Source of the DNA: Tubulanus polymorphus | Taxonomy: Eukaryota; Nemertea; Palaeonemertea; Tubulaniformes; Tubulanidae | Length of the DNA stretch: 64,000 bases | NCBI RefSeq assembly: GCF_964204645.1 | Contig: NC_134026.1 | Coordinates: 28,786,650-28,850,649 of the forward strand | Direction of reading: 5' to 3' | Shown: piece after piece, positions 1-64,000 of the stretch | Layout: each line of letters begins with the position of its first letter | Numbering within the stretch: position 1 is the first letter of the stretch | Made by a program: the position numbers and the translations under genes | The notes under the pieces: model-generated | The model's database searches: none | What the model saw: only the letters and a program-made list of their open reading frames with translations | What the model was told of the DNA's origin: nothing

Positions 1-263
1 AAATACTATTTTCTAAAAAAAGCAACATAAATGCACTCTCGTTTGATTAATTCTGGTCCACAAAAGACGTCTTTTGATTTCATTTTACGCCGTAACTCGT
101 TCCAACTAAAGTTGATAACGCAGTGAAATATGACGAATAAAGGATTCTCGTTCCCTGGCTACTGGTCATTCGTAGAACTCTGTTCATTACGTTTTCTTGC
201 ACGGCCCTCTCTGGAAAGAGTAAAACAGCATGAAGGAATGGCATCCACCGTATCAGTGACTGG

Positions 264-3200
264 TTACGTGTATGATATCGGACCTTCTTGGCTCTCGTCC
301 GTTGGGTCCAGTTTATCATTCCAAAGAGCTGCTGATAAATCACTTCCACACTTGCCAGTGGTGGCATTGCGAGTATACCCGACAACGCACGCGCAATAAT
401 GACCTCCTACTGAATTCCTGCAAAACTCATAACCTTTCGTGCAGTTATTCAGGTTTTCGGCGCATTCGTCAATATCTGTAACAGATATCAATTACCAGAT
501 AGTCAATACATGTTTATAATATTTTCTTGAGGAATGCCCAGAAAGGACGTACCAATACATAACTCATAACGCATGTCCCATTTGAAACCAGCATTGTCCG
601 CTTCACAATCGCATGTATAGTTCATTCTATTCTTCACTAAATCATCAAAACTAGTATTTTCTTGGAATTTCACTTCACACGATGATGCAGATCCAATTCC
701 ATGGCACGGATTCTCGCAGTGGTTATCGGAAAAACAGGTTGCTTTATATTCGTCTGGTAGACGTTCTCTATCCTCTAAAGAGTTGAGTGTTACTGCCGCT
801 TTCCGCTCAAATTTCTTGCCGAAACACGGATCTGAAAATGGATACAAAACTTTTATTCTGAGAGCATTCCATGAGAAAGCGCAGATTATATCAGTCATTT
901 TTTTTGTTCCCCAAATACGAAATTCTCACAAATATTTGTTTCGGTAGAATTCGATCAAAACGGCACAGTTCTGCAGATTTCTGACGACTAACGTCATTTT
1001 GATTTCTATTTCTATTTCAAACCTGGACAAAAGACATGGTAAGCAGCCATATAAGGCTGTTTGAATTTATCAAAATGAAGCCATTTGTCGAGATGTCGGA
1101 ATCGCCTTCCACAAGTCTTACAACCGTCTGCAAAATGTTTCAGTTCTTTATGTCTGGCTAACGTGTACCAACACATATAATACGACGCAGTTGCCTAAAA
1201 ACAAACACAATATGATATTCCCATCATAATAAACTTGTCAGAATAATGTACTATTTTATTTATCAAATGTCACGTCGAGTGTATTTGCCGACATTATAGA
1301 TGGATGATACTCGTCGCTACCACATAGGAATTGGGAAACGTGTTGAATTCGCATTACGGGTAACTGGTGATGTGATCCAGGGTGACGGGAGGGGAGGGGT
1401 AAGATCCCCGGTGTGATAAATGTCTACAGCCGAAGATGATTGAGGCGTAAATATGGCCGCTGTGAATTTAAGCTGCTAACAAATTTTCTTGTCAACAATA
1501 TTCAGAAATATTCATCGACACATTTTCGAGTATGCCGGTGTCTTATCGCTGAGATATTTCTAATTTCCATTTTCTTGCGTCGTGAGAAGCGATCAATTTC
1601 AACAGGTTGTTGTTGCATGTCGTAAATCGGATTCAATTTATAAGCGTACTTTATTTCTCTTCTAATTATTGGGTTCATGGGGAGTTGACGTACGATAGTC
1701 ATTTTAAGTCGTTTGTCTTAATACCGGTGGAGCAAGAAACAGACATTTTCACGCAGTTTCTGCGCGTTCTAATTACCTCAATTTTTTTCTCAAGTCGATT
1801 AAAGTTCATGGGGAAAAAGTCGTCAAGGATAATGGAATTAGATCTTAATGGAGATGTCAGAGAACATCACGAAACTGTCAAAGTATATAGAATGTTGGCT
1901 GCAGTGTTGATAGTGTCGCATTACGGGGATGATCGTAGGAATTTTCACTCACCCGGAAATGAAATCGTTCTATAAACGAATTGAACGGATTATAGAAGTT
2001 GGTCCTGAGCTTGCCTTTAGCTGAAACTAGCGCCCGTGGATTATATATGTAAGCCAAATTTGGCGTTCCTGTCGATTTGTAGTACTTTTTGAATGTCGGA
2101 GCGTTTTTCGCCTTCTTTTCGATTTCCAATACGCACGAGTACAGACCTTTCTCACACGCTCTTTTCACCTTCGATTCCATAACTTTCAGGGATGGCGATG
2201 GAAAGTGGTTTGCAAATTCCTGGAAATTATTTACTTTAAGTCATTAAAAGCATAGATATTCCATTCCGTAATGAAACCAGCGAACAGGAGTGGATTTAGG
2301 GGTGGTCTCGGAGGTCAGGACCTCCATCCCATCAAGGCTGCCCTTTTTGTCAATTTAGAAATTGTAAAAACCTGCAAATTTGACGCTGGTCGTCTCGGAA
2401 ATTACATCTTTTAGGGTGGGTTTCTTCAAAAATATCTGGCTAACCCTAAATGGAGGGATTCCGATTGGCCTTGGACCCCGGCCTACCAATTTTCCTAGAT
2501 CCACCTGGTGAGGAAAGACTACTTCATGATTGAGAATCACTAAATTTTTTTGCGTCAGGCCTATCTCTTTCTGGTACACAGAAAGTTGCATCGCGATTTG
2601 CAGAAATACAGTAATCATACCAATCAGACACATCTCAGAATAGGAATTTAATTACACTATGATCGTAGCATCCCTTCGGGGAATTGAGAATTTACCGCAT
2701 AAACTCACTCGTGGCTTTTATCGGGGGGAAATCATCGCTAGAATACTAATTAAAAACGAGATGGGAATACAATTAACAACATTTTTGTTCTTCTATGACA
2801 CGTGAGAAACACATGGACTCGGCATTAATGAACTCTGTTCAATCGAATATTTTCAGTTATATCGAATAATATTTTCTTCGTAAGATTTCAGATTGTTCTT
2901 GTGCTGATTGCGATTTTCTATAAAATCAATGGATCTTGAGAATGAGTATTATTCTAGTATTTCACCACGGTAACGGTCATACCCCAGTTCAAACACGTCA
3001 TCGCTTGCTCTCCACTATAACGCGGCATATATTTTGTAGAAACTGGCAATAAAACGACGGGTATCATTTTCTGATTTATAAGAATTGTTTCTTCATATGG
3101 AATGTGACCGTTACATTATCGCACAGAAATGATTTAGATCGTAATAATGGATCTATATCATATATATGTATATATGTGTATGTGGTTTTTGCAAGAAATT

Positions 3201-4072
3201 TCCATTACGTGTTGTTGTGATGGCTATGTACGTATTTTTTTGGATAATTTGTTATATTTCTACCCAGTTTACCGGGACCTACCCCGTATTACACAGTGCT
3301 GGAAGCCAATGCACTTTTGAAGGTTCTGCAATTTCGAATGTCATTGCTTGGGGTTGACATTGCGATGAGAAAATGTGTGGTGTGGATTTGATGTTATTAC
3401 TCGAAGCAATAAATTTTCTATAATCACATTTTAATCATCCCGGATTATCTTTTCAAATCACTAACACCTGAAGGGATGTGTAACGCGTGAACGTTTAGAT
3501 TGCTAACTGCACCTCTACTATTAGCAGCCCTACCTACGTACCCCATATTTCGCTGAAGGTTGCGGGGGAGGTTTTATATCAACGCCATTTTTCTGGGCTT
3601 CTTCCTTCGTGAGAAAGTATTTGTCAATTTCGTGATATCGTTGATCCACTCCATTGTACTTGTGATTACCGAGAAACCATGCAACTCGCAATATCGCCTC
3701 AGCAAAGTCCTGCTTTGAAAGATGTTGAATAACCAAATTAGGATCTTCCGCCGTGGTTGACAGGGACGCCTCAATTTCACCTGTGTTCGATTTGATGTAA
3801 TCCTGCATGGATAATTAGTACCGATATGCAATCAGAAGAATGTCGTCCAAATTATCATAGCCTTTAATTGAGGAAGTCCGAGAAGTAGTTTGAATATTCA
3901 AATAAGGCCCGGCCTGACCCGGCCTACGCTCAATTAGGCTAAAACTCCGTTAGAGCCTGTAAGTTGTGTATAAGTTGATTACACCTACCTTTGCCTTGTT
4001 CATTATGTCCGACAAAGCAATAATATTTGGTAGAATTACAACATTAACCAAGATGAGCACGTTGATTTTCAT
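264..4072 (-). CDS. Secreted cysteine-rich protein with C-terminal Ca-binding EGF domain, six exons
   Basis: Seen: six exons on the minus strand join in phase with GT-AG borders: 4072-3989, 3802-3542, 2219-1953, 1194-1023, 831-553 and 475-264 (stop TAA). They give 1275 nt, or 424 aa. Residues 1-20 are a hydrophobic signal peptide beginning MKINVLILVN. The middle (about 29-354) is rich in basic and aromatic residues, with cysteine pairs such as CKTCG in exon 4. Residues 355-397 form a calcium-binding EGF module: the DIDEC start and six cysteines at 359, 366, 373, 382, 384 and 397. The phase-1 intron before the EGF exon is the usual arrangement for such modules. N391 is a possible glycosylation site. 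Inference: an extracellular or matrix protein. I do not recognise the central region, so the function is unknown. The protein could continue past the terminal stop by another splice. The donor of exon 2 could also lie a few bases away. Confidence 0.72.
2285..2507. mobile_element. hAT-type MITE relic in intron 2 of the EGF-protein gene
   Basis: The left end reads CAGGAGTGGATTTAGG and the right end reads CCTAGATCCACCTG, an imperfect inverted pair. The 'CAG..GGAT(C/T)TAGG' end resembles widespread hAT-derived MITEs of invertebrates. No transposase frame is present. The flanking 8 bases match poorly, so no target duplication is supported; this would be an old copy. It lies within the intron 2220-3541. 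Confidence 0.45.
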
Positions 4073-7000
4073 TTTCTTAATTTTTCTTACATTTTTTTGC
4101 AATTCCCTTGACTCTTAAAGAAAACCGTTGCTTTTCGTTGCATGTAACCTAGCGATAGGTCAGAGCGACTTGTTTTTGTTGAAAAGTGTGTGAATTAAAC
4201 GAATTCATGAACCTGTCATGGCGATAAGTAAGAAAATGGAAACAAATCTGTCTGACGACTGTGGATAACTGACGAATGACGTACTTAGGAAATGAAATGT
4301 CGCATTAGCCTTTAAGACGTCTGAAGTGAAACGAATGCGTTTACCGAGGCCAGTTTACAGATAAATCGACCATCACATCGCATTAATTCCTGGATACATT
4401 TGGTGACATATCCCAATATCCCCATCAATCCGCATTGGACTAACGATTTCCGTATTGCTAGTATTACTGGACATACGTACACTTTATAGAATAAATAGTC
4501 AATGGGATGTCATTAGTCGCCAGTGTTACTGCGGTTTTATAAATTAAACATTGACCAGATTGCTGATAATTGTGAACTGTTTATTTTTCTTAAGCCACAA
4601 AGTTTTATTCCAAAGTTCAAATTTGATGGGAATTAATCAAGAACAAAGTACGGCAGGTAGAAAGGACAAATAGGACACATTCCCACGAAACAACTGGTCC
4701 TTTATAATGAACTTTGCTTAGAATTTGATAAGATTAATGCACCTTAAACGAAAGACTGACCACAAAATCTGATTAAGATAGAGTTGAAAATGTATTAATC
4801 ATTGGCGCCAATATCGTCATTTTCTTCATATCTGTCTGGTCAATTAAAACCTGTTGCTCGAAGGCTTACTATGGTACAGTGTTCTAAATTGGATACGTAT
4901 TATCCGATTTCTTACACGGTGGCGTATTATCAACACGATTTGATGATAGGAGGTGATTTTTCCAGCGGAAGGGAAAAATCGCCACGAGTCACGATGCGTG
5001 ATGGTCGTGACACACGTAGCTGGATACGTTTTTCAGGTTAATAAGAAAGAAATGTGATTGACAAAATGAGATTTTTCTTTTCGACTATCATTTTACACTC
5101 ATGAACCTTGGCGATGGTTCGTTTGCTTTTTATCAATGCTAGAAGAACCACGCGCCCTATTCTTTATCCCCTGTTTCTTGTGTGATGTAAAACCGCACAA
5201 AAACGTTAGAATTCCATTCCTTTTGAAAGGTAAGGATTACTGTGGTAATGGCATCCAAGACCTCATTCTCGACAGGTCAGCTTTAATTCTTTTTGGATCA
5301 ACGCGCCATCAATTTTTTAGCATGTTCTGTCTCAGGGATTTAGAACTTCCTCTTTGAGCGCACATCAAAGTTAAAAACCATCAGAAAAAAAGATGTAACG
5401 TTAAATACTACAAAAAGCTTTACGATGAAAATAGGTACAACTAGTATTTCTTAACTTTAATTTCCCATGAAGCGGTTCAAGCATTCAGAAGCAGATCATT
5501 GACAGATGATTTTCTAGGTTACAACTTTTTTTTACAAGTGTCTCTATTATCTGCCAACCGCCGCATTTCATCTGACGAACTGTTAGATGATTCTTGTTAT
5601 GAAATTTTGATGGTTCTAGTTTTCATGAGAAAACACATAATTATCATTCGGTTTTGGATGTATGTACGTAAGCTTAAAACTACACTTCTTATGTATCAAT
5701 CAGGCATAAGTAATTTCTAACAATAATGGTATATGGGACTGTGATGAGTTTCAGGTGTACCAAATGGAATTGGATGAGAGACTCGTGCTTGATAAACTAT
5801 ACGTAGGAGTCTCTGCGAAGCTAATTCTTATTCGCGTATCAGAGCCGCCTTCCGCCCGTAGGTACGTACGCAACACCAGCGTCTCATAATCGAGATCAAA
5901 ATCAACAGATTCCCAGCAGCAGACATTCTCGCTCTTGTAAACGTAAGAAAATGAAAAATCGGATTTACATCTATGACGGTAAGTAATTCACCGCAAGCCG
6001 ATGTTTAAGTCTTCGTTAATCTTTTTGAGTTCAGTTTCCAATCATTAGGACAGTAAAGTCAATCATGAAAAAATTATAGATACATTTTGAGGATGTAAAT
6101 ATGATTATGGATTTCATGACGGTGCATTGCCTATCATAATAGTAATATGATATGTACATCGTTACTTCATTCCATTTACGTATCCGGTTTTTTTACCGCA
6201 GTCGAGAACATATGATACCAATCTGTATAAATGGATATTACTTCAATTTTCTTATTAGATAAAATCTATCCGATGGTGTGAGTTGTGTGTTTATGCAGTA
6301 CTGTGAAACAATGACACAATACCCGAGTATTTCTTGCGTCAGACCTCGTAATTTTATGTACTTGTAATTGCGATAGATTTTGAAGCAATAAATCAAGGTT
6401 TGTGCGTTGATAGACCGATAACGTAAATCGGTTTACTGTAATCATATTTACGCAGGTACAGTCACAGGTTTTTTCGGTTAATGATTCTACCAATCTTTAC
6501 GCCTTCTGGTAAAATCAAAAATACTATATATTTTTGGTATCTCATAATGTATGACATCCTCCATTGAATGAATAATTAAATAGAACTGTGTACTAACTGA
6601 GGTTAACTACAGAAATGAGCCCAAACGAGATATTTTCCTCATCTCGCGCCGCAACTTTATGGCAGGGCACAAGTGGTTCTTTATATCTTATTTAGATGTA
6701 ATGTATCTTTTGCGTGACGAAGATGAGTTTGAATTTAGTAGTCGAGTATCTGTCTGATTCAATATTTAAACATGTTTTTGTAAATAGACTATTACGAGGA
6801 GATCAGATCACACCACACCATCAGATCACGTTGCATAAACACAACTAAAATAACGTCTGCAATACGATAAACGTTTTTCTTTATTTCTCATATTTCTCAT
6901 ATTATGGGATAGTTTTGAGTTAATATCAGTCTTATTCTATTCCTAAAAAAGTTATCCTTGTTGCGTTGGTTTCTTGTTTCAAATCCAATTTAACGCTGTC

Positions 7001-10000
7001 TTATTTTCGTTTTGTCGATGTTCCATCGATTCTGAATATGTGTATAAATTCTGTTTATAGAGTAAACTTCACTGAATCCTTCGTTTTATCTCTGTATAAA
7101 ACTTAATACTCTAACGGAATTCCACCAGCTGTTTAATCCAGATATCGGACAAGATTACACAGGCTTGATTACTTACAGAATTTTGATTGGAATTCACGCG
7201 CATCTATCGTTAATCCAGGGAGATCTACTAGAGAGCGAGATTAAATACAAAAGCAACTCGATGAACTCTTTATTTGAGCCAGTAGTAATTCAATTGAAAG
7301 AAGTAACACTTGAATTACAACCTCTCCGGAAAGGGGATGAAATCATGAAATACACGCGGCACCTTCACCATACGTACGATGACCCGTGTTTGGTAAATGG
7401 ACCATATTCTCCGTGATAAAACTTAAAATGATATTTCATTTCTAAGTCTCATCATAATTGTTCTTGTTACAGATCTAAATCTGTGCCATATGGTCGATAA
7501 TTGGTAACTCGGCTTATAAACAATTACGTAAGATCCATCTATAATAACATGGAAACACATTAAACATGCATGTAGCGCTAATTATGGAGAAGGTTAAACT
7601 GCTATCGTTACAACGTTCGAGAATTATGAATAAGAAGCCACAAAAACATATCTCTAAAACAAAAAGGTTCAGATAACGATATTGAATGGAATTTCATTTT
7701 GCATATTCGATGACATTTTTCGGTCACATTCGTCACAATATGACGCAAAATCCGTTCGGAGAATTGGCCTTTTTAGAAAGGGGTAACATTTTCCGCACCA
7801 GTCTCACGTATAAACGGATGATTAGTTTTTCATGTTATTCATATTGTCGAAGGATCAAAATACAGAAAACCTAAGTTGTCTTCGAAATGTCACACACTGC
7901 AAAGGTTTCCATGTCACAGATAACAACTAATTGTTCTATTATTTTTATCAGAGGGAAATAGAGGGTAGTCAGTAGTCAGGGCACTAGCTGTAAACCTCCT
8001 TCAAATCATGTTTTTATTTTTCTTATGAATGAAGTGAAATCATCCGAATGTTTTTCAAATGTACGATTCAGATGAACTTGTAATAGGCTAAAATGCTATT
8101 GGCTGTGAGCTCTGTAGCGCGAGATGACTTTTTTCAACCTGTGCCCAACCTGTCGCTTTGGGTTATGGATAATTTAGAAACCAATTAGTGAATACTGTTC
8201 GGCATAGGATTTGGAATATGATTGTCAAGAACGATACAAGTGACATTCGATAGCTTGTGGCTACGATTCTCGTTAGAATGTGACGGCTGACCGATTGACC
8301 TTTAATCATCCTGTCATGTTTGCTCGGCGACTTGGTGGCTGAAATGGTAGATGCGCCACTAGTCGTTTCCTTCATTCGGCTTTTATTCATCGCATGTAAC
8401 TATCACGAATTTTACGCTTCGACTAATACACTGAGCTTTCAGTTCCAGCTTAGTTGAAATTGTTTACCCAACCGCAGTACTGATGAAAGAGTAATCATTC
8501 ATCAAAAATGAACGTTCTTCTACGTGAGCTTTCAATTGGGCAATATATATCAAATTGCTTTTCGTTCTATATAAAGAATTACCACAATAGGCAAAATACT
8601 ATAAATCTACATTTGAAACAGGGGAGCTCGATGTCACGGACTCCAATTATTTGATATCGGTAATGAAACACAGGGTCGTTGCGGCAACGCTTGTCATTGC
8701 GAATTAATTTGTGAATAGTCGAATGAACAAAATTCCCCCGCAGAAAATGGATTTAAATCGCTATTTATGAACACGTATGTAAATACAGTTTCTAGGCAGG
8801 CAGATTCTCAAACATACGAACAGGAACAGAAATTGATTGATATATGATTTAGAAATTCAGTACTCCGCACCTTCGTGTAAAGGATCGTACTTGATGGGTA
8901 TTACAGATGTGAATTAAGCGTAAACGGATGCAGTAGGATTTTTAACAACTCTTAACCTGCTATAAGCGCATTATAACCGAGTAAGAAGGAGCGCCCCTCG
9001 AGCCGACAGACAATATTCCGTGGTTTTTCCCTTGATATCATTCATTGGTACATGTATTAGTTTATGATGAAGACATTATTTTCGGGTACGATTCAAGTCC
9101 ACACGCTGTCATTAACTGCTGAGTTGTAAATCAACAGTCTTTTATCAGTCATTCTGCAGGCTGCCACGTATTCTCCTTATTTCCATCATATCGCACGTAC
9201 CTACCTGTCGATGATTTTTCTCGAGATATTTTCCATGCAAATCGTCTTATCGGTTAGTTCATGGAACGAACACGTCCATCCCTCGAGGAGATATTCTTAT
9301 ACGTCTTGTAGACGTGTTGGTTGTTATACAACATAAGACAAGGAGGACTCCGACTGTAGGTGTTATTGCGCATCCACATATCTATTCATTGATTGATCGG
9401 TTTCTACGTTGGAAATACGATCAAAAGGAATATCATTCACTTTGCATTGTGTCATTAGGTTGGAAACCTCTCGAAATGAGCCTCTTTCCAACTAAAGAAT
9501 TCTATTAGCCACGCGAAGCCATTGGAAATGCTTTTGCGTCACCGAAAATCACTTTCTCACGAAAATGCAACCTGAAATGATTTTTCATTTGTTTTTCGAA
9601 GATTACGAAAGATTGTTTATCGACGTAGAAAATTTTTATAAGAAAATTTTTGATTGAATCTAATCGCGTATCCCGCGGCATTAGCTCGGGTTCATAGATT
9701 CACGTTAACAACAGGGGCGCGTGATATCTATCGATCAGCGATACAATCGACACGTGCTGACTAAAGGTTTCCGCTGGATCTCACAAAGGACGTAGAATAA
9801 AGTTCATTTAGGCTAGATTTATTTTTCCGTCTGAAGTTCTGAAAACAGTACCGTATACATAATATATACTTATGAGTATCACAGCCGGCAGAAATTGTCA
9901 GAAAAAAGACCGGGCCTCAAGAGGAATTGAATTGACTAATACCTGAATCGTTTAGTCCTACGTTCAAACGATGTTAAATAATGCAGTTTGCGGCGTTCTG

Positions 10001-11413
10001 AAATAGTCCCAAAGTGGTTTCTCCCGTGAATGAGATATGTAATTTTCCGAGATTGTTTTAACGCCATGTGCTATTCGGATGAATTATTAATAATTTTACA
10101 GCAGAATATGACAGTCAAACACGAAACTTCTAAATTACTCATGCAGGCAGTATATCTATAAATTCATCAAGCGACCATACAATTTGTAAAAATTCTGCCG
10201 TGATAGGTATTCAAAATGAATTGTTTCTTTTGATGTCCATTCTGTCGCTGTGTTTTTGCAATGTACACGAAATGTTGGACTGGGCAGTCGATCAAACATC
10301 ATCTGACTACATTGATCAATATCTGTAAACATTACTACGGATGAATTAAGAACGGGTTTGAATGAGTACGTCTTAGTCGGAATAGTTTGATATCCCCTGG
10401 AGATTTGATAAACTGGTATAACAGTGGGTAGTCTTCTGAATTTGACGCTTTCACAACGCGTGTACAGTCATCAAAATGCTTCTGACTGAACTTAGAACAT
10501 CGACTCTGCCCTCAATTAATTATGTTTATTAGTTACAAATACAAGCATAGTGTTTGATATTACATTATTATGATACAGTATAATAGCGCACCTGCTCCAG
10601 TCCCTGACTATTTATTAGTGACTGATTTACTGAATATGTCGCAGCAACAAAATCTTCGATTTCTCGATACATGTCGTACTGGTAGCCGTACAGATATTTG
10701 CTGAAGACACACACGAAACAAAACAATTATTAGTTACTAGACATCGATATATCGTACACAGTCCTATCAGATTCCTATTTCCCCTTCGATAACGCACGTA
10801 TTACTGATTTCGTGCGAAGTCAGTTCCGCGGTAAATGGTTTCCAATCGACAGACTTTGACGTATTTTATCAATTCAATCATCTTTGCTTGGAAGGGCAGT
10901 GATTCCCCGCCTCATCATTTCCAACAAATGATATTGAATGTTGATAGCGAGGAAATTCGTCAGTCCGATGAGTAGGAAGATGTTTGCGCGCGGAATACAG
11001 AAAATCACCGAACACAGCCTCGCCTCGCGATTACATCGTTTTGATAAAATGCTCAAATGTCGTCTTTATTAAACATCATTCCCAATCGGCAAAATATTGT
11101 AAATCGAAGGTTGAGGATGGTTTGTGTGATTTATAAGTTGTGTTTACGGAACGAGGTGAATGGGCCATTGATTATTGTTTGTAATGCTCTCACTTGTTTT
11201 TCGTGATGCGGAAGTTAAGTAAATAAATCCATTTCCCCTAGAATGAGATGAATGGATCCTATCAGCAGCCTACTACAATTTCTATCGTTTGAGCCAAAAA
11301 AAAATAAAATAAAATCCCCATCATAGAATGACCATACAGTATTACCACAGAGTATCAATGTATATAAACTATAAAGTATGAATCAGACGCATCTTTTAAT
11401 TTTCAAATGAATA
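4073..11413. other. Gene-free AT-rich intergenic region
   Basis: I see only short frames without exon-like borders, homology or codon structure, and no RNA gene. The 5' regulatory DNA of the minus-strand EGF-protein gene should lie near its left edge (4073 onward). Confidence 0.5.
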
Positions 11414-11419
11414 CATTTT

Positions 11420-11835
11420 TACGGAAGCGATAAGGGGCCTCGAGATGTCGCGTTCCAACTCGACAAGTCGCCATATTTATGTCGACATATCGCGATATAT
11501 CGCGTCAAGTCGACATGAATATGTCGACATATCGTGAAGTTTTTACGACAAATATCTCTTTTTCGCCCATTTTCCACGGATCAAGCCGTCATTTGAAGAC
11601 ACGTCTAAATGTAAGATGAGGACACCAGTGATATGACGACTGAGTTTCAAGTCGTCATGAATATTTTGACTTGTCGCGAAGAAAGTGGTCGAGAAAACGA
11701 AATATGTCGTCAAAACGTCACGATATGTCGACATATTCATGTCGACTTGACGCGATATATCGCGATATGTCGACATAAATATGGCGACTTGTCGAGTTGC
11801 AACGCGACATCTCGAGGCCCTTTATCGCTTCCGTA
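11420..11835. mobile_element. Foldback (long inverted repeat) DNA transposon, 416 bp, 6-bp TSD
   Basis: The ends are TACGGAAGCGATAAGG on the left and CCTTTATCGCTTCCGTA on the right. CATTTT occurs immediately outside both ends (11414-11419 and 11836-11841), as expected of a 6-bp target-site duplication. The inverted arms are about 130 bp (about 11420-11549 and 11705-11835) and are built from small perfect palindromes such as TATGTCGACATA and CGCGATATATCGCG. No transposase is encoded, so it is non-autonomous. The TAY...RTA ends plus 6-bp TSD fit what I recall of the IS3EU superfamily; that assignment is an inference. Confidence 0.8.
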
Positions 11836-11841
11836 CATTTT

Positions 11842-14800
11842 AGAGCCGAAGTAGCTACGTATCATGTCCCGCTAAATTTCCATTTTTTTCATAGCTTATT
11901 TTCATTAACATAAGAGATGTGGATATCTATTTTTGAAAATGACGTCTCTTCTCGACACTGAATTCAATTCAGATGAAATATCACGTTACAGAACGTCCGC
12001 ACCGTTCGCCCGTCACACTAATTATTAGAATTCTAGTGGCATTCGATTATACATCGTGTTCAGGAAAAAACAACCCGCTCTATTCTTCGTTATTTTAGTA
12101 TCCAGACTGAACTGGCGACATAAAATGCTATCAATATTTCATTGAAAATATCTTTCGAATGAATCGAAATTAGATTCGCGGTAGATATTTTCGCCGCCGA
12201 CAATCGAATGGGAAATTTAATTAAATTTTGTGTAGTTTGGAATCACGCAGTCAGATATCGGGTTTACCTCGATCATTTTTTTCTGATAGATCTGTTCTGT
12301 TTTCGAAATAAGATGGCGATGAACTTAGTAGAATGGAAGAGTAGCCTGAATACACGTAGGGATTAGATAAGATTGAAATCCATTACATACAAATTCAAAA
12401 GATTAAAAACGATTTAGCAAGAATTAAAATGAAAAAAAGAACGCTGAAATACAAGACGTTTTGGAATATCTCTAGAGACCATTGTCATATATCATATTCC
12501 CGACGGTGTGGACGCTTTAACAATATGTGTTGTCATAATATGCATGTATCAGATTTTCTGAGAACTTAGTGTGATTTTTCTCGGTGTCGTTCTTATTTAT
12601 TCAAGATGGTTCATGTTATTCAAGGCTTATCAGTTTAGACTGGGCATATCATCACCGGAATACAGTTCCGACAATGGCCGAGTTCAAGGTCAAATGAGTT
12701 CACATTCACGCCGACGTCACTTCCTAAATCACTGCATGGCGTTGATAAATGGGAATCAAACGGGCTGTTACCGTCTTGCATTGACGCATTGGCATATCCT
12801 GAAATTACTCGATAAAAAGTACCTTAAATAGTTAGAACGGTGGATGTGACGCTTAGTCCAGACGATCTTTACTGTCTTAGATGATCGTCAATGCGAACAT
12901 AAACCGAGTGTTTTGCTCAATAACACCGGAAATCGTAAAATGCACGCTGAGATATTCTGCCAAACATAGATTATCTCGCAGATGAAATAAATATCCTCCA
13001 GTCGCAGCCAGGGGATGACAAAACTCTTCCCAACCGACGATTTTATGGAGCCGTTGATTTTTAAATACCGCGTTGTAAACGGATAAACCGAATGCGTTAT
13101 TGGCACGTTATTGCTGCGGATTCGGTTTACGATTGATCAGTGAAATCTACCGACGAATTTAAATATTCGGTAGAATCGTACTGCCAGGTGATCGCCGTGC
13201 CCGAGGGATTTATAGGGCCAATGAGACATTCTAAAATATCTAAAATTCTTTTCGGAGGAGAAACTTTCAATCTGTTGCCAGTTAAATCGTGCAGATCTAA
13301 TTTGACATAGAAAAATTCGCTCGATTCTTACCGGGCTTTAAATTGTTTTGAGACGCAAAATAGGTTCTAAACGCCACCACATTTCGGTTACTGATGATTT
13401 TTCGAAATTCTATCCGAAAAACAACAAAACAGAAAAAACGAAAGAAAGAAGAAGGTTTAAGATAAGATGATCGCAGCAAGTTGCTTTATGGTGATACGAC
13501 ATCAAGATGCTTAGAAAAATATCGGAATGGTAAAAGAAATGTATAGCACGTAATTTGAGAGATTGCTGATTCGTATTGTTTGCAGTAGGAGGTGAAATGT
13601 GGAAGTTGCGTGGTCCAGTAATTCCAAACGCAGAATCTCATCTACTGTTCCCCTCGTGAATATCAAATGGAAAGAGTCATGTTGCAAAAAATTAAGCAGA
13701 CAATGCGATATGGGTATAGTTTTTACAATGTCATTTCGTCACTAGAGGAGTAAATAAACCGTATAGAATTCTAATCGGGCATCTCGACTTACATTGTCAT
13801 AGGATATCTAACATTTTCCATCCAGGTCTAATGAAATAGCAGTAGCATATTAAAGGTGTGATAATCCGATTTTGAGTTCTTTGTACAAGCTTTCAATGAT
13901 TCGCTGAAGTCTCGATGTCTTAAAATAATCTTCCAGATAATATTCAAAATCGTGGCCCAAGTCCGATATACGACATTATAGTGCAACGTGTAGAGATACT
14001 TTTGGAGTAAATCGGGGAATTAATGCGCAAGCTGAAACATAAACGCGTAGATAATATGGAACTAAAAGAAGTTCCATGAAAATAGATGGTTGATTGGGGA
14101 TCCATATTCTACAGCTGATGACACGCGGCATCTTACATACTAGGGTGACGACTCCACAAGACGGTTGACAGGTAGACACCCTCAGTAAGGTGAAAACTGT
14201 ACCGGACGGTTGACGATAGGCCCCTCACGCCACTTAGGTTCCGTGTGGACTCGTATACCAATCGTCTTGTCTTCTGTTTCGAGGACATCTTTCACCTAAT
14301 TAATTATTCCAAAAAATCAATTAATATAATATTTCATATCATTTCATTATATACTAGCAGGAAACTCAGGTTGGTTGATGTGGAGACATACACATCAGTG
14401 GAGACACATACAGCAGCGTCACATGTTTTTAATATCAAATGATATATTCATGTTCCTTAACAGAGAAATTAATATTCAAATTGGTTCCCCTAACCTCTAT
14501 CTCTAAAAACCTAACCTTAGCCACAATCATTCACATTTTAAACTATGCTAAAAACCTTCCTAAGGTTATTTAGGACCAAAGATTTGTCACATCAACATAA
14601 AAAAAATCCACCCTTCGACCAATTTGAATATAAGGAATATTATATTTGAATGTTATATATACATGTGTGCCTTTTTTGTGTTTCGAAATGCCAATATCAT
14701 CCAAATCATCCGCAACTTCATAATACGCAATGGATTTATGAGAGACAATGAAACTTATAATAATGATAATGATAATTTTATCTTATGAACACAAATAGCA

Positions 14801-17800
14801 GTTAAAGGGGTGGAAAAACTGTCATACTTCAGTTCTGGTTGACGGGTTGACAGGTGGCCACCTGTTCTCATAGTTAACTTTAGGTGTCGACTGTCAACGG
14901 TCAACTGCTGTGAACACTGACCGAATAACGCAGTGTAACTCTAAACGCGCACTATAATGTCGTATACTGGACTAGCGCCAAAATCGTTTGTCGAATCTAT
15001 GAACATAAGATCAAACCAAGAAACTTTTAGCAAAAATCTCTATGCTTTTTCCATAGCCTATAACCGTGTGCACGCAGTTCTTTTGGTCGTGGATACCGGT
15101 AATTGTGATGTAAAAAAGGAAACGACAGCACACAGCAGCTTTAATCTACGATATAGTCAGCGGAGAACTGAACCAATGATCGAAATGAGATAGTAGCCAT
15201 TATATCATGTACTACACCACTATTTAGCCAGGTTTTATGCGGATTTGATAGATAAATTAATGTTACAACACCGAGTAAACAGCTTTACTATCAACTATAA
15301 CCAGTACATTGTATTAATCGAATAACATCATTTAGTGTCCAGATACATGCTGTTTTGCGTGCCACGGCAGTATTTCTTCATAGCCGAATGAGGGAATTTC
15401 AGTGAGAGTAAACACGCTATATTTATTGTATGCTGGGAATTTTGAAGAACAACACATTGAAATGATGTTTACGGAATAGCTAATAACGAATTGTACTTGT
15501 TGAACTCAGTACGTACTTTGATAAAGTTTGCTTAAACAATGTGAAGACGATCAACCGGTACAACAATGATGTGACAAAATAGACGAGTTATAAATGAGAT
15601 AAGATACTGCTTGAATCTGCAAGCATGCGAAAAAGCGTCCAAAGAGTGATGGTGGCACCAAACTAATTATTGGCTATATTAGAGGTCATTTATATCTACG
15701 GACCATTACGAAGCTTATGCGCTTGTGAGATGTGGACAAAATGGAAGCTGGACCGTCGTTCAGTATTGTAAGACGACACACATGGGAAATCTGGACGCTT
15801 AATATCATAACGCATTGGAATATTTTTACAAGGTTATGTCACTAGTCACCAGTGATTTACAACTCACGATTAGTGGAATTGCAGATAACGCCGCGTTGAG
15901 ATGTTTCGGTTTTATTATCAGGATTTAAAAATCTTATTTCGTTGTAATCAATACAGTCTAGTGTAACAGAATCGTTACGACGTTGTGACTCTGTAAATAG
16001 AAATAGTTAATTTCCAATTTGAATCATACGTTACGTAATTCATTTTGCAATGTTTAATCAGTTTCCCGTAATACGCAGGTAAATTTACTAGGTACAGTTT
16101 GCAGAACGTCTATAAGTGACGACCGGGATTCCGGTGAAAAAACGGCGGGGTATGTTTTGCATGTTTTCGCTCGTTCCGTGTCCAAATACAATGATAGATT
16201 GATTCAATAAAAATACGTCGCTTGAAGTTGCACGTTCGGTGAAACTCGATTTGATGACTTCAACACGAGACAAGAAATATCAGGCCGAGTTTCTTTACGT
16301 GTCGTCAACGTGTCTCTAACGCGTAGTCACATTTCTTTCCGCAGAAATTTATATTTGATCAAACGATCAAACGTCAGCTACTGGATTTCATATGCATGAA
16401 CAATGTTCGCATAAACCAGGCGACTCTTACAGCAGCGCTGAGGCTTATACAACAACATCCCTCACTCGTCAGGGTATTTACTTTACAGTTTCGCTTATGA
16501 GGGACGTGGTCGTCGACTTAACCGACTCGTATTTCCAGTGGCCCTGGGGGATACAAACACACAAAGTTCATCAATATTAGTTGCTGGACATTGCCCATAT
16601 GTCATGAGTGGGAAAAATCGTGAAAATACTGACATCTTGGATGCATCGGGATCTGTATTACGCAGCAGCGGGACGTCATTTACTTTTATTACGAATTTTC
16701 CTAGCTATCAATATCAAAGCCACTAGCCGGTCCGCAAGAACCTAACCTGCATGAAGAAAAAAAGACATTCAAAAATAAGAAAATAGGGGTGAGCACTGAT
16801 ATAGCTCAACGATGCCGAGCTTTCTGAAACTTGAGTTTACCGTGGTGTGTACGAATTTCTAGTTACGAGGAAAAGAATAACGCGTTTAACGCGTGACTAG
16901 CGGTTCGTACAGACGATCGCATCTCTCGATCTAATCCTCGCGATTCAATTGATTCCAGTGTGATTTATGGCCAAACTCTGGATACGTTTTGTTTAAACTC
17001 GTGGTCATATATAGGTAACCCATTCACCATCGGATTAATCAATCTTCGTCAAATGGAAACAGCACTTTTAATCTAATGAAGTTCGCTACTTTTACCTAGA
17101 CGACGATATAAAGCAAGTGAATTGTGGAAAAATAGACTGCTGTTTGCAATTCACTGGATATCTAATCGTGGTTGGAAATTTAATTTGGGAACAATTCTAA
17201 TTTTCTTGCATCGCATAAAACTAGCAATTTACATCGGCGTATGCGAGTGTTGAAAATAATTACTTTTTTCAACAGGCTCCTAAATTTCCGCCGTGGATTT
17301 TTAATAATGAAGTTAAAAGGTCTGCGATGGAAAGTTGCGTAGCGATAGAATCACGTGGTTACTGTGTGTCGCTCCAGACTGCGGCGGCTACTGTGGCACT
17401 ATAAGTAACATCGTAATGGATAAATGATCAATAACAGCGAGATGAAGAGAACGAATATTCTTCGACAAACGCCAATGATGCGATAGAATTTGAAAGGATC
17501 CTTGTTCTTCAAAGATTAAAGATATGCACGCAATACCGTACGTTGATCGGACGCCGGCCTGTAGGGAACTCTTTACAGAATTTCATTAAGGACAAGGGAA
17601 TAAAGTTATAGCCTGGGTAAGTCAATTAAGCAGTTGGAATGTTCTATAAAACGAGGTTCTACGACGTTTTATATGATAGTAATCCAATTATTTGGACAGT
17701 AAGAAAAAACATGTTGTCAGCAGATCAGGTCAAGGTTGTCTCATTTTTCGCAGACAGACAACGTAAATCGTATTAGTAAATGATTTACTGGCAGTAACCG

Positions 17801-20800
17801 AACATCATCTGTCGGGATTAGTAATTATTACAAACTCGCTATATTTGTGTCTTCTGTCAAGTTGTAAGAATTAGAAATTTACATCTTTTGAAAGTCAGGC
17901 CGTACGAATGTCAACACATATTGGATGTCATTTACAAGCTGCTCACTGAAGTAAGAAGCCAAGGTCGACAGCCATTTCAACGTTCAATATGACGTATGAG
18001 TAATGTCCGTGCATCTCCTATAGAATCGTCCATTTTGTACATTTCGCTCCAGAATTGTGTATCTAAATACATATACTTCTCAATTTGTGTAAAAAAGCAT
18101 TGTTTAAGTATGTAAAGATACGTCGAATTCGATGTTGTTGTGATGTTATAGTCACGAACACAGTGCGCTGGCGCAATCAAACGAATTTCCTTCGTATTCT
18201 GCGTGACGAAATCGCGTTCGTTGTCGATGTAATTAACGAAGAAACGTCATTAAGTGTGAAACGTCAGGAGTGACTTGCCGTGACGGCAATATTTCTAAAA
18301 CATTTCCAAATAATTTGCAACTGTTGCTTTTGTAGTACATCCAATAATATTTGAAATTGAAATTAATCGACATTTTCTTTCTTGAAATTTCACTTGCTAT
18401 CTATACTTCATTCTAAGAAATATAGCACCGCGGTGTTTAACACATAATTAAAGATGTCAATAGCTGGGTCGTCACAAGTCGATTCAAGTAATTGATGTGT
18501 TTATCGTGCGTATCGTCTATATTTCAGGTGTATTACTTTTCAATTACTTATATACATTAACTTTGAATGAAAAAGTGAACAATTTCATGAATATTGATCC
18601 CGAGCTAGATGCAAATGCCGATTAAAAAGGAAGAAAGACGCACGAAATACCGTTAACTAGTAAAAAGTGATTTCTTTGATCAATAAATTGTTATTACGGA
18701 AAATAATACTCGATCAATCTCTGCCCCGATTAAAACGGTAACGGCCATCGGCGGAAACCTGATTCCTGGAAACGTAGGAATACAGGTTTACATCACAGCC
18801 ACAAACAACATCGTTGTGTATAATCATGCCTTTGATTTATTTCTCGTAATCTTCAGCCCAATCGATTCACATGTGAAATATGGCGTAACACCGACTGGAG
18901 GAAGTTGTTTGGAAAAAAACTCGAATCGCTGATATAGAAAATGGAAATTAAAATTTTTCAGTTTTCTCTAAAGAATCAATCCATAATTAAGACATTGATT
19001 TGATGTTAAATGCGAAGCGGGGCACATATCATCATATTAACAATCGAATCCTCTGGGAATTCTTAAGCAAATGAAATGCAAACGAAAGTGATTTAATCGT
19101 AGAGATACGTGACTTAATTTCGAAATATTTGAAGAAGCTGTAAAGTATCTTTGTCAATATTGACTCAAACGCAAGTCAGTATTCTTTATGTAAATGGATG
19201 GTTGAGGTATCAGATTTTATTATCATTCTAAAAGCGCTGCCTCGCTGTCCTTGATATGTACATAAATGAAAACTCCTCTATCTAATGATAATTCCAATTC
19301 TCTCACCTCGCTTCGTCTTGCATAAACCACCATTACAACACAGCTTCAGGATTGTCCTCTTTTGTAATAGAAAACACTGAATATCACTCAAGCTAAACAC
19401 AGCAGCAACGCCTTCTAATATTTCGTCCGTTGTCAAAGGTAACATCAATGTTCTACTGTGTGTATATGTATATATCTACCATGTTCCCTATCAGCAATGT
19501 AAATGAAGTGACATTTCGTGTAAATACAATTGTTTGTTTCTTTTTGCCTTTTCATAGGAAATTCCTAGAAAATGCATAGCAACATTGTCGAAACCATCGT
19601 GTTCCGTGAAACCTGACAATAAACATGAGATTCCATGGTCTTTGTTTTACGTAAATTACAACTCATGGATTGTAATATGAATAAAAATACGCTACCAGAA
19701 ATTGTGGAAGAATGTGGGCAGACACATTCTAGACGTGTTTCGTTGTTTTTGCTTTACTACATTTATTACATCCCGAGGAAGTTCTATGAGAGGATTCATC
19801 AATAGGGCATCACGTTTTAGGATGTTCAGTTTGAAGTCTGCCTGCTCCAGTCCTGAAAATCTCTCGTCTTTATTGCTGACATCAAAGAAGATATCAATCG
19901 GCTTAATGCAACGCATGTGTGAAATGCTAATGAATACATTGGAATAAAGGAAGAATTACGTTACATTCTCATTAACTTTAAAAATGCTCCTTTTGCACTG
20001 GGAATAGTGCATCTTAGGAAAATTCATGCGAAAAAACATGTAACTCTGATTAATGAGAAGGGTACTCCGCGGGTTCCAAAAGAGAATGGCGTGGAAGTTC
20101 GAACTTCGGCAAAGTTGCCATAGAGACAGCATTGCAGGGTGAAGGTCGTGCTCCTCGTGCACGGGCGAAGAACTTTGCCCCATTTACAATTGAAGAGCCT
20201 GGTGAACGCGAGAAAAATATAACCTTCAAGGAATAGAGATGTCTTCAACTGATGGATGGATTATTAGATGGTTTGTCGCGTAAATTATCAGATTATGTAA
20301 CACTCTGTTGCAGGGTGTGGACAATATTAAGTGTCACACTCTGTTACAGGTTGTGACATCGCCTGTACAATTCAACCGCAATAGAATTATGAATTGCTCT
20401 AAGCATAAATTCAATCTTGCTGACAAAAGCCCATCTAGAGTCTGCGGTGCTATGTGAAGGATGAAGAAATATGAGACGGAAAATAAAATTTGTGTAGTTT
20501 ATCATCGCATGGTTCAGTACACTCAATTGAGTCGAATGTTGTCTTGTTTAGTATGATTTATTCGCGTATTTAGCTTATTGTCACCTGTAGGTTTTATTCG
20601 CGTCGCTGCCACTGTTAGAATACGTATCACCATGTTTAGTGCTCCCTGAGGTCTGGACTTTGCTCCATTTCACAATTAGTCATATCTACACTATACTCGA
20701 TTCTTTTTCATCTATTTACATATCGGTTTCTCCGCACACAAATCAACGCAGCAATCATTTTTATATCATGCCCAGCTTGATCACTATTTGAACAAAATCA

Positions 20801-21632
20801 AATGAGTCTATTGAATGATACAGCATTTTTGCGTCTTTTTTCTCAAATAAAAGTTGATGTGGTGTGAACGGTGGAATTTATTGCGTGGATTATTATGGCA
20901 TTGGTTTCGGTGCTAATTCCTGAAAGATGGTAATCGCGATAACCGCTACCTGAGGGGTAAAAAGACTCATGTTCTTAGATCTTCCAGTTTGTGTTTAATG
21001 TCGAGGAAAATAGTAATGCTAGATTGCTCGCGATAGAAACCTGAGATGATTAATAGCCATTGGGACGGCGAGGGTTACAGATCGTGAAAACGGTTCCGAT
21101 TTTATCGCACGAAGACGAAAAGATGTCGGCTATCTATGGACACCGACACGCGTTTAGAAAAGACGTATTCCACACTTTGAGATGATTAACGATGATGATC
21201 CACAAGTCGCTAATGGTGGCAAGATAACTAATCGAGTGATCATTAATGACCTACGAGGCCAGATAGTTGCCCTTGTTATGCTGTAAACCTGTCGAAATAT
21301 AGTTACTCATTAATTCACTTGTGTCCAATTCCTCTGTATTCTGAGAATGATATGTATCATCATGGACTGATGGTATAATTAGTAATATAACGACATGGAA
21401 ATCAGGGCATGGACTGTAAATACAATAGCTCAGATGGATAGCATGTCTCAATTTTTGTTTTGCTTTTTTATTTACAGATGCAGTGGATAGTGACGTTTTA
21501 TCCAATATATGGCTGCAGGTTGTTGGCGTTTGTTCCGGAAAGTAATTGAGCCTTTGTGCGTCCGGGAATACAGGTATATACAACCACCTAATTGAATAGA
21601 TTGATACGTCGTGCGACCTTGACGCAGAGAAT
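11842..21632. other. Gene-poor intergenic region upstream of the NPF-type receptor
   Basis: No confident gene is seen over nearly 10 kb. It contains a short direct repeat (CACTCTGTT.. at 20301 and 20337, period 36 bp), a possible broken coding remnant at 19692-20236 listed separately, and simple (ATG/AAT)n sequence near 14755-14780. The 5' UTR and promoter of the receptor at 21633 should lie at its right edge, but no TATA-type signal is evident there. Confidence 0.45.
19692..20236. pseudogene. Possible decayed coding remnant, family unknown
   Basis: Two adjacent stretches read like protein but are interrupted. On the minus strand, about 19943-19692 gives about 80 residues including DVSNKDERFSGLEQADFK and PRDVINVVKQKQ. 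On the plus strand, about 19960-20236 gives two overlapping frames, including VTLINEKGTPRVPKENGVEV and, after a frame change, APFTIEEPGEREKNITFKE. Neither has a clear start or clean splice borders. They could be relics of a transposon protein or processed genes, or chance. I do not recognise a family. Confidence 0.22.
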
Positions 21633-22892
21633 ATGACGTCACTTGCTGATCTTTTAAAACAAAATAGTTCCGGAGGATTAAGGTTTAACTTCAGCGATGA
21701 AACAGCGATAGGAATATTTCTAGAAATGGACCAGCACCGACACTGGTTTGATAGAACCACAGAAATATTGCTAATTCTTGCTTATACTCTTTTGATAGTA
21801 TTTGGAGCCTCCGGTAATGGATTAGTGTGTTTTGTGGTGGCCAGAAATCCTCATATGCGGACACCGAGAAATATATTCATCATAAATCTTGCAATATCTG
21901 ATCTGACACTTTGTTTGTTTACACAGCCTTTTAATTTGGTAAAACTGCTTTTCAAAGAATGGGCACTAGGTGTATTTATGTGCAAGTTTGTGTCCATGGC
22001 GCAGGGGACAAATGTTTTCGTTTCGACGATTAGCATCACAGCCATTGCCTTAGATCGCTTCCAAGTAATCGTTTACCCGACTAAGGATAACATGAAGAAA
22101 GTCGGCGCCGCGGTTGCGTTAATTTGCATATGGTGGATTTCCCTCCTGATGGCCAGCCCATTACTGATATTCAGCCAAGTAGTACCATTTCCACCAAACA
22201 CTGGTCAAATAAAGCTCTACGATGTTTGTATCGAGAATCTAGACTTATCGTACGCAAAAGGATCGTATTCGATCGCTTCAATGATCGTTCAATACATCGT
22301 CCCGATCCTCATAGTTTCGATCGCGCATGCAAAAATTTGCAATAAACTCAAATACAGAATGGTTAGTTCGCAGATGTCCGGATCGTTGACGTCACCGAAT
22401 GCCATTCGAAAAAAAGAACGCGAAGCAAGACGCAAAAGAAGAACGAATATTCTTCTTTTAACGATAGCACTCGTGTTTGTATTGAGCTGGCTGCCAATTA
22501 ACATATTGAACATCTTATTGGAATACAAGCCCGATACTTATCGCTACTTGGATTCTAAACTTATGTTCGCTATCTGCCATCTTCTCGTTTTAAGCTCGGC
22601 GTGTACAAACCCTGTCGTTTACGGATGGTTGAATGAAAACTTCAGGAAGGAATTTGTCAGCGTATTATGTTGTTCATGTTGCCGGAGGCTTCAAAGGATG
22701 CTTAAATCGCGCGATTCGCCCGATCGTCGAGAAAATCGACAACAGGAACCACAACGTACGTGTAACAACCCGGGACCTCGTATGACTGATGTAGCTTATA
22801 CTTCGGCAAACACCAACGGTGCATCTTTGGTCGTTGTACTAGATAAACCAGCTCCCCTCGAAACTCAATCAGAAATCTGTCAGCCTGAATAA
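21633..22892 (+). CDS. NPFR: Neuropeptide F / NPY-type G protein-coupled receptor
   Basis: Intronless 419-aa class A GPCR. Seen: seven hydrophobic segments, with N-linked sites at N11 and N19 in the extracellular N-terminus. TM2 reads NLAISDLTLC. The TM3 end is ALDRFQVIVYPTK, with DRF in place of DRY. Disulfide cysteines are in FMCKF (top of TM3) and DVCIENL (ECL2). TM6 has SWLPINI and TM7 has NPVVYGWLNENFR. Cysteines after helix 8 (VLCCSCC) suggest palmitoylation. Known: the IVYPT motif after TM3, the loop-3 ERxxRRxKRTN-like stretch and the TM7 ending match arthropod NPF receptors closely. Those receptors bind amidated NPF peptides and usually couple to Gi/o, controlling feeding and arousal. 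Inference: a plasma-membrane receptor for NPF or an NPY-like peptide in neurons. The start is the first ATG of the frame; a consensus CRE palindrome overlaps it. Confidence 0.9.
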   Translation: MTSLADLLKQNSSGGLRFNFSDETAIGIFLEMDQHRHWFDRTTEILLILAYTLLIVFGASGNGLVCFVVARNPHMRTPRNIFIINLAISDLTLCLFTQPFNLVKLLFKEWALGVFMCKFVSMAQGTNVFVSTISITAIALDRFQVIVYPTKDNMKKVGAAVALICIWWISLLMASPLLIFSQVVPFPPNTGQIKLYDVCIENLDLSYAKGSYSIASMIVQYIVPILIVSIAHAKICNKLKYRMVSSQMSGSLTSPNAIRKKEREARRKRRTNILLLTIALVFVLSWLPINILNILLEYKPDTYRYLDSKLMFAICHLLVLSSACTNPVVYGWLNENFRKEFVSVLCCSCCRRLQRMLKSRDSPDRRENRQQEPQRTCNNPGPRMTDVAYTSANTNGASLVVVLDKPAPLETQSEICQPE

Positions 22893-25800
22893 CGCCCCGG
22901 AGAACTGAAAATTAACATCATTCTTACACGTGATTCGTAAGCGTATTCCGATGGAAAAGTTAACAGCATGATGATGTTTTGTCTGACTACATGCGGGATA
23001 TTCGATAGTTACAATTTCTCTTTCAGTACCAAGCTTCAAAATAGCAAACGATACGATTCGAGAAATTCCAAAGCATTTCATTTTTGCGATGAAATTTTGC
23101 GTTACGTAAATAAACTGTAGAATCGAATCTACTTCAAGTCTCTATCAGTTAGGCACAGTTGGAAACGAATGGATTTTGAAATCGTTTTTAGAAATCTGTA
23201 ATCGTTTAATATGAATTTTTATTTCAAATCTTTAAAGAAATAGATAATAGTCTCTCTTTGGCAAATGTCTATTTTTACGTGCCAATACGTGAGGTTAGTC
23301 TTTGTAAGAGCAAAAGCGAAGAAACAAAACATATTCATAAGAAAGTGATTTGTTTATAGGTTTCGATTGCATCGAAGATGTGTAAATATCAATTTATGTA
23401 GAATGCGCAGGAGCCAAGAGTAAACATAAGTTCATAGAAGGTGAAAATGATAGAATTATTCATACTGATCGAACGATTGCAGATATCAAAAATCAATAGA
23501 ACTCCGGCTTAACCTTTAGATGAACCTTGAAATTGAATTATCATCTTGATCAACGCGCTGTGAGTTGTTAATCGCAGCTGGACAGATTCGAAGCTATTCA
23601 AAATTTATCGAAGATTGAGAGTACCGAGTATCTAACGTATTTATCATAGAATTAGCCAATTTATAGCCCAACTCCCGCTGGTCCTTCAAGTCATGCTCGC
23701 TCCCTATAATGCTGTGTAACTGACGAATACGTAGCTTCAAACAGGAAAAAAGATTTATGGATTATTCGTAAATTCGTTTGATCTCGACCTGGAATATTCA
23801 TTAAATTTCCTCATCACGCATGGCTTGTTTAGATCTACTTCATTAATTTAAGTGGGATTCAGTGTAATCTAACCTATATACATATGCATCGGCTTGTTTG
23901 AACTTGGCTTCAATGGGTCATTCCCCAGTTACAGACTCGTTCATCATGAATATTTGAAACAAAATTTTTAGTGTTATACCTGATCCGATTAGAAACCTTA
24001 ATTCAAACATACCGGTGTCTCGTCGAGATCTTGAGTGCTGAATATGTGCGGTCGGCCTAAATACGTATGTGACTTGTGTCTGGGTTTGGCGAATAGGGGT
24101 TTGTCATCATTATGAACAATTGTTATATATCAAGAATTCGTACGTGATAGGACTGATATAGACTTAGATTGACTATTAATACATCAAATGCTATATGGAT
24201 GAATAATGTACTTGATTTATTGTTATGATGATGGATGAACGAATATTGTTAAAGTTTCTTGAAGAATAAATTTCATCGATTTGGCATTAATATGTATCAT
24301 TAATTTAGTTGATGAGCCTTGACAGCAGTGAATTCCCAGTATGGGCACGCGATGTTCCAAGTTTGGAAAAATGAACGATGCGATGCCATCAGCAATGAAA
24401 TATTGCTTTCGATATGGCCACATCGTCTTCCCAATTTCTCATTAAATCTTAAAAATCGTCCATTGCTATACGCGTATACACGGACAATGGACAGCCGCGT
24501 ACTAACCACTCACTTCGTAGCATATGTCACGAATCTTTCGTAAGTGATGCTGCAAATGGCAATACAGTGGACAGGTAACATGATGGGCTGCCTCGTGCAA
24601 GCCCATTCTAATGAGAGAGTATTATATGAATCGGTAGTGCCGTTCCAGTGACTGGAAATACTTCATGACGTTGATAGAGGCAGGGAGGGAGGGAGGCAGG
24701 CAGGGAAGCCTCTTCGAGGATGAAAAAAAAGAGAATTACTTCTAGGAGATTTATAGAAGAGGAAAGCATACACGTACCAACCAAACAAGCACTTTTTCTA
24801 TTCGATGAGCAGCGTTATTCATGTACCTGAGTGCGTTTTATCATAATCTGCTCGCACTTTCTCCTATTAAGCTCCTAGGTGCGGAAATATGAACGGCTTA
24901 ACTACTACCTTTTAGCGCTTCCGGGTACGCGTATTTCCGAAGACATTTAGCAATCTCAAGATTATCTTAAAAATTCGGTCTTTGAATATGTAACTTCTAC
25001 TTATGGCTTCTACTTAATATGTAATTTCCACTTATGGCCAGAGTGGTCATTTCTATCGCACTTGGTAAAAGTGGTAATCTAAAGCCGCGATCTCACGAAG
25101 AGGATTTGGCCCGGTTCAAATTGAGCCAAATACACCAGGTGTGAACGGTTGGTACGTGCCTAATCTGGCACGAGTGAAAAACGCCTGTGTGATAGATCGC
25201 GGCTTAGGAACCAGAACTAAAAGAACAAAATAAATCTTTTCGACCTGTGAATTTCAACTGAAAACTAGTTACAACGTAAAGCTATCATTAGCCTTTGACA
25301 ATCACGAGCGATTTGTGTTTGCGTGTTCCAAATTTGATCACGGAGATTAACTGGAAAAGGTGGAGTTCTTATAACGAAGAGTTCTTTGAAAAAATATCGG
25401 ATACTAATCCTTAATAAATCAGCCAGAAGAACCTCTTGTACTGAAGTATTGACTTATCCTTCGTCATCGTCAATGATTAATCGATAGTATACCAGTTACA
25501 CTATGAACATAAGAGGATTTCCGGCTTTACTTTAAAAATTCCCCACGTTCATATTTGATTTAACATGATAAATTGGTATCAAATGTGTGCACATTCCACG
25601 CATTCAATTCATCATTTTAAGCTTAAGATCAACGTTTTTAAATGCGATTTCCCAAATGATTTAGAATCGAATTAAAAACGCTTCTTTTGAAGCTAATAGA
25701 TCTTGCGTTAATGTAAATATTTCTTCGAGGTTTAATGCGAGAGCTCGAGTGTGCGGGGTTAGGGAGTGGAACTATTGAATCAGATAGATGTCACCTGAGT

Positions 25801-26626
25801 AGACTCGGTCAATAATTGGACGATGGAGAATTACGTATAACTAAAAGTCTTTTGCCGAAGAACCAAAATTACTGTATACTACATTATTAGATGTTGGCCA
25901 TGTAGTGCTTAAGATATATATATGATGTCCTTATCGTAAGATTTCACTTCTTAAACACCACGGAACCTAGATAAGTTTGCACAAAGCATTTTGTTACTTC
26001 GTTAGGCCTGTGATATTCAACGAGACTTAACATGGACTTAAGATTTATCTGTGTCCTTTTGAACAATATATGTCTAAAGAAAATAAAGGAAAAATAAAGG
26101 AGTACTAATTATTCTATAGAACACAGTCAGTCTACGATCTGATCGGCTTATGTTGATTCTGCCGGAAATTAATTACCGTGGCTCATCAGCCCTGAGGAAA
26201 TGAAATTAATACTTTCTTGAAATTTGATATCTCGTCTCTGTAAACTTGTGGCGTGCTCTAGGGACATCATTCGGCTATTTCTAAAAGCTATGGAACGTTG
26301 GTCTTAGCAATACCTAGAACGGTAAGTAAGTATATCAAATTGATAAAGGGATGATATTTTCCGTAAAGTAGTATGTGTCTGAGGTTCAACTGAATATTCT
26401 AACGTTTATGTATGGTTTAACAAACCTTCAATTATTTTTCGCTGTAATTTGTTTCAATGAGAATATCGTTTATTACGATGTCGTAGTAGAATATGCCACT
26501 TAAGAGCTGGGTTACAGTAGATATTTGTCATTAAACACTTCTCCCTATATCAAACCTCGCAGCAATCCGATCATCTTACAAATTCGTTTATCAATATCAA
26601 AACTATTCTGTATAGGATCTTTAATC
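22893..26626. other. Intergenic region between the NPF-type receptor and the NIT-cyclase pair
   Basis: No gene is seen. A short GGGA/GGCA-rich tract lies near 24683-24705 and a MITE-like inverted repeat at 25079-25207. The left part should include the receptor's 3' UTR; an AATAAA-type signal occurs near 23108. Confidence 0.45.
25079..25207. mobile_element. MITE-like 129-bp inverted repeat
   Basis: The left end CTAAAGCCGCGATCTCAC mirrors the right end GTGATAGATCGCGGCTTAG, with small indels. The interior has a second self-complementary pair (GGTTCAAATT / AATTGAGCC-like). There is no coding potential and I could not identify a convincing target duplication. Confidence 0.5.
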
Positions 26627-29600
26627 ATGTCGTGGCTGATACGGAGCCGAAAGGCAAACCAAGTTTGCCCTAGCTCTAACGGCAGTGGTGCAAGTATACT
26701 ATCATCGGCCAGTTCTATGACTCCATCACAACTTGATGCAACTATATTAGACATGCTCAATGTATCCCATGACACCGGCAGATTTGTTAACATTTGCGAA
26801 GGTATGTTCTTTTTGCGTTAATACTCATTGAATCTTGTAAGTCACATAACCTAATTTTACATGTGAGTAAAAGATAATTCAAAACGCTTGAACCGTACCG
26901 TCAGGCACAGACATTAAGTTGTATGGGCCAAGATGTTCTAGAATGCTTTGGCTGGAGAAAAACTTGGTTCTTAATCTGAATTAATTCGTGTTGACTTTGT
27001 AGGTAATCCCCTGACAAGTAAAGGAAAAAGGATCCAGCTAATGAAAATGATAATGATTGCTATGGTTCCACTTGCTATATTGCTGGGTCTGACAGCTAAT
27101 GTATTTGCCGAAATGATTCTGAATCACAATCAGATTCAAGGGCTACGAAATGTTGTATATTTCAGTACGGAGGTTGGACACGTGCTCAATCAGGTTCAAA
27201 GAGAGCGTGATATGAGCGCCTTATACGTTAGCGTTATAGGACAAGAGGGAGGGGCTGAATCTAAGGCTCTATTGATGAAACAGTATCCAACTACCGATAT
27301 AGCTGTAGTTAATTTATCATACTGGCCCGCGGACGCTGTCCTGATTAAACGAAAATCTGAATTTCAAACAAGGGAAATGTTTCAAAACTATATCAACTTG
27401 CATAGATATAGTTTAGATTCATCAAATTCAACACTGACAGACGAATTGTCGTTTTATTCGGAAATTGTCAACGTCTTTCTCGAATGGCTTATCAAATCTG
27501 TCACCGAGGTCCCAGCCGGAAAACTATGGCAACACGTCGTCGCTTACTTTGAGATTCTCCAGTCAAAGGACAACTTCGGAATGGAGCGTGGGCTGGGTAC
27601 TATCTTTTTCACACAAGGCTACTTTGATCGTTTAGAGGACTATCTCAGCTTCTTAGAAAATCAAGATCAAGCAAATACAACTTTCGGATCAGCTCGTTAT
27701 TTCTCGCCACTCGTTGATAAATTCTACGAGCATGTCATCGCAAACAATGCAACTTTCAACTTATTGATTCAAACAATGAGAGCAGAAGTGCGAAGCAATA
27801 ACGCGTCGGAGGTCGGATCCATCGAAAGAGGGAAGTTTTGGCACGAGCTTATGTCTTTGTACTTGCAACATCTGCAAGAGACCCAAATGCAGCTTGGTAA
27901 TAGTATTCTGAGTTTACTAGATGCAGAACTGCAAGAAGATGAAATCAAGATGGCCATTATAGCGTCGATTTTCGCCCTTGTGATTATCATGTGTCCCATC
28001 ATTCTAAATGCAGTGTACGCACTGACTAGCGCCATTCAGAGTTATTCTCTAACATTGGCGGCCAGGTAAGTAACAGATTATATCTTCGTTTATATATTTG
28101 ATCAGTTAATTCATTTCTGAACAACGTCTTTTAAGGACCAAAGCTTTGAATCGAGAAAAAAGGCGCACAGATACACTTCTTTATCAGATGTTACCGAAAC
28201 AAGTGGCGGATCAGTTGAAACGGAATGAAATCGTCGACGCCGAAATCTATTCGGAAGTAACGATCTTCTTTTCTGATATTGTCGGCTTTACAGAAATCTC
28301 CGCGCGATGTTCTCCAATTCAGGTGCTAAACACAAAGAAATATAAATGGTTATAGATTGCTTACATTGAATCGTTAGTGATGATAATCTACATGTTTACA
28401 GGTGGTTAATATGCTCAACAGTTTATACACGTGTTTTGATCGAAGAATCGCTTTATATGATGTTTATAAGGTAGAAACAATTGGTGACGCATACATGGTT
28501 GTTTCAGGTAAAACCGTTGATCTTGTGGCATTTGAATTAAGTCGCTATTCATCCTTCATTGACTGTATTGCTCTTCTGATTTCAGGTTTACCGAACAGAA
28601 ATGGCCAGCAACATTCAACGGAAATTGCTACTATGGCGCTTGATCTTTTAGATCATATCAACCTGCTCGAAATACCGCATTTACCGGGGACGATCTTCCG
28701 TTTAAGAATCGGCTGTCATATGGGTAGATGTTCTTTGTTGAACCTATTCTTAATTACTTGGAGTATGGGTCTTTTGAATAAAAAATGGAAGGGCGAAGCG
28801 GAAAAAATAAAAAATGGTTTTATAGTCATTTAATGCAAGAGAACAGGGGAAAATAGGATTAAAGTTTTTACTAGTATTCGATTATTTTCGGAAGAAATTG
28901 TGGAAGGACTGCAGAAGAAAAGTAAACGTTTGCAAATTATAAGAACGATATACAAGAAAAATCTTTTTGAAAGCATTATGACGGAGGATTGGTTAAAAAT
29001 GTTTTTGGTGTCACACTGTCGTTTCGTTACGTATTGAACTGATAACTGTATGATATTGCAGGACCAGTTATCACGGGAGTGGTTGGTAAAAAGATGCCCA
29101 GATATTGTCTGTTTGGTGAAACTGTCAGTATTGCCTCAAAAATGGAAGCGCTCGGAAAACGTAAGTTCGATGTGAAACCTCAAAATCCACTCTGACTCCA
29201 GGTAATAGATATAATTCTACGCTTTTATTTTGTTGCAGCGTGTCAGGTCCATCTAAGTGAAAGTAGTTACCTGGCGCTCAATGCTGTTGGAGGATTCGTG
29301 ATGGTCAAACGTGAAGAAAACGTAGTGAAGGTAATCTTGATGATTAATGATTAAATTAAAGAGTTTTTTGAAAAACAAGACGAATACGTAGTTATTAAGT
29401 TAGCGTAACACCTTTCGCTTCTTATGCGTAGTAGCTGCGCATTGAGTGATTTTATGCTAAGATATTCACAGATTTACATATTGTTTGTTTTAAGGGTGAC
29501 CCGGTATTGGAAGATGCGTGGAGAGGTGAACAAGTGACGTACTGGTTGATGGATAGACAGGGAATGGCACGCAAACATGTACCTTCTTACAGCGACGATG

Positions 29601-29972
29601 AGGACTTTGAAAGTAAATTTCTTAATCTCGGTGTCGGATATTATGTTTTCAATAGGTATAGCTTATCACGGTGGCTGATTCGGGACGTGTCAATATTTTT
29701 TTTCAACCAAAAGCAAACTTTAAAAAGTTTGTTTTTGCGCGGTAATATTTATTTTTGCACGTTTTCGTGGGGGATGAGAATAATAATGACATGTCCCGAA
29801 TCAACCACCATAGCTTATTCATCTTTGTTTATTCATTTCTTTCGATTTAGATGGAAGTATCGGAGGCCCTGGCACCAAATACGCATCCTTACTGGGATAT
29901 GCTAAAGACACGATATCTACGACATCGAGGCCTTTGTCGTGCACGGGAAGTTCTGTCAGTGCTATCGAATGA
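26627..29972 (+). CDS. NIT-domain receptor guanylyl cyclase, tandem copy 1
   Basis: Nine exons join in phase: 26627-26801, 27003-28065, 28136-28322, 28402-28507, 28586-28723, 29062-29160, 29239-29330, 29495-29612 and 29851-29972 (stop TGA), giving 699 aa. Layout: cytoplasmic N-terminus, TM1 about 73-96, extracellular NIT-like region about 97-372 ([10 protein letters not shown] and [11 protein letters not shown]), TM2 about 375-398, linker helix ([19 protein letters not shown]), class III cyclase domain from about 450. Metal-binding D460 (FFSDIVGFT) and D504 are present, as are guanine-selecting E500 and C572 (MPRYCLFG). S579 and K583 replace the transition-state Asn and Arg. There is no kinase-homology domain. 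Known: NIT domains sense nitrate/nitrite in bacteria, and NIT-cyclases occur in some invertebrates. Inference: a plasma-membrane sensor controlling cGMP, probably with a partner subunit. Exons 1-8 pair one-to-one with copy 2; the choice of last donor (29612) and exon 9 (S/T-rich tail) is less certain. Confidence 0.88.
29667..29809. mobile_element. MITE in the last intron of NIT-cyclase copy 1, 8-9 bp TSD
   Basis: Inverted ends are GGTGGCTGATTCGGGACGTG and CATGTCCCGAATCAACCACC, flanked by a direct repeat ATAGCTTAT at 29658-29666 and 29810-29818. An 8-9 bp duplication suggests a hAT-like element. It is non-coding, 143 bp, and inserted 46 bases past the inferred end of exon 8. Confidence 0.75.
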
Positions 29973-30411
29973 CGTCAAACACCAAACCAATCAATCTACA
30001 AAAACAACTTGCTCGCAGTATAGACTATCCTTCACCCATACAGATACTGGATGATCTGATGTTTCTTTCATTTATCTATGAATTAATGCGAATTATTAAA
30101 TCCGATGTCTATTCTTTGATTTTTTTGTGATTGATTGGTTTGTATGTTATTTATCCAAGCCTATAATTGGGCTCGTTTTATGCTCGAACACAAGAGGATT
30201 GTTTCACGACATATTGAGATATAATTTGATTCATATGTTACATTATATACTATACTTTGTTTGTTGAACGTAAACGCACGTACCTGACACTCTTGGTGTA
30301 TTGATACCTGTAAAAAATGTAATATGGCCAGAAAATATCATAACCACTTGGCACTATTGTCAAGGATCAAAGTGTTGCATCGTGCTTTTAGATATTGTAC
30401 ACATTTCAAAA

Positions 30412-30417
30412 AATAAA
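30412..30417 (+). terminator. Candidate poly(A) signal for NIT-cyclase copy 1
   Basis: AATAAA about 440 bases after the inferred stop codon, in an A-rich stretch. Position fits a 3' UTR end, but AT-rich DNA makes chance matches common. Confidence 0.35.
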
Positions 30418-30893
30418 AAACCCGATTTATGTTATTAAATGGAGTGTTCTTTACGTCATCGGTTAATTTTTTCGGGGAATTGTAGTTGAATCAAGGATTG
30501 CTCGGAGGACAATTTCATCTATAAAATCAAGTTAATTTCGTAATTGAAAAGATCACACAGAATGGGAACAATCCACCAAAAAGATGAGCCCGCTCTCCAC
30601 TTTTGATGCTAAAAATGGTTAACCTTTGATGCGACAGGTAACTGGTAAGATGGAATTTGGAACACAGCGACAAGTAACCGTGCCTGCGTACCATCCACCA
30701 TTTGGCCAATTCGTTCTTATTACCAGGGAAGAGGTGATTATGATCAAATGACACGAAGTCATTAAAAATGAGAAAGTTATTATAAGTCACTAATCATAAT
30801 TTTCGCTTCGTAAAACTAGTGCTTCATAATGAGATGTGGATGACCATTGGAGAAATTCTATTCCGCGTTGTAACGATATATAGAAAATCCCAC

Positions 30894-30977
30894 ACTAATA
30901 ACGGATGAAGACCAAAAGGTTTCAAAATTTGGAGCTTACAGGAAAACTTTCTGGACTTCGTCTTCATCCGTTATAGT
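30894..30977. repeat. Short hairpin repeat, MITE-like
   Basis: TAACGGATGAAGAC at 30899 is mirrored by GTCTTCATCCGTTA ending near 30973, with about 48 bases of loop. It resembles a very small MITE. No clear target duplication. Confidence 0.5.
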
Positions 30978-31858
30978 AGCGATTAGCGTAGGATGGATGT
31001 TTGGTGGATGAAACGACTGTCGGATGAAACGACTATTTCAAATCATTTCCTACTAAAAGCAAAGTAAACATGATTATCTGATTAAACATGAACAATCAAA
31101 ACGATACTGGAGTGAGATGTAGCTAGCCTTGAATAGTTAGGGTGGATAAGAAGTAAAAATTGTACTATGAAATATACTATACGAATATACTATGGTAGTC
31201 AATGTTCAAATCTAAAATTTGAAATCAAATCCAAAATTCCTTTCAACTAGAGCATTTTTGACAGAGCTTATTGATTGTGTGTAACATTCTAGTTGCCTGG
31301 TCTAATGATTAGATTACAAAATTCTTAGATTCATTTTCAGTTTAGTTCAGGTGAAGGGTATTAGTGGACCTCCTAGGGCGACTAAATGGTGTCATTACAG
31401 GATATTTAATTAGTCTCACAGAGAATATCGTGTTACATTGTCTTGGTTACGGTTTCCGAAACAAAGCCATGTTATATCAAAATCATTCGGTGAACATCAA
31501 ACATGGATTTTCTATCGGGAAGACTGCAATATTTTAAACTAACAGATATTTCAACAATTTGGTGATACTCTTTGCGTAATAGGGTAAGCTACCACTTAAA
31601 TATTGCACGTTGTAACCTAGAAGAGAAATCAGTTTATCATCGTAATAGTTTTAAGCATAAAACAAGATAGAATTATAAAGATATCATACATGCTTACTCG
31701 ATTGTAATTATTACTACCAAAATACCGATGAAATAGATACGAATTATTTCAACATGATCGATTAATAAGTTAACGAAATAATTACAAGCTGATTTGAGTT
31801 TCGTACGCTGATTTCATCTCAATAATTTTAGATCGTGCTCAAGCTTCGAAGTACCACG

Positions 31859-33866
31859 ATGTCTTGGTTGATAAATAAAAACGTTAAGATCGCCCCGGGA
31901 CAAAAGGGGCTAAACGAATCGAAGCACTATGTTATGTCTTCGGTTGATTCATTATCACCGTCTGAGTTGGACGCAGCCGTAGTTGAACTATACCAGGTTT
32001 CACCGTCGAATTCAAACAGACTGCTCATATCATGCGAAGGTAAATTCTAATCATGAATAGCTCTGTATAGAATTTGACGAAAATTCATTTCGCTTCGTAA
32101 ATTGAAATCTCAGAATAATACTTTGCGTTGATGTATTTCCTTTGCATGTCGTGAAATTACCAGGCCAAAAACACTGAACTCATTCTCACCAATTATCTTT
32201 TTTTTAAATTTTGAATAGGAAATCCCCTAACCAAGACAGGCAAAAGATATCAACTAACAAAAATGTTTATGATAGCTATGGTTCCGTTAGCCATTCTACT
32301 AGCGTTAACGGCGAATGTTTTCTCCGATATGATTGAAACTCATAATCAACTATCCAGTTTACGAGAAGTGGTTTATTTCAGTACAGAAGTCGGAACTGTA
32401 TTGGATCAGGTTCAAAGGGAAAGAGATTTGAGCGCGTTATACGTTAGCGTTATAGGACAGGACGGAGGGGCCGAATCTAAGGCTCTATTGATGAAACAGT
32501 ATTCTGTTACAGATTCGGCCGTTGTTAATCTATCATATTGGCCCGCGGACGAGGTTTTGATAAATCGGAAAAGAGAATTTGAAACGGGTGACATGTTTCA
32601 GAATTATATTAATCTTCATAGGTATAGTTTGGACACTTCGAATACAACACTGACAGACGAATTGTCGTTCTATTCGGAAATTGTCAACGTCTTTCTCGAA
32701 TGGCTTATCAAATCTGTCACCGAGGTCCCAGCCGGAAAACTATGGCAACACGTCGTCGCTTACTTTGAGATAATTCAATCGAAGGACAACTTCGGAATGG
32801 AGCGTGGACTGGGCACAATTTTTTTCTCTCAGGGATACTTCGATCGTATCGACGACTATTTGAATTTCCTTGAAAATCAAGATCAAGCCAATGTAACGTT
32901 TGGTTCAGCGAGATATTTTTCACCGCTCGTCGATCAGTTGTTCGAACACGTTATCGAAAATAATGAAACTTTCAACCAAATCATCCAGAAAATGAGAGCA
33001 GAAGTGCGTAGCAATAACGCATCGGAACCAGGCTCTATAGAGCGTGGGAAATACTGGCATAAGCTAATGTCTTTGTATCTGCAACATCTTCAAGAAACAC
33101 AAATGCAACTTGGTAACATCATTTTGAGTTTACTGGACGCGGAACTGCGAGAAGACACGATAAAGATGGCAATCATAGCGACGATATTTGCATTGGTTAT
33201 CAGTATGTGCCCGATAATTCTCAATGCAGTTTATACGTTGACAACCGCAATTCAAAAATATTCATTGAGTCTGGCCACAAGGTATAATCTCTATTCCTAC
33301 TCTTTTAATATAGACAATTAAGAAAATATATGTTTCATTTAATTGCAGGGTTACGATAACTGTTTTTATAGTTTGTTTTTTTTTGATAGTATATCATAAC
33401 AATATTCTGATTATTATGATACAGGACAAAAGGACTTCGCACTGAAAAGAAACGCACTGATACTTTGCTTTATCAGATGTTGCCCCAACAAGTAGCTGAA
33501 CAGTTGAAACGGAGTGAGATCGTAGATCCTGAAACCTTTAATGAAGTCACTATATTTTTCTCAGATATCGAAGGTTTTACAAAAATATCTTCTAAAAGTT
33601 CACCGATACAGGTATGAATAACCCCGTCTTATATATTGTCACATTATTATTTCATTTCTATTTTGTTTCTTTACTCATCTTCTTACGCATTTTTAGGTTG
33701 TCAATATGCTGAATAATCTTTACACCTGCTTTGACGAACATATAGCTAAATACAACGTTTATAAAGTAGAAACGATTGGTGATGCGTATATGGTTGTCTC
33801 GGGTAAGTCGTCCGATTTTGTAGTTTTGCTGTGGGTTATTAATAAGTCTACGCATTATTTCTCTCA

Positions 33867-33903
<37 letters not shown>

Positions 33904-35407
33904 GGACTTCCAAATCGAACTAAATCTCACGAGCATTCTAAAGAAATTGGTTCCTTGGCATTAGTACTTCTCGATCACATCAACGTTCTAGAAATACCTC
34001 ATTTACCGGGGAAGATTTTCCGTCTGAGAATCGGTTGCCATACAGGTAATAACGTGCATTTTCTCCATACGTACCGTAATTAGATCTGGTGTAATGGATT
34101 CGCAATACTAAGATGACTCATTACATTATATTATTAGGGCCTGTGGTGACTGGAGTAGTTGGTAAGAAAATGCCTCGATACTGTTTGTTTGGAGAAACAG
34201 TGACAATCGCCTCAAAAATGGAAGCACTCGGAATGCGTACGTCAAACATAATCTATACCGGAGTTGTTTTCTCCTTATAGTTGACGAGTCTCCGTCATTA
34301 GATATTAGATAATCTAGAAAGGGACATTTCAGCAGCGCTTTAATTTTTTTTATTCCAGCTTGTCGAATACACGTGAGTCAAAGCTGCTACGAGTCGTTGT
34401 CGCTTCATGGTTCTTTCAAACTTACACAACGCACGGATATGATTTCAGCAGTAAGTAATTGTTCGAACCACTAATCAAATCGGATAGCAAAAAATGATAT
34501 AAAAAATCTTTACAAGCTTTTAGTCACAATATACGGAGGAGCATTGATCACGTCATTCTGTTTATTTTGTCCGTGTTGTGTCCAACTTCAATGATTTTTT
34601 TTATACAAGTCAATTTCTTCGTTTTCCGCCGGTAAGTTTCATGGTGAATAATTTAAGTGATTTGTAAATGAAGTAACCACCGCCGCTCGTGTGCACGCAA
34701 ATTTCATCATCCATAGACCGTAACACTCGCCGTAGTCTTATTTACATCTCCTTAGTTACGCAGTAAGCAAATACAAACCCATCCTCCCCCGGCAGGGATT
34801 CGAACCTGATGGCATCGAGATTGCCACGGCACGAAACCCTGCCATAATCAACCGTGTGCGCAGATACATGCGCAGTTCAGATGATGGGATTTTTAGCCAA
34901 TCAGAAATCCAGTTTTATTTTAGCCCGGGTTTTCCCATTTATAGTTCTTCCTTGAAATTTGCCTCAACGATTATACAACGAGCATTCTGATTGGTGCCGC
35001 CAGTTTTCGTTCGGAAAGCTGCGCATGTACCTGCGCACCCGGTCTACTGATGCAGGGGTTCGTGCCGTGGCTGAGTGTAGCGATGCCATCAGGTTCGAGT
35101 CCCTGCAGAGGGAGCATGATACAAACCGCACGGGTCCCCTGATACTTCATACAGTTCAGCACACGACTTTAATGCTTCACTCGTTGATTAATCAAACTTG
35201 AGAAGAAAATGTTTCAAAAGCAATGAAATTGACGATTTGATTTGCAGAAAAAATTACAAAATATTCAGATAAAGATGGATTTGTTTTTAGAAAGATATAT
35301 CTGATGCAATGGGAGCTGTTAGTAAAACTTACTGGTTAGAAGATATGGCCGGAATGGTATGGGTTTCTAAACCAGTTCCACTCGGTACTGAGGATCGTCA
35401 AATGTAA
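31859..35407 (+). CDS. NIT-domain receptor guanylyl cyclase, tandem copy 2
   Basis: Eight exons join in phase: 31859-32039, 32219-33281, 33425-33611, 33697-33802, 33905-34045, 34138-34236, 34359-34450 and 35291-35407 (stop TAA), giving 661 aa. Five internal exons have exactly the same length as in copy 1, so this is a tandem duplicate. TM1 is about 76-98; the NIT-like ectodomain contains [10 protein letters not shown] and [13 protein letters not shown]2 is about 377-400. The cyclase domain keeps metal-binding D462 (FFSDIEGFT) and D506, guanine-selecting E502, and C575 in MPRYCLFG. T582 and K586 stand where active cyclases have Asn and Arg, as in the alpha subunit of soluble guanylyl cyclase. 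The C-terminus lacks the S/T-rich tail of copy 1. Inference: membrane sensor and cGMP-forming subunit, probably in a heterodimer. The start is supported by the MSWLI motif shared with copy 1. Confidence 0.9.
33861..33903. repeat. (CT)n(TA)n microsatellite at an intron acceptor
   Basis: About 26 bases of CT repeat then about 17 of TA repeat end directly in the AG that precedes exon 5 of NIT-cyclase copy 2 (33905). The CT run occupies the place of the polypyrimidine tract. Confidence 0.9.
34780..35118. mobile_element. Foldback pair of tRNA-derived SINE-like sequences in intron 7 of copy 2
   Basis: The right arm (about 34972-35118) carries GTGCCGTGGCTGAGTG, like a tRNA A box, and GGTTCGAGTCCCTGC, like a B box. 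The left arm (about 34780-34910) holds the same on the other strand (GCAGGGATTCGAACC). The arms also share a GCGCATGTA..TGCGCAC segment and an AATCAGAA/TTCTGATT pair, so they form an imperfect long inverted repeat with about 60 bases of spacer. Not a functional tRNA: no acceptor stem or cloverleaf fits. Confidence 0.65.
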
Positions 35408-38298
35408 ATATTCAGTTCATAATATATGATTGAAGAACATTCTAAGTGCTGCCAAGACCCACAACGTGATAAATATCGGTATCATTTTAACTCAAATACA
35501 TGTTTTACAATTTAATTTTCAGTTAGTCATACTGTAGCGAGTCCTTAAAAAGATGCTGAATGGGCTGATCGTGCGCGAAAAGATGTTAACGACGATAAAA
35601 AAGTCGGACACCAAAATTGTTATGGGTTAAAATCCAAATATTTAGAAATAAACTAGTGTAAGGTTTTGCACATAACTGGTGATGATAAATCCACACTCGG
35701 CTCAGACTCTTAGGGTTTCAGAATATTAATGATTTCGACGTCACCAGAAATATTGTAAACCTTTTTTGTCATTGATGTTACTATCGCTTTCATTAGTTTT
35801 CTTTATGTGGTTACCTTCTTCGTAAGCGATGTTTCCAATATCAGGTTGATTATTTCACCATAATAAAGTTCATGCACATTTTCTGAAAATTATTGTCTGT
35901 TGATATATGATGATCAATCTCCTTTATAGTTAGAAACTTGCATTCCAAAGATTTAAACAATAGAATAAAATATAATTCAAAACAATAACTTTGAATAGCT
36001 TTTTATTGTCAATTGTAAACACTTTAAGGTAAATAAACTACAGTGAATTTGATATATACAGAGGATAATTTCTGATATCACACACGTTACAAATATTTAA
36101 CAAGAATAGTACACTCGATCTACTTGAGTGCTCCCTACACGTTATTTCCTTTATAGCATAAATCTTTCTCCGAGTTCCGTGTAAAAATAATAAAACAACA
36201 TAAATTCACTCGCACAATGAAAATACATTAGACAGTCATGTAGTATATGAACAGAACTTCAACTCATAGCACTGATTAACCTCAGTATAACGAGAGAACT
36301 AGTAATGCTTAATTATATAAAACATAACCTGGATGGTCGTTAACTAAGACGAAATGAAAAGTTGATACATTTTGGAGAAAATGTCAAGGTCGTCTGCTTG
36401 TGTATTACGAAAATGTGTTATTATAGCTTTCTCAGCGCCTCATATTCTGTACTGTCATTCCAGTTCCTAGCTATTGTTGTTGATATTTAGTTAGTCTTTC
36501 TACCAGATGATATCTGTTATCTTCCGGTCCACGCTTAAGATTACAAGTTTACATGGTTTGCAGTATTTCTATGTTCGTGGCTTCCACTGCCCCTCCTTGG
36601 TTAGATAAAGGTATATCTCACGAGTGCTGTAAGTAGTAATTTTGTAGCCTTATTTGTTTCGCTCTCATTTCTAATTCCTCCCTTCTCATTTCCTATTTCA
36701 TCTACTTACTTTGTTTGTATTTGTTTGTGTTATTTGTTATTTTTTGATAAACGGACATAAAGTAAATACAAGGAAGTCAAGTTAAAGCCCGCATTAATTC
36801 TCGTAAAATCGGAGTAATGTTGTCGATTGCGTCATACACCGAAAAGTGATTTCAAGGATCATTGTGTACAATATAAAGTTTACATGCAATCGTTTAACCC
36901 GAAGATACTATGACATATTCTACATCATTTGAATTTGAGATTTACGTTTGTTTTTCCGAACTATAAAGGCACCACGATAAAAATCGCTGTGGGAATCTCT
37001 GAAGCTGCATGAATAATGACAGAGCGCGCAGTGAGACGCGCACTATTGCTGAAAACTCATGAATGTGAATTAGGGGAGAGGAGACCAGGGGCAAATTATC
37101 TGACCTCGACTTGAACTTCCCATTAAAATATAGTCACACACTACGGCTCCAATTTTAGGATGCTTTTTTACATCGATAATTATACCGAAATCTCCTTAAT
37201 GTGTTAAATAAGGTCATTAAGGGTTCTATGTGTCATTTATTCAGCCTTGAATATAGTGGAATCGAGTGATCCAATTCATGGTTGATTTACGACCTTCCTG
37301 ATGAGTTTGTCTCTACTTCAACGAAGGACTAGTTCATTTTAATGTTAAGGAGGCGATCCGGCTACGGACAATATTGTGGATACACAGGACAGGATAGCGC
37401 GCTCTCTCCCTCTCTCTCTTCCTCGCCATCTAATTAAAAAATAACAATATCAAACTAATATTGATTTAAAATAAATCAAATTAGCAAGCGGCCTTACATA
37501 GTGGACGATACAAATATATCTATATTGTTATAGTAATTCAAGGATATGATATATATAATATGCTAGCCTCTCATTACACAGGACTCGCGAATATTTGCAA
37601 CGAAAGGGATTTTCTAGGAATGTGTTTTCACGAAAATTTCAAGCGCTGTCATTTTTATGTATGCGATCTGGGGAGAAAAATCAATTTTAATATCCATCAA
37701 GAGTTAATTCTACTCAGTTTCAATATTGTGATGGATTTTGCCACGGGGAATTGATTTGCACGTCATCATCGGAAAGACTGCCAACCGTTCAAAAAAAAAA
37801 TATCTCGGTGGATGGAGAAGGTTTTATATTGATTTTATGAGGAACGACGATAGGGGCGATGATCATCAATCTTTAATCAGTGCCCTCCTTCCCTCGTCGT
37901 CCATGCTGAACGATGGAACAAAATACCCGCTATGAAATAATTAGGAGCTTGAAAATCACTTTAATTATAAACCGCAGGAAAACATCTGACGAAACGAAAC
38001 TGTTCGAGGCAATGCTGACGTCACGGTGCGCTTTCCTTTCCACCATTTTTTTCAGAGTTTATATTACAATTAACGTTTAACATTCATTTCAATCGTTATT
38101 AGGTTTTCAATTGCTCTTCATTTTGAACTCGTCAACTCAAAATGTCGGACGATATTACCAATTACTTATAAGTATAATCTACGGGAGTCGATGGTGAATC
38201 TATCTAACCTGCTCATGTTCACATTTCTCTTCGATCCGATGGCTCGCGGATGAAATCTATTTTTCAAAAAGCTGCTGTCATTCCTGTGTTCGGTGAAT
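35408..38298. other. Intergenic region after NIT-cyclase copy 2
   Basis: It contains the 3' UTR of copy 2, with a candidate poly(A) signal AATAAA at 35647-35652 (240 bases after the stop), and a CT-rich microsatellite at about 37398-37425. The right part should hold the 3' UTR of the minus-strand GPR83-like receptor. No other gene is seen. Confidence 0.45.
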
Positions 38299-39648
38299 CT
38301 AGATTTGACAACTGTGTTGATGAATATCCGGATAAGATAAAGATTCTAACTTATCGTCATCTTTGTCCGGATTTGTTTGCATCGTATCTGGAGTCCCGTT
38401 ATCCTCAGACCTCCTCGTTGGATCTGGTGGTGGACTCGGCTGTTTATTTGCATTGTTGTTGCTGCGATGTGAATTTAACATCGGTAAATTCACTTGATGC
38501 ATGTGCAACCTGTCACCATTACACATGCGTCTTAGGGACGATGTAGATCTAGTAGTGCTCCAGCGATGTCGTCGGCCACTGCGATCGGAGCGTAACGCCT
38601 CGTGGCCCGGGTGTACGCGACGTTTCTTCTTTTTCGTCATACATCGTAAACATTTCATCACTTCTCCGCGAAACGTTTCGTTCATCCAGCAGTAGATGAA
38701 CGGGTTGAAACAGACGCTCGTCATCGCGATCCAATAACAGGAAAACAGAGCTTTCGGTCCGTGTCGGAAATCAGTCGTTGGTGGAAACCTGACCAGCAAA
38801 TAGTAAATATGTAGCGGTGCCCAACACATCGCAAATACCGCCACAACAACCATCAACATTTTAATCGTCTTTTTCTTCGTCCTTAAATGTATGATCTGTT
38901 GATCTTGCGTAACGTGGCCTAACGTCACTCGCATCCACAGTTTCTGCGCAATTCGTCCGTACGCCAGGGTTATAACAGCAAGAGGGATACAAAACTGTGT
39001 GAGGAATGTTCCCAGGAAAATATATCTTTCGAATTCGGCGTTCGGAAATGTTCTCGTGCAACGCTTTTGCTTTCCAACGAGCCAAACACCGGCTTGGACC
39101 TGACCGTGCCAAATACCATGGGGCAAAGCCATAGCACCGGCGAGCAACCACATAATTATAGTGATTGTGATCGCCCATCGGATGGATATTTTTGGTCTCA
39201 ACGGATAAATGATCACTTGGTATCGATCGATAGCGATACTGGTCAACGTAAAAGTCGACACGTACACGCTCAATGATTGGACAAAATTCATCACGTGACA
39301 CATGCCATCGCCGAATGGCCAATCATCGAGGATGTACCGCGCAATGTTGAATGGAATATTAAGGAGTGTTATCAATAAATCGGAACACGCTAAATTAGTA
39401 ATGAACATATTAGTGACAGTGTGCATTTGTCTATTCCGCACGATCACGTATATTACAAGTGAATTACCGAATATGGACACAAGAACAATCAGGCTAAACA
39501 CAATCGCCAAAGCCGAATTTTCCGGATTATTTTGTTTCGACATGCGTTGCATTACGCCGCTGAGGAACTCTGATAAGTTTCCATTTCTAAAAGTACCAAT
39601 CGAACCGTTGACACGATTCAGCGTGAAATTCAAAAGAGATAGATCCAT
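38299..39648 (-). CDS. GPR83: GPR83-like G protein-coupled receptor
   Basis: Intronless 449-aa class A GPCR. Seen: N-terminal glycosylation sites at N7, N14 and N24, and seven hydrophobic helices. TM2 reads SDLLITLLNIPFNIAR. Disulfide cysteines are in GDGMCHV (TM3) and QKRCTRTF (ECL2). The TM3 end is AIDRYQVIIYPLRPKISI, loop 3 has RTKKKTIKMLM, TM6 has CWAPLH and TM7 has NPFIYCWMNETFR. The tail is Arg/Ser/Pro-rich. Known: the ITLLN.PF, DR.QVI..PL.P.ISI and KKKTIKMLM stretches match vertebrate GPR83 throughout, and loop length also fits. GPR83 is a brain-enriched receptor with reported peptide ligands (the proSAAS peptide PEN, FAM237 peptides). Inference: plasma-membrane receptor for a neuropeptide. 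The first ATG has A at -3 and a CRE palindrome lies 27 bases upstream. Other NPY-like receptors are less likely. Confidence 0.88.
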   Translation of the reverse strand: MDLSLLNFTLNRVNGSIGTFRNGNLSEFLSGVMQRMSKQNNPENSALAIVFSLIVLVSIFGNSLVIYVIVRNRQMHTVTNMFITNLACSDLLITLLNIPFNIARYILDDWPFGDGMCHVMNFVQSLSVYVSTFTLTSIAIDRYQVIIYPLRPKISIRWAITITIIMWLLAGAMALPHGIWHGQVQAGVWLVGKQKRCTRTFPNAEFERYIFLGTFLTQFCIPLAVITLAYGRIAQKLWMRVTLGHVTQDQQIIHLRTKKKTIKMLMVVVAVFAMCWAPLHIYYLLVRFPPTTDFRHGPKALFSCYWIAMTSVCFNPFIYCWMNETFRGEVMKCLRCMTKKKKRRVHPGHEALRSDRSGRRHRWSTTRSTSSLRRMCNGDRLHMHQVNLPMLNSHRSNNNANKQPSPPPDPTRRSEDNGTPDTMQTNPDKDDDKLESLSYPDIHQHSCQI

Positions 39649-40954
39649 CTTTTCGCCGCGGAATTGGAATGTTGTGACGTCACGCCGTTATCTGTTCCAT
39701 TCGGTATATTGATCTGAAACGACATAAACGGATATTTCAGCTGGATTCGTCCTGTGTGAAAGAAATATTTTCGAAGGTGACAATTTTCTGACGATGCGTT
39801 AACCGTTGCAGATTTATCACATTCTAGGCGGAAAATTGACTGAATTGATATTACAGTTTTTCATTGAAGTGAAATCGACCAATTCTCGGCGTCGACATTT
39901 CCACATAAAAGTCCGTTATATCGCTACCCGTGCTATCTTTGTTAACAATTAAGTGACTCCTCCTTATTGGATATGCAAGATTTATGGAATCAATGTCTTT
40001 CCGGTAATAATGACCTTTTGCCTAAAATACATAAATAAATTGAAGTGGTTTTGCTTTGACATCGGAAAACGCGCTAGAAATCACTCAGTATATGAATGAT
40101 ATAATGAACGCTTCATTAGTGATTATATCTGATCACAGCTACGTACATGCTTTTTGTTGGCACCATATTCATTAGTGCTGATATTTCAAACAGTTACATT
40201 CAGTTTGCTATCAATCCGACAAAGTAAAACGTGAATATTCATGGTTGTTTTTCGATGAAATCATTAATTCGATGAGCTTCATTCAACGAATAAAAGAAAA
40301 TCATTCATGATAAAATGATTCACTGAATAATGTTGTCACTATTATTCAACGGCTGTAAAAATGCAACACAAATCAAGAATGTCAAAAACTGTCGGGTTTC
40401 TCCGATGGCTTTCTGGAGACAATGTTTTTTTTTCTATTTAAAAAAATGTATTATGTCCCAAGGACGCCTTCGCTGGTTCCTATTCATTTGGTTTCAAACG
40501 CTATGAGATGAAATATTGCCGATTTATTTCTGTGCCTCAGTAGTGTTCGTATTATCTCCATATTCATTTCTTTTGTCCGGATACATTAAACGGTGGAAAG
40601 GTTCGCGCCATGTCCGCAAGCTGACTCTCCCAGGATTAATGTCGGTTATAGATCATTGGAAAATACATTTCGAAGATAACATTCCGCAATTTAGACAAAT
40701 CGCTGCGGCACTTAAATGCCAGAGTTATTGGCCATTTGGTGTATGTTTAGACCAGTACTCGCAAAATACCGCGGCCATTTAGAAAGTATAACATCTACGT
40801 ATACGTGAGTTGGTATATCATATCAACATCTCGTTTTGATGAATTCACTTTCACGAAAGCGAATTAAGGCGCAATCCGAACTAATCGGAATTCGATCTTT
40901 TGTTGCATGATTTACGGCACCTTCTTTTCCCGATCCACCAGAAAATTGCCATTA

Positions 40955-41014
40955 CTGGTAGATCTTACCACCCCGTCGATTCTGCTGGTAGATCTTACCG
41001 CCCCGTCGATTCTA
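40955..41014. repeat. Two-copy 30-bp tandem repeat
   Basis: CTGGTAGATCTTACC(A/G)CCCC occurs at 40955 and again at 40985, each followed by GTCGATTCT. The period is 30 bp and the copies differ at about one internal base. Confidence 0.9.
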
Positions 41015-42215
41015 ATGAGCTTTAATGAAGCAAGGCATTCGTCTGTGGATTTTCAGAGATGACGTGATGAACACTAGACATCTAACCGAGGGTTTAATAT
41101 GAGAGAAAAGAAATGAATCTATCAAGATGAAACTATAAATCTATGTTGACGAAAGGCGAATCTGTAAATTCTCTTTAGCAAAATGTACAACATAAACATG
41201 TGAGATACACGTTTTCTCAAAGTATGCGAATCAATCGTTCATGTAAGGCAAGTTTCAAGTCATAATAAAGCGTCATTGTAAAAAAGACAGATAAAATTCA
41301 ACAGTTACAGCGGAGACAAAAATATAGAATATAAGCATAGTTAATGTTTGCCTTTTACCTTGTCTTCTTTGGTCCCGGATTCTCAACATATTCCGCACTG
41401 TAACGGGGCAAATATCTAAATCCCTGTAACAGCTTAATCCGAACACAAACAAACAAATATTCGATTCACAATTGTTGATCAATATTCGCGTCAGATAATA
41501 GACAACCCCTGAAACCTGGCTTTATATTCATAATGAATTATTCCGAGACAAAATAAATCATTGTTTTTTTTTAGTAAAATGAGTAACACGTCACGGCGTC
41601 TACTGATGCGAAAGCTACTACCAGCTACCGACTCCACAACTTGTCAAATGAAAGTTGATACTTTCTACGCGGAGTCTGAAGAACTTGACGAAAAGAGATC
41701 GGTCATTAAATATACCCCTTCTTTATTTGCATACGTGCCCGAAACAACGTGGCTACATCTCGAGCGTGTATTGATATAATAAGCTACAACCGAACTGCAC
41801 ACACGGCAAAGAAAAGAGTGCGCTAAGAATATCCACGATAAAGCAGGTTTCCACAATAAAATGATATAGTGCGGTGGCTCGCAGAGTTTCGCCGTTTATC
41901 TTAGTCTGATTGACTGATAGAAACTGCTCGAGTATAGTAAATAGAATATGTGCGAATTAGTATTGTTACTGGGAACATAGTTTGATCAGGGAGGTGGGAT
42001 ACAGTATATCAAGCATTCCACACGGAGTTTACGTCAATCATTGTTTTACCTGTAACACAAAGGGGATTAAAATACATTAATCTTTTGAATCAAACAACGA
42101 TTAATCAGTTTAAAAGCTTACGTTCTAATCCGTCGTTTGATTCTGATCAAACGTAGATTATGAACAAAGGTGGAAATTTTCGCAGCAGGAAATAGGCGAC
42201 GTATTCTTTATAAGT

Positions 42216-42247
42216 CCATGGACTCTAAAACGTTTTAGAGTCCATGG
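42216..42247. repeat. Perfect 32-bp palindrome flanked by 5-bp direct repeats
   Basis: CCATGGACTCTAAAAC followed by its exact reverse complement, with no spacer. TAAGT lies directly on both sides (42211-42215 and 42248-42252), like a 5-bp target duplication. The half-site CGTTTTAGAGTCC(A/G)TGG recurs singly at 45641-45657. It looks like two transposon ends joined back to back. Confidence 0.85.
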
Positions 42248-45200
42248 TAAGTCAGATCGATATTTGATAAACAAATATCCAAATAGTGGATGTGATAGTT
42301 TCGATTTGTTAAAGGGAGTGGAAAGGCATAGCGGCAATGTTTGAATTGGAAATTTGTCGCGACTCATTTGGTTTTCAATCATTGTCATTTAAGACGATCA
42401 GTCTTTGTCTCCGCTTGTTTTTGGCGACTTGCTCGATTCATCCATCTTGTTCGGTTGAACATGAAACACGAATAAGATAAGCACCTTTTGCACGTAAAAA
42501 AGAAATAAGCTTTGCTCAACATTGACGTCAGAAAAATAGAAAAGCAATTGTGCCGAGATGACGCTTTTGCTATCTTTAAATTGTCGTCGGCAAGGCTTGG
42601 GATATGAGGTGATGCATTGAACATGTAGAGCAATAAAGCAATCAAATGTTAGCGTGCAGGAAACAAAATAAGGCAGCGATACTGGTGTGAATATAGCGGC
42701 TGATCTGGGCCACAAACTGATTAAAATGAAAAAAAATCTCTTTTCACCGTATGTTTCAAGCACCCGCTGAAAATAACATTTAGGTCCTGAAAACCACTGT
42801 TAGTTATTTTCAGGCACTACCACAATTATTAGTTGATACAGCACATGCTGAAAACAACTTTTTCACAAATTCTTTTCCAATAAATTTGATATTTTGTGGC
42901 CTGAATCAGCCACCAGTATATATTGGGAGTATATATTCCATTCTAGATCGATTCGAAAAAAGGATTTTCATTGGCGTGAGTAAGTCGTATTTTGATGTGA
43001 CGTATTGATAAACGCTGGATATGCGTGTCAATGTTCACGTGTGTCGATTCGCGGAGTGATTCAGTCTAATCTATTTAATGATAATAATAATACAAGTATT
43101 TTGTAAAGCGCTATTCCGAAAACTCGCTCACTGCACTAACGGATTTGGCAGATCTACATGAAGATTTCATCAGTTCGATCCGGTTAAATCAGACTATGTC
43201 TTCAAAATACAAACATACAGAAAACATTATGTTTGAAGGATCTGACTTAAAGGGTTCTTTAATTAACATTCAGTCAAGCATTCAATATCCGCAATGTTTT
43301 CCGTAATTAGTTTCAGTAACCATCGATTACGTCATCGCTACTATGACGTTTCATCGTTTCATGCAATTCTGTGCAAGCAAAAGAAAACCTTTAATCGTCA
43401 TTTCATCGTTTTCTGCTTTTCGGCCTAAATACGCCTGTATTCAAGTCATATTATTGTCTAAATGATTAACTTGAATTTAAGTGATCCTATTTTTTTCTGT
43501 AACTAGTTTCATCTCATTCGATCTTTGAGAGTTGCATCAATAAACCAAATATAAGATGTATGAAAATTGATGAAATATTGATGATGCCTTGGACGAATTT
43601 CTGATAAATCAAATCATCGATATCTGAAAGATTCGACTAAATACCGTGAGACAAAATCTTGAAGAGTGGACAGTCTGGTATATACGGGGTATTGGGGGAT
43701 CGGGGATCTTCTAAAGTAGTAGTAGGTATAAGAAGAAAAACTAATTTACAGGTTAATCGACGCTTTGAAAAACGACATATACATTACGCGGTATTTTGCG
43801 ACAATGGATAACCCAACGACAATACAGTCAGTACACTGTAAACTGGCCTTACTGCTCACATTTTGATGGTAAGTAATATCGACAATTCAACCGGTCTAGC
43901 CCCAAAACTGATGACGTAGGGCACACCCACTCATGTACTACAATTGCTATTGATATTCATTAGATAGAAAATAAGATTCATGAAATTTAATCTATCAAAA
44001 AATAAACGCCAAAAACACAATTTTAATTGTCGTTTTGAGACAATAACATTGGTGACGTAGAGCACATTGACTCGTACATCTACCCCTTGAATAACGCATA
44101 GCTAGGAATACATAATAACATTTTTGTACCGGTTTTTACGGCGTCAAAAGTGGCAGTCTAATTAGTGAATATGTTTCTATTAGGTTATTATTACATCTCA
44201 TATATCAAAAAGTATGTTCCATATCGAATGGCTATAGTCGTCTTATGATATCTTACGACAAGAAAATGGAACAACAGCGCCGGAACAAAAAAATATTTTG
44301 CGATGACGGTTTTGTGTTGCCTGGCACATCTCGTGTTTCTTTCCGAGTACCCATTTTTAAATTCAAAGGACTTGTTAATACCTCGCAAACACCTGTTGAT
44401 GGCAATACTAATTACCAGTCTATTCTGTCAACTTAAAGAAGATTGTCTCATATCAGGTTCTGATTTGACAGAAGACGATACATTCCTACACATCCCTACA
44501 CGTCGTATCTAAGCGTGTTTTCTGTCGCTTCGACCTCGGGCAATTTTCTCGTCGTCGAAGACTTTATCCTCTCCTCGTACAAGTTAGGCCATCGTGAAAT
44601 GGTCAGAACAAATGGCAAAAGCTCTCAGGCTCTTAACTTGGTATTAATGTTGTTTATGCTGATAACCACGATCATTTCCACTGGAGGCCCATCGAGATTA
44701 CCTAAATTAAACATCATTTCTCATTTAAAATGTCTCCAAAGAACGACTGGTGGGACCGATGCGTATCATCCGTCAAATAACAAGGGGCAAATTGTAACAA
44801 TTTAACCATATGAAATGAGCCTTAAGTATCAGAGTTTATCTGATAACCTATAATGAATCACGCGTAGTTTTATTCAGCGGGTAAAGGACGTGATGATAGT
44901 TGAGTTCCGTTATCTAAATATGTTCCTATCGAATCCTAATGAACGGAAGATATGAAGGTGATCAGATAGTGATTAATAAATAACGTTCGGTGGAACATTA
45001 GATTAGCTGCGGCTGTACTTGCGCAAGTGAATGAATACAGTTGATGAATTACATTTAGCTTGTTCCGTGTTTATGCGGTCTGGAACATAACCAGTATAGC
45101 TTCAAGGGTCCGGTTTAATTGCCTAAATGTTTCACGTATAACTGGTTACAATTAATACCAAACACTGATCGCGATATATACAACGCGAAACCATCTTGAT

Positions 45201-45430
45201 GGGATCTTGCACTTTGATCAATAAGGATAACATGGTCAAAATATCCGGACAAATTGAAATCTGTCTTCAGGACAGCGCTAATGTGTACCCGGTATGTATA
45301 CAGGGTTCAATTTCCAATTAGACATACAGTAGATAAGGTGGTGTACATGTCCCGTTAGACTTGTTTAATGCGACTTGTTTCACACGATGCCGAAACCATG
45401 ATTAGTTAACATCCTCTGAAACTGTGTGAG

Positions 45431-45466
45431 TATAAATAGACCCCAATGTGATTATAGACTATCAGT
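45431..45466 (+). promoter_or_regulatory. TATA/initiator-like core promoter
   Basis: TATAAATA at 45431-45438 is followed by ATCAGTC, with the initiator A at about 45464, giving the usual spacing of about 30 bases. The next ATG (about 45505) opens only a very short frame, so a first exon spliced to something farther right would be needed. Sequence match only. Confidence 0.3.
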
Positions 45467-48400
45467 CACGAAATTCGCATCAGCTTTTTGTGCTAAGGAA
45501 TTAAATGGCATTCATTTATGAGATTCGACTCTTTCAACCGATCTGACCTCCCATGGAAGCCCGTTCTGATAAAATTTGCATTACACCAACCACCAAGGAC
45601 ATTTTTCATTTTCTTGGTAGTCTAAGCGAGGACACTAACGCGTTTTAGAGTCCGTGGTCTAGGTTACCGAAAAGTGCTTCCCAATTAACGGCAAACGCAA
45701 CTTACGCAACCGGAGTTTTCCTGAGGGGAAATAGATAGTAGAATAAGACAGTAAGAGGTTCTCTGACTAAGAGGTGGCCAACGGGCTTTTTGGTCATTAC
45801 GGTTAATCCTGCCGATGGTAACGTAGATCGTATGAACACCATTTGATACATTTCCCATCGCTAAAAATTATTATAAAAATGTTATAAGAAAAAATTCATT
45901 CTAGATCTACTTGTTTTCTGCTTGCAAAAGAGAAAATATGACAATATCAATTCTGAGTATTTAAGTATTCAAACGATTAAAATTTGGTACATGTTATCCG
46001 GTATTTTAAGAAAGGCACCACAATAATTAGATTGCAGCCAGCGATCCATGTTTTCATTCAATGAACCAAGCTTTTAGATCATAACTGAAGGCAATATATC
46101 TTATGTGTAACTGCGGATAATTAATTTAGCTTAAATTATTTCCGTGACTACCTTGTTGGAATATGAGCACCAACGCTATCCCGCGAGGTATTTTTCTTCG
46201 TCGTCTACGTCGTAAATATAAAGGAACAGTTATTACATAAATTCAGTGAGAGTTCTAGTAAATGGCTACCCGAGGCCACCAGCACTAACTAACAAACTAT
46301 AAACTACTAAAGATGATGAATAAGAGATTTCTTGTTCTTGATACATCCCTAAAACGCTCTGGTTTATCACAGAGATGTGAAAGAAAAACCCGACAGAAGT
46401 TGGTCGAGGTTTTGAGCTTATTACGGCTGTGCATGAAGTAAAAGATGAATGAAAAGAAGTATGAAGATAGACTTCTAATCCGCACAGAGAAGATACAGCT
46501 CTGTTTTACTGGTAATCTGCAGCTGCAGCTGCAGGTTGAGAACTGTTCGAGAAAGTTCATTCAGTTCGAAATCCTGGTGATTATATAAAATATCTAAATA
46601 TTTAATTTGGGAGTGCTGTTAATATTGCGCTCGACCGGAACGCATTTATGATGCGAATAAAAGCTCGATGTTTGTACACAAGATCTCATCTTTCCAATCA
46701 AAATATGCGTGGAATTTCAGAAAAAAATACCACTTGATCCATCTCAACAGTCTCACACCAGGAAAACCTTTAAAACAAAGTGATTATTAGTGATAGGAAA
46801 TAGCGAAGTTACGTCATCGGATCATTTTCACTAGAATTTGTGTAGTAAAGTTTCGAAATGTACATAATTGGTTAAATTACTAATCATCATATTCAATTCA
46901 TTGCCGTGAAATGTAAGTAGTCTTTAATTAGTTAACGATCTACGCACGATAAAGATCTCCAATTAAATTTTTTGTGATTTTCATTTAAAAGTTTTAACGT
47001 CGTCATTCATCGATTTGACATTTCGAAATACAATATTGTATGTATCGTGCGATGATATATTGGAAGATATTACTTTTTAAAGCACGATCATTGCTTTGAG
47101 GTGTAGATCAGAAGTGAGAACCTCGCTGAAAGTGTCATTTCGGATCAATATCATTTCAACACCTGCTACCCGTAAACCTATTGGACACCGTGCAGTCAAA
47201 ACCTCAGTCTGTCTTTAAAATGTCAATTACCCTTAGAGAAGATCAGCATAAAATCTCTTCTGGTAGTTGCTCAGAATACACCAATATCATCGTAGTATTA
47301 GTTACGGCCCACGTCACACATTTTTTAGGTTATCAACAGAAAGACAAAAGTTCTTTTTCCTGACATCTCAGAACTAATAAAATTATGTGTCAAATCTGTT
47401 TTGCTAAGGCACAATTAATCAGTATCCTCATCATTTAGGGGCTCATCTCCTCGAAGATGAATGATATTTCATTTTTAAGAAGATCACGACGTTGCGATGA
47501 ATGTTAGTTGATTCACAGTGATTCGTACCGGCTTCAATATCGCGTCATGTCAATACGCTTTTGCCATTTATCTTTCATAGGCCGTTTCTAGAAAGATGAC
47601 TAAATAGAAAAGCGATATTCAACAGATCCAGTGGGATCAAAGCGAATCTATCGAATGTGGAAATAAAGCCATTCATTGTCAGAAACTGTGATGTTCTGAA
47701 ATAAAACGATCGAATGATTACTTCTTTTTGTCCCCAAGCATACAGACGTATTCCATATTTACATCGAGCCGCACTCGATTGATGAAACTGATTTAGGAAT
47801 TGTTTCCTACTCGGTAAAGAATGACGAATTGAGTGTTGATGTTTGTCTTGCCACCGTGAAAAATTGCGTGACCCCGAAACTTCAAATCAGTTGTTTCTCT
47901 CTCCGATAAAATAAGGCTCACCTAATCACCCAACAACTTATTCAGCGGACAATTTACGACAAGGAATAACGAAGTAGGATCGGCAGCGGGTGAAAGAATT
48001 ATTCTACCGCAATCAGAACCGGGAAAAAGACAGGTGCACAAATGTTAGGTTCCGAAGAGATGTTAGATATCGGAATAATGGACGAAAGACTCGGGGAGTC
48101 TGTTGGAACAGTTTGCAACCACGGTGATTTTGAATTGTATCATCCCCTCAACTAAGAAGCCGAACAAGACCCGAGCTACAAAATATCCCACTGCGTTAAT
48201 TGGGAGGACAGTAACAACTGACACACCCTGAGCTCCTAGAATATTTGTCAATATAGTAATAATTCAATTTTTCGTTTTCAGATTTTTAAGAATTTGTCAC
48301 CATTTGTCCAAAAAAAGAATAGGTACGAATTGACAAATTCACATACGTGTATATATTATTGTGCAAACTGTATAACTTTCTACCCAAGCTGATTTCGCAT

Positions 48401-51400
48401 CTTAATTCATCCCGGTGATGGAATTCATTAGAATTCAAAATGTTTGCAATTCTGAGAACTACGTTTTACATAGTATAACATAATGTTAAACTAAGCTTGA
48501 TATACGAATAGATCCACATCGATTGGTACTTACTATTAGTCAAAATGAGCTGTCATCCTCATCGCTGTATGGATCGCCATGTCAAGTATAAGTTGTGTTA
48601 GTTTCAGAGTTCTAGATGAAATGCTCAAAGTGCAACACGTCACATCTGGCAGTGGATTTTAGAACCAGTTGCCGGGGAATTCGCTGTGCGTATAAATGAT
48701 GAGTTTTACGTGACAACAGAGACCAATCAGTTGCTTTATCTTTGAGATCGCAGCTAAATAAACTTTTCTGTAGTTTAAGAATTGAAATGGCATTTACCTA
48801 AATCGACGTAACGAGGATATTCAGCATCTTCGAACTGTTAACCCATTTCAATAAGCAGGCATCAGTGAGTACTTGATATACCAATTAAACTAAGTTAGAC
48901 TCTCAAGACTCCTAACGCGGAAATCGTTTGTTACAAGTTACGTGTTGGCGATTCGAAAACTACAACGATTCAAGACAGGTCTGGTTCAGCCAGCGTGGAT
49001 ATCTGCCAACACGATTCTTCAGTTTGCTCGTGTATACCCAATCGTACAAGTAAACTATCAGAATAACATTTAAAACTAACGACAACCGTGATAACAATTA
49101 TCTCGTATTATCAGTACCTACTTGCTTCGTTATGATAGCTGCCTCCTTCGACATTTCAACTGCTGTGTTACGCACATCTCAGTTAACGCCACGTTAGAAA
49201 CCGTCTAACGAGTAGAACTTCGCCCCTGTTCAAACCCTTTGCCCTTTAAAAAGTCTGGAATTCAGATGGTCTTATCCTGTAGTCGAAAACTATAGGTCGA
49301 ATTGGTTCTTTGATATGTTCATCCTACGCTTGGGTATGTGCTTTGGGCATTTACCAGTGGGGCCCATAGGAAAATGAATCGTAAAGGTTGTATCACAGTC
49401 AAACATTTGAGTCAATGGAAAAAGATTGTCGCGAGTTAATTTTCAGATGTAGATTCGTTGTCGCTTTGTCACTGGCACCTGTTTTTGTTGACTTCAAAGC
49501 TAATGCCACAAATAAGGACCCACAATCTGAGTTCATCTAAAGGCTATCTAAACTCATTATCTAATAGCGCAGTAAGAAAAACTATTTCAATGCTCTGCTT
49601 GAAAACATCTTGCTGCGCCGCCAAAACCTACAACTATTTAAATGACGTTAATGGAATCAGATCCCCCACGACAAATAGATGTAATTTTCTGAACGTTTTT
49701 GTACTAGTAAAAATAACCGTCGAAATCCTAATGATCCGAAAATGAAAATAGGGAATCACTTTCGGGCACCAACAACATCTCATGGTAACTAATTACTCGA
49801 GTGCAAATATAACGCGTCAGCGAGAAATTTAATATCACTCTGAAAACAAATTCAGTAAACAGTATCATTATACGTGAAAAACGCCGCCATTTTATGCGTT
49901 ATTTTGCGATGCTTGTTATCTGCAGAATTCTGTTAGAACGGAAACCTAACATTATGTGCCAATTAGAGCACCGCGTTGAAGTAGATGATGACTTACAAAG
50001 ATCGCTTTAATTCTACGAAAATCAGTGACGTACGATTTTTAAGCACTTCTTTTAAGGTCTCTTCTTGTTTGCAATTATTTCTGTTTATACATGATTTACG
50101 CTATTTTCGGCAGATGAGGAATATAAGATAAAATGTAGATCATCTCGAATGAACAATCATGACGTGTCTCCAGTAGTAAACAGCAATGAGGTCCGTCTCT
50201 CCTCAATCTTATACAATACGCGGCACAGGAATTCATCATAGCGAATCAGTTATTTTTATTTCCTCATTAACAAATAAAATATCTGATATACCTCGAATTA
50301 TCGACGGCCTTATATCAATATTATCGACGTTTATGTTTTTCGCGAGGCATATGGATAGAAATAATGTAATATTCGGTGAAACAATTAGCAAATTGAAAAT
50401 ATTTCACGGTTGAATCGAGCGCTTGCAAATCTCTGGATAATTACATTCGACATCAAACCGAGGAAAAATGTTCTAGTAGGTGATCGACGATCGCGTTATC
50501 TGTGCACAGTTCCATCGATCGGTAGCCTGAATTTACTCAGTCTTACTCAGAGGTAGAAGAGTTAAATCTCTCAGACAATATAATAAACTCGCGCGGTGAA
50601 AAATAGAATTACCAGGCGTCATTTCTCAGCTGAAAGCTCAATACGTAATTTCCTGTAAACTATTGAAAGGAAATTTGAAGGAGGTTTGAATAGTACGAAA
50701 AAAATGAATAAATACTTGTAAATGTGTGAATTTCAAGTCACCAGTTCTGTTGTTGATCTGTGTGATCTGGCCGATCATGCCACATATGAACTGAGATGAT
50801 CTCGGATTGGACCATTATCTCATCTCATAAGATGGATTTGATTCAAATAATCGATGCCTTTATTTCGATCTTCACAAGTATTGTCAGATATAGACAGATT
50901 TAACCTAAGGCTTTTCGCAATGGGTTTATTAGTTTAAGACATTCCAATATACTTATATGCGTCCAGATATGAACGTGGGTTGACTACCATTGGTCTACTG
51001 ATGATAATCTTAGCCTAGAGCGTTAGGCATCAAATTTTGACAGATAAAGGAGAGAAGAAAATGATCTCGCGGATCAGAATTTAATATGGCTCATTTTCTC
51101 CTCGCGTACAAAGGTTGTTTATATGAGGATTAGACTTCAGTCATCATTGTTTTGTACTTTCATTCAGATTATATGAATTTCCATCGATATTTTCCCCGGT
51201 AGTCAATGCATACAAACGTACGTACAAACTATCAATTTAAATCTCTCTTTTTTCTCTTTTTCCAACAACCTGCTGAGCGCCACGCAGGGCATTATTAGCG
51301 GGTTCGATCACCAATTGGAAAGAGACCATAGAAGAACTTCTCAATCAATTTAATATCAATTACTCCCCATAAGCCTATAAAGAGAAGGTCGGCTTGCTCT

Positions 51401-52613
51401 TGAGGAGAATTAACCGCAACAGGTTGTTTCTAACTCATATAGTTGACAGGTTAGCCAATATAATTACATACACATCAGAAGAATGCCACGAACATGACCG
51501 CTAGTTAATGATGTTTGATATTTACCTACAACACCTGGGTTCGTGCGTTACCTACTGGTGGCCATATCACAAATTGCAGTATATATGCATGTACATCATC
51601 GCCGCTAGGAAACTGTAAGAATCTATCATTTATACGAACGTGTGTTTACCCGAACTATCTGAAGAATCCTGACAAATTAGCTAATATATAGAACCTGCAC
51701 GATGTTCTTGACTCACTCTCTCTCTCTCGAGTATCGGTTCATGCCTGGCCATTCACAAACCCATCACTAATATTACGAAGCTTATATCCTAAGGTGAGGT
51801 GACCTGGTCAGGTGTCTCGTCACTCTTCTCTTAATATATCTCTCACACGAAATATCATCCCCGTTTGATTTTTTATCATCGTTTATTTATTCCATTTTCT
51901 AAACATTTGGCTACTAGTTGATTCTCTAATGAAAAATATACAATGTGGATGTTGTAGATTCGTTTCTAGACCCTATCCAGTGGATCGATGTAACGACTCG
52001 TGATTAAGTATCATGACTTTAACACGCTCTCCGCGAAATCGCGAGGGAATTAATAATTAATTGAAACTTTGAAATAGATCTACATTACTCAATGGCAGGA
52101 TAAGACATCACTGAAATTCAACTATCCTACAAACCATCGCTATGGATTTCGTAAAGCGCCATAAACACGCTTCCAATTAAGGAACCACACGAGGCTACTG
52201 TCAAATAGGATGATCTCTCAGCGTATGAGAAAGAGGATAAATCTTCAGACGCTACTCAAAGAACATATAAATGTTATTTTTGTGAAAAACGTCTAGTAAT
52301 TTATCACCCAGCGCTCAATAAATCTGTGTATCTTATTGTTTCATATCAAGGGAATTGCAACTGGCGCAACTAAACAAAATAATGCATGGCCTATGTGCAC
52401 TAGACAAATATTCCCGACGTCTCGCTTTTTGCGAAAATACCTCAATCACTACTATTTAAATCCCTGCGTGACAAATTTCACTAATTTGTGTAACGATATC
52501 TCATGAGAGGGTATTCGAGTAATTTCGTTGTGAAACTCAGACGTCCATTTAGTTTTCGCTGTTCTGCGAAAAGAATCATTATATTAATGTCTCTTATTTT
52601 TCACACTCACAGG

Positions 52614-52681
52614 CATTGAAAAATGAAGCGAAACAGCAACAAAACACGGACGTTCAGCAGGCGCAGTTTATTATGGCTTAG
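52614..52681 (+). CDS. Weak candidate terminal exon
   Basis: A good acceptor (TTTTTCACACTCACAG) is followed by an open frame of 22 codons that starts ALKNEAKQQQNTDVQQ and ends in TAG. The composition is helical and gene-like, but I could not find upstream exons, so this may be chance. Confidence 0.18.
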
Positions 52682-55567
52682 AGAATGCGGTAAAAATCCA
52701 ATTGCGGTGCCCATCTTGTCCGGATGAAGCAAAGAACATAAAAACAAAAACATGTCATCTATAAACGAATCCGGAAATTAGAAGATCAGAGCAGAAAATG
52801 GAAAAGCGAATTGATTTTGACTGACTATAACAACAATCAGTCGGTAAAAAAAACAAGAAAAAACATTATATCGGCACTAAACCATTTCTGAATCAATTTG
52901 GATGTCAGGCAGATTTTGACGCTTATCTACTGAATTTTGTAACGCAAATCCAAAGCATTATGTCGTCTCTATTTTATCTAAGCTATAAAAATGATTATTA
53001 ATAGAACTGCCGAGAGAGTTAATGAAGTTTAATATTCTCCGTTGTGATCATTTGAAGAAATAGGATCTAATCCGTTGAAAGCATTTTTCCCACGGGTTCG
53101 AGATAGAAAGAATTAGTTAAAGACTCATAGGAATTCGGTCTTCTAGATTGATTTAATCTATCGCTTTTAACCGTTACAAAACTGCGTCGAGTGTCGTGGC
53201 GGTTGGAAGATAAACTGTGGCACGAACGAGATTTCAAGAATCTCAATTTGAAGGCCAGGATTTCCTCTCGAGCATACGTACAATAGTTATGTACTCTTGT
53301 TTCAAAATCTTGCAAGAGACGAGGGAATGCAAGGGCCTTGATTAAATCAACATCACAATTGTATCATACTTAATACAAGTAAACAGTCACGTGATTCAGA
53401 GATACGTCGCATGAATAACTAATCGAATCGTTCGGGCGACATGAAGAACCCGGATATTGAATAAAAACAACGTAGCCCAGTAATTTGATAGATCTTACTC
53501 CACAAGCACAGAAATCGACTCCCGTATTAGATGTATCGGATGTATAAAGTGGATCTCAATATCAATTTATCACTTCAGTTGTTCTTCGGAAATATAGAGA
53601 CACGGTCAACTGACTCGACCAACACAAATTATATCATTACGTAGCGCATTACTAGAACTAATGGAATTCAATTAATGTATTTGGACAAAAAGGGGCAGCA
53701 TTAAGTATTATTTTGTATATATTCGCTTGGAAATGCGTTTTCGTGTCGGGGAAATGTAATGCATCGACTGCTCTGTGATTTAGTACGTACTCATGAATTT
53801 CAAATGAGTCCAATCACTGGCGTCGAAAGATCACAGATTTATCATCACTATTTGGTTTGGTCGAGTCGATGTTTTTATGATTTATTAGTTGAAATGTTGG
53901 TGGCTTTGCTGTGTTTGGTCATATCAACTGTACATATCGTCGGAGAATATCGAAAAATTATTCACAAGCCTTGAACTAGTTGTTACACATGAACCTAATG
54001 CGGAGGCGATTCGTGGCGCAAAATTCTGATTTCGGTCACTGCATGACGAGTGTTATACATATCTGAATTAATAACTCGGGTAAGGTATTTTAGAATTGAG
54101 AAGTGAAAAGTGAAGAGGCGTATTCAGGTGCCGAGGTATCGCCCTGGACCGAAAAAAACAAGTTAAAATTACCTTCACCCACGACGGGGAAGAAAATGCT
54201 ACGCAACAATTCACGTATGAAGATTACTGACTGAAATAGACTCCATGAGCAACAGGTTTTACAAATGTGTTTTATTTTAAAACACGAAGTCTAACCACGG
54301 CAGATTTTAACCACTAACTCTGTTCATATATTTCAAACTGGCGTGTATTATAGCGAGTACCTTTCCGCGCTCTCTTTGCACGCGCTCTCTCTCTCTCTCT
54401 CTCTGCGCTCTTTCTGCGATCTCGATTATGAACAAAAAGTTTCAAAAGTTATTAGGTTCGGTGCGATACAATTTATGTTTTACGTAAGACGAGCATTGAG
54501 TTTTCATTCTCAGAATTTCATCAAAAGCCGGGCAAGAAAATACCTCTTCCAGACGCAGAAGAAAAAAAAACCAGACACTGTTGATAATTTCTCAGATACT
54601 CTCACCAATAACTATCATTCTGCCAGACATTCTGATATACATGTATATATAGATATATCGAAAACATATCTATCATTCTATCAATTAGCACGAAGATTGA
54701 TGAATGAAATACAGGCAGTTTACGTGTGTGTCAGCATAAGAACATTGCTGGTGCCGAAAGAAGAGTGTCACCAAGACATAAAGAAGTAACATTAATCATA
54801 GTTCGCGCTGTACAACCTGTGTTACATCGCATAATCAAAAAATAAATATGAAACGTTTAGGCGACATAGCTCTAACTCATGACGGAGGTCGTGGACAAAC
54901 AGGAAACAATTTTAGCCACTACGTGTTTCCTCTGACAGTGCCGTATTTACTCTGATCAGCGCTCAATTCGTTCAGCAAAACATTTTCAGTGATTTGTGCG
55001 TCACTTAATTCCCCCCGATACAGCATGATACAGTGACGCTAAAACGTCACGTCTTAACAGTGGGCTAGCAAAAATAGGACCTTACAGTTTTTCGAAAAAC
55101 GTTACCGGCCTTTATTCAAGTAGCCACTGTCCGTGCTAATCGGGAAATACATATACGAGCGACAAGTGCGTTACGAGTTCCGATGTTTTCTGTGAAAGAA
55201 ACTTTTTTAGACAACGGAGTCCTCGTTTGATTCTCAGTCCATTTCTTGATTTGGCGTACTTAACTTTTATAACCTTATAACCTACACTAACACCCCTCCT
55301 CTAAGAGAGACTGGCATCATGAAAATATAAAAACTACCCCCATACGGCCCATCCCCCGCAACAACTTTCCATTCAATTTGGATAATTAACGATGGCCATG
55401 AGATTAGTTTCTTTTTGATAAAAAAGTCATTGATCCATTTGAAACTGTGCATTCCCCCGTGACTTTGGTGGTAATGTGGACTGTCGATATTGGCACGGAT
55501 CAAATATAGCTAATGGACTTGTCTACGAAAGAAAGACCAAGTTGGTTATCAGTCTCCATCGAGGATC

Positions 55568-57361
55568 TATGGTGGCTGATAAGGGCCATAGCGTAAAATT
55601 CCTGGTATGTAAATGAGGGCGCCAGAACGCCAGAACGCCAAAACGAAAAAAACCGTCCAATTTTCTCTAAAAGTTCGTTTTGGCGCGCCAAAACAAAGAA
55701 AATTCCGTTTTGGCGCCCCCGCCAAAACGAACTTTCATTTTGGCGCCCCCGCCAAAACGAACTTTCGTTTTGGCGCCCCCGCCAAAACAACGAAAAACGT
55801 CCAATTTTCTCTAAAAGTTCGTTTTGGCGCGCCAAAACAAAGAAAATTCCGTTTTGGCGCCCCCGCCAAAACGAACTTTCATTTTGGCGCCCCCGCCAAA
55901 ACGAACTTTCGTTTTGGCGCCCCCGCCAAAACAACGAAAAACGTCGAAATTTCTCTAAAAGTTCGTTTTGGCGCGCCAAAACAACGAATATTCCGTTTTG
56001 GCGCCCCCGCCAAAACGAACTTTCATTTTGGCGCCCCCGCCAAAACGAACTTTCGTTTTGGCGCCCCCGCCAAAACAACGAAAAACGTCGAAATTTCTCT
56101 AAAAGTTCGTTTTGGCGCGCCAAAACAACGAATATTCCGTTTTGGCGCCCCCGCCAAAACGAACTTTCATTTTGGCGCCCCCGCCAAAACGAACTTTCGT
56201 TTTGGCGCCCCCGCCAAAACAACGAAAAACGTCCAATTTTCTCTGAAAGTTCGTTTTGGCGCGCCAAAACAACGAATATCCCGTTTTGGCGCCCCCGCCA
56301 AAACGAACTTTCGTTTTGGCGCCCCCGCCAATACGAACTTTAAACCACGTAAAATAATTCTATATATACGTAAAATATTTTCATTTATGCAAATTTATGC
56401 AAATTACACACAAGATCAACGCGCCAATTTGAAAAATAATTTTACTGTGGTTGAATGCTTGTTTTGGCGGGGGCGCCAAAACGGAAATAACCGCGCCAAA
56501 ACGAACTTTTCTTTGTTTTGGCGCGCCAAAACGAACTTTCAGAGAAATTTCGACGTTTTTCGTTGTTTTGGCGGGGGCGCCAAAACGAAAGTTCGTTTTG
56601 GCGGGGGCGCCAAAATGAAAGTTCGTTTTGGCGGGGGCGCCAAAACGGATTTTTCTTTGTTTTGGCGCGCCAAAACGAACTTTTAGAGAAAATTGGACGT
56701 TTTTCGTTGTTTTGGCGGGGGCGCCAAAACGAAAGTTCGTTTTGGCGGGGGCGCCAAAATGAAAGTTCGTTTTGGCGGGGGCGCCAAAACGGAATTTTCT
56801 TTGTTTTGGCGCGCCAAAACGAACTTTTAGAGAAAATTGGACGTTTTTCGTTGTTTTGGCGGGGGCGCCAAAACGAAAGTTCGTTTTGGCGGGGGCGCCA
56901 AAATGAAAGTTCGTTTTGGCGGGGGCGCCAAAACGGAATTTTCTTTGTTTTGGCGCGCCAAAACGAACTTTTAGAGAAAATTGGACGTTTTTCGTTGTTT
57001 TGGCGGGGGCGCCAAAACGAAAGTTCGTTTTGGCGGGGGCGCCAAAATGAAAGTTCGTTTTGGCGGGGGCGCCAAAACGGAATATTCGTTGTTTTGGCGC
57101 GCCAAAACGAACTTTTAGAGAAAATTGGACGTTTTTCGTTGTTTTGGCGGGGGCGCCAAAACGAAAGTTCGTTTTGGCGGGGGCGCCAAAATGAAAGTTC
57201 GTTTTGGCGGGGGCGCCAAAACGGAATATTCGTTGTTTTGGCGCGCCAAAACGAACTTTTAGAGAAAATTGGACGTTTTTTTTCGTTTTGGCGTTCTGGC
57301 GTTCTGGCGCCCTCATTTACATACCAGGAATTTTACGCTATGGCCCTTATCAGCCACCATA
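55568..57361. mobile_element. 1.8-kb foldback DNA transposon built of 144-bp palindromic repeats, 6-bp TSD
   Basis: The ends are inverted: TATGGTGGCTGATAAGGG on the left, its complement on the right. AGGATC flanks both sides (55562-55567 and 57362-57367), a 6-bp target duplication. The inverted match continues through GCGTAAAATTCC and ATGAGGGCGCC. Inside, the left arm (to about 56340) has five and the right arm (from about 56457) six copies of a 144-bp unit. Each unit carries three GTTTTGGCG..CGCCAAAAC near-palindromes and one perfect GTTTTGGCGCGCCAAAAC. The AT-rich centre, about 56341-56456, is unique. Four open frames of 255-357 codons cross the arms on both strands only because the unit length is divisible by three and lacks stops. 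No transposase. Ends (TAYGG..GATAAGGG) and TSD length agree with the element at 11420, so they are probably related, IS3EU-like by recollection. Confidence 0.88.
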
Positions 57362-57367
57362 AGGATC

Positions 57368-60265
57368 AGAAAAAAACCCAACTTGAATATGCAGTTGGCC
57401 AAATGTGCGTATGAGGAGACGGGGCCTTCTTTCTTAATGCACAGTATATATGGTTATATATATATATATCTTCGACTTGTAAATGTGTGCTGACAAGGAA
57501 TGACCAAAAGACGTCAGAAAACTATTGAACTGATTATTCTTCTGAATCAGCGCAAATTAAGCGCAAACATCAGTCATTGGTATATCAAGTATATGCCGAT
57601 ACGAATCGAGAGAACCGTGAAATTAATCGAAAAAACCCCACGTCTATTGATAACGACTGCACTGCGGATAGCGAATTATCCACCTCAACAATTTTATCGT
57701 CGGATAAACGACAAGGAATGATTGTCATCAACAACAAATGGACGTCCGCGTGATTTATGCGTTAGGATCGAGGAATCAGTCTTTCCCGCGATTATGAAAT
57801 AAACATTCGTGAAAATCGCAACTTTTTCAATAGTTGACGAAGATACGGAAGAAAGTACAAAATTGAAGAAAAATTAATAAGTGTAACCTAAAAATGACTT
57901 ACGATATGAGAACTTTTAACAACTGGTGGTGTATATCCATCATCAGAGAAGAGAAATTGAGTGAGACCCGGTGTTTTAGTGGTTGCGATCGTAGTTCATC
58001 GACGCAAGTTGTTTTCGTCGGTAGTTGTTCGGCTCACTACGCGGAGTAATACGCCTTGATTCTGGAAGTCCAATAAGTCATTCAATCATCTCCTATATAA
58101 GACGGAGGTACGAGTCAGGTGGTATATTCAGGGTTACTGGGGAAGGCATACCGCTTTGCGGCGTATTTTAAATGTATCTTTCTGTTCAAGCAGAGCGTTA
58201 GTTCAAGATTTGAAGATCGGCAACAGCTCGGCTATCGGTTAAAAACGATCGGTTTGTGGTCCGCAATTTTCTTACAAAATTGACTTTAATAACGGTCTTC
58301 ATTTTTTAAATTATTTTATGATCAATGCCTTCGTATTATCTGACCGAAATTTATATAGTATATCTACACATCACACTTTCCAACTATTCAATGAATTACT
58401 CTAAGTCTACGAATTCTTCTCGATCTCGGATATCTTTCCAAAAAAGAAATAAAGCCGCGATGGTCGGATCGATATGATATGTATATATAAAGTCCTGGGA
58501 GGAATGAAAACTATTACCTTCTCATTTATTCCGCGTGTAATGGTAAACAGAATGGAAACTATGTCCGGAAATGATTGGATGAACATCTCAAGAGACCTAA
58601 GTTCATGAAATACAGGATAGATCGTGATTATGTTACTGCGGATAACGTAAATACTGATACTAACTACCGTTTCAGATTTTGAATAATGCCTATCTATTCC
58701 TATAGATGGCGAATACTCCCCTGATGGCAGCAACGTCCACTTCGCGAAAAAATACTTTTCCGCTTAGCCTTTCTCCCTTTTTCATAGCTAACCTGAGAAC
58801 TGCGGTCAAACAGTAGGAACAATATTCACCAAGCTGTAAATGTTTTTGGAGTGAACAATTGGAACAGAATTGCGTTTATATTCTACTATGAATAGAAATG
58901 AAATTCGGGCTCCGCGAGATGTGAACACGTGCCTCGCGTTTAGTGTGTGGCCATCTGCCTACCATCATAGACCGATTCGACAGTTTTCTAATAAAAATCT
59001 TAACCTTAATGATAATAATAACAATGTTGTTTATTATGAGGGAAAACTGACTTAGGATCTTGTCCAAAATCCATTTCAAGTTCTTGGTTCAGTATTGCGT
59101 ACTCTTATACTAAAATAAAACATAACTGCCAGCATATGTTGTATTGAGTTATTGTAGGGTACTTCGCAGCTGACTATAGCGCGGTATCAACAACGAGTGT
59201 TAGTGCGTGTATAACATAGGATCCAACTTTCCAATAACACCGGGACATTCATTATTGTACTAGCCCAAATTTCGAGGATTCTTGGTGGCTACTATTTCGT
59301 CTACCGCATTGAGAATTATTGGTAAGTTAACAGCTGCTGTAGTCGTCGTTATCCAAACGGCAATTGAATGGGTTAATCCGAACCTTGTTTATAACGGAAG
59401 GGAATCGTTACTCTCAGTGCGCTGTGCTAACAGTAATTTGCTCTTCGAAGGCCGTACCGCTGTGACATTCAATTGTTCAGAAACTGTCTTGGTAGATGTA
59501 CAGCAAGTAGACTGATCACTTGTGGATTTCATATATCGAATTTGTAACAAGGTAAATAGTAGATATGTTAGTGTAAATAAAGATGAACTTGAAATCTATA
59601 AGCGATTGATAATATTATAGATAAATCAATAAAAGTGTAAAAACCAGTCGTATAAATGTAATAGAGTAACTCAAATTTGTACACGATACCGGCGCGGTAA
59701 GCTCAGTGGTAAGTAATCCTCATAAGATTTATTGCAACCTGGACGGTTCTGAAGAATAAATATGATGATTATATTACAAAGAATCTTTCTTCGAATATAA
59801 AGAAAATTTCTATGAATTTGTGAGAAAAGGGTTGATAGATTTCTTTTAAGAAGAGCACTTTCGTTCTGTGGTTGTGGTTTTTTGTGTTCGATTTTCGATG
59901 TTGGAATATTTTGTCGAATAAGACGAATTTAGACAAACGAACCAATCGTAGATGCATGGTTTGAGGTTAAGGAAATACATTTTTCTTTGTTTCTCTTCAA
60001 TCGTTCGGATAATCCCCGCTCATAGGATTCACTGAGAATGCGCACTCATATGACTTCGTCTAATCGTGAGGAAGATCTCGCATGTTAACTAATGTAATCA
60101 AATTAAGTTTTCAGTTCTACGTGAATTGTGTCGTTATTATAATTCCACATCACCAATATAGGTCAAATTAATTTATCAGTAATCTATTATATGGTATTCA
60201 TTATCCCAAGAATAAGAACAATACGGTGTTTCGGTGCAACTGATTTCTGAATAAATTATATCAAA
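57368..60265. other. Gene-free region between foldback element and MITE
   Basis: No supported gene. There is a TA-rich simple tract near 57449-57468 and a tRNA-A-box-like motif (TAAGCTCAGTGGTA) near 59699, without the rest of a tRNA. Confidence 0.4.
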
Positions 60266-60268
60266 TTA

Positions 60269-60488
60269 GGCTAAAAAAAATTGATACCTTGTTTCCCCGC
60301 TCTGGTGAGCTTAAATGTTGACCCGGCCGGCCGCCTATCTACCCTATACATAACTTTTTTTTAAATCGTGATCAATTTTACCATAACAGACCCGGCCGGT
60401 ATAGAAATGAACTGTTTATAAATTTTATCATATTTGACAAAAATGACCCGGCCGCTGCGGAGAAACAAGGTATCATTTTTGTTTAGCC
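60269..60488. mobile_element. MITE with GACCCGGCCG motifs
   Basis: Inverted ends of about 30 bp: GGCTAAAAAAAATTGATACC on the left and GGTATCATTTTTGTTTAGCC on the right, followed inward by CTTGTTTCCCCGC and its near complement. TTA lies on both sides, a possible 3-bp target duplication. The interior carries GACCCGGCCG three times. Non-coding; it ends about 280 bases before the sulfotransferase start. Confidence 0.7.
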
Positions 60489-60766
60489 TTACATCTGATT
60501 TTGGTATAACCTTCGGCCCAAGGTATCAAAAGACCACAGTGCAGGTAGTAGTACGTAACAGATGTGTGCAGATATGTAGCATATTTTATGTAAATTGTAA
60601 GCGAAACATTAATAAAGAGACTGTGATACATAAACAATCGAATGAATTAAAGCAGTTTGAAGAGCTAGTTTCCCGCAATCGATAGCGGTCAGAGCACCAT
60701 CATCATCACGACAGTCAGTTAAGAATATTATTTCACCGGTTTCATATATGTGTTTCGTGTTTTTAG

Positions 60767-63234
60767 ATGGCGAGTGAAGTTCCAATCGCTAAAAGTTGTC
60801 CGAAATGCGACCTTCCCGACCCACTGAAACGTAACAAAAGCGTTGATGTATCTTCCTATGAGCTTCCAGGAGCTTACACTTATGAGGGTGTGCCATTAGC
60901 ATATTTCACTAAGGTGGAACACATCGAGAAAATCAGAAACCTTCATCTTAGAGAAGATGATGTAATCGTTGCTTCGTATCCAAAAACAGGTAATTTTTCC
61001 CGAGTTTTTCAAAGAATGTTCGGTTAAATGACATTTTGATTTATCATAGTCAATTTTTCAGAAAATGCCAGTTTTATTTTTTTTTCTCCATTATGATAAT
61101 AGTGGTTGCTGTATGTGTAGATGTTGGCGTTATCCTCAGTTGATTGCGTTGGTAATCCCCCATCAGCGCTATCACTTAACCGTGCCCAACTAAAAAACAT
61201 TGATCCCTGTACGCACGCTCACGAATTCCATCCATCATCGCGGATTAAAGGGTGATGTAAGAATAGCGGCCCTGGAAAAGACAATTTACGTAAATCAAAC
61301 GTAGACTAACAAATCTGTAGTGGATTTATACAATGTACGTCACTGAGTCGGGATGGGGTTTTGGGATCGGGATTCGATCCTTGTTTTGGTTCCGATCGTA
61401 CTTTCACTATTCGATCCTGGTGGGTCTGTGTGAAATGGAATTTCAATTCGTGACAAGATCTGAGATTAAAGAGTCATAATTTGCCATATGCATATATGTA
61501 TTGTTAGATGGTGATGATGCTCCTCGTGTATCTCCTCGATTCTCGCGCATCTCTTCGATATTCTTCTCGATACGCCGCATATCAAGGCAATTACAGATAG
61601 CTGTCAGTGTGACAAGTCTTCTGGAAGCCTACGGGGAACATCGTATTGACAAACCAGTGCAAATAGAATGAGAATCACGTCGCATCCAATTCCACATGTT
61701 ACCGTATCGAATACACCTTCACATCTTGGCAATTTTCAGCCTGTAAAGAATCCCATACATCCAAACGTTTTTAAAGGTTATTTTGTATGAGAAGCATCAT
61801 GCGATTTAACTACACGAGTCGGTGAAGCGATTATTTCCACCATCGGACGTGTTTTATAAAAACCCCGATATCAGATTAGTTCACTAAAACTTCCTATTAC
61901 ATGTCCATGGTATACATAAAATAGGCCTCGCGCAGTTAAAGCGCTTAATCATCGTTATTGGTCACGAGTAGTCACGAGATTGTCAAGTAATCATAATGAC
62001 ACAGATAGTCGCTCAGTTCTAAAAGTGAGATATATTGATATATTACAATATATACCGGTTGTAATCATGATTACAGGCAATCTATCAACTTAGTCCTGTG
62101 ATATTGATATGTTGAGGCGCAACCAGTGGAAAATGTCTTATAGTCGTTACTACCTGAATGAACAGTTCTGCGCGGTTATGGCTGTCCCCAAAAGGTGTCC
62201 AAGGTCTAGTGGAGGGGTTTGTGAAGTTTGGGGTAGTTTGGGTGTGTGGACATGCTTCTTCTTCCTGCTTAATTCCTGAAATAATTCACATTTCAAGATA
62301 ATGCATGGAATAACAGATCAAGTGAATGAAAAAAAAAACATTATTTCGCATGACTTGATATCCGATGTCTTAAATTACACCTTTCCAATGTGGACGTGGG
62401 GGAGGTGGGTCAAAATGTTAGCAATTTTGTGTGGACGTCTTTTATGGACAGCCCCTGACGTATTTCTTTTATTTTGTAGGTACCACATTGACGCAAGAGA
62501 TCACGTGGTTGATTCGAAACAATGCCGATACTGAAGCAGCGAGCAAGAGTTACAACTACGTCAGAGTACCCTATCTGGAAAACTGTTTTCCACCAGAAAG
62601 TGATGGTATCCTTCTACTGGAACAGCTCACGCCTCCTAGACATCTTAAAACCCATTTACCGTGGCATCTGTGTCCTCAGAAGTCCATTATAGATGGCAAG
62701 CATACGAAGGCCATTTATGTAATGAGAAATCCGAAGGATGCTCTGGTGTCTTATTACTATTTCTACTGTTCGTGCGCTTCATTCGGTCAGTTCCCAGGAA
62801 CCTGGAGCGACTTTTTCGAGTTGTTCTTGATGGACAAATTGTGTTATGGGAACATTTTAGATCACTACGTTGGCTGGTGGGCGATGCGCGATAATCCGAA
62901 TATTCTCCTGTTGAAATATGAAGATATCCTGAAAGACCATGCCGGGCAGATTCGGCATATCGGAAAATTTCTTGGGTATGATCTATCTGACGATACAGTA
63001 GAAACAATCAGAAATTTCACTACATTCAAGAAAATGAGCAAGAATCCGATGACGAACTACACCAGTATACCCGAAGATATAGATACAAGCATTGTACCAT
63101 TTATGAGAAAAGGCCAAGTCGGAGATTGGAAGAATCATTTTACAGTAGCGCAGAATGAACTGATGGATATGATCATTAATAAGAAATTAGCCGGGACAGG
63201 GCTCACTTTTGAGTACGATTCCACGAACAACTAA
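60767..63234 (+). CDS. Cytosolic sulfotransferase (SULT family)
   Basis: Two exons, 60767-60989 and 62480-63234, join at a phase-1 GT-AG intron inside the PAPS-binding loop and give 325 aa, slightly longer at the N-terminus than the usual 290-300. Seen: the 5'-phosphosulfate loop YPKTGTTL at 71-78, catalytic H133 in LKTHLPW with K131, the 3'-phosphate motif YVMRNPKDALVSYY at 154-167 (R157 and S165), RKGQVGDWK at 284-292, and the dimerisation motif K292-T296-V297-E301. All key residues are present, so it is probably active. Known: these soluble enzymes transfer sulfate from PAPS to hydroxyl or amine groups of small molecules such as phenols, steroids and xenobiotics. The substrate cannot be told from sequence. 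No signal peptide or membrane segment. Confidence 0.92.
60990..62479 (+). other. Intron of the sulfotransferase gene
   Basis: 1490-base GT-AG intron (donor GGTAATTT, acceptor TATTTTGTAGG). It contains TA-rich stretches and no second coding exon that I can support. Confidence 0.8.
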
Positions 63235-63751
63235 TGCTTTATCAAAATGAATATCTTACTTTTTAGGTTTCGTGGTTACTTAAATGTATGTATCTGCATC
63301 GTGTATTGTATTAAGAGTTAATTTATACCATTTGATTTCGCGGCTTTAAGAATGTATGTGAAACTAATGTGCTTATGTATACCCAATATACAATATATAC
63401 TATATATACTTATGTACTCGACTGTTCAGTTTTTTCGGGACCCTGCATATATATTCCATATTGAGACATTACTTTTTTCTTCATATCTGAGACTTACAGC
63501 AATCGAATCGAATTTCAAAATCTTGACCGTGGAATTTCATGATTGCGTAACCTTTTATCGATACTCGTCTTGTCGGCTGTGATCGGAGAAACGCTCCCAT
63601 CTCCAAAATACATACAAATGACCTCTGAGGTCTGGCATGTTTCGCATGTCTGTCGACAGGTCCCGTCTTTAGCTCCGCCCCTTGATGGAAAACGCGCAGC
63701 GCATGGAGATACAAGATCCAGTATCAGAGCAGATCTTATCGGTCGCTAACG
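63235..63751. other. Spacer between the sulfotransferase and the edge gene
   Basis: Presumed sulfotransferase 3' UTR with TA-rich tracts (about 63378-63415), then a putative promoter region. No gene is seen. Confidence 0.4.
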
Positions 63752-64000
63752 ATGGAATTACCGACTCCAAATTGGGATGATTTTCACAAAAATGGAATAA
63801 CATCGGATCTTGATCGGATGGATTGGCTACTTGTAAAAAGGCGAATGCGAGCACATGAATGTCAACGAAGTGGCTGGCAAATATTGGATCCACTTTCGAC
63901 TTCACTGCCTTCAAAATCAAAGAAATATAAAACTTTATGGAGCGAAGGGGAGGAAGAGATTCATACACGTTGTTCTGATTCGGCGTCGCCACCACCAACC
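63752..64000 (+). CDS. 5' part of an unidentified gene, cut by the window edge
   Basis: An ATG in good context (AACGATGG) opens 83 codons without a stop up to the window end. The translation begins MELPTPNWDDFHKNG and continues with WLLVKRRMRAHECQRSGWQ, then a Ser/Lys/Glu-rich part with SASPPPT at the edge. It is polar, has no signal peptide and no low-complexity bias. I do not recognise the family. An antisense frame (63998-63669) is open too, but is probably a shadow. Confidence 0.45.
   Translation, partial: MELPTPNWDDFHKNGITSDLDRMDWLLVKRRMRAHECQRSGWQILDPLSTSLPSKSKKYKTLWSEGEEEIHTRCSDSASPPPT

Follow-up and report, generated by a model that had tools for sequence, protein, structure and literature searches.

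Nitrogen-oxide sensing by cyclases with a NIT domain was proposed in 2006 for insects and sea urchins (PMC1592074), and by 2020 such NIT-cyclases were known from placozoans and many bilaterian phyla (PMC7400543). An earlier sequence-only reading of the locus studied here, which held that they had been noted in only a few invertebrates, was thus too narrow. In 2023, the annelid NIT guanylyl cyclases NIT-GC1 and NIT-GC2 were tied to NO signalling, with NO feedback in Platynereis photoreceptors reported to depend on NIT-GC1 (PMC10584369). The NIT-GC class and the idea that it senses nitrogen oxides are therefore already published. On the sensor side, the motif G-x-x-R comprises nitrate-binding residues, and the bacterial NasR keeps both arginines and has glutamine for one glycine (PMC8199190), with its R176 assigned to the ligand pocket (PMC7496416). 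The PA4520 NIT domain, also bacterial, failed to bind either nitrate or nitrite (PMC6381276). On the output side, the class III active site draws on two chains, one providing the metal Asp pair and the triphosphate Arg, and the other the ribose Asn, the transition-state Arg, and the triphosphate Lys (PMC2576301). In human soluble guanylyl cyclase (sGC) these residues are divided between the alpha and beta chains, and homodimers of either chain are inactive (PMC3591389). ODR-1/DAF-11 provides one precedent for an obligate heterodimeric receptor cyclase (PMC5225109). Here, we analysed a tandem pair of NIT-GC genes (W1 and W2) in a 64,000-nt stretch of the Tubulanus polymorphus genome (the window), together with their paralogs in the same genome.

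Gene models and domain layout of the tandem pair

Positions 26627-35407 of the window are the exact span of two intact gene models, both on the forward strand, to which all coordinates of the pair refer, and with GT-AG introns throughout. Gene 1 (W1; 26627..29972) has nine exons (26627-26801, 27003-28065, 28136-28322, 28402-28507, 28586-28723, 29062-29160, 29239-29330, 29495-29612, and 29851-29972) encoding 699 amino acids. Gene 2 (W2; 31859..35407) has eight (31859-32039, 32219-33281, 33425-33611, 33697-33802, 33905-34045, 34138-34236, 34359-34450, and 35291-35407) encoding 661 amino acids. The start codons are 5232 bases apart, as the spacing of about 5.2 kb given by the sequence-only reading implied. 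The matching exon structure that it also claimed holds for exons 1-7, which have the same phase and nearly the same length, but not for the last exons (9 vs 8 exons in total). The models derive from genomic sequence; for W1, manual modelling and a separate spliced alignment gave the same nine exons, while for W2 the two agree for exons 1-6 and the start of exon 7. The 3' boundary of exon 7 in W2, together with the final exon, was placed by hand according to splice sites and the stop codon. Pseudogene status was ruled out by the open frames, the canonical splice sites, and a low pN against a saturated pS. Purifying selection was evident on the cyclase domains, with pN at 0.136 and pS at 0.771.

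Identity between the two genes is 74% for the proteins and 70% for the coding DNA, and 79 of 190 fourfold sites match. Within the NIT exon (exon 2), a tract of 101 nt (27455..27555) is identical in W1 and W2, compared with 50 nt for the longest identical run in 5000 codon shuffles, and it is probably the product of gene conversion inside the sensor domain. Inverted repeats were seen in both last introns. That of W1 (29670-29809; 57-nt arms, 72%) is perhaps a small transposable element, and the nested one of W2 (34780-35118), which carries a tRNA B-box-like GGTTCGA and in which ARAGORN found no tRNA, is possibly a tRNA-derived or fold-back element. Elsewhere in the window, intronless rhodopsin-type GPCR genes (PF00001) flank the cyclase pair at 21600-22889 on the forward and 38302-39687 on the reverse strand, and a sulfotransferase-like open frame (PF00685, E=1.9e-68) lies at 62422-63231 on the forward strand. 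A large palindrome at 55568-57361 (774-nt arms, 97% complementary, with 144-bp tandem units) is open in several frames on both strands, and its long open reading frames are therefore artefacts.

Both proteins begin with a cytoplasmic N-terminus lacking a signal peptide. An extracellular NIT domain lies between TM1 and TM2, and a short coiled-coil linker then leads into the guanylyl cyclase domain. Hydropathy analysis gave exactly two transmembrane segments per protein, with about 281 residues between them (TM1 at aa 75-93, 27050..27106, and TM2 at aa 375-393, 27950..28006, in W1; TM1 at aa 77-95, 32266..32322, and TM2 at aa 377-395, 33166..33222, in W2). The intervening region contains five N-glycosylation sequons common to both proteins and no cysteine. 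Pfam matches to NIT (PF08376) were over the cut-off (W1, aa 119-360, 27182..27907, E=1.1e-21; W2, aa 121-360, 32398..33117, E=2e-20), and Guanylate_cyc (PF00211) was matched in the C-terminal part (W1, aa 447-639, 28236..29551, E=3.9e-60; W2, aa 449-620, 33525..34441, E=1.3e-57; introns included in both spans). A match to HNOBA was confined to its coiled-coil end (helix 395-440; E=4.7e-8 and 1.1e-7), which is the signalling helix common to cyclases and no haem domain. Kinase, ANF, and HNOB domains had no Pfam match in either protein. The domain identity and order proposed from the letters, including the ectodomain of about 280 residues and the absence of kinase-homology and ANF-type domains, were thus borne out by profile search and hydropathy, with evidence far beyond chance. 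W1 and W2 combine the features of animal NIT-GCs, namely a NIT domain between two transmembrane segments, a signalling helix, no kinase-homology domain, and a class III cyclase of the membrane branch. An AlphaFold2 model of TM1-NIT-TM2 from both window copies had a pLDDT of 41 and was discarded.

Division of catalytic residues and its descent

The cyclase domains of W1 and W2 keep the metal Asp pair (D460 and D504 in W1; D462 and D506 in W2), the triphosphate Arg, and the GTP-specifying Glu and Cys (E500/C572 and E502/C575), the last two marking guanylyl rather than adenylyl cyclases. Both are without the ribose Asn, the transition-state Arg, and the KGKG loop, which we take, by adenylyl cyclase C2, to carry the triphosphate Lys. 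In place of the catalytic Asn...Arg, W1 has S579...K583 (29127..29141) and W2 has T582...K586 (34203..34217), the same pair as in human sGC alpha-1. Neither protein therefore holds all of D, D, N, R, and KGKG in one chain, as a complete (homodimeric) cyclase does, a feature that the sequence-only reading had overlooked.

We then compared all 12 NIT-cyclase genes of the genome, using the conserved cores alone for the other paralogs, whose 5' and 3' ends are approximate. They comprised four A-type, four B-type, and four complete genes. The A-type genes (W1, W2, L014, and L017) keep D, D, and R and have lost N, R, and the KGKG Lys; the Lys-loop is altered in all of them and is 8 residues longer in W1. 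The B-type genes keep N, R, and K, with D1 replaced by G in L020 and L021, and D1 by G, D2 by S, and R by Q in L022 and L023. L015, L016, L018, and L019 carry all of D, D, N, and R and count as complete, although L018 has E for the first K of KGKG. None of the 12 genes has losses on both sides, and L020-L023 provide the complementary paralogs expected of a heterodimeric cyclase. W2 and L014 are identical to human sGC alpha-1 at 6/6 scored residues, and L020 and L021 to the sGC beta of this genome, likewise at 6/6, while the canonical receptor cyclases examined in this genome retain N..R. Half of the NIT-GC genes (6/12) are located on contig C2, including a convergent B-type pair (L022/L023, at 1.01 Mb), and a divergent pair of the complete type (L015/L016) is located on C7 at 2.08 Mb. 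Two soluble-type cyclases, L081 and L082, have odd residues (Y for D1; T..Q and N for C) and are perhaps further half-site or inactive subunits.

The cyclase tree was inferred with the six catalytic columns removed. NIT-GCs were placed with membrane (receptor) cyclases, apart from the soluble ones (100/99); W1, W2, and L014 formed a clade (100/99), as did the four B-type genes (98/99), and the ectodomain tree recovered the same A and B clades. AU tests rejected shared descent of the A-type with sGC alpha (p=5.8e-5) and of the B-type with sGC beta (p=0.0086), and did not reject a single NIT clade (p=0.43). An assignment of W1 and W2 to sGC alpha was likewise dismissed on the former p value and the lack of an HNOB match. 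The trees and AU tests together place the origin of the split inside the NIT-GCs, parallel to and independent of that in sGC. L017 probably lost N..R separately (p=0.037), and purifying selection was found in both B-type pairs. With about two loss events on the tree for A and one for B, the complementarity by itself is statistically not strong.

Predicted ligand and subunit pairing

A profile of nine ectodomains from this genome had NasR (4akk) as its sole match in the PDB (E=1.5e-5). In the profile alignment, the Q-x-x-R and G-x-x-R of W1 and W2 are opposite Q-C-E-R and G-Q-E-R of NasR. These motifs are Q124-x-x-R127 (27197..27208) and G251-x-x-R254 (27578..27589, opposite the motif ending in R176) in W1, and Q126-x-x-R129 and G253-x-x-R256 (within 32398..33117) in W2. 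Arginine is kept at both ligand positions in 12/12 paralogs, with C replacing the motif glycine in L023 and K beside the second arginine in L022. Because both NasR ligand motifs are present, sensing of nitrate/nitrite (oxyanions) by the W1 and W2 ectodomains is plausible, although the ligand may differ given the behaviour of PA4520. That the ectodomain senses another small molecule or a protein, outside NO biology, would be compatible with the pairing proposed below and gains from the only remote resemblance of animal NIT domains to NasR. We nevertheless consider it rather doubtful, as the NasR motifs are intact in W1 and W2, both arginines persist in every paralog, and an NO response needs annelid NIT-GC1 (PMC10584369). 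A scan of bacterial genomes with the W1 exon as query returned no relative. The T. polymorphus genome also contains two clusters of NOS genes and yields nine matches to HNOB (HNOB-type soluble cyclases), so that the NIT family exists alongside both NO chemistry and the classical NO receptors.

Given that half of the catalytic residues are missing from each protein, W1 or W2 alone is unlikely to make cGMP. On the residue pattern of this one genome, we infer that W1 and W2 are probably alpha-like half-site subunits of transmembrane NIT-GC heterodimers. They would contribute the metal Asp pair and the triphosphate Arg to the active site, and the opposite subunit would have to contribute the ribose Asn, the transition-state Arg, and the triphosphate Lys. 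Production of cGMP would then most likely require W1 or W2 to join a complementary NIT-GC, drawn either from the beta-like L020-L023 or from the complete set. The trigger would likely be a small nitrogen oxyanion or NO product in the two-arginine NIT pocket, with the signal passing as a helix movement via TM1/TM2 and then the coiled coil.

Two other readings of the same residues deserve consideration. W1 and W2 could be ordinary homodimeric NIT-GCs in which Ser/Thr and Lys replace Asn/Arg well enough to make cGMP alone; the remaining active-site residues, E and C included, are all kept, the Arg to Lys change is conservative, the genes are under strong purifying selection, and the substitutes might preserve some homodimer activity. 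We regard this as unlikely, because the triphosphate Lys-loop is changed in every A-type gene, with the 8 extra residues in W1, and because homodimers of human sGC alpha-1, which matches W2 at the six scored residues, show no activity (PMC3591389). The absence of half of the catalytic residues would also suit catalytically dead decoys or dominant-negative receptors, which bind ligand or sequester complete NIT-GC subunits. Yet purifying selection has left the metal Asp pair, the Arg, and the base residues in place, and the genome holds mirror-image partners for which a decoy would have no use, which makes this the least probable account, and a very improbable one. The half-site reading is therefore the one we favour. 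A broader proposal, for which we see about even chances, is that animals evolved a second, transmembrane nitrogen-oxide-to-cGMP system with alpha-like and beta-like NIT-GC subunits that independently reached an sGC-like split, in which mixing of four A-type, four B-type, and four complete subunits would give combinatorial extracellular sensors.

Comparison with known systems

Many animal phyla have NIT-GCs, which are candidates for extracellular reception of NO oxidation products. If many of them are half-site proteins, expressing or knocking out one gene at a time could produce false negatives. The split, if true, would be another independent division of a cyclase active site over two chains or domains after those of sGC, transmembrane adenylyl cyclase, and ODR-1/DAF-11, and subunit mixing could explain the presence of two NIT-GCs in the annelid photoreceptor.

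W1 and W2 resemble NasR (4akk) in the NIT fold family and the aligned Q-x-x-R and G-x-x-R motifs, but NasR is a soluble one-component RNA-binding protein with an ANTAR output and no membrane spans. ODR-1/DAF-11 of C. elegans (PMC5225109) is like the proposed pairing an obligate membrane heterodimer with a single catalytic site formed from both monomers; however, it has the ordinary receptor-cyclase layout with a kinase-homology domain, by the review's general description, and no NIT domain, and it is a nematode-only case. sGC shows the same residue division (alpha D, D, E, C, T, K; beta G, D, E, C, N, R) and a coiled coil ahead of the cyclase, but is soluble, uses a haem H-NOX sensor, and is separated from the NIT-GCs in the tree (100/99), joint clades being rejected. 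The closest systems are the animal NIT-GCs themselves (PMC1592074, PMC7400543, PMC10073611, and PMC10584369), which share the TM-NIT-TM-cyclase order, the extracellular NIT domain, the signalling helix, the lack of a kinase-homology domain, and large paralog sets per genome. The passages of these papers compared here do not mention an A/B split of the active site, and the division of catalytic residues between NIT-GC paralogs appears to be the new element of this locus.
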